Source: Clostridiaceae bacterium BRH_c20a (GTDB lineage Bacteria > Bacillota > Peptococcia > Peptococcales > BICA1-8). Taken from it: a DNA stretch of 57,509 nucleotides. Below are positions 1-57,509 of this stretch, one piece after another (the stretch's first letter is position 1; the number at the start of each line of letters is the position of its first letter). The translations under genes were made by a program, and so were the position numbers. The stretch covers positions 1 to 57,509 of the forward strand of contig LADT01000075.1 in the NCBI GenBank assembly GCA_000961765.1, read 5' to 3'. The notes beneath the pieces were generated by a model. That model searched no databases. It saw only the letters and a list, made by a program, of their open reading frames with translations, and had not been told where the DNA came from.

Positions 1-346
1 TGGAAATATCTTTACAAATTTTATGTAGTCCTAATTGGTGATAGAGTTGCTGCAGGAATAGATAACCGCCATTAAAGGAACGTTGTTTATCTTTATCGAT
101 TAATTTTGATTGATTATATTTAACAATAACTTCACGTTTGAGTTCTTTTTCCATTTGATTCAATTCATTAATGTAGTTTTTAGCCCATTCATAAGGATCC
201 TGTCCATTTAACTTTTCCCTGAGTTCGGCTTCGGTTCCGAGTTTCTCTACAATCACTGAAGAATTTGACTGAGTCTTACTGTTGTAAACAGATTTTATTA
301 CATAAAGTGAAGCTGCATTTTTAGACCTGGTCACCTTGAGTCTCAT
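1..346 (-). CDS. IS1634/IS4-type transposase, N-terminal part (cut by window edge)
   Basis: Reading the minus strand from an ATG at 346 gives an open frame of 115 codons that runs off the left edge. The N-terminus (MRLKVTRSKNAASLYVIKS, then a VIVEKLGTEAEL segment) resembles the opening of IS1634-like transposases of the IS4 superfamily, which precedes the DDE catalytic domain. That domain would lie outside the window, so intactness cannot be judged. A GGGGGCGA Shine-Dalgarno stretch lies just upstream of the ATG. The family assignment is from recalled sequence pattern. Confidence 0.75.
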   Translation of the reverse strand, partial: MRLKVTRSKNAASLYVIKSVYNSKTQSNSSVIVEKLGTEAELREKLNGQDPYEWAKNYINELNQMEKELKREVIVKYNQSKLIDKDKQRSFNGGYLFLQQLYHQLGLHKICKDIS

Positions 347-400
347 TACAAATATCGCCCCCTTTCCCCTATATTATAACACAGTGCGACAAAGTGCGAT

Positions 401-446
401 ACACAAAAAAGAAAAAAACAAAAAAAATAAGCCTATATCAAGGCTT
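401..446 (-). terminator. Intrinsic terminator pointing into the IS
   Basis: On the minus strand AAGCC, an 8-base loop and GGCTT are followed by a long T-rich run (401-428). No minus-strand gene lies to the right, so its likely role is to stop outside transcripts entering the transposase gene, a common IS self-control feature. Confidence 0.6.
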
Positions 447-598
447 TCTGGGATTTTTCCTTATGCAACTGTCAAAGACCCGTTGACCCCCGCTGAAAAT
501 ACAATATAAAAATAGTATAGCATAAAAAAAAAGGAAACATAGACGGATTAAAATACTAAATGTTATGATTATTTTATTAGATTGAGGGAGACTTTTCT

Positions 599-1939
599 AT
601 GGATAAAAGACTTCTAGAATTCGTAAATTCTCTAAGATATGCCGGAGTGAAAGTTTCTCCAAGTGAGGTTATTGATTGCTTTGAGGCCTTAGAAGCTTAC
701 GGAGTAAGCAAACCTAAATTGTTTTACAGCATCTTGAAAGCAACTTTGATAAAAAATGAAATGGATGCCGTGGTTTATGATCTGGCCTTTAGATTGTTTT
801 TTCTAGCAGAAGTGGAAAAGCCCGAGCATTTGAAAGGCCCAGGATGCTGTGGCGGTTTTGGCTCCTGTATAGATGGCTCCGGGACCGGAAAGGCAGGCAT
901 GGGAGCTGCATCGAGCCAGTTATTTGAAGCAGTTCAAAAGAGGCAGTCTGAGAGCCTAATTACTATGGTGAATAAACAATTAGCACAACTCCATATTAAT
1001 CAAGAGTGTGTTGATCAAGTGCTCCACGGAATAAAAGTGAAAATGGAATGGTTTATGGTAGAGAACGCTTTTCAAAAAGAAGGAAAAGCGGGGCAGGAAA
1101 ATTCTCAAGTGTTGAAGGATTTAGAACAATATCTCAGGCACCGAGTGGAAAAATTGGTAGTGAGCCAAAAAGGCCGGGAGGGGCTTAACGATCTATTATC
1201 TAAAGAAAACCTTAAGCAAAAGGAGTTTGGTGCTCTTAACCAATTCCAGGTAAAGGAAATGGAAAAGCGAGTACAAAGACTGGCAACTAAGCTGGCATCA
1301 CGGTATTCGTATCGTTTTAAGCCGGCAAAAACCGGAAGAATTGATATGAGAAGGGTGCTGCAGAAGGCGGCCCGGATGGGGAGAACCCCGGAAAAACTTC
1401 TATTTCAAAACAAGATAATGAACAAACCCAGGCTTGTTGTTTTATGTGACATTTCTGGGTCAGTTGCTGTATACAGCGCATTTTTGCTCCAATTGGTATA
1501 TGCCATGGCAAGAAGCTTTGAGGATATAAAAACTTTTTTGTTTATTGATGAAATTGATGAAATAAAGGCTCGATTAGAAATCAATAATGTCCAAGGTGCT
1601 GTTTATCAAGCCATTAGTGAGGCTAGGTGTTCCCGCTTGGGGATTTCTAATTTTGGACAGGTTTTTGAAATTTTCCGTAGCCGGTTTGGAGAAAGCCTAA
1701 ACTCAAAAACAACCTTAGTTATTTTAGGTGATGCCAAAAACAACTGGTATCCGCCGCGGCAGGAAGAGATAAAGCTGATTTCAAAAAAAGTAAAAAGGAT
1801 AATTTGGTTGAATCCTGAACCGGAACATAAGTGGAATCAGGAGGATAGTATTATCGGTTTGTATGGAAAGGCCTGTTCAGATGTTTTAGAATGTCGTAAT
1901 CTCGACCAGTTAGAACGGGCAGTAAGGAGAATCATGTAA
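599..1939 (+). CDS. VWA domain-containing CoxE-like protein
   Basis: Protein of 446 residues. The C-terminal half is a von Willebrand A domain with the metal-ion-adhesion motif DISGS (D284, S286, S288) after a PRLVVLCD strand, typical of the CoxE/YeaD-like group. These cytosolic proteins usually act with a MoxR-type AAA+ ATPase to mature or insert metal into partner enzymes (family knowledge). A Gly/Cys-rich linker near residues 80-105 contains CCGGFGSC. GAGGGAG ten bases before the ATG supports the start. No MoxR gene follows, and upstream is the IS end, so the usual partner is absent from what can be seen. Confidence 0.8.
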   Translation: MDKRLLEFVNSLRYAGVKVSPSEVIDCFEALEAYGVSKPKLFYSILKATLIKNEMDAVVYDLAFRLFFLAEVEKPEHLKGPGCCGGFGSCIDGSGTGKAGMGAASSQLFEAVQKRQSESLITMVNKQLAQLHINQECVDQVLHGIKVKMEWFMVENAFQKEGKAGQENSQVLKDLEQYLRHRVEKLVVSQKGREGLNDLLSKENLKQKEFGALNQFQVKEMEKRVQRLATKLASRYSYRFKPAKTGRIDMRRVLQKAARMGRTPEKLLFQNKIMNKPRLVVLCDISGSVAVYSAFLLQLVYAMARSFEDIKTFLFIDEIDEIKARLEINNVQGAVYQAISEARCSRLGISNFGQVFEIFRSRFGESLNSKTTLVILGDAKNNWYPPRQEEIKLISKKVKRIIWLNPEPEHKWNQEDSIIGLYGKACSDVLECRNLDQLERAVRRIM

Positions 1940-1964
1940 TTAGAGACTGGTTAAGTGCAACTAA

Positions 1965-2008
1965 ACTTCAGATGGAAATAAGACTCCACCTGAAGTAAGT
2001 TTTACTTT
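1965..2008 (+). terminator. Probable terminator after the VWA gene
   Basis: A 12-base arm (1965-1976) pairs with 1985-1996 with one mismatch and is followed by a modest T-rich stretch. Confidence 0.55.
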
Positions 2009-2050
2009 ATAATATTAAAACATAAGGATTAATAAAAGGGTGGAAGAGAT

Positions 2051-2977
2051 ATGTTGAAAAATCCATATGTATTACTAATTTTAGCAGCTTTATTTTGGGG
2101 GGGTAATTTCGCCTTGGGCAAGGCAGTAAGCGGCAGCATACCTCCAATGACCTTAAGCTATATTCGTTGGATGGAGGCCTTTATTTTCTTTCTGCCCTTT
2201 GCTTGGAACGAATTAAAGGATCAGAAGGAAAACCTGATTAATAATTGGAAAACCTTTGTTATCTTGGGCTTGACAGGTGTTTTAGGATTCAATATTTGTG
2301 TTTATTTATCTGTCCAATATACTACTGCTATTAATGCTTCACTGATCAATTCTTTTGCTCCTGTTGTGATCATCTTACTTAGCATGATCTTTCTTAAAGA
2401 AAAACTATCTATCCGACAGGTAATGGGTATTTTTATCTCAATAATTGGGGTAGTTTGGATTATTACTAGGGGTGAGCTCCAGAGATTGTTTGCCTTAACT
2501 TTTAATACTGGCGATCTAATTATGCTTATCGCAATCATTCTTTGGGGGATATATAATATTGTACTTAAGAAAAAAGGGAAGGTAGCTCCCCAAAAAACTG
2601 TTTTTATGGGATCAATTATGGGTGGTTTAATTATTACTTGGCCTCTAGTTATTTATGAAAACGTTGATACCGGCTTAAGCTGGATACTGAACCTTACTGC
2701 CGGTCATTATCTGAGTCTCCTGTACTTCGGGATTTTCCCCACCATATTTTCCTTTTTATTTTTCAATAAAGCTATGCTAGAAGTAGGTCCTAGTAGAGCT
2801 TCCATATTTGCTAACCTTATTGTAGTATTTGCTGCTATTTTTGGTGTTATATTTTTAAATGAAAAGCTGCTTTTTTCCCATTTAGTTGGAGGGATTTTAA
2901 TAATATTCGGGGTTGTTCTAACTACCCAAAGCAAACCCATTCTTAAGGGGAGAAGTATAAAAAATACAAACCATTAA
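2051..2977 (+). CDS. EamA (DMT-superfamily) permease
   Basis: A 308-residue hydrophobic protein with about ten membrane segments arranged as two EamA repeats: one opens with LILAALFWGGNFALGK, the second near residue 155. Family members export amino acids or other metabolites; the substrate cannot be read. GGGTGGAAGAG precedes the ATG. It stands alone between terminators and hairpins. A second EamA permease lies at 18061-18942. Confidence 0.85.
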   Translation: MLKNPYVLLILAALFWGGNFALGKAVSGSIPPMTLSYIRWMEAFIFFLPFAWNELKDQKENLINNWKTFVILGLTGVLGFNICVYLSVQYTTAINASLINSFAPVVIILLSMIFLKEKLSIRQVMGIFISIIGVVWIITRGELQRLFALTFNTGDLIMLIAIILWGIYNIVLKKKGKVAPQKTVFMGSIMGGLIITWPLVIYENVDTGLSWILNLTAGHYLSLLYFGIFPTIFSFLFFNKAMLEVGPSRASIFANLIVVFAAIFGVIFLNEKLLFSHLVGGILIIFGVVLTTQSKPILKGRSIKNTNH

Positions 2978-3044
2978 AGAATTTTATATTCTTTGTGGGC
3001 ATATTTCCAATATAATAAAGCTTGATGAGCAATTAAACGTGAGT

Positions 3045-3065
3045 AGAAGGCAAAGCCAGCCTTCT
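3045..3065 (+). other. Small perfect hairpin in 5' leader
   Basis: AGAAGGC and GCCTTCT are separated by seven bases, 48 bases before the next start codon. There is no T-run, so it is not a terminator. It may be a leader structure or operator; function unknown. Confidence 0.3.
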
Positions 3066-3112
3066 CTTGTGAAAATTAATACTAATAAAGTATATAGAGA
3101 GGATGATTCTGT

Positions 3113-4786
3113 ATGGAACGCTTAAAAATTGTGGTAATTGGTGGGGTTGCTGCTGGACCCAAGGCTGCTGCACGGGCAAAAAGATGTGATCAAAATGCAC
3201 AGGTTACTTTGGTTGAAAAGGGTGAATGGCTGTCTTATGGTGGTTGTGGGTTGCCCTATTTTTTAGGGGCTGCAGTTAAGGAAATAAAAGACTTGATGTC
3301 TACGTCCTGGGAGGCCGTAAGATCTCCGCAGTTTTTTCATGAGGCAAAAGATATTGATGTTTTGTTGGGTTGGGAAGCTCTTAGTATTAATCGGAAAGAT
3401 AAAACGGTAAAAGTTATTGATGTGGGGACAAAAGAAACTAAAGAATTAGTTTACGATAAATTGGTTTTAGCAACAGGGGCAGAAGTTCTTGTTCCACCTA
3501 TCCCTGGGCTAGATGCTTTAGGAGTTTTTCAGCTAAAAAATCCTGGGCATGCTTTAGCTATGAAAGAGTATTTATTAAATAACGAAGTTGCTAATGCAAT
3601 CATTATTGGCGGAGGTTTAATCGGGCTGGAAACAGCTGAGGCCTTAGCCAACTGGGGGATGGAAGTTACTATTGTAGAAATGCAGAATCAGATAATGCCG
3701 TATTTACTAGACCCAGAATTATCACTAGCTTTCTCAACTTATTTAGAACAAGAGGACTTGAATATTTTAACAAGTACTAAGGTTCAGAAAGTTCTTGCTG
3801 ATGATGACGGTCGGGTAAAAGGAGTAGAAACAGAGCAGGGCTTTATTGCATGCCAAGTGGTTTTGGTTTCAGCAGGGGTACGCCCTAATGTGAAACTAGC
3901 CCAGGAGGCAGGATTAGCTGTTGAAAAGGGAATCATTGTTAATGAATATATGGAGACTAGTGACTCTGATATTTATGCCTGTGGTGATTGTGTGGTCTGT
4001 GAACATATAGCTTCCGGCAATCAAGTATATGTACCGTTGGGCTCTACCGCTAATAAGCAGGGAAGAATTGTTGGTACTAATATTACCGGTGGTAGAGAAA
4101 ATTCCCCGGGAATTATGGGGACATCTATAGTAAAGATGTTTGACTGGAATGCAGGGCGAACCGGTTTATCGGAAAGGGATGCTAAAGAGTTGGGGTATGA
4201 TGTAGTTACTGCTTTTGTGCCAGGACCGGATAAAGCCCATTTCTTTCCCGGGAAAAAGCTGATTCTTGTAAAATTGATTGCTGATAGAAAAACGGGAAAA
4301 CTACTAGGAGCACAGCTGATAGGACCGGGGGACATAGCCCGGCGTCTGGATGTAATGGTTACAGCCATAACCTTAGGCGCAACAGCCCATCAAGTAGCTA
4401 ACCTAGATTTGGCATATGCTCCGCCTTTTAGCCCGGCTATGGATACTCTCATTAATGCAGCAAATGTAGTTAAAAATATCATTGATGGTAAGGCTAAAAA
4501 TATGAGCTTTCAGGAATTTAAGGCTAAATTATCTGATGATAATGTGATATATATCGATCTAAGGACAACAGAAGAAAGAAAGGCTAAGAATATAAAGGCC
4601 CGTAATCAGCTCCATATTCCGTTTGAAGAGATTAGAGCCCGCAGTACAGAAATTCCTAAGGATAAGGAAATAGTTGTATTTTGCATTTTAAGTACCCGGG
4701 CTTTTGAAGCACAAGTAATCCTCAATCACCTAGGCTTTAGCAATGTAAGCTTTGTCGATGCTGGGATTCAATTCTGGCCATTATAA
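3113..4786 (+). CDS. CoA-disulfide reductase-type flavoprotein with C-terminal rhodanese domain
   Basis: 557 residues. The N-terminal part is a pyridine nucleotide-disulfide oxidoreductase: FAD motif VVIGGVAAG near residue 7, redox Cys45 in SYGGCGLPYF, an NAD(P) motif IIIGGGLIGLE, and an ACGDC FAD-contact motif. From about residue 465 a rhodanese domain carries Cys524 in CILSTR. This CoADR-RHD architecture is known for reducing CoA disulfide/persulfide or polysulfide with NAD(P)H. It suggests sulfur redox or oxygen-stress chemistry; which substrate is used here is not decidable. It is monocistronic, ending at a bidirectional terminator. Confidence 0.88.
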   Translation: MERLKIVVIGGVAAGPKAAARAKRCDQNAQVTLVEKGEWLSYGGCGLPYFLGAAVKEIKDLMSTSWEAVRSPQFFHEAKDIDVLLGWEALSINRKDKTVKVIDVGTKETKELVYDKLVLATGAEVLVPPIPGLDALGVFQLKNPGHALAMKEYLLNNEVANAIIIGGGLIGLETAEALANWGMEVTIVEMQNQIMPYLLDPELSLAFSTYLEQEDLNILTSTKVQKVLADDDGRVKGVETEQGFIACQVVLVSAGVRPNVKLAQEAGLAVEKGIIVNEYMETSDSDIYACGDCVVCEHIASGNQVYVPLGSTANKQGRIVGTNITGGRENSPGIMGTSIVKMFDWNAGRTGLSERDAKELGYDVVTAFVPGPDKAHFFPGKKLILVKLIADRKTGKLLGAQLIGPGDIARRLDVMVTAITLGATAHQVANLDLAYAPPFSPAMDTLINAANVVKNIIDGKAKNMSFQEFKAKLSDDNVIYIDLRTTEERKAKNIKARNQLHIPFEEIRARSTEIPKDKEIVVFCILSTRAFEAQVILNHLGFSNVSFVDAGIQFWPL

Positions 4787-4809
4787 AAAACGGGCACTGC
4801 CCGTTTTTA
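4785..4809. terminator. Bidirectional terminator
   Basis: A-run, CGGGCA, two-base loop, TGCCCG and T-run. It is symmetrical and lies between two convergent genes, so it can serve the flavoprotein gene and murI. Confidence 0.9.
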
Positions 4810-4822
4810 GGTCTATTAGTGT

Positions 4823-5611
4823 TTATTCTACTTTATTAATACTACTAACCCCAGTAATGCCCAGTATCGCTAAAAACCTCTGATAACATTCTGTTGCTCC
4901 CGTAGTAAAGACACTGATATCACCATGGCCTTCAGAAACGTTTAACATATCATGTTCTGTTAAGTATTTTTTAATAGCCAAGGCTTGATACAATGCTGGA
5001 TTAATGAAAACAGTATCGGGATACAACTTCTGTAAATGATCGGTAATAATGGCATAGTGGGTGCAGCCGAGAATAATTGTATCAAGGGCATGATTTGCAT
5101 TAAGCTGTGCCATAGGTTCAGCTATCTCCTCTTTGACCTCGTCTTTTGTATATATACCACTATCAATAAGGGAGGCAAGTTTAGGGCAACCTTCGGCAAC
5201 TATTTCTATATTTTTATTGAAATTAGATAAAGTGAGATTATAGTATCCACTTTTTGCCGTAAAAGGAGTAGCGATTAATCCCACCTTATTATTGGTTAGT
5301 TTGGCGATATAGTTAACAACAGGGTCAATTATGCCAATTATTTTTACATCATATTGAGGTGCAATTAAGTTAAGTACTGTAGATATTGTGTTACAGCCAA
5401 TACCTATCAACTTAACATCTTTTTCCATTAAGAAATCTAGCATTTTTTTAGTAAGAATAACAATTTCTTCGCGGCTTTTACTACCATAGGGGACATTCTT
5501 ATTGTCGCCAAAATAAATCAGATTCTCCTTGGGTAGTAATGATTGAAGTTCTTTAACGACAGTAAGACCCCCAACTCCTGAGTCAATTATGGCAATGGGT
5601 CTTTTCCCCAT
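4823..5611 (-). CDS. murI: Glutamate racemase
   Basis: 262 residues from the chosen ATG. It converts L- to D-glutamate for peptidoglycan in the cytoplasm. Visible motifs are IIDSGVGGLT (residues 8-17), the first catalytic cysteine C73 in GCNT and the second, C183, in GCTH. The frame extends nine codons upstream to a TTG, but a GAGGTG SD lies inside that extension, so the ATG at 5611 is preferred. Length matches the family. It stands alone on the minus strand. Confidence 0.93.
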   Translation of the reverse strand: MGKRPIAIIDSGVGGLTVVKELQSLLPKENLIYFGDNKNVPYGSKSREEIVILTKKMLDFLMEKDVKLIGIGCNTISTVLNLIAPQYDVKIIGIIDPVVNYIAKLTNNKVGLIATPFTAKSGYYNLTLSNFNKNIEIVAEGCPKLASLIDSGIYTKDEVKEEIAEPMAQLNANHALDTIILGCTHYAIITDHLQKLYPDTVFINPALYQALAIKKYLTEHDMLNVSEGHGDISVFTTGATECYQRFLAILGITGVSSINKVE

Positions 5612-5792
5612 AACGGAATAACACCTCGATAATATCAAATTACGTATTTATTTTATCATGTTTTTTCTTAATTAATAGAGGGAAATAAGTAAATAATGCA
5701 ACTATTCTTACGTGTTTGTCGTCTATCAATTAAATTAAATATATCCATTTTTTTCGGTTTATCTGGTAAAATTAGGAGGATTAGCAAAAAGG

Positions 5793-5846
5793 ATGTCGAA
5801 TTTAAAAAGTGTAATAATTACAAGGGGTGGAGGTAAACATGAATAA
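5793..5846 (+). CDS. Possible 17-residue leader ORF
   Basis: An ATG at 5793 opens a 17-codon frame that ends seven bases past the start codon of the SLH gene, in another frame. AGGAGG lies at 5774-5779, 13 bases upstream, which is longer than ideal. Overlap could couple translation. It may be chance. Confidence 0.22.
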   Translation: MSNLKSVIITRGGGKHE

Positions 5847-8484
5847 AGGTTTAATGCGGAATGTAGTTCTTGTCTTTATCGTAGTATTTGTAATTAATAT
5901 TTTAGCGCCTGTATCAGTTCTTGGTTTGGATATTCGGTACGGTTATTTTCCGGATGTAGCGGACAATCATTGGGCAAAACAGGTGATTACTAAAATGAAT
6001 TTACGAAGTGTTGTCAGTGGTTATGAAGAAAACGGTCTCCGATACTTTAAACCGGATCAGTCTGTAAGCCAGGGAGAAGCAGTACTTATGGCCCTACGAA
6101 CTATGGGTCTTCAGAATAAAGAAGCACAAGTGGATACTGGTAGATATTTACCATTTTCAGTTCCCGACTGGGCTAAAGCTGCTGTTTTGGTTGCGGTTGA
6201 TGAAGGATTAATAATAGGGGGCCAGTTTGTTTGGGCTCAGGAAGCCAGTAGAGCTTGGGTTGCTCAGCTTTTAGTAAGGATAATTGATAAGGAAGATGAA
6301 ATTGACAGTGTTTCTGAGGAAATTTTAACTTATAACGATAGCTATGCCATTCCTTTTCAATACTTAAATTATGTAAAGGTAGCAAATAAATATGGTTTAA
6401 TCGGGGGTTTAGCAAATAACGCATTCGCGCCTAATGATTCGGTGACTAGGGCTCAAATGGCTGCTTTCCTAAGTAGAACAGAGCCTTACATAGATATTAA
6501 TGCATCTAATGTAGTTATTGGTAAAATTACAGGTATAAACGGTTCCAATGTTACAGTGGAAAGTGATGATGGTGCAGAATACACACTTATATGTAATATT
6601 AGTACAAATCTTTTTGGAACCGGCGGTAGTGAAATCTGGGTTACTGACTTAGAATTGAACAGCCGGGTGTATACCATTGTTGACGGAAATACTATTAAAT
6701 ACCTAGATATTAATCCACCCAAACCACAGCAAAACGCTATTAGCAATAAAGGAACTATTCTTCAGGTATATCCAGAGGAGAATACCATAGTTCTAAAGAG
6801 TAAAGAGGGTAAAATAGAAACCCTTTCCCTTACTGCTAACACAAAAATTGTTAAAGAAAATGATGGAGTTACCATTGCAATAGATAAGTTGGTAAAAGAC
6901 CAAGAGGTTTCTGTAAGTTTTGATAGTAACGGTCGACCGCTAAAAATTACTGTTCTTACAGGGGTTACCAGTACTGATGGTCAGGGTGTAGTCTATCACT
7001 TAGACAAAGATATTAAGTTACTTACTTTAAAAAATGCCGGTGGGTTAGCTGCTTATTTATATAACGAAGAAACTCAGGTAAGTATCAGTAATAACCGTTT
7101 CGCTTCCCTAGATGATATTAAGATCGGTGATAGTATACAGGTGGAAGTAGCTGAGGGTGTATTAACAAAAATTACTCTGGTTGCCTCAGAGGTTGACCTG
7201 TCTTCTTCAGGTATTGTTAAACAAATTAGTATTGATAGCAGGATAATTACTTATCAAACTCCGGACAATCAATTAAAGGCCCATTATGTTGAAACTAATG
7301 GAGCTATTGAATTTAGTGGGCAGGCCGGTACTCTTTCGGAGATTATAGTGGGTGATGCCATTGAGGTAAAAATTGAAAATGGTAAGATCACCAGTCTTTC
7401 CGTTACAAACCGTAAACTACATGAGCGCAGTAAAGGTACTGTTGTCAGTACTGACTATACAAACCGTATCTTAGCTATCCGGGATAGTGGCAGTCTGCTT
7501 AATGCCTATGAAGTCACTTCTTCAGCGGAAATTCTTGTAAACAATAAGACCGGATATCTTCATGAGATCAAAAAGGATATGCAGGTAGATCTTGAGTTAT
7601 CCGAGGATAAGATTACATATTTATCTGCTAGAGATACTCTTCTAGGTACTGTTGTAAGGGTAAGTAACAGCACTAAAGTTTTGGAACTGTCCTTGGAAAC
7701 AGGGGAAACCAAAAGTTATCCAGTGCATTCTAGTGTAGATATTGATATGGAGGATATTTCCAGTCCGGACTTGGATGATATTTATAAAGGTGATGTGGTA
7801 GAAGTTAAGATTGAAAGCAGCAAAGTTACTGAGATCAAAGTACAGAGAACTATTAGTTATAAAATCACTGAGGTATTGACCAGTTCTAGCCGGATTAAAG
7901 TAATTGATGATGATAATGATAGTAGATACTTATATTTTTATAGTGCAGTAGAGCTTGATATTAATGGAAAGACTAATGCAAAGGTTAGTGATTTAAAGGT
8001 TAATGATATCATTAAGGCTACCTTCTTAGGCTATAACCTTAATAAGGTGGAAATGGCACCTGTTATTATTGGAAGTGTATCTGCGGTTAATTCAGCAGAG
8101 AATTCCTTGACAATTAATACCTATGATGGTCGTACATTTACTTATAAATTTGAGGGCAGCAGCAGAGTACTGAAAAATGGTCAGTCCTACTATCATTTAG
8201 GCATTGTAGCAGTAGGTGATCGAGTAGCTGTGGAAGAAAGTCTAGGTACGGGTAAAGTCTATAATATTATGAAAAAGGTTAGTGGCAAGGTTGGAGCTTT
8301 GTATAAAGATAAAACTAGAATTTACCTGCAGATCACCCAAACCAATTGGCAGCAGTATGAAATGCTGACAAGTGCATATTTGCATATGGGTGCAGTAGAG
8401 CTAACAACAACAGATTTTAAACTTAATGATGAGATAGATATTTATCTAGCTAACAATAAGGTATATGAAGTAGTCAAAAAATAG
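5839..8484 (+). CDS. SLH-domain surface protein with repeated beta modules
   Basis: 881 residues. A signal peptide is followed by two or three S-layer-homology motifs (residues about 35-215; e.g. FPDVADNHWAKQVI and the TRAQMAAFLSR signature), which anchor proteins to pyruvylated wall polymer. The remaining ~650 residues hold about nine diverged repeats of roughly 70 residues, each opening with a GxV/I-x-x-I strand and ending in a D-x-V-x-V strand. They look like tandem small beta-barrels; function unknown. The frame can start at a GTG at 5827, but GGAGGT sits directly before the ATG at 5839. Probably a cell-envelope structural protein. Confidence 0.82.
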   Translation: MNKGLMRNVVLVFIVVFVINILAPVSVLGLDIRYGYFPDVADNHWAKQVITKMNLRSVVSGYEENGLRYFKPDQSVSQGEAVLMALRTMGLQNKEAQVDTGRYLPFSVPDWAKAAVLVAVDEGLIIGGQFVWAQEASRAWVAQLLVRIIDKEDEIDSVSEEILTYNDSYAIPFQYLNYVKVANKYGLIGGLANNAFAPNDSVTRAQMAAFLSRTEPYIDINASNVVIGKITGINGSNVTVESDDGAEYTLICNISTNLFGTGGSEIWVTDLELNSRVYTIVDGNTIKYLDINPPKPQQNAISNKGTILQVYPEENTIVLKSKEGKIETLSLTANTKIVKENDGVTIAIDKLVKDQEVSVSFDSNGRPLKITVLTGVTSTDGQGVVYHLDKDIKLLTLKNAGGLAAYLYNEETQVSISNNRFASLDDIKIGDSIQVEVAEGVLTKITLVASEVDLSSSGIVKQISIDSRIITYQTPDNQLKAHYVETNGAIEFSGQAGTLSEIIVGDAIEVKIENGKITSLSVTNRKLHERSKGTVVSTDYTNRILAIRDSGSLLNAYEVTSSAEILVNNKTGYLHEIKKDMQVDLELSEDKITYLSARDTLLGTVVRVSNSTKVLELSLETGETKSYPVHSSVDIDMEDISSPDLDDIYKGDVVEVKIESSKVTEIKVQRTISYKITEVLTSSSRIKVIDDDNDSRYLYFYSAVELDINGKTNAKVSDLKVNDIIKATFLGYNLNKVEMAPVIIGSVSAVNSAENSLTINTYDGRTFTYKFEGSSRVLKNGQSYYHLGIVAVGDRVAVEESLGTGKVYNIMKKVSGKVGALYKDKTRIYLQITQTNWQQYEMLTSAYLHMGAVELTTTDFKLNDEIDIYLANNKVYEVVKK

Positions 8485-8616
8485 GCGGATTCGGCGGCTT
8501 TCTTTTTGTATAAAATTTGAACCATGAATGGGGACTTCTGTGATATTATAGAATTGATGTTTTATATAGTTGATAAAGCTAACCCTTAGAGATAAAGAGC
8601 GGAAAGGACGGAAATT

Positions 8617-9687
8617 ATGGGAAGGAAAGTGAAAAAAGAAATTACTATTCGTAGCTCCGCCGCTGAGTACCTGACTTTTGTCGCAAGCACTGGTGATAAT
8701 CAAGACAGTGTTGAAATGCGGTATGAGGATGAAAACATCTGGTTGACACAAAAGATGATGGCTACTTTGTATGACGTGGAAACACACACAATTAATTACC
8801 ATATTAAAAGGATTTTTGCAGACTCGGAATTAGAGGAGAGTTCAGTTATTCGAAATTTTCGAATAACTGCCGCTGATGGAAAAACCTACGATACCAAGCA
8901 TTATGCCTTGCAAATGATTATTGCCGTTGGATTTAAGGTTAACTCCGAAAGAGCTGTGCAATTTCGTAAATGGGTTAATCAAATCGCCAAGGACTATACA
9001 ATTAAAGGCTGGGTTATGGATGATGAGCGAATAAAAAGAGGGTCCTACTTGACCGATAAATATTTTGAGGAACAGCTTGAGAGGATACGGGAAATCCGTG
9101 CTAGTGAGCGAAAGTTCTATCAAAAAGTAACCGACTTATACGCAACAGCCATTGATTATGATAAAAACGCAAAATCAACAAAGCGGTTTTATGCAACTGT
9201 GCAGAATAAAATGCACTACGCTGTTCACGGTCACACTGCGGCGGAGCTTATTGTCGGCAGAGCGAATAGTGAGAAAGAGCATATGGGGCTTACCACTTGG
9301 CAGGATGCCCCCGATGGCAAAATCAAAATCACGGATGTGACAATTGCAAAAAACTATTTGTCTGAATTTGAATTGAAGCAACTAAACCGTATGGTAAGCT
9401 CCTATTTGGATTTTGCAGAGAATATGACACAGCGCAAAATTCCTTTAACAATGCAGGATTGGGAGACACGCCTAAATTCTTTTATCGAAATGTTTGAATA
9501 TGGTTTATTGAAAGATGCAGGAAAAGTGTCCGCAGAAATAGCAAAATTACACGCTGAAAGTGAATTTGAAAAATACCGCATTGTTCAAGACAAGCTCTTT
9601 GAGTCCGATTACGACAGATACATCCGAGAGCTTGAACAATTGCAACAACAGGGAAAAGACAAATCCAAATCGGATGCAAAAAGGTAG
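8617..9687 (+). CDS. RhuM family protein
   Basis: 356 residues, full length for the virulence-RhuM family. Recognisable blocks are VEMRYEDENIWLTQKMM, NYHIKRIF, VIRNFRITAADGKTYDTKHY and AVQFRKWVNQIAKDYTIKG. RhuM was named from a Salmonella pathogenicity island. Homologues are scattered across genomes on mobile or accessory DNA, and the molecular function is unsettled. An internal patch near residues 205-245 (KMHYAVHGHTAAELIVGRA) resembles Fic-related domains (tentative). GGAAAGGAC precedes the ATG. Strong family conservation and sporadic distribution suggest horizontal acquisition. Confidence 0.85.
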   Translation: MGRKVKKEITIRSSAAEYLTFVASTGDNQDSVEMRYEDENIWLTQKMMATLYDVETHTINYHIKRIFADSELEESSVIRNFRITAADGKTYDTKHYALQMIIAVGFKVNSERAVQFRKWVNQIAKDYTIKGWVMDDERIKRGSYLTDKYFEEQLERIREIRASERKFYQKVTDLYATAIDYDKNAKSTKRFYATVQNKMHYAVHGHTAAELIVGRANSEKEHMGLTTWQDAPDGKIKITDVTIAKNYLSEFELKQLNRMVSSYLDFAENMTQRKIPLTMQDWETRLNSFIEMFEYGLLKDAGKVSAEIAKLHAESEFEKYRIVQDKLFESDYDRYIRELEQLQQQGKDKSKSDAKR

Positions 9688-9717
9688 AGACGACGAATAA
9701 GGTTGTAATCACATGCT

Positions 9718-9759
9718 AAGAGAGAGGCACCATCCCTTGCGGGACAACGCCTCTCTCTT
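9718..9759 (+). terminator. Strong hairpin after the RhuM gene
   Basis: An 11-base perfect stem (AAGAGAGAGGC with GCCTCTCTCTT) has further pairing inside the loop. The T-run is weak, so it is either a terminator or a transcript-stabilising hairpin. The next gene has its own SD 100 bases on. Confidence 0.55.
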
Positions 9760-9877
9760 GCATTTCCGTATCGGTTTGGGGTATGGTTCAATAAATTTCC
9801 CTATTAAACCGTGCCTTTCCCGCCTATTTTTTTTTAAACTTTAGGAAAATATATAATTTAGGGAAGGAGTGAAATTG

Positions 9878-11101
9878 ATGTTAAAGGAAGCCCAAAGATG
9901 TTTACAGTGTAAAAAGCCAAGGTGTCAGTCGGCCTGTCCAATAAGTACGGAGATCCCTCGGGTAATAGACTATTATCTACAAGGGGAAGTCAGCACAGCG
10001 GGCAGAATATTATTTGAAAATAATCCTTTATCAGTTATAACATCACTGGTCTGTCCCCATGAAAAGCAGTGTCAGGGCAATTGTATCTTAGGTCAAAAGG
10101 GACTGCCATTAAATATTGGTGAAATAGAGCATATGGTTTCTCTAAACTTTCTTAAGCAGACCTCCTTTTTCATACCTAAACAAAACAACAGCATGGTTGC
10201 TATTGTTGGCTCTGGTCCTGCCGGCCTAACAATTGCTTTTTTACTGGCTCAAAAAGGTTATCAGGTTACAATTTTTGAGGAAAATGATAAAACTGGAGGG
10301 GTACTTCGTTTTGGCATCCCCGAATTTCGCCTTCCTAAACAGATTATTGATTTATTAGCTGAGAAATTGCTAGAGTTAGGGGTTATTATAAGATATAATA
10401 CTCTAATCGGGCCTATATTAACTTTAGAGGACCTTTTTAGAGACGGATATTTGGCTATATTCATTGGTACAGGGGTTTGGAGATCCAACAAGTTAGGGTT
10501 AAAAGGAGAGAGCTTAGGTAATGTGCACTTTGCTATTGATTACCTAAAAAACCCCGATGTCTATAGACTGGGTGCAGTTGTAAACGTAATTGGCGCTGGA
10601 AATGTGGCTATAGACGTTGCCAGAACAGCTATTAGACAGGGTGCTATTAGGGTAAGTGTATTGTATCGGGGAAGTGAAGAAATGATGACAGCCAATAAGG
10701 AAGAAATTGAGATGGCAAAAGCTGAAGGTGTTAGCTTTCTTTTCTTCCATCAGCCTGTAGAATTCTTAAAGGATGGGGTACTCTGTCATAAAACTATAAT
10801 AGAGGCAGGTAAAACAGTACAGCTTCCGGAAACTGAGTTCATAAAATCAGATAGCGTGATAATATCTGTCGGTCAGGGACCAAGAGCAAATATTGTAGCA
10901 ACAGCCAAAAACCTGGAAATATCTGCAAGAGGACTTATCAAGACTGATCCTTTTGGGAAGACTTCTATGGATGGAGTATTTGCTTCAGGCGATGTAGTAA
11001 CCGGAGCCCGAACGGTCGTTGAAGCTGTTAATATTGCCAGAAGGGTAGCAGAAGAAATGGAAAAATATATGATATCAAGGAGGAAATATGTTAACATTTA
11101 A
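9878..11101 (+). CDS. GltD-like FAD/NAD(P) oxidoreductase with N-terminal Fe-S domain
   Basis: 407 residues. The N-terminus holds the cysteine pattern of the dihydropyrimidine dehydrogenase/glutamate synthase small-subunit Fe-S domain (CLQCKKPRCQSACP, then CPHEKQCQGNC). FAD motif AIVGSGPAGL and NAD(P) motif VIGAGNVAIDVA follow, ending with FASGDVVTGARTVVEA. No large glutamate synthase subunit or NfnA neighbour is present, so the electron partner is unknown. The GTG at 9869 sits on the SD itself; the ATG at 9878 is eight bases after GGAG and is chosen. The 3' end overlaps the helicase gene by 14 bases. Confidence 0.83.
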   Translation: MLKEAQRCLQCKKPRCQSACPISTEIPRVIDYYLQGEVSTAGRILFENNPLSVITSLVCPHEKQCQGNCILGQKGLPLNIGEIEHMVSLNFLKQTSFFIPKQNNSMVAIVGSGPAGLTIAFLLAQKGYQVTIFEENDKTGGVLRFGIPEFRLPKQIIDLLAEKLLELGVIIRYNTLIGPILTLEDLFRDGYLAIFIGTGVWRSNKLGLKGESLGNVHFAIDYLKNPDVYRLGAVVNVIGAGNVAIDVARTAIRQGAIRVSVLYRGSEEMMTANKEEIEMAKAEGVSFLFFHQPVEFLKDGVLCHKTIIEAGKTVQLPETEFIKSDSVIISVGQGPRANIVATAKNLEISARGLIKTDPFGKTSMDGVFASGDVVTGARTVVEAVNIARRVAEEMEKYMISRRKYVNI

Positions 11102-12512
11102 AGAGTTAAATCTAGATTCAAGAATACTTAGAGCGGTTGAAGAAATGGGTTTTGAACAGGCGACCCCTATTCAGGAGCAGGCTATACCTGTTGCACTGCA
11201 AGGAAAGGACATGATTGGACAGGCTCAAACAGGTACAGGAAAAACAGCGGCCTTTGCCATTCCTTTTTTAGAACGTATTAGAGATGGTCAGGATATACAG
11301 GTTCTGGTATTAACACCAACCAGAGAGCTTTGTATTCAAATAGCAGAAGAGGTAGGCAAAGTTGGAAAGTACATGCAGGTAAAGGCACTGCCTATTTATG
11401 GTGGACAGGAAATTAGCCGGCAGATTAGAGGCTTGAAGAACCGCCCCCAAATAATTATTGCTACACCCGGACGTTTGATGGACCATATGGAACGCAGAAC
11501 TATAAAACTAAGTAACTTGAAGGTCATTGTCTTAGATGAAGCTGATGAGATGCTAAACATGGGCTTTTTAGAGGACATCGAAAAAATCCTTGCTTCCTGT
11601 AATTCTGACAGGCAGACTTTGATGTTCTCAGCAACTATAAAGCCAGAGATTGAAAAAATTGCTAATAAATTCATGAAGGAGCCAGTCCTTGTTAGGGTTA
11701 AAAATCAAGAACTAACTGTATCCGCAATTGAACAGCACTTTTATGAGGTTCCGGAGAGACAAAAGCTCGATGCTTTATGCAGTATTTTGGATATCCAAAG
11801 CCCTGAGCTGGCTTTAATATTTGGCAGGACTAAAAGGCGAGTAGATGAGTTAGCGGATGCTTTACAGAAAAGGGGTTACCAGGCGGAAGGTATCCATGGA
11901 GATTTAAGCCAGAGGCAAAGGGATGCTGTAATGGCTAAATTTAGAGGCTCCCAGATCGATATTTTGGTTGCAACAGATGTTGCTGCCAGAGGCTTGGATA
12001 TTTCAGGAGTAACCCATGTCTATAACTTTGATATACCCATGGATGTAGACGGCTATGTCCATCGTGTTGGAAGAACCGGTAGAGCAGGTCAGTCTGGCTT
12101 AGCTGTTACCTTTGTAGAGCCAAGGGAGTTTGGCCAGCTTAGAAATATAGAACGTACTATCAATAAAAGGTTAAAACGTCAGCAGCTGCCCTCATTAGCC
12201 GATGTTAGAAAAGAAAAACAAAAGCTTGCCGCCAGTAAAGTAATGGCAATTATTGAAGACGGCAAATTTGGTGAATATAAATATGCCGCAGAACAGTTAA
12301 TTAACGAGTATGATTCTTTAACAGTCATTTCCGCAGCTCTTAAATTAATAGGCGGCGGATTGGAAAAAATAGAAGATGATATTAAATTAACAGAAGAGAG
12401 ACCTGTATTTAGTAAGAAGAAATCTTTTACCCAAAATAATAGGGCAAAACGTCCACCCCAAAAGGGAGGAAGAAATAGTAGACAGGATAATAGACAGGGA
12501 TATTATAAATAA
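11088..12512 (+). CDS. DEAD-box ATP-dependent RNA helicase
   Basis: 474 residues with all core motifs: Q motif (ATPIQEQAIP), motif I AQTGTGKT, PTREL, TPGR, DEAD, SAT, and ARGLD plus HRVGRTGRAG in the second RecA domain. After a helical segment the tail is basic (KRPPQKGGRNSRQDNR). It resembles CshA/DeaD cold-shock and RNA-turnover helicases rather than DbpA, since no clear RNA-binding module is seen. AGGAGG lies four bases before the ATG, inside the previous gene, so the two genes are translationally coupled. Confidence 0.92.
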   Translation: MLTFKELNLDSRILRAVEEMGFEQATPIQEQAIPVALQGKDMIGQAQTGTGKTAAFAIPFLERIRDGQDIQVLVLTPTRELCIQIAEEVGKVGKYMQVKALPIYGGQEISRQIRGLKNRPQIIIATPGRLMDHMERRTIKLSNLKVIVLDEADEMLNMGFLEDIEKILASCNSDRQTLMFSATIKPEIEKIANKFMKEPVLVRVKNQELTVSAIEQHFYEVPERQKLDALCSILDIQSPELALIFGRTKRRVDELADALQKRGYQAEGIHGDLSQRQRDAVMAKFRGSQIDILVATDVAARGLDISGVTHVYNFDIPMDVDGYVHRVGRTGRAGQSGLAVTFVEPREFGQLRNIERTINKRLKRQQLPSLADVRKEKQKLAASKVMAIIEDGKFGEYKYAAEQLINEYDSLTVISAALKLIGGGLEKIEDDIKLTEERPVFSKKKSFTQNNRAKRPPQKGGRNSRQDNRQGYYK

Positions 12513-12525
12513 ACTAGTGCCCAGC

Positions 12526-12627
12526 TATAAAGGTTAAGGCTAAGGCTGAGGCTAAGAAAAATCTTAACCTTAACCTAGCGAAATGAAATGAGCGAAACCT
12601 TAACCTTAGTAATGCTAGCATTACTAA
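12526..12627 (+). repeat. Family A intergenic repeat, copy 1
   Basis: Tandem hexamer-like units (GGCTAA, then CTTAAC) flank a CCTAGCGAAATG...GAGCGAAACC core and end in a perfect 20-base palindrome at 12607-12626 (arms TAGTAATGCT/AGCATTACTA). Related copies occur at 16498, 17855, 17970, 31127, 48725 and 49705. Noncoding; function unknown. Confidence 0.75.
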
Positions 12628-12645
12628 AGAAAAACGGGGGTAGCT

Positions 12646-13791
12646 ATGCTGTATCTGGATAACAGTGCAACAACTGCCGTTCATCCTGAAGTAATAAAGG
12701 TCATGCAGGATGTACTAGCAAAAAATTTTGGCAATCCTTCATCTTTACATAGAAAAGGTATTGAGGCAGAGAAAATGCTTCAGATTAGTAGAAATTTTAT
12801 AGCCCAGACCCTTCAGGTAAAACCCCATGAAATAGTTTTTACATCAGGAGGTACAGAAGGTGATAACTTGGCTGTTAAAGGGATAGCCCTGCAATATCAA
12901 AATAGGGGACGTCATATAATAATTAGTCAAGTGGAACATCCTGCTGTAAGAGAATCCTGTCATCAGCTAGAAAACCTAGGGTTTGAGATAACCTGCCTTG
13001 CTGTTGATAAAACAGGTTGTGTTGATCCGGAATTAGTTAAGACGAGCATTAGAAATGATACTATTCTCGTCAGTATCATGCAGGTAAATAATGAGGTAGG
13101 GACTATCCAGCCTATTCAAGCTATAGGAGATATTATCAAGAAACATACTAAAATATTTTTCCACGTTGATGGTGTACAAGGGTATGCAAAAATTCCAGTA
13201 CAGCTAAAGCTTTGGGGTGTAGATCTCTTTACCATTTCCGCCCACAAAATTCACGGTCCCAAGGGAGTAGGAGCCTTGTATATTAGAGAAGGGATTAAAC
13301 TGTTCCCTCAAATAACCGGGGGTGGTCAAGAAGGCGGCATCAGATCCGGCACTGAAAATATCCCTGGGATTGTAGGCTTTGCCAAGGCATGTCAAATTGC
13401 CCGGGAAATATTTGTCGTAAAAAGTGAGGAAATGTCTAACTTAAGAAGAGAATGCATTGTTATGCTCGAAGAAAGTATTCCCTCCATTGTCATTAATGGA
13501 CCCAAAGACGAGGAAGCTTCACCTTACATAATTAATCTAAGTATACCCGGGTTAAAAAGAGAAGTGCTGGTACATGCTTTAGAAAGTGAAGACATTTTTG
13601 TTTCTACTGGCTCCGCCTGTTCCTCGAAAAAGGATATTACCAGCCCCGTCCTTGATGCAATGGGAATTGCCAAGGATCTCAAGTTAGGGTCTATCAGGGT
13701 TAGTTTTACCTATGATACAGCTATAGAGGATATAGAAGTTTTCGTTGGTAAACTTGCTCAAGTAGTGGAGCAATTATTAAGAAAAAACTAG
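12646..13791 (+). CDS. Cysteine desulfurase (NifS/IscS class)
   Basis: 381 residues. This PLP enzyme removes sulfur from cysteine as an enzyme-bound persulfide. It shows LYLDNSATT at the N-terminus, PLP lysine K201 in SAHKIHGPKG and the persulfide cysteine C325 in TGSACSS. The next gene is thiI; the pairing matches nifZ-thiI in Bacillus, where the desulfurase supplies sulfur for 4-thiouridine in tRNA. Here a 250-base spacer carrying a family B repeat separates the two. GGGGGTAGCT precedes the ATG. Confidence 0.92.
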   Translation: MLYLDNSATTAVHPEVIKVMQDVLAKNFGNPSSLHRKGIEAEKMLQISRNFIAQTLQVKPHEIVFTSGGTEGDNLAVKGIALQYQNRGRHIIISQVEHPAVRESCHQLENLGFEITCLAVDKTGCVDPELVKTSIRNDTILVSIMQVNNEVGTIQPIQAIGDIIKKHTKIFFHVDGVQGYAKIPVQLKLWGVDLFTISAHKIHGPKGVGALYIREGIKLFPQITGGGQEGGIRSGTENIPGIVGFAKACQIAREIFVVKSEEMSNLRRECIVMLEESIPSIVINGPKDEEASPYIINLSIPGLKREVLVHALESEDIFVSTGSACSSKKDITSPVLDAMGIAKDLKLGSIRVSFTYDTAIEDIEVFVGKLAQVVEQLLRKN

Positions 13792-13802
13792 TCTTGATAG
13801 AT

Positions 13803-13981
13803 GGCATCGGATGAATGATAGTTTTTGGGATGCATCTATTCAAAGTAATACTGCAAGATGCATCTGATGAATGCCAAATTTTTTTGATGCATCCCTTAAG
13901 CTTGACCTTTGAGCAGATGCGTCCGGATAATGTTTACATTCATGGGATGCATCCCAATATCTCAACCCCTTAGCTGATGCC
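13803..13981 (+). repeat. Family B GATGCATC-box element, copy 1
   Basis: Begins GGCATCGGATGAATG and ends TTAGCTGATGCC, giving inverted ends. Inside are several GATGCATC boxes and the conserved strings AAGCTTGACCTTTGAGCAGA and ATCCCAATATCTCAACC. A second GATGAATG start at about 13863 suggests a nested or duplicated left end. It sits between two functionally linked genes. See copies at 16336, 24614 and 33998. Confidence 0.8.
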
Positions 13982-14049
13982 CTATTTGACAACATGGTGG
14001 CGATACGTCGTTTCGGTAATTTGTTACAAAATCATAGGTGGTGAAGAAT

Positions 14050-15252
14050 ATGTATGATCATATCCTAATAAGATATGGTGAGCTTGCCCTAAAAGGACGT
14101 AACCAAATGAGCTTTGTCAGGCAGTTAGTAAGAAATATTCGGGGGATGATAGAGAGGCACCAGGGTGAAAAAGTAAAAATAGAAGTAGAACAAGGGCGCA
14201 TTTTCTTAGAACTAGAGGGTGCAAACCCGGAAAAATATTATGACTCATTGGGTAAGGTTTTTGGAATAATCTCCTTTAGCCCTGTTCGTAAGGGAAAGCT
14301 TGATATGGAGGAAATAAAAAGAATCTCACTGGAGGAATTCCAGTCTATTACAAAAAAACCTGACTCCTTTCGAGTAACAGTAAAACGATCAAATAAACGC
14401 TTTCCAGTAAAATCACCTGATGCTCAAATAGAAATAGGCGGGCATATTTATGAAAACAGTAATAATTTACGGGTGGACTTGCATAATCCAGATGTTGAGG
14501 TTTTTGTTGAAATTAGGGATGATGCTGCCTATATCTATACCCAAAAAATACATGGCTTAGGGGGATTGCCTTTAGGTACCGGAGGTAAGGCTATGCTTTT
14601 ATTATCCGGTGGTATTGACAGCCCAGTAGCTGGTTGGTTAACAATGAAAAGGGGTGTAGTAATTGAAGCCATCCATTTCTACAGTTATCCTTATACAAGT
14701 GAACGTGCCAAAGAGAAAGTAATAGACTTAGCTCGAGTTTTAGCAGAGTTTTCTGGTAAGGTTGTTGTCCATATGGTACCCTTTACAAAAATCCAAGAAG
14801 CAATAAGCGCCAATTGCTATGAAAGTTTATGGATTACTATTATGAGGCGTTTTATGTTCAGAATTGCAGAAAGAATTACCCAGCAGAGAAAAGCCCTAGC
14901 TCTTGTTACAGGGGAAAGCTTAGGGCAGGTTGCTAGTCAAACATTAGAAAGCATATATGCTATAAATGACGTTATTAATACACCTGTGATTAGGCCTTTA
15001 ATTGCAGCTGATAAAGAAGAAATAATGGGCTTGGCTAGAAAAATAGATACATATGATATTTCAATTCGCCCTTATGAGGATTGTTGTACTGTATTTTTAC
15101 CAAAAGAGCCTAAGACTAAGCCTAAAATGGCGATTTGTGAGAAGGAAGAAACTAGGTTAGATAAAGAGGGTCTTATTGAGGAGGCTTTGGTTAATACTGA
15201 ACGTATTATGATAAAAGCTCAAGAAGACCAACTAGGCTTTGGAATTAAATAA
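14050..15252 (+). CDS. thiI: tRNA 4-thiouridine / thiamine sulfurtransferase ThiI
   Basis: 400 residues: an N-terminal ferredoxin-like and THUMP RNA-binding region (HILIRYGELALKGRNQ at residues 4-19), then a PP-loop ATPase with LLLSGGIDSPVAGW and a late CCTVFLP cysteine region. It lacks the C-terminal rhodanese domain found in E. coli ThiI, as in Bacillus-type enzymes, which take sulfur directly from a dedicated desulfurase, presumably the upstream gene. The frame opens at GTG 14038, but AGGTGGTGA is best placed for the ATG at 14050. A strong terminator follows. Confidence 0.92.
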   Translation: MYDHILIRYGELALKGRNQMSFVRQLVRNIRGMIERHQGEKVKIEVEQGRIFLELEGANPEKYYDSLGKVFGIISFSPVRKGKLDMEEIKRISLEEFQSITKKPDSFRVTVKRSNKRFPVKSPDAQIEIGGHIYENSNNLRVDLHNPDVEVFVEIRDDAAYIYTQKIHGLGGLPLGTGGKAMLLLSGGIDSPVAGWLTMKRGVVIEAIHFYSYPYTSERAKEKVIDLARVLAEFSGKVVVHMVPFTKIQEAISANCYESLWITIMRRFMFRIAERITQQRKALALVTGESLGQVASQTLESIYAINDVINTPVIRPLIAADKEEIMGLARKIDTYDISIRPYEDCCTVFLPKEPKTKPKMAICEKEETRLDKEGLIEEALVNTERIMIKAQEDQLGFGIK

Positions 15253-15256
15253 CTTC

Positions 15257-15288
15257 ATTTAAAAATCGCCTTACGGCGATTTTTAAAT
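15257..15288. terminator. Intrinsic terminator after thiI
   Basis: A 14-base perfect stem (ATTTAAAAATCGCC and its complement) with a four-base loop; the complementary arm supplies the T-run. Confidence 0.9.
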
Positions 15289-15419
15289 AGAGGTAAGATT
15301 AAAACCAATAGAATATAATTAAGTAGCCACTAGCCACTAAAATAATTGACTAACTAGTATTGAAGGTTATAATTTCAAATAAGTGGCTTTTCGTTTAATA
15401 CAATGCAGGAGGAAGAGTT

Positions 15420-16232
15420 ATGCCGGAAATACCTGAAATGGAAGTGTATAAAAACCAGCTTTCTAAGACGGTTATCCATAAAAAGGTAACAGGGGTTATT
15501 ATTAATCGGGAGAGAGCAATTAATGTAGAACCAGCAGTTTTTTCTGAGCTGGGCAATGACCAGCTTATTGTTTATGTTAGTAGGCGGGCAAAACACTTAA
15601 TTGTAACATTGGGTAATGGCTATTATCTAGTTGGGCACTTAATGTTAGGTGGGAGAATCTATTTAGCCGAACCTGGTGAAAAGCTAAAAACCCAAGGTTC
15701 TGTTATCTTGGAATTCTCAGGTGGTGAAAAACTATATTTTATTAATTTGCGTTTAGGCTGGCTTCATGTCATGAATGAAGAGGAAATGGATCGGCAGTTT
15801 GCGAAATTAGGGCCAGAGCCATTAAGTGAATTTTTTACTTTAGAATGGCTGAGTGATAATTTGTCGCAAAAAAGAGGTACAATTAAGCCACTATTAACAG
15901 AGCAAGGGTTTATAGCTGGAATAGGCAATTGCTATTCCGATGAGATCCTTTTTGGAGCAGGTCTAAGACCTGATAGGAAAGCCAATGAAATTAACCCCAA
16001 GGAGAGTAAACAGCTTTTTTCTGCTATACCTACGGTATTAAGGGATGCTATCGCTAATGGTGGATATATGGAAAAGCCTTTTCGCTTGCATGATAAATTA
16101 ACAGGTGGTCATAATGAACACTTAAAAGTTTATGACCGAGAGGGTCAACCCTGTTCCCGCTGCCCGGGCATAATTGTGCTTACAACTCTCTCTGGTAAAA
16201 AGAGCTTTTTCTGCCCCAGCTGCCAACGGTAG
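15420..16232 (+). CDS. Formamidopyrimidine-DNA glycosylase family (Fpg/Nei)
   Basis: 270 residues. The N-terminus MPEIPEMEVYKNQL fits the family in which Pro2 is the catalytic nucleophile and Glu3 assists. An H2TH region (TEQGFIAGIGNCYSDEILF) and a C-terminal zinc finger with two CxxC pairs (CSRC and CPSC) are present. It excises oxidised bases and nicks the DNA. The sequence departs somewhat from classical MutM (MPELPEVET), so MutM versus Nei-like substrate range is open. GCAGGAGGAAGAGTT precedes the ATG. Confidence 0.88.
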   Translation: MPEIPEMEVYKNQLSKTVIHKKVTGVIINRERAINVEPAVFSELGNDQLIVYVSRRAKHLIVTLGNGYYLVGHLMLGGRIYLAEPGEKLKTQGSVILEFSGGEKLYFINLRLGWLHVMNEEEMDRQFAKLGPEPLSEFFTLEWLSDNLSQKRGTIKPLLTEQGFIAGIGNCYSDEILFGAGLRPDRKANEINPKESKQLFSAIPTVLRDAIANGGYMEKPFRLHDKLTGGHNEHLKVYDREGQPCSRCPGIIVLTTLSGKKSFFCPSCQR

Positions 16233-16335
16233 GGGGGGAGGGAGGGCTTTGTACTCAGAGCTCAGTGCCCAGTGCCCAGAGCCCTTATTTAACCACGGGC
16301 CCCTTCAGGGCACACCGATGAACACGGCTGAAATT
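16233..16335. other. Spacer with low-complexity GTGCCCA repeats
   Basis: After a G-rich tract come partial tandem units (CAGTGCCCAGTGCCCAGAGCCC). No ORF or terminator was recognised. The spacer continues into the family B and A copies listed next. Confidence 0.5.
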
Positions 16336-16484
16336 GGCATCTGATGAATGACAATTTTAAATACTTATCAGTTCACAGGTTTTTTGTATGGTGCATCCCT
16401 TAAGCTAGACCTTTGAGCAGATGCTTCCTATAGTGTTCACATGCATGGGATGCATCCCAATATCTCAACCCATTAGCTGATGCC
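16336..16484 (+). repeat. Family B GATGCATC-box element, copy 2
   Basis: 149 bases from GGCATCTGATGAATG to TTAGCTGATGCC. It is nearly identical to copy 1 over the last ~40 bases (GGGATGCATCCCAATATCTC and onward) and over the ACCTTTGAGCAGATGC block. Middle sequences diverge. This is the cleanest copy for defining the ends. Confidence 0.85.
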
Positions 16485-16497
16485 CTTTAATTATTTT

Positions 16498-16526
16498 ACT
16501 TAACCTTAACCTTAACCTTAGCCTGT
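16498..16526 (+). repeat. Family A hexamer tract, short copy
   Basis: Four tandem TTAACC-like units ending in TTAGCC, directly after the family B copy. Confidence 0.6.
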
Positions 16527-16562
16527 CCATAAATATTACTTATTAGAACCTTGGAGGTATTA

Positions 16563-17024
16563 ATGAAACCAATCGAGAGAGTTAAAAATTATTTTAATAA
16601 GCAGGAAGTTAAATTAGAAGTTATCGAATTCCCGGAAGGTGCCACAGAAACTTGCGAACTGGCTGCTCAGGCCTTAGGTGTTCTGCCTGCCCAAATCGCG
16701 AAGACCTTAGTTTTCGTCGGCAAGAAATCAAATGTTTTAGTAGTAACCTGTGGCGACGAAAAAGTAGATCAAAAAAAGCTAAAGGAATATATCGGGGATA
16801 AATTTCGGTTTGCCCGGGCCGAAGAAGTTGAGGAATTAACTGGCTTCCCTCCGGGTGGAGTATGCCCCTTTGCTTTAAAAAGCGAGCTGCCTATAATTAT
16901 AGATAAATCCATAGAACGATTTTCTGTAGTATATACTGCTGCAGGAAATGCGGGTTCAGCAGTTCCTGTGACTTTGGAACAGCTGTTGGAGGTTACCCGA
17001 GGTAAACTCCTCTCAGTTTGTTAG
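16563..17024 (+). CDS. YbaK/EbsC-family aminoacyl-tRNA deacylase
   Basis: 153 residues of the YbaK/ProRS-INS fold, which hydrolyses mischarged tRNA (typically Cys-tRNA-Pro) in trans. Typical features are AAQALGVLPAQIAKTLVF (with the conserved lysine), VVTCGDEKVD, and GFPPGGVCPFAL, the GxxPGG(V)xPF signature. The frame could begin at TTG 16551, but GGAGGT is inside that extension and points to ATG 16563. A single gene in a repeat-rich neighbourhood. Confidence 0.87.
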   Translation: MKPIERVKNYFNKQEVKLEVIEFPEGATETCELAAQALGVLPAQIAKTLVFVGKKSNVLVVTCGDEKVDQKKLKEYIGDKFRFARAEEVEELTGFPPGGVCPFALKSELPIIIDKSIERFSVVYTAAGNAGSAVPVTLEQLLEVTRGKLLSVC

Positions 17025-17389
17025 GAAAGGGGACACACCTCCTACAGGTGGCAGGAAGCAGGAGACAGGATGCAAGATGCAAGATAAGAATCTATTCATG
17101 TCTCTTATATCTTGTCTCTTGCCTTGAATGAGTAATCGTTCCCTTAAAGCCCAAATCCTCAAATTATTACTTTATACGATACGGTTTTGGAACTTTAAAG
17201 AGGCTTAGTTATACTTGTTTTTGAACGGTTACATTCAAGCTACTTTCGGTCTTTTGTTTATGCCAATAAACCAAACATTACTTTTATATAAGGACACTAA
17301 TTAAATATCTTAGGCTTGCGCGCTCACGAGCTCACTCGCTCACGAATAGACGCAATCGCCTTTGGCGATTAAAAGGAGTTGAGGAGATT
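17025..17389. other. Noncoding spacer with REP-like and tandem repeats
   Basis: Starts with a GGGGACACACCT motif at 17029 that recurs at 57437. A run of GCAGGA/GCAAGAT units (17049-17080) and a partly inverted counterpart (17098-17122) follow. A 7-base perfect hairpin (17354-17370) lies just ahead of the next SD and has no T-run. No coding potential recognised. Confidence 0.5.
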
Positions 17390-17857
17390 ATGTTTTTCCG
17401 GGAACCGAAGAATAACGGTTTGGACTGCAGATTGTTTGGTACAATATTAACCCAAAATGAAGAATGTCCGTACCATAACTTATTAGATATGTATATTGTG
17501 GAGTTAGCTCCCGGGGAGGCCGTTATGGAGCTGCCAACTCAAAAGGAGCACCTTAACTCTATGGAAGCCGTGCATGGCGGAGTAACATTTTCTTTACTGG
17601 ACACCGTTATGGGAATAGCTGTTCGAACTCAAAATATTAACTGTGTGACCGTTGAGGCTAATATAAATTATTTAAAGCCTGTACTAAAAAGTGATAATTT
17701 AATTGCCATAGGCAAAGTAGTTAAATTAGGTAAAAAGATAATTGTTACTGAGGGCCTAATAAATAACAAAGAAGGGGAAAAGGTTGCAGTAGCTAGGGGT
17801 ACATATTACAATACGGGCCAATTCCTAGCCCCGCCGGCTTATTTAATAGAAGAATAG
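17390..17857 (+). CDS. PaaI-type hotdog thioesterase
   Basis: 155 residues. The family core is visible: LNSMEAVHGGVTFSLLDTVMG (HGG with an Asp further on, the usual catalytic arrangement), followed by NCVTVEANINYLKPV. These enzymes hydrolyse acyl- or aryl-CoA thioesters; the substrate is unknown. GAGGAG lies four bases before the ATG. The stop codon TAG is the first three bases of a family A palindrome, so the repeat abuts or supplies the end of the gene. Confidence 0.85.
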   Translation: MFFREPKNNGLDCRLFGTILTQNEECPYHNLLDMYIVELAPGEAVMELPTQKEHLNSMEAVHGGVTFSLLDTVMGIAVRTQNINCVTVEANINYLKPVLKSDNLIAIGKVVKLGKKIIVTEGLINNKEGEKVAVARGTYYNTGQFLAPPAYLIEE

Positions 17858-17926
17858 TAATGCAAGCATTACTAAGGTTAAGGTTCCGCTCACTACGTTC
17901 GCTAGGTTAAGATTAAGGTTAAGTAG
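17855..17926 (-). repeat. Family A intergenic repeat, copy 2 (inverted)
   Basis: A near-perfect 20-base palindrome TAGTAATGCAAGCATTACTA is followed by AAGGTTAAGGTT, a GTTCGCTAGG core and more GGTTAAG units. In the opposite orientation it aligns with copy 1, including the order palindrome, hexamers, GCGAA core. Confidence 0.75.
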
Positions 17927-17969
17927 GACCTGGGAAACCACTAGTGCTATAGCTACAGAGCTACAGAAA

Positions 17970-18070
17970 AAAGATTACACTCCACTTCGTTTCGTTAGAT
18001 TTTTGTTTTTGAGTCTAGTGAAGCGGAATCTTAATCTTAGTCTTATTCTCAACCTCAGCCTCAACCTTTC
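17970..18070 (+). repeat. Family A intergenic repeat, diverged copy
   Basis: TAGTGAAGCGGAATCTTAAT and variants, then CTCAACCTCAGCCTCAACC. It reaches into the 3' end of the minus-strand permease gene and supplies its TGA stop. Confidence 0.6.
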
Positions 18071-18942
18071 GCCGCAGGCGCCGCCTGATACCGAACAAAA
18101 TAAAAAATGCCGTTTAAAATTAAGATGCTGCCAAAGAGCTGTTGTAGTGTTAAGCTCTCTTTAAAAATGAAAAAGGCCAATACTGAAGCAATTACCGGCT
18201 CCCCCAGAACACTAATTGAGACTGAAGCAGTAGGCAGAAACTTTAAAGCCCAATTTAATATTGAGTGACCCAAAATAGTGCAGAAAAAAGCTAAGGAAAT
18301 AAATACAGAATAATCTTTGAGCGAGTAGCCAAACAGGGGATAGCCCATCACCCCAACGGCAATAAGAAGTAAAAGACCACTAAAACCATACACTAAAATA
18401 GTATAGGGAAGAATATCCATAGTTTTTCTTAGGTGCCTGCCACACAGATAGTATCCTGCAACTGTAAAGGCTCCAACTATTGCAAGTAGGTCACCCTTTA
18501 AGTTATCTATCCCTAAATGAAGGTCGCCCCAGCTCAGGATAATAATACCTAATAAGGCTACCAATACTCCTAAGTAAGCTTTGAGTGGGAAAACTTCACG
18601 CCACAAAAGATAACCAAAGAAAAGGACAAATAAAGGATGTGTATCAACTAGAACCGTAGCACTAGCTACCGAAGTATATCTTAAAGCAGTAAACCAACTC
18701 ACAAAATGAAGTGATAAAAAAAGACCAGATACAAACGTCAGTAAATATTGAGTTTTAGTAAAGAAACGGAAATCCTGAGCATTATTTTTTATAGTAAAAG
18801 GCAGCAGCATCAGGAGGGTAAAAAGCATCCGGTAGAAAGCTATGACTACAGGTGGGGCAGCAGTGAACTTTACTAAGATAGCAGAGCTGGAAACACCAAG
18901 AACTCCAATTATTAAAGCTAGATAAGGATTTGGAGTGAACAT
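18061..18942 (-). CDS. EamA (DMT-superfamily) permease
   Basis: 293 residues with about ten membrane helices in two EamA halves (first LALIIGVLGVSSSAILVKF; second GDLLAIVGAFTVAGYYLCGR). A metabolite exporter of unknown substrate. GAGGTG five bases before the ATG supports the start. The tail AAPAAKG ends in a family A repeat. Confidence 0.85.
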   Translation of the reverse strand: MFTPNPYLALIIGVLGVSSSAILVKFTAAPPVVIAFYRMLFTLLMLLPFTIKNNAQDFRFFTKTQYLLTFVSGLFLSLHFVSWFTALRYTSVASATVLVDTHPLFVLFFGYLLWREVFPLKAYLGVLVALLGIIILSWGDLHLGIDNLKGDLLAIVGAFTVAGYYLCGRHLRKTMDILPYTILVYGFSGLLLLIAVGVMGYPLFGYSLKDYSVFISLAFFCTILGHSILNWALKFLPTASVSISVLGEPVIASVLAFFIFKESLTLQQLFGSILILNGIFYFVRYQAAPAAKG

Positions 18943-19009
18943 AATAACACCTCATTTAAGTCGATAGTCGATGGTCGATAGTCTATAGATAAGAGGCGGG
19001 AAACATCTG

Positions 19010-19082
19010 TGTCAGACGCAATATTTTTCCCCTATAGTACTGTCAGACGCGTAAGGTAGACCAGTGAGTAGTTGTCTGACGC
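19010..19082 (+). repeat. Three TGTCWGACGC boxes at helical spacing
   Basis: TGTCAGACGC at 19010 and 19041 and TGTCTGACGC at 19073, i.e. 31 and 32 bases apart (about three helical turns). Each contains the small palindrome GTC-N-GAC. They lie 115-190 bases upstream of the aro promoter. They could be an operator array or a short repeat remnant. The stretch 18943-19009 holds only GTCGATAG-like repeats. Confidence 0.45.
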
Positions 19083-19196
19083 ACTAGTTTAGCCAATAAG
19101 CAATTTGAAATATATTCGGCACAAATTGAGAAAATCCTTTACTTGTTAAATAATATAAAGATCAATTAAAATTATACGATTAAATATTTTCAATTA

Positions 19197-19225
19197 TTGC
19201 AATTGTAAATCAAAAGTTGTATACT
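19197..19225 (+). promoter_or_regulatory. SigA-type promoter of the aromatic cluster
   Basis: TTGCAA, a 17-base spacer and TATACT. Predicted transcription start is near 19232, about 200 bases ahead of aroF. Confidence 0.7.
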
Positions 19226-19335
19226 ATATCAAATACCTAAACAGTTGATTGTAGAATGGTAGGAAGTATTTTAGCTGTGGGTTTAAAATCTTTATAATGG
19301 TAGGATGGTAGAATGGTAGGGTGATAGCAAAAGGC

Positions 19336-19361
19336 ACACTCCTATTAGGAGTGTTTTTTTT
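19336..19361 (+). terminator. Leader terminator / candidate attenuator before aroF
   Basis: ACACTCC and GGAGTGT with a five-base loop and eight Ts form a strong terminator between the promoter and aroF, with no gene upstream to terminate. This arrangement suggests attenuation. No T-box sequence, TRAP-like repeat or convincing leader peptide was found; the leader instead has repeated GGTAGAATGGTAGG-like units. Confidence 0.7.
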
Positions 19362-19432
19362 AACCTTTTTTAGTCTTAACAAAGGCAAAGGAGTATCCTC
19401 ACTATCTACCGAATAATTTTAGGGAGGTATTT

Positions 19433-20488
19433 ATGATGATTGTTGTAATGGAAAATGGTGCTAATCAGGAGAAGCTAGAAAAGGTATTGGAATTTCTTAA
19501 GGGCAGAGGATTTTCTCTGCATATCTCACAGGGTGTAGAACGGACTATCATTGGTGTTCTAGGAGATAAAACTCAAAAAGAAAATTTAGCTTTAGAAGCA
19601 CTAGATGGGGTGGAAAAGGTTATTCCTATTATTTCACCCTATAAATTAGCCAGCCGCGAGTTTCGCAATACAGATACGGTAATTAAGATTGGTGATGTAA
19701 CAATCGGTGGTCAAGAATTACAGGTTATGGCTGGTCCATGTGCCGTTGAGAGCAGAGAACAGCTTTTAGAGACTGCACAAATCATCAAGAATGGCGGGGC
19801 TAAGATTATGCGTGGTGGGGCGTATAAGCCACGGACATCACCTTATGCTTTCCAGGGTTTAGAGGAAAAAGGTCTAGAGTATTTAGCCGAGGCTCGGGAG
19901 AAAACTGGTCTTTTAGTTGTTAGTGAAGTAATGGATACCAGAAGTGTAGAGATAGTAGCTAATTATGTGGATATCATACAGGTTGGCGCCCGTAATATGC
20001 AGAACTTCCCTTTATTAAAAGAAGTAGGTAAAAGCAGCAAACCGGTAATGCTAAAGCGTGGCATATCAGCAACTATTGAAGAATGGATAATGGCAGCTGA
20101 ATATATTTTAGCGGCAGGCAATCACCAGGTTATCTTATGTGAACGGGGTATTAGAACCTTTGAAACATATACCCGTAATACCTTGGATTTATCTGTAGTG
20201 CCGGTTATAAAACACTTAACTCATTTGCCTATTATTGTTGATCCAAGTCATGCAACCGGCAAATGGCGGCTTGTTAATCCTATGGCAAAAGCTGCAATTG
20301 CTGCGGGAGCTGATGGTTTAATTATTGAAGTACATCCCGATCCAAAGGAAGCTTTATGTGACGGGCCCCAATCCTTAATGCCAGAAAAGTATTTTCAGCT
20401 CATGGGAGAACTAGAGCAAGTTGCAAATGTAATGGGCAGAAACCTTCAGGGGACATTAAATCTAGATAAGACTGGTACTGAAGGTTAA
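19433..20488 (+). CDS. aroF: 3-deoxy-7-phosphoheptulonate synthase (DAHP synthase)
   Basis: 351 residues. It condenses phosphoenolpyruvate and erythrose 4-phosphate, the first step of the shikimate pathway. Residues 1-70 form a ferredoxin-like regulatory domain, as in Thermotoga-type AroF. The barrel starts at [11 protein letters not shown] and includes [26 protein letters not shown] and [18 protein letters not shown] precedes the ATG; a second ATG follows at once. First gene of a nine-gene unit. Confidence 0.93.
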
Positions 20489-20490
20489 AG

Positions 20491-21324
20491 ATGTCTATTC
20501 CGTTAGTATTAGGGTATCTAGGCCCCCCAGGGACATTTTCTGAGCAGGCTGCCCACAAGTTTCAAAGCACTTATGCTATCGATGCTTTAAAGTCATTACC
20601 TTCTATTCCCCATGTTTTATTGGGAGTAGATAAACAAGAAGTTGGATTAGGCTTGGTGCCCGTAGAGAATTCTATTGAGGGAACAGTGAATGTTACCTTG
20701 GATATGTTGGCCAATGAGGTAAATTTATTTATTCAAGGGGAATTAGTTTTAGAGATCAAGCATTGCCTTCTTACCTTAGAAGGTGATAAGGAAAAAATTC
20801 GCTTTATTTATTCTCATCCCCAGGCTTTAGCTCAGTGCCGCAGATTTTTATTAGATAATTTTCCTAATGCCAGTTGCATTCCTATGGAAAGTACTGCCCA
20901 AGCAGCACTATTAGTAAAGGAGTCAGCAGGGGGGGGAGCGGCTTTAGGTTCTCTCAGCGCTGCTAGGGAATATGGCCTAGATGTTAAAAATAGTGATGCA
21001 AGCGATTTCCCTGGCAACAAAACCCGCTTTCTAGTTGTGGGTAAAAAGAGCTTTTCTTTTAAAACGCCTGAAAAATCATCTCTTTGTTTGGCTGTAAATG
21101 AAAATATACCAGGAGTGCTCCATGAAATTTTAGGTGAATTTGCTAGGGAACAAATAGACTTGACGAAAATTGAATCCCGACCAACTAAAAGAGAGCTAGG
21201 GGACTATCTCTTTTTTCTGGATTGCAGGGCAGACTTATTGGGAGAAAAAAAGGACGTCGTGGAACGTTTAAAAAAAATATGCAGGTTTGTAAAGGTTTTG
21301 GGATGTTATGGAACTGATTATTAA
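20491..21324 (+). CDS. pheA: Prephenate dehydratase
   Basis: 277 residues, a monofunctional prephenate dehydratase making phenylpyruvate. GYLGPPGTFSEQAA begins the catalytic domain; VPVENSIEGTV and ASDFPGNKTRFLVV (the TRF motif) are present. A C-terminal ACT domain has IESRPTKRELGDYLFFLDC, the phenylalanine-binding ESRP motif, so feedback inhibition is expected. It starts two bases after aroF ends. Its TAA overlaps the SD of tyrA. Confidence 0.93.
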   Translation: MSIPLVLGYLGPPGTFSEQAAHKFQSTYAIDALKSLPSIPHVLLGVDKQEVGLGLVPVENSIEGTVNVTLDMLANEVNLFIQGELVLEIKHCLLTLEGDKEKIRFIYSHPQALAQCRRFLLDNFPNASCIPMESTAQAALLVKESAGGGAALGSLSAAREYGLDVKNSDASDFPGNKTRFLVVGKKSFSFKTPEKSSLCLAVNENIPGVLHEILGEFAREQIDLTKIESRPTKRELGDYLFFLDCRADLLGEKKDVVERLKKICRFVKVLGCYGTDY

Positions 21325-21340
21325 AGGAGGAAGTTGAATT
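21325..21340 (+). promoter_or_regulatory. SD and ATT start of tyrA
   Basis: AGGAGG (21325-21330), seven bases, then ATT at 21338. No ATG, GTG or TTG lies in frame between the stop at 21335 and the ATG at 21407, which is downstream of the Rossmann motif. Confidence 0.65.
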
Positions 21341-22453
21341 GGGGTATCTGGACAAATAAAAAATATTACTATTATTGGGCTTGGTCTAATCGGTGGCTCA
21401 TGGGGCATGGCTCTCAAAAGAGTTATTCCGGAAATAAATGTTTGCGGAGTGGATATTAGTTCCAATACTATAGAAATAGGATTGGAAACTCAATGTATTG
21501 ATTGGGGAACCCAGAATTTACAGGAGGGAGTGAAGGCTGCCGATTTAGTCATCATTGCTACTTTCGTATCTTCCATCTCCACGGTTTTTTCTGAAATTGC
21601 ACCTCATCTTAAGGCCGGTTGTATTATAACCGATGTGGGAAGTACTAAAAAGGAAGTAATAAACAAAGTAGCCAGCCTTCTTCCAAACGATATTCATTAT
21701 GTACCGGGTCACCCTATGGCTGGTTCGGAAACCCATGGGATTACAGGTGCGGACCCTTACTTGTTTGAAAATGCAGTATATATTTTGACTCCTCTGCCCG
21801 AGACGTGCAGCAAATCTATTCAACTACTAGAGGAAATAATAAGTCTCATCGGGGCTAGGATTCTAAAACTTTCACCATATGAACATGATTTAAAAGTAGC
21901 TGCAGTCAGCCATCTACCCCATGTCATAGCTGCCTCCTTAGTAAATGGAGTAGGTCTTTTAGAGGAAGAACAGGGCGGAGTGTTTAAACTAGCAGCCGGC
22001 GGATTCAGAGATTTAACAAGGATTACCGACAGCCAACCGGAAATGTGGTGCGATATACTTTTGCATAATGGGCAAAGCGTGTTGGAAACTATCGGTTTAT
22101 TTCGCTCTGCCTTAGATGATATTGAAAAAGCTATTTATCATCAAAAACGAGAAGATATCTTAAACTTTTTTCGTAAGGCCCAACAAGAAAGGAATAAAGT
22201 TCCTGCCAAAATTAGAGGAATATTACCAGAAATTTACGAAATAGTGGTTACGGTTCCTGATAAACCTGGAATAATTGGTAATCTCGCTAATCTATTAGGA
22301 GCAGAGAATATCAATATAATAGATATCGAAATTATGAGGGTGCGAGAGGGTGATGGAGGTACTATACGTTTGGGATTTAAGGATATTACTTCTAGAGATA
22401 AGGCTCATAAAGTACTCCGATATGAAGGATATGTAGTAAAAGTCAGAAAGTAG
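21338..22453 (+). CDS. tyrA: Prephenate dehydrogenase with ACT domain (ATT start)
   Basis: 371 residues if read from ATT 21338. NAD(P)-binding GLGLIGGS at residues 14-21 sits on a IKNITII strand; GHPMAGSE and the helical dimer domain follow. A C-terminal ACT domain (VVTVPDKPGIIGNLANLLG) suggests feedback by tyrosine. The first ordinary start, ATG 21407, would remove the whole nucleotide-binding loop, so it cannot give a working enzyme. An AGGAGG seven bases before ATT makes AUU initiation the simplest reading. A sequencing error or a GTA-for-GTG change at codon 3 are alternatives. Confidence 0.88.
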   Translation: MGVSGQIKNITIIGLGLIGGSWGMALKRVIPEINVCGVDISSNTIEIGLETQCIDWGTQNLQEGVKAADLVIIATFVSSISTVFSEIAPHLKAGCIITDVGSTKKEVINKVASLLPNDIHYVPGHPMAGSETHGITGADPYLFENAVYILTPLPETCSKSIQLLEEIISLIGARILKLSPYEHDLKVAAVSHLPHVIAASLVNGVGLLEEEQGGVFKLAAGGFRDLTRITDSQPEMWCDILLHNGQSVLETIGLFRSALDDIEKAIYHQKREDILNFFRKAQQERNKVPAKIRGILPEIYEIVVTVPDKPGIIGNLANLLGAENINIIDIEIMRVREGDGGTIRLGFKDITSRDKAHKVLRYEGYVVKVRK

Positions 22454-22461
22454 GTGAACAG

Positions 22462-23760
22462 GTGGATTTAAGAATTCAAGAAACTCTAAAACTAGAGGGT
22501 ACAATTACTGTTCCCGGAGATAAGTCAATTTCCCACCGCGCTGTAATGCTGGGTGCATTAGCACAGGGAACTACAGAGGTCAGCGGGTTTCTCATGGGAG
22601 AGGACTGCTTAAGCACTATTGCATGTTTTCGGAAGCTGGGAATATCTATTGAATTAACGGAAGGAAAAGTACGGATTCATGGTAAGGGATTAGATGGGCT
22701 AGAGGAGTCAGGGGATGTTTTAGATGTAGGCAATTCAGGCACTACCATTCGCCTGTTGACTGGTATCTTGGCCGGCCAAAGCTTTACTACCTTTCTTACT
22801 GGTGATAGTTCTATTAGGAAAAGACCTATGGGACGTATTACTCAACCTCTTATCTGCATGGGCGCAGAAATTATGGGGAGAAAAAATGCTACTCTTGCTC
22901 CTCTTGCAATAAAAGGGGGAAAGCTTAAAAAATTAGAGTATTCGACACCTGTAGCTAGTGCCCAGGTTAAATCAGCTTTGCTTTTAGCCGGCCTTTATGC
23001 TGATGGCTGGACTGAGGTGACAGAACCGGCAAAATCCCGTAATCATACAGAGCTCATGCTACGAGCTTTCGGTGCCCAAGTAGAGGAAGGGGAAAACACA
23101 GCTAGGGTCAAAGGTCGACCAACTTTATTGGGGCGGCAGATAAAGGTACCCAGTGATATTTCCTCTGCAGCATTCTTTTTAGCTGCAGGCGCCATTGTTC
23201 CTGAAGGAGCATTGACTATAAGAAATGTGGGCTTAAATCCTACCCGCAGCGGTATAATTGATATTTTGTCCCAAATGGGAGCAAAAATAACAGTCATTAA
23301 TAAAGCAAACTTAGATGGTGAAATTACAGGTGATGTAAGGGTGGAAAGCAGCAGTTTAAAGGGAATTTCTATCGGAGGAGCAATGATTCCCCGCTTAATA
23401 GATGAAATACCGGTTATTGCCGTTCTTGCGGCTTGCGCTTCGGGTGTGACTGAAATCAGAGACGCCGAGGAACTTAAGGTTAAAGAAAGTAACCGTTTAA
23501 CAGCTATAGCTAAAGAGTTAACTAAAATGGGAGCCCGTATTGAAGAACTACCCGATGGATTGAAAATCTTTGGAGGTAAAGCATTAAAAGGTGCTACTTG
23601 TGCAAGCTATCATGACCACCGTATAGCTATGGCTCTAGCTGTGGCGGGTCTTAAGGCTCACGGTGAAACTGTAATTAACAATGCCGATATTGTTAATGTT
23701 TCCTTCCCCAAATTTGCTGCTAGCCTAGAAAGTATAGGTGCCTTAGTGAGGGTTGATTAA
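22462..23760 (+). CDS. aroA: 3-phosphoshikimate 1-carboxyvinyltransferase (EPSP synthase)
   Basis: 432 residues starting at GTG, eight bases after tyrA. VPGDKSISHRAVMLGALA binds phosphate/PEP. GNSGTTIRLLTGILAG resembles class II (glyphosate-tolerant type) rather than the E. coli LGNAGTAMRPL form; EIPVIAVLAA and KVKESNRL lie near the C-terminus. It transfers enolpyruvyl from PEP to shikimate 3-phosphate. Its stop overlaps the aroE start by one base. Confidence 0.93.
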   Translation: MDLRIQETLKLEGTITVPGDKSISHRAVMLGALAQGTTEVSGFLMGEDCLSTIACFRKLGISIELTEGKVRIHGKGLDGLEESGDVLDVGNSGTTIRLLTGILAGQSFTTFLTGDSSIRKRPMGRITQPLICMGAEIMGRKNATLAPLAIKGGKLKKLEYSTPVASAQVKSALLLAGLYADGWTEVTEPAKSRNHTELMLRAFGAQVEEGENTARVKGRPTLLGRQIKVPSDISSAAFFLAAGAIVPEGALTIRNVGLNPTRSGIIDILSQMGAKITVINKANLDGEITGDVRVESSSLKGISIGGAMIPRLIDEIPVIAVLAACASGVTEIRDAEELKVKESNRLTAIAKELTKMGARIEELPDGLKIFGGKALKGATCASYHDHRIAMALAVAGLKAHGETVINNADIVNVSFPKFAASLESIGALVRVD

Positions 23761-24629
23761 TGAATATAAGTGGTAGCACAAGACCAATCGCAATTTTAGG
23801 CAGCCCTTTAGGGCATTCTCTCTCACCCCTTATGCATAATTACTTATTTAGAATTGCCGGTTTAAATAATGTATATATTCCCCTAGAAGTGAACGAAAAG
23901 GACCTAGAGTCAGCTGTTATTGGTTTGTGGTCCCTAGGTTTCTTAGGTGCTAATGTTACCATTCCTTATAAAGAGTTGATTATGGATTATTTAATAGATA
24001 TTAGTGAGGAAGCTAGACTAATTGGGGCTGTTAACACTTTAATCTGCAGTGAACAGGGATTTCGGGGAGATAATACGGATGGTAAGGGTTTTATAAACTC
24101 CTTACTCATGGAAAAAGACTGGCGACCTTATGCTAAAAGAGCCGTAATATTTGGAGCTGGAGGCTCTGCTAGGGCTGTATGTACAGCATTAGCCCTTAAT
24201 GGCACTGAAGAAATTGCTATCGTTAATCGCAGTTTACCAAGAGCTAATGATATTAGAAACAACATCACAGCTAAGGTAGGGGCTAAGGTTGGAGTAATGT
24301 TATGGGAAGACCGTGGGCTACAGGATGCTATAAGTAAGGCAGATATTATCATTAATACTACTCCCCTGGGAATGGAGCCTAAAATTAATGCAGCTCCACC
24401 CATAAATATGGAGTGGTTAGATCAGGGTCAGTTGGTGGTTGATTTGATATACAATCCGCTGAAGACAAAACTATTAGAGGAAGCTAGCTTGCGGGGTTGT
24501 GAAGTTTTAAACGGTTTAGGAATGCTTATACATCAAGGTGTATTGTCCTTTAAGCTTTGGACGGGAATTGAACCACCTTTTGAAGGGTTAAGAGACTTAC
24601 TGGAAAAATCCCTGGCATTGGATGAATGA
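23760..24629 (+). CDS. aroE: Shikimate dehydrogenase
   Basis: 289 residues. The N-terminal substrate domain has LGSPLGHSLSPLMHN and GANVTIPYKE with the catalytic lysine; the NADP domain has FGAGGSARAV; NTTPLGM and GLGMLIHQG follow. It reduces 3-dehydroshikimate. The start is coupled to aroA (TAATG). The last codons (LALDE, stop) lie in the left end of a family B repeat, so the natural C-terminus may have been replaced or extended by the repeat. Confidence 0.93.
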   Translation: MNISGSTRPIAILGSPLGHSLSPLMHNYLFRIAGLNNVYIPLEVNEKDLESAVIGLWSLGFLGANVTIPYKELIMDYLIDISEEARLIGAVNTLICSEQGFRGDNTDGKGFINSLLMEKDWRPYAKRAVIFGAGGSARAVCTALALNGTEEIAIVNRSLPRANDIRNNITAKVGAKVGVMLWEDRGLQDAISKADIIINTTPLGMEPKINAAPPINMEWLDQGQLVVDLIYNPLKTKLLEEASLRGCEVLNGLGMLIHQGVLSFKLWTGIEPPFEGLRDLLEKSLALDE

Positions 24630-24678
24630 CAGTTTTCTAGGATGCAGCTAATATTAAGTTAATCTGCGTGAGGCATCA
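24614..24678 (+). repeat. Family B element, truncated copy
   Basis: GGCATTGGATGAATGACAGT matches the left end of copy 2. The right part is degenerate (GGATGCAGC, GAGGCATCAC). It overlaps the last 16 bases of aroE. Up to 24733 the spacer has only CAGTAACTAGTAACTA repeats. Confidence 0.55.
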
Positions 24679-24733
24679 CATGCACGTCTTACAAGTCACC
24701 AGTAACTAGTAACTAAAGAGGAGATGGTATCCT

Positions 24734-25885
24734 ATGCTTCGCTTTTTAACTGCTGGGGAGTCCCATGGTCAGGCTTTAACGGCAATAATTGAAGGCTTCC
24801 CCGCAGGGGTTCCTATTGCACAAGGTTTTATTAATAATGAACTTAGAAAAAGGCAAGGGGGTTATGGCCGTGGCAAACGAATGGAAATCGAGCAGGATCA
24901 GGTTGAAATCCTATCTGGTGTACGAAACGGCCAAACACTGGGGAGCCCCATTACTTTACAAGTAAAAAACAAGGATTGGCAAAATTGGCAAGATATCATG
25001 GGAGTGGAAGAAGGGGCAAATATTGGGGAACTTAGAGTTACCAAACCGAGACCTGGTCATGCCGACTTAGCCGGAACCTTGAAATATGGATACACAGATA
25101 TCAGAAATACTCTAGAGAGGGCTAGTGCCAGGGAAACTGCAGTAAGGGTAGCTGTAGGGGCTGTTGCTCAGGCTTTTCTTAATGTATTTAAAATTAACAT
25201 CCTTGGTCATGTAATTAGAATTGGTGATGTAGAAGCACAGGCAGATTATAATAGATTAACAGAAGAATTATATGAAACCCAACTCTACTGCACTGATGAA
25301 AAGGTATTGGGGAAAATGATTGAAGCTATTGATGAAGCTAAGATCAAAGGCGACTCCCTAGGTGGGATTATTGAGGTCGCAGCTTTTAATGTTCCCTTAG
25401 GCTTAGGAAGCCATGTGCATTGGGACCGGCGTTTGGACGGTCGTTTAGCTCAGGCTTTAATGAGCATCCCAGCCATTAAAGGTGTGGAAATAGGTTTGGG
25501 ATTTAATTCGGCTAAAATACCAGGCTCTCAAGTCCATGATGAAATCGCTTATAATAGCGCAAGGAGTTTTTACCATCTGTCCAATAATAGTGGTGGTATC
25601 GAAGGTGGGATATCTAATGGAGAGACAATAATCTTGCGAGCAGCCATGAAGCCAATCCCCACCCTTTATCAGCCGTTAAAAAGCGTAGATATTTTCAGCA
25701 AGGAAAATTATCTGGCTTCTATTGAGCGTTCTGATAACTGTGCAGTACCTGCTGCTGCCATTGTGGCGGTCGGGATGACTGCTTTTGAAATTGCACGGAG
25801 TTTTTTAGAAAAATTTTCGGGGGATAATTTGCGGGAGATTAAAAATAGTTATGATAATTATTATAATTATTTAAGGCAGGTGTAG
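24734..25885 (+). CDS. aroC: Chorismate synthase
   Basis: 383 residues. LTAGESHGQALTAIIEGFPAG at the N-terminus, RPGHADLAGTLKYG, and LERASARETAVRVAVGA (catalytic His/Arg region) are signatures. This FMN-dependent enzyme forms chorismate from EPSP. GAGGAG lies ten bases before the ATG. It follows aroE after a 104-base spacer with no terminator, so it is probably co-transcribed. Confidence 0.95.
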   Translation: MLRFLTAGESHGQALTAIIEGFPAGVPIAQGFINNELRKRQGGYGRGKRMEIEQDQVEILSGVRNGQTLGSPITLQVKNKDWQNWQDIMGVEEGANIGELRVTKPRPGHADLAGTLKYGYTDIRNTLERASARETAVRVAVGAVAQAFLNVFKINILGHVIRIGDVEAQADYNRLTEELYETQLYCTDEKVLGKMIEAIDEAKIKGDSLGGIIEVAAFNVPLGLGSHVHWDRRLDGRLAQALMSIPAIKGVEIGLGFNSAKIPGSQVHDEIAYNSARSFYHLSNNSGGIEGGISNGETIILRAAMKPIPTLYQPLKSVDIFSKENYLASIERSDNCAVPAAAIVAVGMTAFEIARSFLEKFSGDNLREIKNSYDNYYNYLRQV

Positions 25886-25888
25886 GTA

Positions 25889-26431
25889 TTGAATAATATA
25901 GCCTTAATAGGCTTTATGGGTACTGGGAAAACATCTGTTGGGATTTCCCTGGCCGAAGGCTTAGGCTGGGATTTTGTGGATACAGATAAAATGATTGAAA
26001 AAAAAACTGGTATAGCTATTGCTGAAATATTTCATAAATATGGTGAGCAATATTTCAGAAAAGAAGAAAGTGAGATAGTCCAAACTGTATCTTGGTTAAA
26101 GCAAAGTGTAATTGCTACCGGAGGCGGTGTGGTTTTGAATGAGGATAATATATCCTGTCTAAAAAAGTGGGCGTTAATAATTTGCTTAAGGGCAAAGCCA
26201 GAGGATATTTTAGATAGGGTGCGCTGTGATAAATCAAGACCCTTATTAGCTGTGGATGATCCCTTGAAAATTATTAATAATCTTTTAAAAAAGAGGGAGC
26301 CTTATTATCAATGTGCCGACTTATATATTGATACATCGGAAAAACATGTGGAAAATATAGTTGCAGAGATTCTTTGGCAATTAGAAAAAAGGGGAATGGC
26401 CAATGCCGCAAGTTCTAACTATAAAGGTTAA
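25889..26431 (+). CDS. aroK: Shikimate kinase
   Basis: 180 residues starting at TTG, three bases after aroC. P-loop GFMGTGKTS (residues 8-16), DTDKMIEKKTG, EQYFRKEESE and ATGGGVV identify the family; the lid region contains RPLL. It phosphorylates shikimate with ATP. The 3' end overlaps aroB by 29 bases, giving an odd C-terminal tail NAASSNYKG. Confidence 0.92.
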   Translation: MNNIALIGFMGTGKTSVGISLAEGLGWDFVDTDKMIEKKTGIAIAEIFHKYGEQYFRKEESEIVQTVSWLKQSVIATGGGVVLNEDNISCLKKWALIICLRAKPEDILDRVRCDKSRPLLAVDDPLKIINNLLKKREPYYQCADLYIDTSEKHVENIVAEILWQLEKRGMANAASSNYKG

Positions 26432-27500
26432 GGTATCGCATAGGAGCTATGATATTAAAATAGGTAACAATATTTTAGCGGATTTCCCACACCAGCTAAA
26501 TGAGATTGTTCAGGGGCGTCAGATAATTATAGTCAGTAACAGCATCGTATATGGTTATTATGGTCAGCAGGTTAAGGAAGGCTTAATTGCACAGGGTTTT
26601 GATGTTTTGGTCTATCTAGTGCCTGATGGTGAAGAATATAAAACCTGGCAGGAAGCAGAGAATATTTTAACTATACTATTAGAGGCAGGTTTTAATCGGG
26701 ATGCAGTAATTGCAGCTTTAGGAGGCGGAGTAATAGGAGATCTGGCCGGCTTCGCGGCTAGTATATATCAGCGGGGAATTGATCTGGTACAGTTACCTAC
26801 TACTTTATTAGCTCAGGTGGATAGCAGTGTGGGCGGAAAGGTCGCAGTAAACCATCCTTTGGGTAAAAATATGATTGGGGCTTTTCACCAGCCATTGGGA
26901 GTATGGACTGACTTAAAGGCTTTAAATACTCTACCTGAAAGAGAATGGATTGCTGGCTTGGCAGAGGTAGTAAAGTATGGAGCAATCTGGGATGAGGAAT
27001 TTTTTGCCTATCTAGAAGAGAATGTTCAACATATAAAAAACAGAGATTTGGATGTAGTACGGGAGATAATTGGCCGTTCTTGCCAAATAAAGGCGGAAAT
27101 TGTAGGACAGGATGAAAAAGAGCAGGGTATCAGAGCTATGCTAAATTTCGGTCATACTATCGGTCATGCTTTGGAAAAGGTTACAGAATATAAGATTTAC
27201 CGCCATGGAGAAGCGGTAGCTATAGGAATGGTTTATGCGGCAAAAATTGCTGTTTATATTGAAATGTGTTCTGTGCAAATTGTTGAGAAGTTAGAGATTC
27301 TCTTGAGAAAGTTAGGTTTACCTGTTGAGATGCCTGATGTTTCAATGGATTTAATTCTAGAAAGTCTATACCTTGATAAAAAGGTAAGAAAAAAGGAACT
27401 TGTTTTTGTACTGCCGCGAAAAATAGGACAGGTAGAAATTATAAGAGGCATAACTCCACAAACTATAAAAGACTGCTTGGATAGACCAAGGAACATATGA
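26403..27500 (+). CDS. aroB: 3-dehydroquinate synthase
   Basis: 365 residues. GGGVIGDLAGFAASIYQRG, PTTLLAQVDSSVGGKVAVN and GHTIGHALE (metal-binding histidines) are diagnostic. It cyclises DAHP with NAD and a divalent metal. The start lies inside aroK, behind AAAGGGGAATGG. It is followed by 70 bases of TAGAATG/CATAGACTATAG repeats before aroH. Confidence 0.94.
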   Translation: MPQVLTIKVKVSHRSYDIKIGNNILADFPHQLNEIVQGRQIIIVSNSIVYGYYGQQVKEGLIAQGFDVLVYLVPDGEEYKTWQEAENILTILLEAGFNRDAVIAALGGGVIGDLAGFAASIYQRGIDLVQLPTTLLAQVDSSVGGKVAVNHPLGKNMIGAFHQPLGVWTDLKALNTLPEREWIAGLAEVVKYGAIWDEEFFAYLEENVQHIKNRDLDVVREIIGRSCQIKAEIVGQDEKEQGIRAMLNFGHTIGHALEKVTEYKIYRHGEAVAIGMVYAAKIAVYIEMCSVQIVEKLEILLRKLGLPVEMPDVSMDLILESLYLDKKVRKKELVFVLPRKIGQVEIIRGITPQTIKDCLDRPRNI

Positions 27501-27570
27501 ATGTAGAATGTAAAATAGACCATAGACTATAGTCGAATGACGAAAAACGCAAGACGAAAGGAGAATTTAT

Positions 27571-27924
27571 ATTATTAAGGGTATAAGAGGGGCAATTGAT
27601 GTTAAGGATGATGAGCCGAATGCAATATATAGTGCAACAAAGACGCTTTTAAAAGAGATGATTAAGGCTAATAGCATCGAGCCTGCAGATATTATTTGCA
27701 TTTTTTTTACTGCTACTGGCGATTTAAAATCAGCCTATCCTGCGGAGGCTGCTCGAGATATGGGGCTGACTATGTCGCCGATGATGTGCCTGCAGGAAAT
27801 GGATGTTAATGGGTCGCTGCCACGATGCATTAGGGTATTAATACAAGTAGAAAGGGTCACAGAAAAGGAAATAAAGCATGTTTATTTAGGAGAGGCCAAA
27901 AGGCTAAGGCCTGATATAGTGTGA
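27571..27924 (+). CDS. aroH: Chorismate mutase, AroH class (ATT start)
   Basis: 117 residues from ATT 27571. It aligns by eye with Bacillus AroH: IKGIRGAIDV at the N-terminus (catalytic Arg), CLQEMDVNGSLPRCIRV (Cys, Glu, Arg) and HVYLGEAKRLRPD (Tyr). It converts chorismate to prephenate, feeding pheA and tyrA. The first ATG in frame, 27658, would delete the first 29 residues including GIRGA. No ATG/GTG/TTG occurs upstream as far as the stop at 27538, while AAAGGAG ends seven bases before the ATT. An ATT start or an error must be assumed. Confidence 0.87.
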   Translation: MIKGIRGAIDVKDDEPNAIYSATKTLLKEMIKANSIEPADIICIFFTATGDLKSAYPAEAARDMGLTMSPMMCLQEMDVNGSLPRCIRVLIQVERVTEKEIKHVYLGEAKRLRPDIV

Positions 27925-27956
27925 AAAATCCGGAGCAATAGCTACCGGATTTTTTT
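27924..27956. terminator. Bidirectional terminator at end of aro cluster
   Basis: AAAAATCCGG and CCGGATTTTTTT with extra AGC/GCT pairing in the loop; serves aroH and the convergent DUF2062 gene. Confidence 0.9.
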
Positions 27957-28419
27957 ATAAGTATTTTTTTACGAAGTTCAGGGCTGGGTTTCTGTATTTT
28001 TTTAAAAACAGAAAGCCTAAAAACCAAAGAATAATTAGACCTAAGAAAGTATTAAGTATTCCGCCAATAATAAAGGCTTTGCCAATTTCCAATAGGCGGG
28101 AAAATTTTAGAGTTGTTAAGTCTCTAATAGCAAGTAAGATCTCCGGAGTAGTTTGTCGTAGTATTAGATCACCGGTGAGGAAATTTAGATAAAACATAAC
28201 AGGTACAAGTGGCATAGTTAAGGCCCAGGCCAGAGAACTTGCCATACAGCTTGTGCGGGTTAGTTTAGCTAAAAAAAGGGCTAGAGGCAGGCCAAAGCCG
28301 GAAGTCAAGTGAAAATGTACTACAGTACCACAGGCAAATCCTCCTGCCGCCGAAAAAGGACTAGTGGCAATACGAAAAAATCTTAGAAGATAATATTTTG
28401 CCATCCTTCTATAAGTCAT
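27955..28419 (-). CDS. DUF2062 membrane protein
   Basis: 154 residues. An N-terminal amphipathic stretch precedes SPFSAAGGFACGTVVHF, a hydrophobic region with PLALFLAKLTR, and a C-terminal membrane pair; the layout fits DUF2062, whose members are small membrane proteins of unknown function. GGAGGAATAAA precedes the ATG. The 260 bases from here to the next gene are AT-rich and show no clear gene. Confidence 0.75.
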   Translation of the reverse strand: MTYRRMAKYYLLRFFRIATSPFSAAGGFACGTVVHFHLTSGFGLPLALFLAKLTRTSCMASSLAWALTMPLVPVMFYLNFLTGDLILRQTTPEILLAIRDLTTLKFSRLLEIGKAFIIGGILNTFLGLIILWFLGFLFLKKYRNPALNFVKKYL

Positions 28420-28682
28420 TTTATTCCTCCACTCGACTTGTGATGATAATTAAGCTAAAAAATCACATAGATTATATTATTATACCATATAAAAAGAAAA
28501 GACAATTGAGTATTAATTCTCTTTTAAAGGAAAGGATATTCTTAAGCGAAGGCAAATATGACAGTTATAAAAAATTGGGCGAAAAATAATTATATATTTA
28601 GTTGCGTAAACAAAAAGTTATTTAAAAATTGCATATGTTTTACAGGGCAAGGGAAATATAATTTTACAGGAGGTGACTGAAA

Positions 28683-28946
28683 TTGAAACAAAAAGATAGG
28701 CCCGTTAATTTCCCGCATGAACTGGCAACTGTTATTGAAGATGGCAATAAGCACGGTGTTAACGATGAACTAATGGTTAAGGGAATGATTAGTGTAGGTA
28801 ATTTAATGGCCAAATTTGTTAAACCTGATACGCCTGAGGAAGCATTGATGAGTGAAATGTGGGAAATAGCATCAGCAGATGAGAAGAACATTATGGCAAA
28901 TCTGGTATTAAAAATAGGGAAAAGGCGACTACAAGGCCAACATTAA
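28683..28946 (+). CDS. DUF3243-like small protein
   Basis: 87 residues, soluble and helical. The pattern (GNKHGVNDELMVKGMISVGNLMAKFV, then EALMSEMWEIASADEKNIMANLVLKIG) fits the DUF3243 family found in spore-forming Firmicutes (Bacillus YmfJ type); function unknown. TTG start with AGGAGG nine bases upstream. Monocistronic with its own terminator. Confidence 0.75.
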   Translation: MKQKDRPVNFPHELATVIEDGNKHGVNDELMVKGMISVGNLMAKFVKPDTPEEALMSEMWEIASADEKNIMANLVLKIGKRRLQGQH

Positions 28947-28972
28947 AAAAAAACTAATTGCAAGTATTTCCC

Positions 28973-29017
28973 ACAAAAAGACCTAAACCTTCAAAGTGGA
29001 GGCTTGGGTCTTTTTGT
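28973..29017 (+). terminator. Intrinsic terminator
   Basis: An 11-base outer stem (ACAAAAAGACC with GGTCTTTTTGT) extended by inner imperfect pairing; T-run included in the arm. Confidence 0.85.
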
Positions 29018-29117
29018 CGACTTTTAGAAAATTAGCAGGATTTATCATGTGAAAAATTGAATTAGATTAACGGTCTTAAGAATAAGTTTTAAACCATTTT
29101 GCGGGAGGTCCAAATAA

Positions 29118-30023
29118 ATGAAATCATTTAAAGAAATTCAAGAGAAAGTACTTAGTATGCAGGAACAAAAATATATTGCTGTAGCCGTAGCTCAAGATGA
29201 AGAAGTGCTTAAAGCTATTAAAGGTGCTAGAGAGTTAGGATTAGCAGAGCCCATTCTAGTTGGAGACGAAAAAGCTATAAGAGAAGCAGCCCATAATGTA
29301 GGATTTAATCTTAATGGTGTAAGAATTGAGCATGAAACCCAGGCTGATTTGGCTGCAAGAAAAGCAGTAGCCTTAGTTAGCTCCGGACAGGCAAATATTG
29401 TTATGAAGGGGTTAGTGGGTACATCACCATTTTTAAAGGCTATTTTAGATAAAGAGATAGGCCTAAGGACTGACAGAATACTAAGTCATGTAGCAGTTTT
29501 TGAAAGTCCTAGTTATGAAAAGCTATTGGTGCTTACTGATGCAGCAATGAATATAGCCCCCGGGTTAAATGAAAAGGTCAAAATAATTAATAATGCCTTA
29601 GTGGTTACCCAGGCCTTGGGTATTGAAATTGCAAAAGTTGCTCCAGTTTGCGCAGTAGAAACTGTAAATCCTGATATGCCGGCAACCGTAGATGCTGCCA
29701 TATTAACCTTAATGAGCCAGAGGGGACAAATTAAAGGAACAATAATTGACGGTCCACTAGCTTTAGATAATGCGGTATCACTAGAGGCAGCTCGGCACAA
29801 GGGGATCAAGAGCCCTGTAGCTGGTAATGCCGACATAATATTGTGTCCCGATATTGAAGCAGGTAATATGACTTATAAGGCAATAATATATTTAGGTAAG
29901 GCTGAGGTAGCGGGGGTCATTATAGGTGCTAAAGCACCGATAGTCTTAACATCTAGAGCAGATACATATATTTCAAAGCTAAATTCTATCGCTTTAAGTC
30001 TATTAGCTTGCAAAACTTGCTAG
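29118..30023 (+). CDS. ptb: Phosphate butyryltransferase
   Basis: 301 residues of the phosphotransacetylase/Ptb family. It converts butyryl-CoA (or a branched acyl-CoA) and phosphate to acyl-phosphate. Blocks include IVMKGLVGTSPFLKAILDKE, LTDAAMNIAPGL and GPLALDNAVSLEAARHKGI. With the following kinase it makes ATP by substrate-level phosphorylation. No crotonase or acyl-CoA dehydrogenase genes are nearby, so the acyl-CoA source is elsewhere. GCGGGAGG precedes the ATG. Confidence 0.92.
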   Translation: MKSFKEIQEKVLSMQEQKYIAVAVAQDEEVLKAIKGARELGLAEPILVGDEKAIREAAHNVGFNLNGVRIEHETQADLAARKAVALVSSGQANIVMKGLVGTSPFLKAILDKEIGLRTDRILSHVAVFESPSYEKLLVLTDAAMNIAPGLNEKVKIINNALVVTQALGIEIAKVAPVCAVETVNPDMPATVDAAILTLMSQRGQIKGTIIDGPLALDNAVSLEAARHKGIKSPVAGNADIILCPDIEAGNMTYKAIIYLGKAEVAGVIIGAKAPIVLTSRADTYISKLNSIALSLLACKTC

Positions 30024-30050
30024 TTTTTCATAGAATACGGAGGAATTATT

Positions 30051-31121
30051 ATGCAGATATATAGAATATTGGTCATTAACCCTGGGTCCACTTCTACTAA
30101 AATAGCAGTTTATGAAAATGAAAGTGTTCTTGTTGAGGCTGCTTTGCGTCATAGTAATGAGGAACTAGAGGTGTATGATAGGATTGCTGACCAATTTCAG
30201 TTTAGGAAAGACCTAATAATTGGTGAATTACAAAAAAATAATATTCCTATCCAAAGCCTGAACTGTGTAGTAGGGAGGGGTGGCCTTTTAAAACCTATTT
30301 CCGGTGGGACATATGGAGTAAACTCTCAAATGCTAGAGGACCTAAAAAATGCAAAAAATGAACATGCCTGTAACTTGGGGGCTTTAATAGCCTCGGAAAT
30401 TGCTGTAAGTATTCAGGTGCCCGCCTTTATTGTTGACCCTGTAGTTGTTGATGAGCTGGCACCAATAGCACGTATTACAGGAATGCCGGAAATAGAACGC
30501 AAGAGTATCTTCCATGCTCTAAACCAAAAGGCTGTTGCCCGCTTGGTTGCCCAAGAATTAGGTAAAGCATATCAAGAATGCAATCTAATTATTGCACATA
30601 TTGGTGGGGGCATATCTGTGGGGGCACATATGAAGGGGCGGGTTGTAGATGTAAACAATGCGTTGAATGGTGAAGGGCCTTTTTCACCTGAACGTTCAGG
30701 TGGTGTACCGATAGGTGATTTGGTTAAAATCTGCCTAAATGGATCGAAAACAGAGGAAGAGATTTATAGGAGTATAGTAGGGCATGGCGGCTTGATGGCT
30801 TATTTAGGTACTAATGATGCCGTGGAAGTAGAAAAAATGATAACTCAAGGTAATCAGCAAGCCCGATTGGTTTATGAGGCAATGGCTTACCAAATTGCTA
30901 AAGAAATAGGAAGCTGTGCTGCTGTTTTAAAAGGACAGCTTGATTCCATAGTCCTTACCGGTGGGATTGCTTACTCTAAAATATTTACAGATTGGATTAG
31001 AGAGAGGGTAGAATTCTTGGGCCCTGTGGTAGTTTACCCAGGTGAAGGCGAAATGGAAGCACTTGCTTCAGGTGGATTAAGAGTAATAAAGGGTGAGGAA
31101 ATTCCGAAGGAATATCTGTGA
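30051..31121 (+). CDS. buk: Butyrate kinase
   Basis: 356 residues of the acetokinase superfamily: LVINPGSTSTKIAVY at residues 7-21, VVGRGGLLKPISGGTYGVN, IAHIGGGISVGAH, and FSPERSGGVP. It transfers phosphate from butyryl-phosphate to ADP. It lies 27 bases after ptb with an SD GGAGG, the usual ptb-buk operon. Substrate preference (butyrate, isobutyrate or other) is not decidable. Confidence 0.93.
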   Translation: MQIYRILVINPGSTSTKIAVYENESVLVEAALRHSNEELEVYDRIADQFQFRKDLIIGELQKNNIPIQSLNCVVGRGGLLKPISGGTYGVNSQMLEDLKNAKNEHACNLGALIASEIAVSIQVPAFIVDPVVVDELAPIARITGMPEIERKSIFHALNQKAVARLVAQELGKAYQECNLIIAHIGGGISVGAHMKGRVVDVNNALNGEGPFSPERSGGVPIGDLVKICLNGSKTEEEIYRSIVGHGGLMAYLGTNDAVEVEKMITQGNQQARLVYEAMAYQIAKEIGSCAAVLKGQLDSIVLTGGIAYSKIFTDWIRERVEFLGPVVVYPGEGEMEALASGGLRVIKGEEIPKEYL

Positions 31122-31126
31122 ACATA

Positions 31127-31240
31127 AGGTTGAGGTTAAGGCTAAGGCTAAGGCTGGCTGAGATAGATTAGAGATTACGGAAGTTTGCTTTCTCAACCTT
31201 AACCTAGCGAATAAATGAGCGAAATCTTAACCTTGGTTTC
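31127..31240 (+). repeat. Family A intergenic repeat, copy 4
   Basis: GGTTGAGGTTAAGGCTAAGG units, a diverged middle, then CTCAACCTTAACCTAGCGAA and GAGCGAAATCTTAACCTTGG. The two halves are inverted with respect to each other. GTAGCACTGTAGCAC follows before the terminator. Confidence 0.7.
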
Positions 31241-31258
31241 CCTGTAGCACTGTAGCAC

Positions 31259-31286
31259 AAAAAAACCTGCTGAGCAGGTTTTTTTA
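31259..31286. terminator. Bidirectional terminator
   Basis: A-run, CCTGC, TGA loop, GCAGG, T-run; terminates buk and the convergent small gene. Confidence 0.9.
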
Positions 31287-31472
31287 CATATACCATTTAA
31301 TAGCTAGAATAATAACCCCCCCAGCTAGAGAAATATTTGCTATCTTATTAAAATAGCGGTAAGTTTTTTTCCGTTCTTCAATAGGTTTATCTTTTTTGCC
31401 TGCTAAAAGAAATAAACCATAAGCTTTTAGGATAACGGAAGTAATTACTAAGACATAAGCAACTCCAAGCAC
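31284..31472 (-). CDS. Small membrane protein, unknown
   Basis: 62 residues with two hydrophobic helices (VAYVLVITSVILKAYGLFLL and ISLAGGVIILAIKWYM) separated by a charged loop GKKDKPIEERKK. GTG start behind GAGGGGGG. It has a terminator of its own, supporting a real gene. No family recognised. Confidence 0.6.
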   Translation of the reverse strand: MLGVAYVLVITSVILKAYGLFLLAGKKDKPIEERKKTYRYFNKIANISLAGGVIILAIKWYM

Positions 31473-31565
31473 ATTTGCGCCCCCCTCTTTTTAATTTTAT
31501 ACCTCTAAATGGTACATAATAATTATAAAGCAAATTACTAAATTTAACATCATGGGAGTGGTTTT

Positions 31566-32279
31566 ATGCTGGAATTAGTAATTAGAACTATAATTATTTA
31601 CTTTTTACTTATTATTTTTATGCGTATAATGGGTAAAAGGGAGATGGGGCAGCTATCTGCCATAGATTTTGTGGTAGCCATAGTAATTGCAGAATTAGCC
31701 GCTATTCCTTTAAGTGACTTAAGAATACCTTTAATTCGGGGGATTTTACCTATAGCTATTCTGACATTAGCCCAGATTAGCCTTTCGCTATTGTGTTTAA
31801 AGAGTAATGCATTCAGGAGAATAATATATGGAATTCCAAATATTTTGATCGCCAATGGAAAAATCCAGCAAAATGAAATGCGCAAAGCACGATATAATAT
31901 CGATGATCTATTAACTCAGTTGCGGGAGCGAGATGTATTTAATATTGCCGATGTAGAATTTGCAGTTTTAGAAACATCAGGTCAGCTTACGGTATCTTTA
32001 AAGCCCCAAAAAAAACCATTATGTGCTGATGCATTGCAAATAAGGACCGATTATGACGGGCTTCCCTTGACCTTAATTGACGATGAAGAAATTAATGTTA
32101 AAGGTTTAGAGGATGCTAATCTAAGCATAGATTGGCTTGATAAAGAATTGAAAAAGCGAAATATCAATTCTTTTCAAGAGGTTTTTTATGCTAGCTTGAG
32201 CTCTAATGGTGATATATATTTGGTGGAAAGAGAGGATAAGACTAAGCGAAATCATAAAAAGGAAAAAAAACTTCATTAG
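31566..32279 (+). CDS. DUF421 (YetF-type) membrane protein
   Basis: 237 residues. Three N-terminal membrane helices containing RIMGKREMGQLSAIDFVVAI, a family hallmark, precede a soluble domain with RRIIYGIPNILIANGKI and DLLTQLRERDVFNIADVEFAVLE. DUF421 proteins occur widely in sporeformers; some affect spore or envelope properties, but the biochemical role is unknown. The ATG lies after GGGAGTGG. Confidence 0.87.
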   Translation: MLELVIRTIIIYFLLIIFMRIMGKREMGQLSAIDFVVAIVIAELAAIPLSDLRIPLIRGILPIAILTLAQISLSLLCLKSNAFRRIIYGIPNILIANGKIQQNEMRKARYNIDDLLTQLRERDVFNIADVEFAVLETSGQLTVSLKPQKKPLCADALQIRTDYDGLPLTLIDDEEINVKGLEDANLSIDWLDKELKKRNINSFQEVFYASLSSNGDIYLVEREDKTKRNHKKEKKLH

Positions 32280-32431
32280 ATAAAATAATGTTTTTGTATT
32301 TATGTGGAACGAAAATAGAATTATTGACGTCTATAATAATGAAAAGAAACCTTAATAAAAAATGCAGGAAAAAAATGGATAATGGCGAATTAAGGTTTAG
32401 GACAAACAATACAATTTTTGGAGGGAGAAAG

Positions 32432-32998
32432 ATGAAAAAAATTTTGGCGATACTTTTAGTCATATTTTTAACAGCAAGTGTTGTCGGTTGTTCGAGTAAA
32501 GAGGGAAATGAAGAGGATAACAGTAATGCTAAAGAGGAATTAAATATAGAGGAAATACAAGAACCTGAAGAGAGTGTAGTTACTCTTTACTTTGGGACTA
32601 AAGACGGTTATTTGCGTAAAGAACCCCGCTCAATTAGTGGAGAACCTAGTGCAGAGAATGGTCAACTTTTAATAGGGGAGCTAATCAAGGGTTCTCAGTC
32701 CCTGGATGATACCTTAAATGTAATACCCGAGGGTACTAAACTGTTAGCCTATAAATTTGATGCCGAAACAGGTTTGGCAACAGTGGACTTTTCTGAGAAT
32801 ATTCATGGTGCAGTCGGTTCTATGGGGGAAATCTTAGCGGTATATGCTGTTGTTAACACCCTCACTGAGTTACCTGATGTAACAAAAGTACAGTTTTTAG
32901 TTGAGGGTAAAGAAGTAGAATCACTTAGCGGTCATATTTATTTAGGGGAACCTATTGAAAGGGATTTGCAGTTTTTGGAAGGAAATTTGTTAAAATAA
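32432..32998 (+). CDS. GerMN-domain lipoprotein
   Basis: 188 residues. Signal peptide with lipobox VVGC, a Glu/Asn-rich linker, then a GerMN domain (VVTLYFGTKDGYLRKEPRSI, GTKLLAYKFDAETGLATVDFS, YAVVNTLTELPDVTKVQFLVEG). GerM of Bacillus is needed for normal sporulation and germination and supports an outer-membrane-like channel ring. The frame extends 48 codons further upstream, but GGAGGGAGAAAG and a typical signal peptide fix the start at 32432. A paralogue is at 54141. Confidence 0.87.
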   Translation: MKKILAILLVIFLTASVVGCSSKEGNEEDNSNAKEELNIEEIQEPEESVVTLYFGTKDGYLRKEPRSISGEPSAENGQLLIGELIKGSQSLDDTLNVIPEGTKLLAYKFDAETGLATVDFSENIHGAVGSMGEILAVYAVVNTLTELPDVTKVQFLVEGKEVESLSGHIYLGEPIERDLQFLEGNLLK

Positions 32999-33022
32999 AG
33001 GGATTATAACAAGTATCAAAAT

Positions 33023-33069
33023 ATCCCATCTGCTGTATACTAAGAAAAAACACTAGGTGGGATTTTTTT
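33023..33069 (+). terminator. Terminator-like hairpin overlapping next start
   Basis: ATCCCATC pairs with GGTGGGAT across a 25-base loop and is followed by seven Ts. The T-run runs into the TTG start of the next gene and the right arm contains its SD. Confidence 0.5.
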
Positions 33070-33328
33070 GGATTTTAGTCGGGTATGTGAGGAAACAAAA
33101 GAACCATTTTTCACAGTCAAACATAAGTTTCTATGTATTCCACGGGCTGATTATGAGAGTGTTCTTAGGTCATTTTTAGACCCCTACACCGAAGAAGGTG
33201 CACAGGAATTTATCAGTCTATACCTAGCTTATAAAAATGATCCGGGTATTGTAGGCTTAGTAGGGCTAGAGCAAAGGGTTGATGAAGTACTAATTGATGC
33301 AGCAGTAAGATATGATAATGAGGAGTGA
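33068..33328 (+). CDS. Hypothetical protein, 86 residues
   Basis: No family recognised. Soluble, acidic, with motifs HKFLCIPRADYESVLRSFLDPY and EFISLYLAYKNDPGIVG. TTG start after AGGTGGG. Its TGA lies five bases before the ATG of the next gene and contains that gene's SD region, so the two are probably coupled. Translation may be affected by the hairpin at 33023-33069. Confidence 0.6.
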   Translation: MDFSRVCEETKEPFFTVKHKFLCIPRADYESVLRSFLDPYTEEGAQEFISLYLAYKNDPGIVGLVGLEQRVDEVLIDAAVRYDNEE

Positions 33329-33333
33329 ACTTG

Positions 33334-33891
33334 ATGCAAAAAATAAAGGACCGAATAACATTAGGAATTGTGGCAGGAATACTTGCTAATGTAGTAAAAC
33401 AGGGTCTGTCTTATTTATTTAAGGAATTAAAGCTAACAAATATTACTGCCCCAGATAAGGCTTCAGCCATGTTTATTCCTAAAAAAAAGACGAAAAAACT
33501 ACTTGGTTCAACTCTGGGAGTGGTAGCTGATTTTTGTATTGCTTGTAAACTAGGAATACTTTTAGTATATATTTTTTCTGCTACAGGTAGAGATAATCAC
33601 CTACTCAAGGGCTGGAGTTTGGGGAGCTCAGCTTGGACTTTAATTTATGGATTTCTAAGTCGGCTAGGAGGAACAGGTTTTTCCATAGTTAGACCTCGTG
33701 ACAGCTTAAGCAACTTTTTTATCCAAGCTGTTTTTGGGTTAGCTGCAGCAGAATTTATTGTTCGTTTAGGGGATGAAAAACTCTTTAAGCCTAGGTATCG
33801 AACTCTCAGTAACCCTGATGAAACTTTTTATGATTCATATATGGAAAAAAATACTGCTAACCAACAAGGTGAGGAATTGTTGACATACTAG
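33334..33891 (+). CDS. Hypothetical membrane protein
   Basis: 185 residues with about four hydrophobic stretches (LGIVAGILANVVKQGLSYLF; LGVVADFCIACKLGILLVYI; WTLIYGFLSRLGG; FFIQAVFGLAAAEFIV). No family recognised with confidence. GTG 33325 is possible, but GAGGAG fits ATG 33334. Coupled to the preceding small gene. Confidence 0.65.
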   Translation: MQKIKDRITLGIVAGILANVVKQGLSYLFKELKLTNITAPDKASAMFIPKKKTKKLLGSTLGVVADFCIACKLGILLVYIFSATGRDNHLLKGWSLGSSAWTLIYGFLSRLGGTGFSIVRPRDSLSNFFIQAVFGLAAAEFIVRLGDEKLFKPRYRTLSNPDETFYDSYMEKNTANQQGEELLTY

Positions 33892-33997
33892 AAATAGTGG
33901 CTAGTGGCTGGCGGGCTAGTTTGCTAGGGAAGCGTGTGATCAGGAAAGGGTAGTTTCCTTAACGTGCGATCGTGCTACCGTAACGCCGATAAAAGGA
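33892..33997. other. Spacer with low-complexity repeats
   Basis: TAGTGGCTAGTGGCTGGCGGG units and a GTGCGATCGTGC stretch; nothing coding. It leads into family B copy 3. Confidence 0.45.
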
Positions 33998-34116
33998 ATT
34001 AGCTATTGGGTTGAGATATTAGGATGCATCCGAGGCAAGTGAAGATTAATGGATGCATCTGCTCAAAGGTCTAGCTTTAGGGATGCATTGGAATAAACTG
34101 CCATTCATCTGATGCC
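33998..34116 (-). repeat. Family B GATGCATC-box element, copy 3 (inverted)
   Basis: On the minus strand it runs GGCATCAGATGAATGGCAGT, CCCTAAAGCTAGACCTTTGA, GCAGATGCATCC, GGATGCATCCTAATATCTCA, AACCCAATAGCTAATT. Order and spacing match copies 1 and 2 in reverse orientation, showing that the element occurs both ways round. Confidence 0.8.
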
Positions 34117-34161
34117 ATTCTATCGAGATACTATGGCCGTATTAATCAGTGTTACGTTATT

Positions 34162-34188
34162 AAAAGTCGCTTTTAGGGCGGCTTTTTT
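34162..34188 (+). terminator. Intrinsic terminator
   Basis: AAAAGTCGC pairs with GCGGCTTTT (one G-T) and is followed by TT. It lies 270 bases after the membrane gene, beyond the repeat. The stretch to 34297 holds CATCTTGCCTCATGCTTCTT-like repeats and no convincing gene. Confidence 0.7.
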
Positions 34189-34297
34189 GGTTTCCTGCAT
34201 CTTGCCTCATGCTTCTTGCTTCCTGAATGCATTTTCCTGCCACCCATTTAATATACATATAAAGTACAAATCATGGCTTAACTGGGTGGTGGGATAG

Positions 34298-35290
34298 TTG
34301 TTAATAGAACTATTAATTGGGCTGTTGGTTATATTAATTGGAGCGGAATTTTTTACAAATGGTATTGAGTGGCTAGGCTATCGGCTAGGCTTATCAGAAG
34401 GTGCCGTGGGAAGCATTCTAGCTGCTGTTGGGACAGCGTTGCCCGAGTCTATTATTCCTATTGTGGCCATACTCTTTTCGCAGGAACCGAATACATCCCA
34501 TATAGGTATCGGGGCTATTTTAGGTGCGCCATTTATGCTAGGAACCCTTGCGTTATTTTTTACCGGAGTCAGTGCTAGGTGCTTTACTTGGAGGGGGCGA
34601 GGAGTTCGGATATTAAGTGTAGATACCCAGATTATAACAAGAGATTTGAGTGTCTTTGTAATAATGTACAGCTTAGCTCTTGCGGTATCCCTTAGTGAGC
34701 GAGCCATAGTGCATCAAGTAACCGCTGTAGCTTTAGTGCTGGCATATCTTAGCTATGTCATTGTAACTTTAAAATCTGGAGGGCAATTGGCTGGGGATGA
34801 TTTAAAGCCTCTTTACTGCTGGTTCTGGTGTAAACCTGGGATATTCCCGATTATATTTCAGGTTCTCGCTGCCTTAGGCTTAATAATCTGGGGTGCTAAC
34901 TTCTTTGTTCAAGGAATAAACTCTTTGGCGGATATTATGGGAATTTCCTCAATGATTTTGGCTTTAGTTATAGCTCCTATTGCTACTGAATTACCGGAAA
35001 AGTTTAATAGTGTTATTTGGATAGCCCAAAGAAAGGATACTTTAGCATTGGGAAACATCACTGGAGCTATGGTTTTTCAAAGCTCGGTTATTCCTGCTTT
35101 TGGGATGTTATTTACGCCTTGGCAGTTAAACGGCATAGCTTTATTAAGCGGAATGCTTGTTATTGCCTCAATAATGATAATAATCTGGAAGTTGCATAGT
35201 AATAAGACATTATATACTTCCTCGTTGATATTCAGTGGCATCTTTTATGCAATTTTTATTGGATTTATAATCTGGGGGGTTCGGGGATAA
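34298..35290 (+). CDS. Sodium/calcium antiporter (CaCA superfamily)
   Basis: 330 residues, about ten membrane helices and two inverted alpha repeats: AAVGTALPESIIPIVAIL (residues ~42-59) and LVIAPIATELPEKFNSVIWI (~227-246), with the acidic ion-binding residues in place. Family members exchange Ca2+ or other cations for Na+ or H+. TTG start behind GGTGGTGGGATAG. Its stop overlaps the start of the next gene by one base, so the partner protein is made in coupled fashion. Confidence 0.88.
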   Translation: MLIELLIGLLVILIGAEFFTNGIEWLGYRLGLSEGAVGSILAAVGTALPESIIPIVAILFSQEPNTSHIGIGAILGAPFMLGTLALFFTGVSARCFTWRGRGVRILSVDTQIITRDLSVFVIMYSLALAVSLSERAIVHQVTAVALVLAYLSYVIVTLKSGGQLAGDDLKPLYCWFWCKPGIFPIIFQVLAALGLIIWGANFFVQGINSLADIMGISSMILALVIAPIATELPEKFNSVIWIAQRKDTLALGNITGAMVFQSSVIPAFGMLFTPWQLNGIALLSGMLVIASIMIIIWKLHSNKTLYTSSLIFSGIFYAIFIGFIIWGVRG

Positions 35291-35949
35291 TGGAACATCT
35301 GACCCGCAAGGGGATAGAATTTTGGCCCTCTAAATATGGTGGGCAAATAAAAAATTATTCTCTAAAACTAGATAAACCTGATTTATTGAAGATTAAAAAA
35401 GAGGCATTTATCGAAATGAAGCTGTTTCCCCAGACAATTGTTGAGGGTATATTAAGAAAAACCTTAGCTTCAGGAGTATGCTCCGGGATTAGCGCCTACA
35501 CTTTATGCGAATTTTATGGTTATAACAATTCAAATTTCGAGAGAGACTTTTTGATTGCTGTTTTACAAGCAAGAACCTGGGGGGCAGATTTTCTACACCA
35601 GGCCTTGCAAACATATTTTCTTACTTTCGAGCATTTGTTATCTTCTTTAAAAAAGGGAATTAAAAGCGATTACATGGATGAACTGCCTCTTTTAGTATTG
35701 CTGCCGCGCGTTATTTATCTGAAGGAAATTAGTTATTCCCATACAGTAGTACCATTTTGCCTAATAGAGGGCTTGCAAAATACCTATATAAAGATTGCAG
35801 ACAGTAATTTTCCAGGTGATGACAACAGAGTACTAAGAGTAAACAGAGTTACAGGTTTTTGGGAATATAATGATAAAGACAGTCGGGAATGGGTATTGAC
35901 ACTCAATTATTTGGGTAAATTGACCCGCAAGGTATCCTTTCTGTTATAA
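35290..35949 (+). CDS. Unknown protein with possible papain-like fold
   Basis: 219 residues, no signal peptide or clear membrane helix. Residues ~60-72 (ASGVCSGISAYTL) resemble the nucleophile helix of papain/C39-like folds. YSHTVVPFCLIEG further on could supply the histidine, and IADSNFPGDDNRVLRV the Asp/Asn. This is inference from motif order. The ATG overlaps the antiporter stop (TAATG). A protease, transglutaminase-like enzyme or inactive relative are all possible. Confidence 0.6.
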   Translation: MEHLTRKGIEFWPSKYGGQIKNYSLKLDKPDLLKIKKEAFIEMKLFPQTIVEGILRKTLASGVCSGISAYTLCEFYGYNNSNFERDFLIAVLQARTWGADFLHQALQTYFLTFEHLLSSLKKGIKSDYMDELPLLVLLPRVIYLKEISYSHTVVPFCLIEGLQNTYIKIADSNFPGDDNRVLRVNRVTGFWEYNDKDSREWVLTLNYLGKLTRKVSFLL

Positions 35950-35950
35950 T
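35920..35950 (+). promoter_or_regulatory. Possible SigA promoter of the HAD gene
   Basis: TTGACC, a 19-base spacer and TATAAT, within the end of the previous gene. The spacer is long, but both hexamers are good. Confidence 0.5.
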
Positions 35951-35995
35951 AGTAGGGAACTTGAACAAATATTTTTATTACTAGGGGTGTTAAGG

Positions 35996-36721
35996 GTGCT
36001 AAAGGCTATACTTTTTGATCTTGATGGAACACTGCTTCCCTTGGATTTGGAGGTTTTCGTACATAAGTATTTTGAAAGTTTGGGTCCCTTTTTTGCCCAT
36101 AAGGTAGAGCCAAAACGATTCCTTAAGGAATTGATGAGCGCTACTGAGGCTATGATTAAAAATACGGGCACCTTAACAAATGAAGAGGTTTTTATGGGGA
36201 AATTTCTGCCTGCGGTTGAACGGGGTAAAGAGGAAATGTACCCTATGTTTGAAGAGTTTTATTCAAATAAATTTCCTCAATTGAAAGAATATGCGGGACA
36301 TTCTGCTTTAGCAGAAAAAATTGTGGGACAAGCGGTAGTTAAAGGCTATAAGGTAGTTTTAGCCACTAATCCCATTTTCCCGGAAATGGCTACACGGCAC
36401 AGGATGGAATGGGCCGGTGTTGACCAGATAGATTGGGAGCTAGTTACAACCTATGAAAATAGTAGATTCAGTAAGCCTAATCCTCTATATTTTAGTGAAG
36501 TATGTTCAAAGCTTGATGTACTTCCACAAGAGTGTTTGATGGTTGGTAATGATGTTCAGGAGGATTTGGTGGCTGGTACAATAGAAATGCAGACATACTT
36601 AGTTACCGACTGTCTTATTGACCGAGGAACATCTAATTACCAACCAGATTACCGAGGCTCTCTGCAGGAACTTTATGAATTTATTTGTCAGATACCAAAT
36701 TTGACCCAATTTGACAAATGA
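35996..36721 (+). CDS. HAD-superfamily hydrolase
   Basis: 241 residues. Motif I ILFDLDGTLLPLD (nucleophile Asp plus acid/base Asp), motif II region VVLATNP, a lysine in RFSKPNP and motif IV VGNDVQEDL. The cap region is helical (C1 type). A phosphatase or phosphoglycolate-phosphatase-like enzyme of unknown substrate. The frame opens with GTG 35987, but AGGGG is eight bases before GTG 35996, which is preferred. Confidence 0.82.
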   Translation: MLKAILFDLDGTLLPLDLEVFVHKYFESLGPFFAHKVEPKRFLKELMSATEAMIKNTGTLTNEEVFMGKFLPAVERGKEEMYPMFEEFYSNKFPQLKEYAGHSALAEKIVGQAVVKGYKVVLATNPIFPEMATRHRMEWAGVDQIDWELVTTYENSRFSKPNPLYFSEVCSKLDVLPQECLMVGNDVQEDLVAGTIEMQTYLVTDCLIDRGTSNYQPDYRGSLQELYEFICQIPNLTQFDK

Positions 36722-36768
36722 CTATGAAGTGTCGGGGGACGGTCGAAAAGTAATTAAGGAGGGATAGA

Positions 36769-36933
36769 ATGTCCCAGGAGGTTCCAAGTACGGTTGAAAA
36801 AGTAAAAAAGAAGCAAATATACCTCGTAACAAAAAAAATACGTTCGAAGAATTTGTTCAATGGGGTGGTTACCAAGGTGAATAAAAAGCGCATGGGGACA
36901 CGCTTTAGTATATTGTCGGTTGAGGTTAGCTGA
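36769..36933 (+). CDS. Candidate small basic protein (54 residues)
   Basis: ATG follows AAGGAGGGATAGA, a near-perfect SD at good spacing. The frame runs 54 codons with 10 Lys and 3 Arg against 3 acidic residues. It opens MSQEVPSTVEKVKKKQIYLV and has no membrane helix. Its stop lies inside a strong terminator that has no other obvious client except the HAD gene. No family recognised. Net charge about +10 suggests nucleic-acid or ribosome binding (inference). Confidence 0.5.
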   Translation: MSQEVPSTVEKVKKKQIYLVTKKIRSKNLFNGVVTKVNKKRMGTRFSILSVEVS

Positions 36934-36957
36934 GGAACCTTAGCCGACTTTTTGTTT
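36915..36957 (+). terminator. Strong terminator after small ORF
   Basis: A 13-base fully paired stem (with G-T pairs), 36915-36927 with 36936-36948, followed by TTTTTGTTT. Confidence 0.88.
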
Positions 36958-37034
36958 ATGGGCAACGGCTATTTTGAATTATTATCTAATAAATATAGGC
37001 AGGTAATGGGGAGGAAGGGGTATAGTAATGAGCT

Positions 37035-37066
37035 TAGCGTGTCAAAGGACCGTCCCTTGACACGCT
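37035..37066. repeat. Palindrome upstream of glycosidase promoter
   Basis: AGCGTGTCAAAGG and CCCTTGACACGCT form a long hairpin with one mismatch. The inner sequence GGACCGTCCC resembles GGGGACGGTC at 36735. It immediately abuts the -35 box. Operator or REP-like element. Confidence 0.5.
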
Positions 37067-37094
37067 TGTTACAAGGTGCATAATGTGGTAAAAT
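37066..37094 (+). promoter_or_regulatory. SigA-type promoter
   Basis: TTGTTA, 17 bases, TAAAAT, 60 bases before the next start codon. Confidence 0.6.
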
Positions 37095-37155
37095 ACAACG
37101 GTAATCGACAAAAAAATGGTACAATAAAAGACTCTATGGTCAGGGGGAAAAGTGA

Positions 37156-38556
37156 TTGAAAAAAATATTGTATATTATGATTATTTTAATTATTGCAGCT
37201 AGTTATTTTACTCCGACTATTTTGGCAGCCCCAGCCTCGAAAAATATGGAAGCAGTGTGGATGGCTACAGTTTTTAACATAGACTTTCCAGGCACCAAAA
37301 ACGATATAACTGCTCAAAAAAATGAATACATAGAGAAATTAGATAAAATGAAGGCTATAGGTATCAATACTGTAGTGGTTCAGGTAAGGCCGAAAGCAGA
37401 TGCTTTATATAAGTCTGATATTAACCCCTGGTCTGATGTCCTAACGGGAATTCAAGGAAAGGACCCGGGTTATGATCCGTTAGCTTTTATGATTGAAGAG
37501 ACCCATAAAAGAGACATGGCATTTCATGCTTGGTTAAATCCTTTTAGAATAACCACATCAGGAACTGATTTAAGTACCCTAAGTGAAAATCATCCGGCGA
37601 GATTAAATCCTAATTGGGTCATTAGCTATAATAACTCCTTATATTATAATCCGGAATTACAAGAGGTGAAAAACCATATAATTTTCACTGTGGAAGAAAT
37701 TATAAGAAATTATAAAGTTGATGCAATTCATTTTGATGATTATTTTTATCCATCAAATTATCCCCTTCCCCAAGGTGAAGAAAAGGATGGGTCAGTAGCC
37801 AATAGCAGAATACAGCATATTAATGATATGGTTCAGGGAGTTAGTGCAGCTATTAAAAGTATCAATAGTAATGTATTATTTGGAATAAGCCCTATGGGCA
37901 TTTGGAAAAATAATATTTCTGATCCTACAGGTTCTGAAACATCAGGTAGTCAATCTTACTATACTGTTTATGCAGATACTAGGACTTGGATAAAAAGCCA
38001 GTGGATTGATTATGTAGTTCCCCAAATTTATTGGGAAACAGGAAATAAGGCAGCCGACTATGAAACTTTGGTAAAATGGTGGTCAAATGAGGTTAAGGGG
38101 ACCAACGTAGATTTATATATAGGTCATGGAATTTATAAAGATGCAGTTGTTAATGAAATAGACAAGCAATTAAGAATTAATCAAAAATACTCTGAGGTAA
38201 ACGGAAGTTTTTATTATGGAATGAAAAATCTATTAGCAAATACAGCCGGATGCATAGAAAAAATATTAGTTATTAATCATACATCACCATTGGAATCAAG
38301 TCGAAGCAACATGGCCAATGTTCTTATAAATTCATCCCCTCAAGTTAAAACAGGAACTATTACTGCTAGTATATTAAATATTAGAGGTGGCAATGGACTG
38401 CAATATACTATTTTGACAAAAGTACCCAGAGGTACAAAGGTGACTATTTTAAACAGCCAACCAGGCTGGTATAATGTTAAATTAACAAACGGAAAAACAG
38501 GTTGGGCAAGTGCGGATTATGTAACAGTAATTGACCAACCAAGAAAAATACAATAG
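37156..38556 (+). CDS. GHL10/DUF187 glycosidase-like protein with SH3b domain
   Basis: 466 residues with signal peptide. The catalytic-type domain (residues ~30-385) has EAVWMATVFNIDFPG, INTVVVQVRPKADALY, AFHAWLNPFRI, DAIHFDDYFYP and PQIYWETG, typical of the glycosyl-hydrolase-like 10 family (YngK-like), proposed to act on cell-wall or surface glycans. A C-terminal bacterial SH3 domain (~395-460: SILNIRGGNGLQYTILTKVP, GWYNVKLTNGKTGWASADYV) would bind peptidoglycan. TTG start after AGGGGG. The same SH3b type recurs in the amidase at 55024. Confidence 0.87.
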   Translation: MKKILYIMIILIIAASYFTPTILAAPASKNMEAVWMATVFNIDFPGTKNDITAQKNEYIEKLDKMKAIGINTVVVQVRPKADALYKSDINPWSDVLTGIQGKDPGYDPLAFMIEETHKRDMAFHAWLNPFRITTSGTDLSTLSENHPARLNPNWVISYNNSLYYNPELQEVKNHIIFTVEEIIRNYKVDAIHFDDYFYPSNYPLPQGEEKDGSVANSRIQHINDMVQGVSAAIKSINSNVLFGISPMGIWKNNISDPTGSETSGSQSYYTVYADTRTWIKSQWIDYVVPQIYWETGNKAADYETLVKWWSNEVKGTNVDLYIGHGIYKDAVVNEIDKQLRINQKYSEVNGSFYYGMKNLLANTAGCIEKILVINHTSPLESSRSNMANVLINSSPQVKTGTITASILNIRGGNGLQYTILTKVPRGTKVTILNSQPGWYNVKLTNGKTGWASADYVTVIDQPRKIQ

Positions 38557-38587
38557 TCTGCGAAATTTACAGAAAATGCAGGATTAT

Positions 38588-38620
38588 CCTCTAATTAGTC
38601 GAAATATCAGAATTAGGAGG
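38588..38620 (+). promoter_or_regulatory. Hairpin that can mask a ribosome-binding site
   Basis: CCTCTAATT (38588-38596) can pair with AATTAGGAGG (38611-38620), which contains the SD of the next gene, with one bulge. Confidence 0.35.
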
Positions 38621-38628
38621 GGATGATA

Positions 38629-39201
38629 GTGAGAAGAGTAAGAGGCGGAAGGAATAAAGACTTAGGTCTTTTTGTAAATACGGCAGTTATTGTTAAGGTG
38701 GACTGGATAACTTATTTATTGTTTTTCTTATGTGCTTTGTTTGGGACCTTATTAGGTGTTTTGATAGGTAAAATAGCTGGAACTATAATTATTTTATTAG
38801 GAGTAATTTTTTTGGGTTTAACCACAGCTGGGCTAATAACTGCCTGGTCAATTAACCAAAAAAACCGTCTCATGGAGACTTTTGTTCTCCAGGAGAGTAT
38901 GAAGGAGCAGTATAATGCCTTTTGTGCACTTATTGGTGAGCTGGAATATAATTTGAGTGTCGAGCAAGGGGCCCAAGCTCATACTGACATCTGGCAGGAT
39001 TTGCAGTTTAAGTACAGCTATTTCCCCGCCCATGTTTATGATGATTTATGTCATATTTATAGTCGTTTCTCCGAACTAGAGGAATTTGACATTGTTGAGT
39101 ACCGACAGGTTATTTTTGAGGAGCTCAATTTACCAGACTTGATATCTGTACTTAAGGATTGGCAGCAGAAAATAAAACGGCAGCTTCCTTATCTTGATTA
39201 A
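38629..39201 (+). CDS. Hypothetical membrane-anchored protein
   Basis: 190 residues. Two adjacent membrane helices near residues 28-72 (WITYLLFFLCALFGTLLGVL; GTIIILLGVIFLGLTTAGLI) precede a cytosolic helical region rich in acidic residues. No family recognised. ATG 38623 sits two bases from the SD, whereas GTG 38629 is eight bases away and is chosen. Own terminator downstream. Confidence 0.6.
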   Translation: MRRVRGGRNKDLGLFVNTAVIVKVDWITYLLFFLCALFGTLLGVLIGKIAGTIIILLGVIFLGLTTAGLITAWSINQKNRLMETFVLQESMKEQYNAFCALIGELEYNLSVEQGAQAHTDIWQDLQFKYSYFPAHVYDDLCHIYSRFSELEEFDIVEYRQVIFEELNLPDLISVLKDWQQKIKRQLPYLD

Positions 39202-39230
39202 TACACCTAAATAGAAATGAAGAAAACAGA

Positions 39231-39266
39231 TAAGGAACCCGTTTTTTTAAGGGTTCTTTATTTTTA
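39231..39266 (+). terminator. Intrinsic terminator
   Basis: AAGGAACCC, A/T-rich loop, GGGTTCTTT and a T-rich tail. Confidence 0.75.
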
Positions 39267-39340
39267 TATATTAACAATGGGATAATATTATGTTAACGTT
39301 GTAGGGAACGACGCACGCATGGCGTTCGGGGATAATTAGC

Positions 39341-39404
39341 AATGTAGAATGTAGAATGTAGAATGTAGAATGTAGAATGTAAAATGTAAAATGTAGAATT
39401 TAGA
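39341..39404 (+). repeat. Tandem heptamer array (TAGAATG)n
   Basis: About eight copies of TAGAATG, two with TAAAATG, directly upstream of ogt. Related single units occur at 27500-27515 and 19310. No spacer structure, so not a CRISPR. The flanking 39301-39331 has GTAGGGAACG...GGCGTTC, perhaps a diverged member of the GTAGGGG palindrome family. Confidence 0.8.
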
Positions 39405-39453
39405 ATTGGGAATTATCTTCATAAATTTTTATGCCTTGAGCATAGGGAAAGGA

Positions 39454-39978
39454 ATGATAGTAGAGATGGAAGAACTGCATTACGGATATATGGATAGTCC
39501 GGTTGGGAGGTTAGGGCTGGCAGCTAGTTTTAAAGGATTGGTTTCATTAGATTTTCTTAATTCCATGGGTAATAATTATATAGAGATATTAAATAATAGG
39601 AATCCGGGCAAAGTACTTATAAAAGATGGTTCTTTTGTTCAGGAGCCTCTAGAGCAGGTTAGAGAGTATTTTATGGGACAAAGACAGAATTTCACCTGTT
39701 CTTTAGATTTAGCAGGTACTATATTTCAGAAAATGGTCTGGCAGGCATTAAGAGAAGTTCCTTATGGAAAAACCTGTAGTTACGAAGACATCGCTTCCAA
39801 GATAGATAATAATAAAGCGGTTCGGGCAGTTGGGCAGGCTAATGGGAAAAACCCCATTGCTATTATTGTGCCTTGTCATAGAGTGATTAGAAAATCAGGT
39901 CATTTAGGTGGCTACAGCAGTGGTCTTGATATTAAGCGGTTTTTGTTAAATTGGGAGGAAAAAATACTAAATGTCTAA
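39454..39978 (+). CDS. ogt: Methylated-DNA-protein-cysteine methyltransferase
   Basis: 174 residues. It transfers alkyl groups from O6-alkylguanine to its own cysteine. The C-terminal DNA-binding domain has VWQALREVPYGKTCSYEDIA, RAVGQANGKNP and the active site IIVPCHRVI. The frame opens at TTG 39406 inside low-complexity DNA; ATG 39454 after AGGGAAAGGA matches the family length better. Overlaps the next gene by eight bases. Confidence 0.88.
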   Translation: MIVEMEELHYGYMDSPVGRLGLAASFKGLVSLDFLNSMGNNYIEILNNRNPGKVLIKDGSFVQEPLEQVREYFMGQRQNFTCSLDLAGTIFQKMVWQALREVPYGKTCSYEDIASKIDNNKAVRAVGQANGKNPIAIIVPCHRVIRKSGHLGGYSSGLDIKRFLLNWEEKILNV

Positions 39979-41092
39979 AGTAGCGGTACTAAACTGTTCA
40001 AATTATAAGCTAAAAGAAGTAGAAGCTCAGCTAGATCGGGGTTTAGCTTTATTGGGGGGCTGGGAACAGTTTATTAAGCCAGGTGATAAGGTATTTTTAA
40101 AACTGAATCTTTTAATGAAAAAGAGACCTGAAGAGGCAGTGACTACCCATCCTGTAGTTGTTGAAGCTGTTACCAGAAAGCTTTTGGATTTAGGAGCTTC
40201 TGTAGTAATTGGTGATAGTCCAGGCGGTCCTTTTTCGGTAATGGCACTGAAAGTTATCTATAAAGCAACAGGAATCGAGGAAGTGGCCCGAAAAACTGGA
40301 GCCGAATTAAATTACGATACCCAAGGTGTAGATGTTCTCTTTCCTCAAGGTAAGCTAATAAAAAAATTTCACTTATGTAGGGCTATGGTTGCGGGAGTAA
40401 AAATAGTATCCCTTTCTAAGCTTAAAACTCACCAGATGACAAAGTTTACAGGTGCTGTCAAAGTATTATTTGGGGCTGTACCAGGTTTGCAAAAAGCCGA
40501 GTACCATGTAAAAATGCCTAGGACCACTGATTTCTGTGATATGCTCATAGACTTGGCATTATGTGTGAATCCTGTATTACACATAATGGACGCAATAGAG
40601 GGAATGGAAGGACATGGACCTTCAGCAGGTAATCCCCGCAAGGTAGAACGGATTCTTATTAGCAAAAATCCCTTTGCCTTGGATTGGGCTGCTCTAAAAG
40701 TAGTAGGCATTAGACCTAATACAGTACCTACTGTAAGTCAGGCCATAAATAGGGATATTTATTCTGGACCTGGTAGAGAAGACTTCTTGGGAGACTCTAT
40801 CCAAGCAATTTCACCTCCCTTTAAGGCACCAGATGTTTCGGGGGAAGTTAGATTCCCTGTGCCAAAGTTTATAAGTGAATACCTACGGCCAAAGCCCATA
40901 TTCAGTCCAGAAATATGTATAGGTTGTGGAGAATGCTCAAGGCACTGCCCTCCTAAAGCCTTAATCATAGAGAATAAGTTTCCCAAACTAAATTTAGAGG
41001 AATGTATCAGATGTTTCTGCTGCCAGGAGCTATGCCCTCATAAAGCAGTACAAGTAAAAAGAAGCGTTTTAGGAAAACTATTAAGCAGGTGA
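39971..41092 (+). CDS. DUF362 protein with 2x[4Fe-4S] ferredoxin domain
   Basis: 373 residues. The DUF362 domain (residues ~1-290) contains VFLKLNLLMKKRPEEAVTTHP and KLKTHQMTKFTGAVKVLFG. The C-terminus has two [4Fe-4S] motifs, CIGCGECSRHCP and CIRCFCCQELCP. DUF362 proteins are common in anaerobes and their role is not established; a redox or cofactor function is assumed. Translationally coupled to ogt. Confidence 0.85.
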   Translation: MSKVAVLNCSNYKLKEVEAQLDRGLALLGGWEQFIKPGDKVFLKLNLLMKKRPEEAVTTHPVVVEAVTRKLLDLGASVVIGDSPGGPFSVMALKVIYKATGIEEVARKTGAELNYDTQGVDVLFPQGKLIKKFHLCRAMVAGVKIVSLSKLKTHQMTKFTGAVKVLFGAVPGLQKAEYHVKMPRTTDFCDMLIDLALCVNPVLHIMDAIEGMEGHGPSAGNPRKVERILISKNPFALDWAALKVVGIRPNTVPTVSQAINRDIYSGPGREDFLGDSIQAISPPFKAPDVSGEVRFPVPKFISEYLRPKPIFSPEICIGCGECSRHCPPKALIIENKFPKLNLEECIRCFCCQELCPHKAVQVKRSVLGKLLSR

Positions 41093-41097
41093 TTGCT

Positions 41098-41982
41098 ATG
41101 GATAATATAACCCATGGAATAACTGGAATTGGAATTGGCTATATTGCGCAGGAATTACTAGTGGGGCCTCAACCCGGGCTGGTAGCTTGTGCTTTATTGG
41201 CTTCCCAGTTTCCTGACTTAGATGTGATCATTGGTGCTAGGAGTAAGACTGCTTACCTGAAGCATCACCGGGGATTTAGTCACTCTTTATTGCTTGCACC
41301 GTTATATGCGGGACTTATTGCCTGGGGAGTAAAAATATTAACCCCTCAGACCAGTTATTGGTATCTATTTTTAGTAAGCCTCTTATCTCTAGGTCTCCAC
41401 TTGTTTTTTGACCTCCTAAATGCCTATGGAACTAAGCTATTATGGCCTATATCCAATCGGCGATTTGCTTGGGATATTTTGATGATAATTGACCCCTTAA
41501 TTATTCTGGTTTTTGCTTTTGGTCTCTCCTGGTATCTTGTTAATAATCAGAAGGATCTTTTGTTTTCCCTTTATCCTTTTTTAGGTTTATACATTTTGGC
41601 TATGCTTAATTTTCGCCTTAAAGCCCGAGATTATCTTGTTAAGCTTTATAAAAATACTGTAAAGATAAACCTTTTACCTCCGATTTTAGGTTGGCGGAGA
41701 TGGAACTTTATTGTAGAAGATGAAAATATATATTACCTGGGGAAGATTGATGCCTATAGTGGCAGCGTTGAGGTTATAGAAAAACTGTGTCCTGAAGAAG
41801 AGTGCAGCTTAGTTTTATCTTCCAAAGAAGACCCAGCGGTACAAATATTTTTAGAATTTGCTAGGTTTCCTTGGTATTCTAAAAAGGAAATGGAGCAGGA
41901 TATTGTTGTTAAGTGGTCAGACTTAAGGTATCGTCTGCGGGAGCGAGATCACTTTAGTCTTATTGCTAAACCTAAACATTAG
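41098..41982 (+). CDS. Membrane-bound metal-dependent hydrolase (YdjM/DUF457 type)
   Basis: 294 residues. N-terminal DNITHGITGIGIGYIA, then SQFPDLDVI and KHHRGFSHSLLLAP, a His/Asp pattern typical of this integral-membrane family, and several helices with HLFFDLLNAYGTKLLWP. A soluble C-terminal tail of ~90 residues is unassigned. YdjM is SOS-induced in E. coli; no LexA-like box was found here. AGGTGA six bases before ATG 41098 decides the start. Confidence 0.82.
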   Translation: MDNITHGITGIGIGYIAQELLVGPQPGLVACALLASQFPDLDVIIGARSKTAYLKHHRGFSHSLLLAPLYAGLIAWGVKILTPQTSYWYLFLVSLLSLGLHLFFDLLNAYGTKLLWPISNRRFAWDILMIIDPLIILVFAFGLSWYLVNNQKDLLFSLYPFLGLYILAMLNFRLKARDYLVKLYKNTVKINLLPPILGWRRWNFIVEDENIYYLGKIDAYSGSVEVIEKLCPEEECSLVLSSKEDPAVQIFLEFARFPWYSKKEMEQDIVVKWSDLRYRLRERDHFSLIAKPKH

Positions 41983-42012
41983 TAAAAAACGCCTATTAGG
42001 CGTTTTTTTACT
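41981..42012. terminator. Intrinsic terminator
   Basis: AGTAAAAAACGCC and GGCGTTTTTTTACT around a five-base loop; end of the ogt-DUF362-hydrolase unit. Confidence 0.9.
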
Positions 42013-42126
42013 AATGCTTCTTTATTAAAATATTATTATAATAAAAGGAATAAGTAATAAAAAAAAGAATTATTTTAGGTAGTGCAATATATTTACTGAT
42101 TAATTTTTTGGTGAGGAGTGAGAGAA

Positions 42127-42723
42127 ATGGGTGCATGCGTTGGAGACTGGAAATTCCATATGCCCGAGGATGCTGGTACCGAGGAGCTTTTCAAGTTGTT
42201 TAAAGAAAAAGCAGAGGCGCTGACAGTAAAGGTTCTTAGAGTAGCGAGTAAGAATGAAGCAGAGCAAGCCATTGTGGAGGAAATTAAAGCCACAAATATT
42301 AAGTTGGCTGTAGGTGCCCCTATGACACTGGTGGATGTATTGTCTATCCAGGAATCATTAAAAGGGGATGGCATTGATTTTTCCCTAGATTTAGACCGTA
42401 ATTTGATTGAACGGGCTCAATTCGGCGTATCCCAGTTTGATCTAGGTATTGCTGAGTTAGGAACAATTGTTCAAGATGCAGAAAGTGTCCATAAAAGGCT
42501 GGTTTCTATGCTGCCGCCTACCCACTTAGCAATAATATCTACTAAAACTATCATTGATACTTTTGCAGCTTCCCTAGAGGTGATTGAGAAGGTATATAAT
42601 GGTGAGCCTTCAAACTTTATAGCCTTTGTAACTGGACCAAGTAAAACTGCAGATATAGAGCGGGTCTTGACTATTGGTGTTCACGGCCCAGGACGCTTAA
42701 TTATTGTTTGTGTAGATGAATAA
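42127..42723 (+). CDS. lutC: LutC-like LUD-domain protein
   Basis: 198 residues of the LUD (YkgG/LutC) family. Signature regions are GAPMTLVDVLSIQ, AQFGVSQFDLGIAELGTIV and SMLPPTHLAIIS. Part of the L-lactate oxidation complex LutABC/LldEFG, which passes electrons from lactate via Fe-S clusters. GAGGAG eight bases before ATG 42127 is better than GTG 42118. Eight to fifteen bases separate it from the next gene: an operon. Confidence 0.87.
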   Translation: MGACVGDWKFHMPEDAGTEELFKLFKEKAEALTVKVLRVASKNEAEQAIVEEIKATNIKLAVGAPMTLVDVLSIQESLKGDGIDFSLDLDRNLIERAQFGVSQFDLGIAELGTIVQDAESVHKRLVSMLPPTHLAIISTKTIIDTFAASLEVIEKVYNGEPSNFIAFVTGPSKTADIERVLTIGVHGPGRLIIVCVDE

Positions 42724-42738
42724 GTAGGAGGTATGAAT

Positions 42739-44931
42739 ATGCCAATAGATAGTGGGTTTAAGGTACGGATAAATAAAGCTCTTAATGACTCCAATTTAAG
42801 AGGTGCTTTGGGGAAATTTGGAGATGTTTTTCCCGAATCACGGGCGAATGTGTATCAAGGTATTGACTTCGAAGAACTAAGAGGCCTAATTGCCAGAAAT
42901 AAATCTAATGCCGCTAGTAATATGGAAGCTTTAGCTGACCAGTTCGAAGCTAACATTATTAAAAGAGGTGGACAGGTTCACAGAGCAAGAGATGGTAATG
43001 ATGTTTTTCAAATCTTAAAGGATATTGCAAAGGCTAGAAACGCTAAAAAGCTTGTTAAATCAAAATCTATGGCCTCTGAAGAAATCCATCTTAATCAACA
43101 TATGGAAGATACCCTGCAGATGGTAGAAACCGATTTAGGTGAATGGATTATTCAACAAATTAATGAAAAACCTTCACATATGGTTATGCCGGCTATTCAT
43201 TTAAGCAAAGAAAGATGCGCTGAAATTTTTTCTCAAGCATTAGGTTATCAAGTAGAACCAGACATTCCTACTATGGTAAGGCTTGCTAGAAAAACTCTGC
43301 GGGAACATTTTATGACTGCTGATATTGGTCTATCTGGTTGTAATATTGCTGTAGCTGAGACTGGAACTATGGTCATTTTTACTAATGAAGGCAATGCCAG
43401 ATTAACGGCTTCTTTGCCACCTGTACATGTAATCCTGGTGGGTTACGAGAAACTAGCAGAAAAGTTCAGTGATATAGCACCAATTGCAAAAGCTCTACCC
43501 AAAAGCGCAACTGCCCAGACTTTAACCAGTTATGTAACTATGATTAGCGGCCCTGCTGAAACATTAAAGGATAAAGAGGGGCCAGAACTTGTCAAAAAAG
43601 AACTGCATGTTATCTTTTTAGATAATGGACGTAGGGAATTGCTTAATGATCCCATATTTAAGGAAGCAGGACAATGTATCCGCTGTGCATCATGTTTGAA
43701 TGTTTGCCCTGTCTATCAATTGGTTGGGGGACATGTCTTCGGTCATATTTATGCCGGTGGTATTGGTTCTTTGTTGACTGGTTTCTTTAACTCTCTGCAA
43801 GATACTGATAAGGTCCAGGAAATGTGTATTGGCTGTGGCAGATGCCGAGAATTTTGTCCAGGTAAAATTGATATACCTAATCTGATTTTAGAGATGCGTA
43901 ATCGGGTCAGGAAAGAAATCCCTCTACCTGGCTTGCAGAACTTTATTGTAGGCTCTGTGCTTCGTAATAAGGGTTTGTTCCAGTTCGGTTTACGTCAAGC
44001 ATCTTGGGCTAGTGCGCCTTTCGCTACAACAGGCAAGGATGGGAATAAATATATCCGCAGTCTGCCTTTCGGATTTAAAAAACTAGCTGATTGGCGCAGC
44101 TTGCCGGGCTTTAATTCAACACCTTTTAGGGAAAAAATTAAATCCTTGAAACAAGATGTTGCTAATAAGAAGGGTAAAGTTGCCTTTTTTGGTGGCTGTG
44201 TAATTGATTATGCCTACCCTGAGATCGGTGAATCCTTAGTTAGGGTCTTAAATAAAGAAGGCTTTGAAGTAGTTTATCCTGAACAAACTTGTTGTGGTGC
44301 TCCCGCCGGTTATATGGGGCGACAGGATGTTGCTAAAGAAATTGCTATGCAAAATTTACAACAGTTTTCTGATGATGAATTTGATTATATCGTTAGTGCC
44401 TGTCCTACCTGTACGGTGGCATTAAAAGAGAAGTGGCCCCATCTTTTAGATAGTGATAAAGAAAGTAAAGCCATAGCAGATGTTGTGGCTGCGAAAACCT
44501 TAGACTTTATTAAATTAATGCACACTTTAAAAAAAGCACAAGGCGGTGCTTGGGATGAAGTAGCAGCAACTTGTGATATAGCTTGTTCAGCACCAATCAA
44601 TGTTGCTTATCATGACTCCTGTCACTTGAATCGAGAGCTAGGGATCAAAGAAGAGCCTAGAGAGATGCTGGCAGCCCAAAGGCATCTGAATTTTATGGAA
44701 ATGGAAGAGGCGGATCGCTGCTGCGGATTTGGCGGCTCATACTGTATTAAACTTCCTGAGATTTCCACGGAACTATTAGATCGGAAATTGCGTAACATTG
44801 AGAATAGTAGAGCGGAGGTAATTGCTGTAGATTGCCCTGGATGCCTAATGTCTTTGCGGGGTGGTTTAGATACGAAGCGGTCTAATAAGCGGGTACTGCA
44901 TTCTGCACAACTATTAGATGGAAAGTATTAA
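42739..44931 (+). CDS. Fused LutB-LutA iron-sulfur lactate utilisation protein
   Basis: 730 residues. Residues ~1-310 are a LutB LUD domain (IGLSGCNIAVAETGTMVIFTN). Then come two [4Fe-4S] motifs (CIRCASCLNVCP and CIGCGRCREFCP). From ~470 on there are two CCG (heterodisulfide reductase-type) domains with GGCVIDYAYP, CCGAPAG, DSCHL and CCGFGGSYC, equivalent to LutA. In Bacillus these are separate genes; here one chain covers both. Presumed to oxidise L-lactate with LutC. The ATG at 42739 is seven bases after AGGAGG; the earlier ATG at 42733 is too close. Confidence 0.88.
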   Translation: MPIDSGFKVRINKALNDSNLRGALGKFGDVFPESRANVYQGIDFEELRGLIARNKSNAASNMEALADQFEANIIKRGGQVHRARDGNDVFQILKDIAKARNAKKLVKSKSMASEEIHLNQHMEDTLQMVETDLGEWIIQQINEKPSHMVMPAIHLSKERCAEIFSQALGYQVEPDIPTMVRLARKTLREHFMTADIGLSGCNIAVAETGTMVIFTNEGNARLTASLPPVHVILVGYEKLAEKFSDIAPIAKALPKSATAQTLTSYVTMISGPAETLKDKEGPELVKKELHVIFLDNGRRELLNDPIFKEAGQCIRCASCLNVCPVYQLVGGHVFGHIYAGGIGSLLTGFFNSLQDTDKVQEMCIGCGRCREFCPGKIDIPNLILEMRNRVRKEIPLPGLQNFIVGSVLRNKGLFQFGLRQASWASAPFATTGKDGNKYIRSLPFGFKKLADWRSLPGFNSTPFREKIKSLKQDVANKKGKVAFFGGCVIDYAYPEIGESLVRVLNKEGFEVVYPEQTCCGAPAGYMGRQDVAKEIAMQNLQQFSDDEFDYIVSACPTCTVALKEKWPHLLDSDKESKAIADVVAAKTLDFIKLMHTLKKAQGGAWDEVAATCDIACSAPINVAYHDSCHLNRELGIKEEPREMLAAQRHLNFMEMEEADRCCGFGGSYCIKLPEISTELLDRKLRNIENSRAEVIAVDCPGCLMSLRGGLDTKRSNKRVLHSAQLLDGKY

Positions 44932-44940
44932 GTGAGTAAG

Positions 44941-44968
44941 AAGGCTTTCACCTTTGGGTGAAAGCCTT
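44941..44968. terminator. Terminator between lut operon and crp-like gene
   Basis: AAGGCTTTCACC, TTT, GGTGAAAGCCTT plus a short T-run; usable from both sides. Confidence 0.8.
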
Positions 44969-44995
44969 TGTTATAAGCAAAAAGAAAGTAGGATT

Positions 44996-45679
44996 TTAGT
45001 TATTTTGGCAATAGGAGCAAATTTCTTCTGAGAAGATATAGCTTTTATTTTTTATTTCAATTATTTTATTTTGTCTCATATCCTTAAGAATATTGGCAAC
45101 TGTAACCCTGGATAAACCAAGTAATTCCCCTAATTGCTTTTGGGTTAGCTCTAAATGGATACTAAGCTTACCGTCCATTTGTTCAGCCGAAGTATTAGAA
45201 AAAACACAAAAGAGACGGCACAGCCTTTGAGCAGGGTTACAAAAGAGAAGCCCCTGATGCAAAGCAAGCAGCATTTTATACCTTAAATGCATATAGTGCA
45301 CAACATCTAATGCTGCGTTTTTATCTTGATTTAAGATAGTTTCTAACTGTTCTTCGGAAAACTTAACGACACAGCATTTTTCCATAGCTGTCACTAATAC
45401 TGAGCTTATTGTTACGCTCGATATTAATCCTTCGTAGACTAATCCTCCAGCTCCAATAATAGAAATAATTTTCTCCTGCCCATCATAGTGAACTAAAGAG
45501 ACTTTTAAGCTGCCGCTTACCACAAAATAAAGATCATTGGAATGCTCCCCAGGTGTGATTAATATCGCCCCGTTTTTAAGGTTCAATATAGTTCCTTTAT
45601 CAAGGTGCTTTTTCAGATCAGGAAAAGTGGTTTTCAACCAAGGGGATATAGCTTCTTTTAGTGTACAGTGGTTATTCAT
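44996..45679 (-). CDS. Crp/Fnr-family transcriptional regulator
   Basis: 227 residues. The N-terminal cyclic-nucleotide-binding-like domain has AILITPGEHSNDLYFVVSGSLKVSL. The C-terminal helix-turn-helix is LTQKQLGELLGLSRVTVANILKDM. No FNR-type N-terminal cysteine cluster is seen, although several cysteines occur (C117-118 region and CSYCQNN end). Convergent to the lut genes, which it may regulate (inference). The start is set by GGAGGTTAGTT before the ATG at 45679, nine codons into the longest frame. Confidence 0.85.
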   Translation of the reverse strand: MNNHCTLKEAISPWLKTTFPDLKKHLDKGTILNLKNGAILITPGEHSNDLYFVVSGSLKVSLVHYDGQEKIISIIGAGGLVYEGLISSVTISSVLVTAMEKCCVVKFSEEQLETILNQDKNAALDVVHYMHLRYKMLLALHQGLLFCNPAQRLCRLFCVFSNTSAEQMDGKLSIHLELTQKQLGELLGLSRVTVANILKDMRQNKIIEIKNKSYIFSEEICSYCQNN

Positions 45680-45760
45680 AACTAACCTCCAACCTGAGAA
45701 AAACAAAAATATAATAGAAGATGTAGGGTGCTAATGTTGAGCTACACACTTCATTTTAGC

Positions 45761-45794
45761 CTATCCTTTTTTATTTTTAAAGGATAGATTTTTT
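45761..45794 (+). terminator. Orphan terminator-like hairpin
   Basis: CTATCCTTT and AAAGGATAG with a T-rich tail on the plus strand, but no plus-strand gene ends here. It lies in the leader of the minus-strand regulator. Possibly the end of an unrecognised small RNA. Confidence 0.5.
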
Positions 45795-45948
45795 GATGTT
45801 TATAAGTAAAATTGGGAGTGAAATAAAAATAATAATAAAGTAACTATGAAAAGCAGGAATTACTGAAAATTTGGAGTAAATAGTTAGTGTAGTGACTAGA
45901 CCATAGATCATAAATTATAGTCTAACAGAAGAAAAATGAAAAGACGCC

Positions 45949-46110
45949 ATCTTTTAGGTGCCCCAATCGGGGAGAATAGGGAAGCCGGTTTAAGTCCGGC
46001 ACGGTCCCGCCACTGTAAAGTGGAGCTTGGCCCATTAACCACTATCGGTATTATTCTGATGGGAAGGGGATGCCAAGCTTTGAAGCTGAGTCAGGAGACC
46101 TGCCTAAAGA
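45949..46110 (+). promoter_or_regulatory. Cobalamin (B12) riboswitch
   Basis: All core elements are present in order: P1 arm CTTTTAGGTGCC, GGGAA, GCCGG...CCGGCAC, GGTCCCGCCACTGTAA, a variable P-arm and the B12 box GAGTCAGGAGACCTGCC, closing P1 with CCTAAAG. A terminator follows at 46137, then cobT. Adenosylcobalamin binding is expected to favour termination. Confidence 0.93.
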
Positions 46111-46136
46111 TAAAGTATACTTTGGATGATGGAAAA

Positions 46137-46166
46137 GTCCACAGCGCTAATGCTGTGGGCTTTTTT
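46137..46166 (+). terminator. Riboswitch expression-platform terminator
   Basis: GTCCACAGC and GCTGTGGGC (9 pairs) with six Ts, 30 bases before the cobT start. Confidence 0.9.
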
Positions 46167-46196
46167 GATTTTAAAAAATAAGGGAGGTATTTAGAA

Positions 46197-47243
46197 ATGG
46201 ATTTAATGAAAAATATTATTGGGAAAATTCCGGCTGAATTAAATGAAGAGGCTATGAAAGGAGCTAAAACTCACCTAGATAGTATGCTTAAGCCTTTAGG
46301 CAGTTTTGGGCGCCTCGAAGAACTAATGATCCAATTGGCAGGAATAAAAGGTCAGATTAAGCCGCTCTTTTCCCAAAAGGCGGTAGTGATGATGTGTGCA
46401 GATAATGGTGTTTATGAAGAAGGCTTTCACAGTTATCCTCAGGATATTACCAGACTTATTGCTGAATTGTCAGGTGATAAGGGTATCGTAGGTGGCTCGG
46501 TATTTAGCAGATTTGTCGGAGCTAATATGGTTACCGTTGATGTGGGAGTGAAGGGAGAACTAAAAGGTAAGCATATTATTAAAAAGAAGGTTAGGCACGG
46601 AACAGCAAATATAACAAAAGGACCAGCGATGAGCAGGGATGAGACAATTAAAGCTGTAGAAGCAGGAATCGAGGTTGTGGGAGATTTGGCTGAGAAGGGA
46701 CTAGATGTACTGGCGGTAGGGGAGGCTGGTATTTGTAATACAACTACAAGTGCCGCAATGTTAGCCCTGCTAAGTGGTTGTCCTTTATCAGCTGTAGTCG
46801 GTAGAGGTTCTGGCTTAGATGACGAGAAATTGGCACAAAAATTAAAAATTGTTGAAAAAGCCATAATGGTTAATGATCCGGATAAAAGTGACCCTATAGA
46901 TATTCTCGCGAAAGTAGGCGGGTTGGAAATTGCCGGTATGGTTGGTTGTTATTTAGCTGCTGCCAGGTATTCCATTCCTGTTGTTATTGATGGATTCATC
47001 TCGGGGGTAGCTGCTCTAACAGCTACTAGAATTGCATCGGAAAGTAAAAAATTTATGATACCTTCCCATGTTTCGGCAGAACCGGGTGCCCAGGTCTTGT
47101 TAAAGGAATTAAATCTTAAGCCTTATTTGACATTAGACATGGGTCTAGGCGAAGGGACCGGTGCCATTTTAACACTAAATATTATTGATTGTGGGGTACG
47201 AGTAATGACTGAGATGGGTACATTCGCTGATTTGTCTGAATGA
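46197..47243 (+). CDS. cobT: Nicotinate-nucleotide-dimethylbenzimidazole phosphoribosyltransferase
   Basis: 348 residues. It activates the lower-ligand base for cobalamin nucleotide-loop assembly. LKPLGSFGRLEELMIQLAGI, MMCADNGVYEEGFHSYPQ, GEAGICNTTTSAAMLALL and the C-terminal catalytic-base region DMGLGEGTGAIL are typical. GGGAGGT precedes the ATG. Alone under a B12 riboswitch; no other cobalamin genes are in the window. Confidence 0.94.
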   Translation: MDLMKNIIGKIPAELNEEAMKGAKTHLDSMLKPLGSFGRLEELMIQLAGIKGQIKPLFSQKAVVMMCADNGVYEEGFHSYPQDITRLIAELSGDKGIVGGSVFSRFVGANMVTVDVGVKGELKGKHIIKKKVRHGTANITKGPAMSRDETIKAVEAGIEVVGDLAEKGLDVLAVGEAGICNTTTSAAMLALLSGCPLSAVVGRGSGLDDEKLAQKLKIVEKAIMVNDPDKSDPIDILAKVGGLEIAGMVGCYLAAARYSIPVVIDGFISGVAALTATRIASESKKFMIPSHVSAEPGAQVLLKELNLKPYLTLDMGLGEGTGAILTLNIIDCGVRVMTEMGTFADLSE

Positions 47244-47365
47244 CCTGATATTGCCCCAAATAAAAAGGTAGCTTTATGTGTTAATATTTCTATACAAGTG
47301 TGGCTTTGGGCTAAAATGCTAATATAATAAAGTTTAATGTATTCAGAATTTTTTAATCATTAATA

Positions 47366-47394
47366 TTGATTTTATTCTAATTCTGTTATACAAT
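47366..47394 (+). promoter_or_regulatory. SigA-type promoter
   Basis: TTGATT, 17 bases, TACAAT, 48 bases before the HTH gene. Confidence 0.6.
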
Positions 47395-47441
47395 AATTAA
47401 AAACATAAGATACTGTTAGGTATCAGGGGGTGTTTATAAGT

Positions 47442-47720
47442 ATGAAGGAGATTCTAATACTTGAGGACCTAGTGAAAATCAAATCGGTTGCTGACCCCCT
47501 TAGGGTTAAAGTTTTAAAAATATTGATAGAGCGTCAGGCTACTGTTAAGCAAGTAGCGGATTTTTTGGGGCAGTCTTCAGCAAAAATGCACTACCATGTT
47601 AAAGAATTAGAAAAACAAAATTTAATTAAGCTAGTGGAGACTGTAGAAAAAGGTGGAATTTTAGAAAAGTACTACCGAGCTATTGCCAAAAATTATCATT
47701 TAACTTATAAGATTAGTTAA
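47442..47720 (+). CDS. ArsR-like winged-helix regulator
   Basis: 92 residues. A compact winged helix: ADPLRVKVLKILIERQATVKQVADFLGQSSAKMHYHVKELEKQNLIKLV. The C-terminus GGILEKYYRAIAKNYHL is typical of HTH proteins with a YYRA wing. No metal-binding CxC is present, so the effector is unknown. The frame opens at GTG 47430, but that lies on the SD; ATG 47442 is preferred. Monocistronic with its own promoter and terminator. Confidence 0.8.
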   Translation: MKEILILEDLVKIKSVADPLRVKVLKILIERQATVKQVADFLGQSSAKMHYHVKELEKQNLIKLVETVEKGGILEKYYRAIAKNYHLTYKIS

Positions 47721-47746
47721 AAAAAGACCGACAGGTCTTTTTTTTT
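47718..47746. terminator. Intrinsic terminator
   Basis: AAAAAGACC, four-base loop, GGTCTTTTT plus further Ts. Confidence 0.9.
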
Positions 47747-47805
47747 GAGCATGACATCTCAAGGGAAAGTCTGAATGACGGCATGTTGGCTTGTAGGCTG
47801 AAATT

Positions 47806-48639
47806 TTAGTCTGTTTTAAAACCTTCACCTAAAGCTTCATAAACATCGCTAACAATTACAAATGCTTTAGAATCTATACTTTTGACTATTCTTTTCAGGC
47901 GAAAAATTTGCCATTTTCCTACAACGCACAGAATAATTTCCTTATCCTTACCAAGATAGCCACCTTTCCCTTTTATATAGGTAAAACCACGTTCTAATTC
48001 TTTATCAATGGCTTGAGCGATTTGTTCACTATGCTCCGAAATTATTAGGGCTTGATTTGCGGCATCAAGACCTTCGATAATATAATCGGCAAATCTGCTA
48101 AAAACAAAAATTGTTACCAGAGAATATAAAGAAATAGTTAGGCCAAAAAAGACGGCCACGGTACTGATAACTAGAAAGTCAAAGATTAAATAGAATTTAC
48201 CCATACGGATGCCCCAGTAGTGATTGAACAAGCGGCCAATAATATCAGCACCTCCTGTTGTCCCCCCATATCTGATTACCAGACCCAATCCTGCCCCGGT
48301 AGACACGCCCCCATATAGTGCTGCTAATAATAAATCATCAACTGGCAGTTGGTAACCTGCGGTTATATTTATAAATAATGCAGTAGCAACAACTCCCAAG
48401 ATGGTTTTGGAAATAAACTCCCAGCCCCATAGTTTCCAGCTAATTATTAATAAAGGAATGTTACCTATTAATATAACAGTTCCTACAGGCCAGCCTAGTT
48501 TATAATGAAGGATTAAGGCAATGCCGGTGAAGCCCCCCTCTGCAAGGTGATTGGCAACTATAAAATAATTAAGCCCAAATGCATATAAGAATGAACCTAT
48601 AATAATAACTAAAATGTCAATTGCTTTTTGTAAAAACAT
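47806..48639 (-). CDS. YitT-family membrane protein (DUF2179 tail)
   Basis: 277 residues. Five or six membrane helices (IIIGSFLYAFGLNYFIVANH; GGTTGGADIIGRLFN) are followed by a soluble DUF2179 domain (LERGFTYIKGKGGYLGKDKEIILCVV). Very common in Firmicutes; function unsettled, with suggested transport or sporulation links. AGGTGGTGATATC precedes the ATG. Confidence 0.87.
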   Translation of the reverse strand: MFLQKAIDILVIIIGSFLYAFGLNYFIVANHLAEGGFTGIALILHYKLGWPVGTVILIGNIPLLIISWKLWGWEFISKTILGVVATALFINITAGYQLPVDDLLLAALYGGVSTGAGLGLVIRYGGTTGGADIIGRLFNHYWGIRMGKFYLIFDFLVISTVAVFFGLTISLYSLVTIFVFSRFADYIIEGLDAANQALIISEHSEQIAQAIDKELERGFTYIKGKGGYLGKDKEIILCVVGKWQIFRLKRIVKSIDSKAFVIVSDVYEALGEGFKTD

Positions 48640-48724
48640 GATATCACCACCTATTACCTAGTTTTTCTTGTTTTCTGTCATTTTATCATTTGACATTACC
48701 TTTTGGGTAAGATATTCTAAATTT

Positions 48725-48876
48725 TAGTAATGTAACGCTTATGCATTACATTACTAAAATTAGGTTTCGTTCACTACGTTCACTAGATTAAGGTTTCGCT
48801 CCATTTCATTTCGCTAGGTTAAGATTAATTTCACTTTCTTAACCTTAACCTTAACCTTAACCTCAGTAACTAAAAG
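48725..48876 (-). repeat. Family A intergenic repeat, copy 5
   Basis: A TAGTAATGTAA...TTACATTACTA palindrome, CACTACGTTCACTAGATTAA, CATTTCGCTAGGTTAAG and four TTAACC units ending just before the lgt SD. Same module order as copy 2. Confidence 0.75.
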
Positions 48877-48892
48877 GCAGGAGGAGAGTTAA

Positions 48893-49651
48893 TTGATTGA
48901 TCCTATAGCTTTCGAAATCGGTCCCATTTCAGTTCGATGGTATGGAATTTTGATGTCTACCGCAATTTTGGCAGGAACTTTTTTAGCATTAAGAGAAATA
49001 CAGCGGCAAGGTATAAATGAGGATAAGTTTATGAATATCTTGATTGCCGCTATCCCTGCAGGATTTATTGGTGCCCGTTTGTACTATGTACTTTTTCGCT
49101 GGGATTATTACAGTAAATATCCTGCAGAAATTCCTGCTGTCTGGCAAGGTGGTCTAGCTATTCATGGTGCTATTATTGGTGCTTTTTTAGTAGGGGCATT
49201 GATGGTTAGATATTATAATATGAACTTCTGGCAATTAGCTGATATTGTTGCGCCTAGTCTAATAATAGGTCAAGCTATCGGTCGTTGGGGCAATTTTATT
49301 AATCAGGAGGCCTATGGCTATGAAGTTGACCCTGAAAAGGTTCCTTGGGCTATGTGGATCGATGGAGCTTATCGACATCCTACCTTTTTATATGAGTCCC
49401 TGTGGAATCTTATGGTATTCTTTCTCTTACTTTGGTTAAGACGGCAACATTTTATAAAACGGGGAGAAGTTTTTCTCGGCTATTTAATGACCTATTCCGT
49501 AGGCAGGTTTATTGTCGAAGGTTTCCGAACTGATAGCTTGATGCTAGGTCCCCTAAGAGCTGCCCAAGTGCTAAGCATTGTCCTGATCCTAGCTGCAGGA
49601 GCACTCCTCTGGTATAGAAGGAAAAAGGACCAAAATAGGATTTTTAGATAA
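48893..49651 (+). CDS. lgt: Prolipoprotein diacylglyceryl transferase
   Basis: 252 residues. This integral-membrane enzyme attaches diacylglycerol to the lipobox cysteine of prolipoproteins, which in this window would include the two GerMN proteins and GerKC. Seven helices; signature IGRWGNFINQEAYG; HGA in QGGLAIHGAIIGA; C-terminal YSVGRFIVEGFRTD. TTG start behind GGAGGAGAG. Confidence 0.94.
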   Translation: MIDPIAFEIGPISVRWYGILMSTAILAGTFLALREIQRQGINEDKFMNILIAAIPAGFIGARLYYVLFRWDYYSKYPAEIPAVWQGGLAIHGAIIGAFLVGALMVRYYNMNFWQLADIVAPSLIIGQAIGRWGNFINQEAYGYEVDPEKVPWAMWIDGAYRHPTFLYESLWNLMVFFLLLWLRRQHFIKRGEVFLGYLMTYSVGRFIVEGFRTDSLMLGPLRAAQVLSIVLILAAGALLWYRRKKDQNRIFR

Positions 49652-49657
49652 ATAGTA

Positions 49658-49687
49658 GGGGCGGGTTTCCAACCCGCCCGTTTTTTT
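49658..49687 (+). terminator. Terminator made from a GTAGGGG palindrome
   Basis: GGGCGGGTT, TCC, AACCCGCCC and seven Ts. The sequence GTAGGGGCGGGTTTCC matches the repeat pair at 53912-53986. Confidence 0.88.
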
Positions 49688-49704
49688 GTCCATTTTGGAG
49701 AGTT

Positions 49705-49895
49705 AAGTATGCTTAAGATTAAGATTCCGCTTCGCTAGATTTAAACCAAAAATAATCTAACGAAATGAAAATGTAGTGAAATCTTAATCTAACGAAGTGA
49801 AATCTTATTTTAACCTCAACCTCAACCTTAGCCTTAACCTTAACCTAGCGTAGCGGAATCTTAACCTAGCGAAGCGAAACCTTAACCTTGGTTTT
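49705..49895 (+). repeat. Family A intergenic repeat, long composite copy
   Basis: Fills nearly the whole 308-base gap between lgt and gerKA: TTAAGATTAAGATTCCGCTT, CTAACGAAATGAAAATGTAG, several AACCTCAACCTTAGCC units, CCTAGCGTAGCGGAATCTTA and CCTAGCGAAGCGAAACCTTA. No palindrome. No gene or terminator within. Confidence 0.75.
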
Positions 49896-49959
49896 CTGTA
49901 TATTTGCCTTTACTACGGCTAATAACTAACTTACAACTTGTTTCTAAGGAAGTGAGCCG

Positions 49960-51570
49960 ATGGTAAAAAAAACAAACAAACTAACTAAAAGAACACAACT
50001 GAGCAAAAAAAATAAAGAGGAAATAAAGGCAGATGTCCAGCCTATTAGTACTGACCTCCAGGTTAATCTTGATAATATAAAAGAGGTTTTTACTAAATGC
50101 AGTGATATAGTTTTTAGGGAGTTTTTAATAGGCTATCAAGCACCTGTTAAGGCTGCTCTTATTTATGTAGACGGTCTTACAGATAAAGTCGCAATCCATG
50201 ACTATATTTTAAAAAGCCTTACATTAGAAGCTAGAGCCAGCAAACCAAATATTGAGTTAAATCTAGATGACATCTATAAATGGATAGAGGAATCTACAAT
50301 AACGGTAGCGGAAAAAAAACAGGTTGAGAATCTAGATGATGTTATGAGCGGTTTTCTCTCAGGAGATACAGCTCTATTAATGGATGGTTGGAGTAAGGCA
50401 TTAGTCATTGGAACGAAGGGATGGGCCAGCAGGGGCATTTCCGAACCTGATTCAGAGGTAGTTATCCGAGGTCCTAGAGAGGGCTTTACTGAAACTGTAA
50501 GGATAAACACTTCCATGATTAGAAGAAGACTGCACTCAAATAAATTAAAAATTGAAGGTCGCAAAATCGGAACCTATACCCAAACTGATGTTGTGGTTTT
50601 ATACATGGATGGAATAGTTAATCCTAAGATAGTTAAAGAAGTACATAAACGGTTAGATGGGATAAATGAAGTTGATAGTATCCTGGAAACAGGATGTATC
50701 GAGCAATATATTGAGGACCATCCTTATTCCCCCTTTCCCCAGATTCAATATACCGAAAGACCTGATAAGGTTGTGGCATATTTATTAGAAGGCAGGGTAA
50801 TTATCATGGTCGATGGTTCTCCTGACTGTCTGATAGCTCCTACAGTTTTTATTCAATTTCTACAATCTCCCGAGGACTATTACAGCCGAATTCTGATGAG
50901 TACGGTGCTTAGATGGATAAGGTTTATTGGCGTTTTTACAGCGGTAACACTGCCGGCTCTATACATAGCCATTACTACTTTCCATCAGGAAATGATACCT
51001 ACAAATTTAGCATTGAGTATTTCCGGAGCGAGAGAGGGAGTCCCCTTCCCGGCACTTATAGAAGCACTAATTATGGAAATTTCTTTAGAGCTTTTACGGG
51101 AGGCAAGTGTCCGTTTACCTGGGGCAATCGGCAGCACTTTAGGTATAGTAGGAGCCTTGATTGTAGGGCAGGCCGCTGTAGAGGCTAAATTAGTAGCCCC
51201 CCAAATGGTAATTATTGTTGCCCTCACAGCCATAGGTTCCTTTACTGTACCTAGTTTTGCTGCCTCTATCCCTTTAAGGCTGATTCGTTTTCCGTTAATG
51301 ATATTAGGAGCTATTTTTGGATTATATGGCGTGATGCTAGGCTGGATAGGCATACTTGTGCATATGATTTCACTTAAATCCTTTGGGTTTCCCTATCTTG
51401 CGCCCTTAGCCCCGTTACGGATAAGTGAACTAAAGGATGTTTTGATTAGGGCACCTAGATGGCAAATGATGACTGCACCTCAATTTCGTAAGCCTACAGA
51501 AAAACCACCCAAATCTTTTTTGCGTAAGCCCTATGTCAAGAACCTTAAGGGAGCGGGAAAAAATGATTAA
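49960..51570 (+). CDS. Spore germination protein, GerAA/GerKA family
   Basis: 536 residues. A Lys-rich N-terminal tail, a soluble domain (~40-310) with FREFLIGYQAPVKAALIYVDG, RGPREGFTETVRINTSMIRRR and GRVIIMVDGSPDCLIAPTVF, then four to six membrane helices (VTLPALYIAITTFHQEMIP). The A subunit of a nutrient germinant receptor in the spore inner membrane. First gene of an overlapping A-B-C operon. Confidence 0.92.
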   Translation: MVKKTNKLTKRTQLSKKNKEEIKADVQPISTDLQVNLDNIKEVFTKCSDIVFREFLIGYQAPVKAALIYVDGLTDKVAIHDYILKSLTLEARASKPNIELNLDDIYKWIEESTITVAEKKQVENLDDVMSGFLSGDTALLMDGWSKALVIGTKGWASRGISEPDSEVVIRGPREGFTETVRINTSMIRRRLHSNKLKIEGRKIGTYTQTDVVVLYMDGIVNPKIVKEVHKRLDGINEVDSILETGCIEQYIEDHPYSPFPQIQYTERPDKVVAYLLEGRVIIMVDGSPDCLIAPTVFIQFLQSPEDYYSRILMSTVLRWIRFIGVFTAVTLPALYIAITTFHQEMIPTNLALSISGAREGVPFPALIEALIMEISLELLREASVRLPGAIGSTLGIVGALIVGQAAVEAKLVAPQMVIIVALTAIGSFTVPSFAASIPLRLIRFPLMILGAIFGLYGVMLGWIGILVHMISLKSFGFPYLAPLAPLRISELKDVLIRAPRWQMMTAPQFRKPTEKPPKSFLRKPYVKNLKGAGKND

Positions 51571-52663
51571 AAGAGGCACCATCTCGCCTAGACAAGTATT
51601 TTTTATATTGATTATGCTCTTAACGGGAATCTATATTCTGATTTTACCGAGACATTTGGTAACAATTGTAGGTACTGATGGTTGGCTGGTATTATTAGTT
51701 GGTGGGTTTGTAAGTTCTCTGATGTTATTTTTTATTAATAAGATTTCCCGGAAGTTTCCCGGGAAAACAGTGGTAGAGTTTGCTCCTGTAGTAATGGGAC
51801 TGTTTTTAGGAAAATTATTGGGAGGAATTTTAGTAGTATACTATACGTTTTTAGCAGCAGTCAGTTTGAGGATTTTTGCTGAAATGCTAAAATCGGTTTT
51901 GCTGTCTGATACCCCCCGATGGGTAGTTGTAGTAGCCCTTGTTGCTTTAATAACGTGGATTGTGCAGAATGGCCTGGAAGATATTGCCAGATTTACCGAA
52001 CTTTTAGCACCCATAATTCTGTTGTTATTAATTGCTGCATTTTTGGGTGACGTGCGCTATATGGAAGCTATAAGACTTAGACCCATGTTTCAGTCAGCCG
52101 CACTTCCCCTCTTAGAAGGATTCCTAAGCTCCCTTTCCTATTTTGGAATTATCATAGTACTATTAATGCTTTATCCTTATGTAAATGCTCCAAAAAAGTT
52201 GACTATCACGAGCCTACTGGCTCTAGCTTTTGCAGTTCTTATCACAATTGGGTTTTTTATCGGAGCTGTGGCTACTTTTGGTATTTACGAAACAGGTAGA
52301 ATGGCTTGGCCTGTAATTGAATTGGTGAAAATGGTCAGAGTTGGCGAATTCTTGGAGCGGGTAGAATCACTTTTTTTATCAGTTTGGTTAAGTATCGCTT
52401 TTATAAATGTTAGTGTACTGGCCTTTTGTTCAGTTTCCGGTTGGACTCAACTAATAAATGCGGAAAATTACCGTAAACTTACCTACCCAATTATGCTTTC
52501 CCTCTTATTATTAAGTCTCTGGCCCAGAGATTTATTGGATGTCTTAGGTTTATATAGTTTGAACTTTACCTATGGTTTTCTCATAACATTAATAATACCG
52601 TTTTTCATATTTGTGGTTAGCCAATTTCACAAAGGGGAGAAAAATGATGTCAGCAACCCATAA
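51563..52663 (+). CDS. Spore germination protein, GerAB/GerKB family permease
   Basis: 366 residues, about ten helices, of the APC-superfamily spore permease group. MIKRGTISPRQVFFILIMLL at the N-terminus is typical; WLVLLVGGFVSSLMLFFI follows. It binds the germinant in receptor complexes. The frame opens at 51533, but ATG 51563 after GGGAGCGGG matches family starts. It overlaps gerKA by eight bases and the next gene by twenty. Confidence 0.9.
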   Translation: MIKRGTISPRQVFFILIMLLTGIYILILPRHLVTIVGTDGWLVLLVGGFVSSLMLFFINKISRKFPGKTVVEFAPVVMGLFLGKLLGGILVVYYTFLAAVSLRIFAEMLKSVLLSDTPRWVVVVALVALITWIVQNGLEDIARFTELLAPIILLLLIAAFLGDVRYMEAIRLRPMFQSAALPLLEGFLSSLSYFGIIIVLLMLYPYVNAPKKLTITSLLALAFAVLITIGFFIGAVATFGIYETGRMAWPVIELVKMVRVGEFLERVESLFLSVWLSIAFINVSVLAFCSVSGWTQLINAENYRKLTYPIMLSLLLLSLWPRDLLDVLGLYSLNFTYGFLITLIIPFFIFVVSQFHKGEKNDVSNP

Positions 52664-53861
52664 GAAGCTTCTGCTGCTGCTGTTTATCTCTATAATATTC
52701 TTGTCTGGCTGCTGGGATAGAAAAGAGATAAATCAAATAGGTTTTGCTGTGGGATTAGGAATAGATAAAGATGGAGATAATTACCAAATCATAACACAAA
52801 TGGCACTTCCTTCATTACTGGAAGGGGGTGGCGGCGGTGATGAACCCCCTGTTTGGGTTGTAGGCGGGAAAGGCAGAACGGTTTTTGAGGCTATTAGAGA
52901 TGTCAATACCAGGTCTGCCCGAAGGCCCTTTTGGGGTCATTTAAATGTTATCGTAATAGGTGAGGAAGTGGCAAAAGACGGACTCATACCTGTAATAGAT
53001 CTTTTAAGTAGAGGCCAAGAGCTAAGAAGGTCTAACTATATTGTTATCGCTCAAGGTAAGGCCCGGGATATTTTGGAGGCACAGCCCAAGCTTGAGAGTA
53101 TAAATGCAATATTTATCAGCCAATTGATTGAAAACAGAACAGGTCAATCCGTGGCTCCTGCAGTTACTATAAATGATTTGTTAATAACATTAAGCTCTTC
53201 GGGCATAGAAAGTGTTTTGCCTCGTATTTCTGCCCTTGAGCAGGAAAGCTTTTTACCCCCAAAAAAGGAAGAGGGTGGTGACTCACCAGAAGGTGAGGAA
53301 AAGCCTAAAGAGATCTTGGAACTTAGAGGGACGGGCATCTTTAAAAATGATAAATTAATTGATTGGATGGATGAAGAAACAACAAGAGGTTATCTTTGGG
53401 TGCGGGGTCAAGTCAGAGGTGGAATTATTGTTGTAGAGAACCCATCTGAGCCTGGGGCAAATATATCTTTGGAAATTAAAAGTAATAAAAGTAAAATTAC
53501 TCCCCGTGTGGAAAATGGGAAAATAGCAATAGATATTAATATTTCCTCCACCTTTAACCTAGTAGAAAATGCTGGTTTTGTTAGTGTAGAGTCAAAGGCT
53601 ACAATGCAGGATTTGCGGCAACGGGCAAGTGAAGCAATTAGAAAGGAGGTCAATAAAGCAATCAAAAAGGCACAGGAGAATAAAACAGACATCTTGGGTT
53701 TAGGTGAGCATGTTAGGGTGCAATACCCTGGTATGTGGCGAGAGATCCAATGGTCTGAGCTTTTTCACACTGTGGAAATTCGTGTGAATACAGAGGCAGT
53801 TATTCAAGAGGCGGCAATGACATTAAAGCCTGTTACCCCTCCCTCCCAACGCTCTAAATAA
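52644..53861 (+). CDS. Spore germination lipoprotein, GerAC/GerKC family
   Basis: 405 residues. Signal peptide with lipobox LSGC followed by WDRKEINQIGFAVGLGIDKD, the family hallmark; SARRPFWGHLNVIVIGEEVAKDG in the middle. The C-terminal Ger(x)C domain follows a low-complexity EEGGDSPEGEEKPKE linker. It forms the outer-face subunit of the receptor and would be lipidated by Lgt. ATG 52644 lies four bases after AGGGGAG. Confidence 0.91.
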   Translation: MMSATHKKLLLLLFISIIFLSGCWDRKEINQIGFAVGLGIDKDGDNYQIITQMALPSLLEGGGGGDEPPVWVVGGKGRTVFEAIRDVNTRSARRPFWGHLNVIVIGEEVAKDGLIPVIDLLSRGQELRRSNYIVIAQGKARDILEAQPKLESINAIFISQLIENRTGQSVAPAVTINDLLITLSSSGIESVLPRISALEQESFLPPKKEEGGDSPEGEEKPKEILELRGTGIFKNDKLIDWMDEETTRGYLWVRGQVRGGIIVVENPSEPGANISLEIKSNKSKITPRVENGKIAIDINISSTFNLVENAGFVSVESKATMQDLRQRASEAIRKEVNKAIKKAQENKTDILGLGEHVRVQYPGMWREIQWSELFHTVEIRVNTEAVIQEAAMTLKPVTPPSQRSK

Positions 53862-53911
53862 GTATGACCGTTGAAAGGCATTCCCTACCAGCGCACACAA
53901 TTTTACCATTT

Positions 53912-53986
53912 GTAGGGGCTGGTTTCCATGCCAGCCCGACTGCCGCTGATGCATGCTATTGCGGGGCGGCGTGGAAACCGACTCCT
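53912..53986. repeat. Inverted pair of GTAGGGG palindromes (REPIN-like)
   Basis: TAGGGGCTGGTTTCCATGCC at 53913 and, in reverse orientation, TAGGAGTCGGTTTCCACGCC ending at 53986: about 19 of 25 bases match. The first unit is itself a hairpin (GGGCTGG/CCAGCCC). A single related copy is at 49655. Confidence 0.7.
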
Positions 53987-54041
53987 ATTCTTTCACTGTT
54001 CCATCTTTTAATTTTTATTTTTTCTGTAGAACTGTAGTTGT

Positions 54042-54070
54042 AAAATGGCTCAGCCGTTTTTTTTATTTTT
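54042..54070 (+). terminator. Terminator of the ger operon
   Basis: AAAATGGC, TCA, GCCGTTTT with a long T-rich tail, 180 bases after gerKC, beyond the repeat pair. Confidence 0.75.
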
Positions 54071-54140
54071 TTGTAATAATTTCCTTTCTTCCCGGATATG
54101 ATTTATTGATATATTACCGAGAAGAAAGGAGGCTTTTTAA

Positions 54141-54764
54141 TTGTCAAAAAAAATATTAATTCTGGTTACAATTGTTACCTTATGTATCTTTACTCTGACT
54201 GGCTGTGGGTTACTGGATAAGCTTTTATCGATTAAAGATGACTTTAAGAAAGAGGCAGAAGTACCAAGTGAAAAAGAACAGGTACAAATACAAGTAGATA
54301 CACCGCAGGTCAACGAACTAGTAATAAACACCCAGGCCACTGAATACAAGACTGTTCTTTTGTATTTTGGATCTTCTGATGGTGAACATTTAGTTGCAGT
54401 GGAAAAGGATATAGCAAAGGTTGAAGGTATTGCAAGGCAAACAATTAATGCTTTAATTGAAGGTCCGGATTTTCAAAGCGGTCTTCTCCCAACAATTCCT
54501 GCAGGTGCAAGTTTGTTAGACATAAATGTTAAAGATGATGGATTGTGTATAGTTGATTTTAGTGAAGAGTTGGTAGCTAATATGCCCGGCGGTAAGCTTA
54601 ATGAACAACTAACAGTTTACTCTATAGTTAATACCCTTTGTCAGTTCCCCACCGTAGAGCGTGTGGAATTTAGGGTAGATGGAAAGAAAATGGATACGTT
54701 ATTAGGGCATATTAATTTAGACCCAGCGGTATCAACTAATGCTCAGTTAGTAATCTCTCGATAA
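54141..54764 (+). CDS. GerMN-domain lipoprotein
   Basis: 207 residues. Signal peptide with lipobox LTGC, a charged linker, and a GerMN domain (KTVLLYFGSSDGEHLVAVEK, RQTINALIEGP, GASLLDINVKDDGLCIVDFS, YSIVNTLCQFPTVERVEFRV). Same layout as the protein at 32432 but with clearly different sequence. Likely sporulation/germination envelope role. TTG start eight bases after AGGAGG. Confidence 0.87.
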   Translation: MSKKILILVTIVTLCIFTLTGCGLLDKLLSIKDDFKKEAEVPSEKEQVQIQVDTPQVNELVINTQATEYKTVLLYFGSSDGEHLVAVEKDIAKVEGIARQTINALIEGPDFQSGLLPTIPAGASLLDINVKDDGLCIVDFSEELVANMPGGKLNEQLTVYSIVNTLCQFPTVERVEFRVDGKKMDTLLGHINLDPAVSTNAQLVISR

Positions 54765-54791
54765 AAATTTCATATGCTAGCTAAAAGTTTA

Positions 54792-54828
54792 AATACCCTA
54801 TCCCTTTTTGGTGATAGGGTATTTTTTG
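54792..54828 (+). terminator. Intrinsic terminator
   Basis: AATACCCTATC and GATAGGGTATT around a ten-base loop, then Ts. A second smaller hairpin with T-tail follows at 54836-54860. Confidence 0.88.
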
Positions 54829-55023
54829 TATTGAACGCCTATTTATAATAGGTGCTTTTTAATGGTCAGAAAAACTCGATATCCTGCGAAATATGTAATT
54901 AAAGAATATTAGCTGAAGCGGAATTGATGTTTAGTTAATCTTTACCAAGGTGTTTTTTGAAGGATTTTGTTAATAAAAAGCGAATTAAGTCTAAGATTAT
55001 GAAAGGAGGTGAATTAGAAAAAA

Positions 55024-57429
55024 TTGGCCAGAAAGAAAATATTTTCAATAGTATGTATTTTCCTAATCGCAGCTTTATTGAGTTCGGTTTTTCCTGCAGG
55101 CTTATTAGCCCAGGAGCGAATTGGTAAAGTAACTGGAAGTAATATTAATGTTAGAAAAGGACCTGGTACTCAATATGCTCGTATTACCAGCTTAGCGGCC
55201 GAGCAATTTGTAACTATTGTGGGTGAGAAAGACAACTGGTTTCAAGCCAAGCTTTCCGACGGTACTGTCGGTTGGATTGCCGGATGGTTGATTAACGAAC
55301 AGAACGACGGTTTGGAAAAGGCTGTAGTTACAGGGAGTGTAGTCAATATCCGTAAAGGACCTGGCACCCAGCATGCTGTTAGTGGACAAGTTAAGAGCGG
55401 TGCTGAGTTAACTATTTTAAAAGGCGAAAGTAATTGGTATTTAGTAAAATTGCCTGATGGCAAGCAGGGGTGGATTGCTGGCTGGATGGTTAGTGTAAAC
55501 CGCGTAGCGGGGGCCCAAATAGGTTTTATTAACGGGTCAGCTGTAAATGTTCGTCAGGGAGCAAGTACTACATATCCTTTGCTTTTTAAGCTAAATAATG
55601 GTGAACAGGTTGTAATAAAAGAAGAAAAGGCTGACTGGTATTTAATTGAAGCAAAACAAGGTTCAGGCTGGGTGGCTGCTTGGTTGATAAATCTGCCTGG
55701 AACGTCTCAGGGTTCTCGGAATGCTTTAGTTACCGGCTCAATTGTAAATGTGCGCCAAGAAGCCACTACGCAAGCCTCAAGGGTTACCCAGGTTAAAGCG
55801 GGGGAAGTAGTTGAGATTATTGGCGAAAAGAATGACTGGTATCAGATTAAAACCAGTTCTGGAAAACAAGGCTGGATTTTAAATTCATTGCTATCCCTAG
55901 AGAGTAGCATAGAACAGCCTGCAGTCCCTTCTGTACCTGTAACACCACCACCTGTTGAAACAAAGACTAAAACGGTAATAGTTACCGGGAGTGTTGTAAA
56001 TATCAGACAAGGGGCTAGCCTAGACTTTCCGACTATTACAAAGGTAAATGGCGGGACTGAATTAAAGGTTTTAGGTTCTCAGGGTGACTGGTATAAAATA
56101 CAGTTGGCTGATGGACGACAAGGTTGGATTGCTAACTGGTTAACGGTTGACAAAAATTCCCAACCCCTTCCCCAACCAAAAGAATATATTAATGAACTTA
56201 AGTTGACTCTAGACAATGAGAAGATCTTAGCTTTTAACAATATGGGTGACAAATTAGTTATCAGTCTATCTGGAGTAAACAACAATCAATATCAAATTAA
56301 ACGAGCGAATGATAACAGGTTATTAATAGAATTGAATTCGGCTAATCTAAGGGATATGGTTCAACCCTTAGACAACTGGGGTGTTAAGGAAATAAAAATA
56401 AGTGGACAGACTGTTATTATCACCTTTGACAAAGACTTTAAGCACCAGTTTAAATATAACAGTTCTTCCCGTGCGCTGGAGTTAGATGTTACATATCCGG
56501 CGGAACAGTTAATTCCTGTTAAACAAATCAAGCTAAATCCCCAGGAGAATCAGACGGTAGTGCAGATTGCTTCCGACAGAAAAATTGATTATACTGCTCA
56601 GGAGTCAGGGCCAAACAAATTAGTGATTGATTTACCGCAAAGTTCACTACAATTAGTTTCACAATTGGAAGCTGAACAAAATGTAGCATTTGGACCTATT
56701 CGGAAGGTGACCTCCAGGCAGCTTGCACCTGATTTAGTACGGGTTGAAGCAGAGTTTGCCCCTGGTGCCCAATATCAAGTTACTCAACAGGACGATTATA
56801 TTGTCTTGGGTGCTAAAATAACCCAGGGTAATTTAGCAGGCAAAACAATAGTTATCGACCCCGGTCACGGCAGTGTTCAGCCAGGTGGTTGGACAGACCC
56901 AGGTGCAATTGGCAAGACATTGAAGATTGTAGAACGGGATGTTAATTTGGATGTGGCTCTAAAAGTGCAGCAGTATCTTACCCAGCAAGGTGCCCGGGTG
57001 ATTATGACCCATTCCACAGGTCGGACTTTTTTAAGCTTGGCAGGGCGAGCAGATGTAGCTAATAATATTGGTGCCGACATTTTTGTCAGCATCCATGCCA
57101 ATTCAAATAATAATCGTGCTATTTCAGGTACTTCAGTTTATTATTATGCACCTACCTGGCATAGTGAGCTCTCATCCCAAAGATGGCTGCGGCAAAGATT
57201 GGCTCTTTCTATCCAGAATGAGATGGTTAAAGCCGGAAGGCGTATCGATCTTGGGATAATGGAGGAAAGCTTTGCTGTTATTCGGGAAACTAAGGTTCCT
57301 TCAGTGTTGGTTGAGATGGCATTCTTAAGTAACCCCGAGGAAGAGAGGCTTTTAAATACAGACCAGTTCCAAAACCAAATGGCATGGGGTATTTTTAAAG
57401 GGATTGAAAGCTATTTTAGAGGGCTGTAA
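55024..57429 (+). CDS. N-acetylmuramoyl-L-alanine amidase with five SH3b repeats and AMIN region
   Basis: 801 residues. Signal peptide, then five SH3b repeats of ~55-60 residues (near 35, 100, 165, 235 and 320; each with a GS-x-x-NVRxGxxT or NIRxG motif and ending GWI), one or two AMIN-like beta domains (~390-600), and a C-terminal Amidase_3 domain. Zinc and catalytic residues are visible: DPGHG, ERDVNLDVA, SIHANSNN and VEMAFLSNPEEE. It cleaves the glycan-peptide bond, probably in daughter-cell or spore/mother-cell wall hydrolysis. TTG start with AGGAGG 14 bases upstream, rather far; no better start precedes the signal peptide. Confidence 0.92.
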   Translation: MARKKIFSIVCIFLIAALLSSVFPAGLLAQERIGKVTGSNINVRKGPGTQYARITSLAAEQFVTIVGEKDNWFQAKLSDGTVGWIAGWLINEQNDGLEKAVVTGSVVNIRKGPGTQHAVSGQVKSGAELTILKGESNWYLVKLPDGKQGWIAGWMVSVNRVAGAQIGFINGSAVNVRQGASTTYPLLFKLNNGEQVVIKEEKADWYLIEAKQGSGWVAAWLINLPGTSQGSRNALVTGSIVNVRQEATTQASRVTQVKAGEVVEIIGEKNDWYQIKTSSGKQGWILNSLLSLESSIEQPAVPSVPVTPPPVETKTKTVIVTGSVVNIRQGASLDFPTITKVNGGTELKVLGSQGDWYKIQLADGRQGWIANWLTVDKNSQPLPQPKEYINELKLTLDNEKILAFNNMGDKLVISLSGVNNNQYQIKRANDNRLLIELNSANLRDMVQPLDNWGVKEIKISGQTVIITFDKDFKHQFKYNSSSRALELDVTYPAEQLIPVKQIKLNPQENQTVVQIASDRKIDYTAQESGPNKLVIDLPQSSLQLVSQLEAEQNVAFGPIRKVTSRQLAPDLVRVEAEFAPGAQYQVTQQDDYIVLGAKITQGNLAGKTIVIDPGHGSVQPGGWTDPGAIGKTLKIVERDVNLDVALKVQQYLTQQGARVIMTHSTGRTFLSLAGRADVANNIGADIFVSIHANSNNNRAISGTSVYYYAPTWHSELSSQRWLRQRLALSIQNEMVKAGRRIDLGIMEESFAVIRETKVPSVLVEMAFLSNPEEERLLNTDQFQNQMAWGIFKGIESYFRGL

Positions 57430-57431
57430 TA

Positions 57432-57509
57432 GGGCAGGGGACACACCTGCCGAGTTTAAGATAGCCTGAAAGCCAGGAATGTCCCCAACGAAGTGGGACA
57501 CACCTCAAT
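57432..57509. repeat. REP-like hairpins at window end
   Basis: GGCAGG...CCTGCC hairpin containing GGGGACACACCT, then GTCCCC...GGGAC with a second GGGACACACCT. The motif also occurs at 17029-17040. The window ends inside the element. Confidence 0.5.

Follow-up and report, generated by a model that had tools for sequence, protein, structure and literature searches.

The infC genes of Escherichia coli and Bacillus subtilis start at AUU (PMC1805508), and in Staphylococcus aureus the near-cognate starts of cvfC1 (AUU), ccpN and infC (both AUA), all with extended Shine-Dalgarno sequences (SDs), give about 10% of the output of AUG (PMC13009471). The GTC start of Streptomyces sigR is repressed by IF3 (PMC5472188), and in a survey of IF3 the first two bases of the codon admit Watson-Crick pairing only (PMC10158994). 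SDs located 9-14 nt upstream also boost -1 frameshifts, and in one IS element a single SD plays both roles (PMC5009743). The tyrA gene of Clostridiaceae bacterium BRH_c20a is a probable further example of the known AUU-start genes; judging from its sequence and that of its relatives, we put the chance that it is translated from the near-cognate AUU at 21338 at roughly 0.6. Positions refer to the window, the whole stretch of 57,509 nt that was analysed, and the features on which the argument depends are as follows.

20491-21324, plus strand: pheA, prephenate dehydratase with PDT and ACT domains (Pfam PF00800/PF01842); stop codon TAA at 21322-21324
21323-21330, plus strand: Shine-Dalgarno sequence AAAGGAGG, with core AGGAGG at 21325-21330; conserved in the relative G003
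21335-21337, plus strand: TGA, the upstream in-frame boundary of the tyrA frame
21338-21340, plus strand: ATT, probable tyrA start codon, 7 nt after AGGAGG; the aligned G003 codon is CTT
21338-22453, plus strand: tyrA coding frame, prephenate dehydrogenase with ACT domain, 371 codons counted from ATT; assigned by Pfam and orthologues
21339-21359, plus strand: out-of-frame mini-ORF TTG GGG TAT CTG GAC AAA TAA (MGYLDK*), overlapping tyrA
21356-21358, plus strand: ATA overlapping the mini-ORF stop (ATAA), an alternative near-cognate start by re-initiation
21377-21400, plus strand: codons for GLGLIGGS, the NAD-binding motif, ahead of the first ATG in frame
21407-21409, plus strand: first ATG in frame (residue 24), the tyrA start expected from callers that accept only ATG/GTG/TTG

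The gene is third in the cluster aroF-pheA-tyrA-aroA-aroE-aroC, is present in one copy in the 4.5-Mb genome, and is separated by 13 nt (pheA stop to ATT) from the gene before it. Pfam recognizes PDH_N, PDH_C, and ACT domains in the product (PF02153, 127 bits; PF20463, 90 bits), and the translation, which begins IGVSGQIKNITIIGLGLIGGSWGMALK..., contains both GLGLIGG (the GxGxxG NAD motif) and HPMAGSE (the HPMAG motif). The sequence-only reading had held that GLGLIGGS is encoded 5′ of ATG 21407, that no ATG, GTG, or TTG lies in frame between the TGA and that ATG, and that ATT 21338 is seven nucleotides past AGGAGG; the sequence and its translated frame bear out all three. Absent from that account were two out-of-frame TTGs within 21325-21410, at 21334 and 21339, and these matter for interpretation. 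We rejected a start at TTG 21334 followed by a +1 shift: its spacing of 3 falls outside the range scanned as usual for this genome, its SD run is 3, and no slip site is common to the window and G003. The leader of the operon (19248-19361; aroF starts at 19433) carries four copies of the 8-nt repeat ATGGTAGR (4 matches vs 0.31 expected), with a UAG every 8 nt, followed by a terminator-like hairpin, ACACTCCTATTAGGAGTGT, and a T run. It looks like an attenuator and matched no Rfam family; nor did Rfam find a riboswitch or T-box in either the operon leader or the pheA/tyrA junction.

Genome searches supplied 118 distinct TyrA loci for alignment, with residues numbered by the window tyrA. A canonical start (ATG, GTG, or TTG) is found at residues -8 to 10 in 114 of them, starts at residues 6-8 being common; the other four are the window, L002 of G003 (GTG at -9), and L014 and L027, whose canonical starts lie further upstream. 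The window is the sole locus of the 118 with no canonical start before the NAD motif, there being none before residue 24. Since 114/118 orthologues start canonically in so narrow an interval, the NAD motif must be translated. Beginning instead at ATG 21407, which is the first canonical codon in frame, would yield a 348-residue protein whose NAD fold has lost GxGxxG and its opening beta strand, both present in the relatives compared; this ATG has no SD, and the perfect SD at 21325 would be left without a gene, so that we regard such a start as most improbable. In L010 (contig C103 of G009), tyrA lies inside a 669-codon open frame and is possibly a TyrA fusion.

The relatives covered amount to 21 genomes for the order and five for the family, and tyrA is found in two of the family. 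No clear tyrA was seen in the three others (G001, G002, and G004), two of which are 96-98% complete; tyrosine auxotrophy or another route to tyrosine is possible in these. A class-level search brought up no tyrA relative nearer than G003, and no relative was found in the plasmid and viral collections searched.

The case for AUU 21338 begins with the SD. AAAGGAGG is an 8-nt perfect match to the 16S 3′ tail of the same genome, GGATCACCTCCTTTCTA; SD runs of at least 8 nt precede 30 of 223 sampled ORFs, which places the tyrA SD in the top ~13%. Its spacing of 7 to the ATT is the commonest in a 379-kb sample of the genome, where it accounts for 35 of the 123 starts that have an SD (spacing 8 comes next with 30), and no canonical in-frame start would keep the conserved N-terminus. 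The initiator tRNA anticodon arm and the 16S tail of the genome are normal, and RNA structure in the start region is nothing above chance. Under AUU initiation, the SD would position the initiator tRNA on AUU 21338 and the product would be fMet-GVSGQIKNITIIGLGLIGGS..., with the entire NAD fold included; IF3 rejects codon-anticodon pairs weak at the third base, which would keep initiation at AUU low, and the UUG at 21339, which overlaps the AUU by two bases and is itself well spaced, would divert ribosomes into a six-codon dead-end frame. Given both IF3 rejection and UUG competition, TyrA output would be expected to reach only a small part of what an AUG start would give. We infer from this arrangement that AUU is used, that output is weak, that it is modulated by the level of IF3, and that the overlapping UUG competes.

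Further evidence comes from the rarity of the arrangement. We scanned the 379-kb sample for long ORFs in which a good SD is aimed at a non-canonical in-frame codon and at least 12 codons pass without a canonical one; the only intact genes that this brought up are infC and tyrA, both with ATT as the codon, and the one other hit, at an AAA/GGT codon, is a poor candidate. In this genome infC begins ...GGAGGTGACAA ATT ATT AGC. The infC start is ATT in G000, G002, G003, and G004 (loci L127-L130), with no ATG, GTG, or TTG upstream of the conserved part. Because the family already begins one essential gene at ATT, AUU initiation is plausible for tyrA as well.

The evidence against it comes from G003 (L002, contig C70; 68% identity), the closest relative and the only close one with tyrA. 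The sequence-only reading had advised looking to close relatives for an ATG or GTG at codon 1 or 3; G003 has CTT as codon 1 and shares the GTA of codon 3 with the window, so that in the one relative compared the alignment reveals neither ATG/GTG nor a conserved ATT. The claim that tyrA starts at ATT therefore stands in part: ATT is the best-placed in-frame near-cognate codon, with a strong SD, the modal spacing, and the precedent of infC, but it is not conserved. Given the demand for Watson-Crick pairing at those two bases in the IF3 survey (PMC10158994), CUU should be a worse start than AUU. AUU initiation fits the window well; G003 would need another device, be it CUU, coupling, or the GTG at -9, which is the sole upstream canonical codon and has no SD (run of 2). 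The same comparison bears on whether the ATT simply reflects a single wrong base in the consensus, or a strain-level mutation of recent date, at a codon that is truly or ancestrally canonical. ATT is one step from ATG, and we have a single tyrA copy in a single assembly, but close to its copy of the SD G003 likewise offers no canonical start in frame; a sequencing error is unlikely, since it would have had to arise at this very spot in two independent assemblies, and we give error or mutation together little credence.

Alignment of the two junctions shows i) TAAAGGAGG, identical in both; ii) a spacer of 8 nt in which most bases differ, the first of ATT/CTT among them; and iii) TTGGGGTATC, again identical. 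What the window and G003 have in common is thus the SD, the 8-nt length of the spacer, and TTGGGGTATC. Conservation resumes at the second base of the ATT/CTT codon, and so the identical stretch opens with TTG, not ATT, which counts against AUU, as does the unconserved first base; an out-of-frame UUG with a -1 slip, or coupled re-initiation, accordingly stay live rivals. In the rest of tyrA the two genomes agree at 36% of the four-fold sites, and three silent matches within TTGGGGTATC have a p of about 0.05, making the block mildly, not compellingly, more conserved than expected. TTGGGGTATC is also similar to the pheA N-terminus (LGYLGP), and we considered whether it is a duplicated remnant. 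In G003, pheA continues across the tyrA SD as far as a TAA that overlaps tyrA codons 7-8, tyrA being in the -1 frame of pheA; a 5-nt indel relative to G003 accounts for the earlier pheA stop in the window. The layout TTG GGG TAT ... TAA is present in G003 too, where it forms the 3′ end of pheA, and the ATAA there is the overlap with the pheA stop.

Ranked second, behind AUU, and unlikely in our estimation, is a start at UUG 21339 (8 nt after AGGAGG) followed immediately by a -1 slip of the glycyl tRNA from GGG 21342-44 to GGG 21341-43, which would lead from the mini-ORF into the tyrA frame. One SD would then act as both initiator and frameshift stimulator, since it precedes the shift site by 10-11 nt, inside the 9-14 nt stimulating range (PMC5009743); UUG is a frequently used start in this genome, and TTG at spacing 8 is common. 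UUG, GGG, UAU, and the closing UAA occur in both genomes, the identity of TTGGGGTATC behind a divergent spacer is as the slip would have it, and a single mechanism would cover both the window and G003. The slip ranks second because G_GGG, though GGG re-pairs fully with GGG in the -1 frame, slips poorly in E. coli, where even a strong pseudoknot does not bring it into the set of slippery tetramers (PMC4066793); in addition, no stable downstream structure was found by pseudoknot-free folding (fold z of 0.25 in the window and 0.91 in G003), and the wobble-site conservation described above is weak evidence. The next zero-frame codon is UAU (Tyr), and tyrosine shortage could raise slippage and hence TyrA, a role for UAU that rests on two related genomes. 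In its boldest form, which we think distinctly improbable, the family's tyrA would have no in-frame start of its own and would be reached from an out-of-frame UUG (or, in G003, by ribosomes translating pheA) through GGG and a -1 slip at a hungry UAU; if true, tyrosine shortage would directly switch on a tyrosine enzyme by frameshifting. AUU initiation and slippage both predict the N-terminus fMet-Gly-Val, and an invariant TTGGGGTAT behind a varying base across further species of the family is the pattern that would favour slippage.

Coupled re-initiation, which we rate below the simple slip and also improbable, would occur at AUA 21356 once the UAA at 21357-59 has ended the mini-ORF (in the window) or pheA (in G003), the ribosome moving back one base within AUAA to make fMet-KNITIIG. 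The AUAA overlap is present in both genomes, a protein begun there would match in N-terminal length the many orthologues that start at residues 6-8, and RRF-depleted cells restart at non-canonical codons past stops (PMC2268962); but the AUA is without an SD (run of 3), such re-initiation is inefficient when no SD is present (PMC2268962), and ATA-AAA is forced by a conserved Ile-Lys, so that the overlap may be incidental.

The absence of a canonical start from two diverged genomes suggests that translation of the family's tyrA may be held low or controlled. If AUU is the codon used, a biosynthetic gene would join the few bacterial genes other than infC in which a near-cognate start, and through it IF3, determines how much product is made. 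Gene finders confined to ATG, GTG, and TTG would cut TyrA short of its NAD site, and the true N-terminus is therefore probably mis-annotated.

How does this tyrA compare with known systems? Like the -1 cassettes of the dnaX and IS3 type, it has an SD 10-11 nt before a possible slip site (PMC5009743), and the layout in G003, where tyrA, with no good start of its own, lies in the -1 frame of pheA and overlaps it, is IS3-like; it differs in that the G_GGG slip site is poor and a downstream structure was not found. In Streptomyces sigR, as proposed for tyrA, IF3, acting at a non-canonical start, restricts one of the operon's products (PMC5472188), although there the codon is GTC, the gene is a regulator, and the effect has been demonstrated by experiment. 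S. aureus cvfC1 (AUU), ccpN, and citZ (both AUA) share with tyrA a near-cognate start and a strong SD in a Gram-positive organism, metabolic genes included (PMC13009471); those starts were established by ribosome profiling and reporters, and the ccpN and cvfC1 codons are conserved among relatives. Finally, infC, in this organism as in E. coli and B. subtilis, is like tyrA in having AUU after a strong SD and no canonical start 5′ of the conserved N-terminus; it differs in that its AUU, a widely conserved codon, lets IF3 feed back on its own synthesis, whereas for tyrA a link to IF3 is not evident and the one close relative has CTT.
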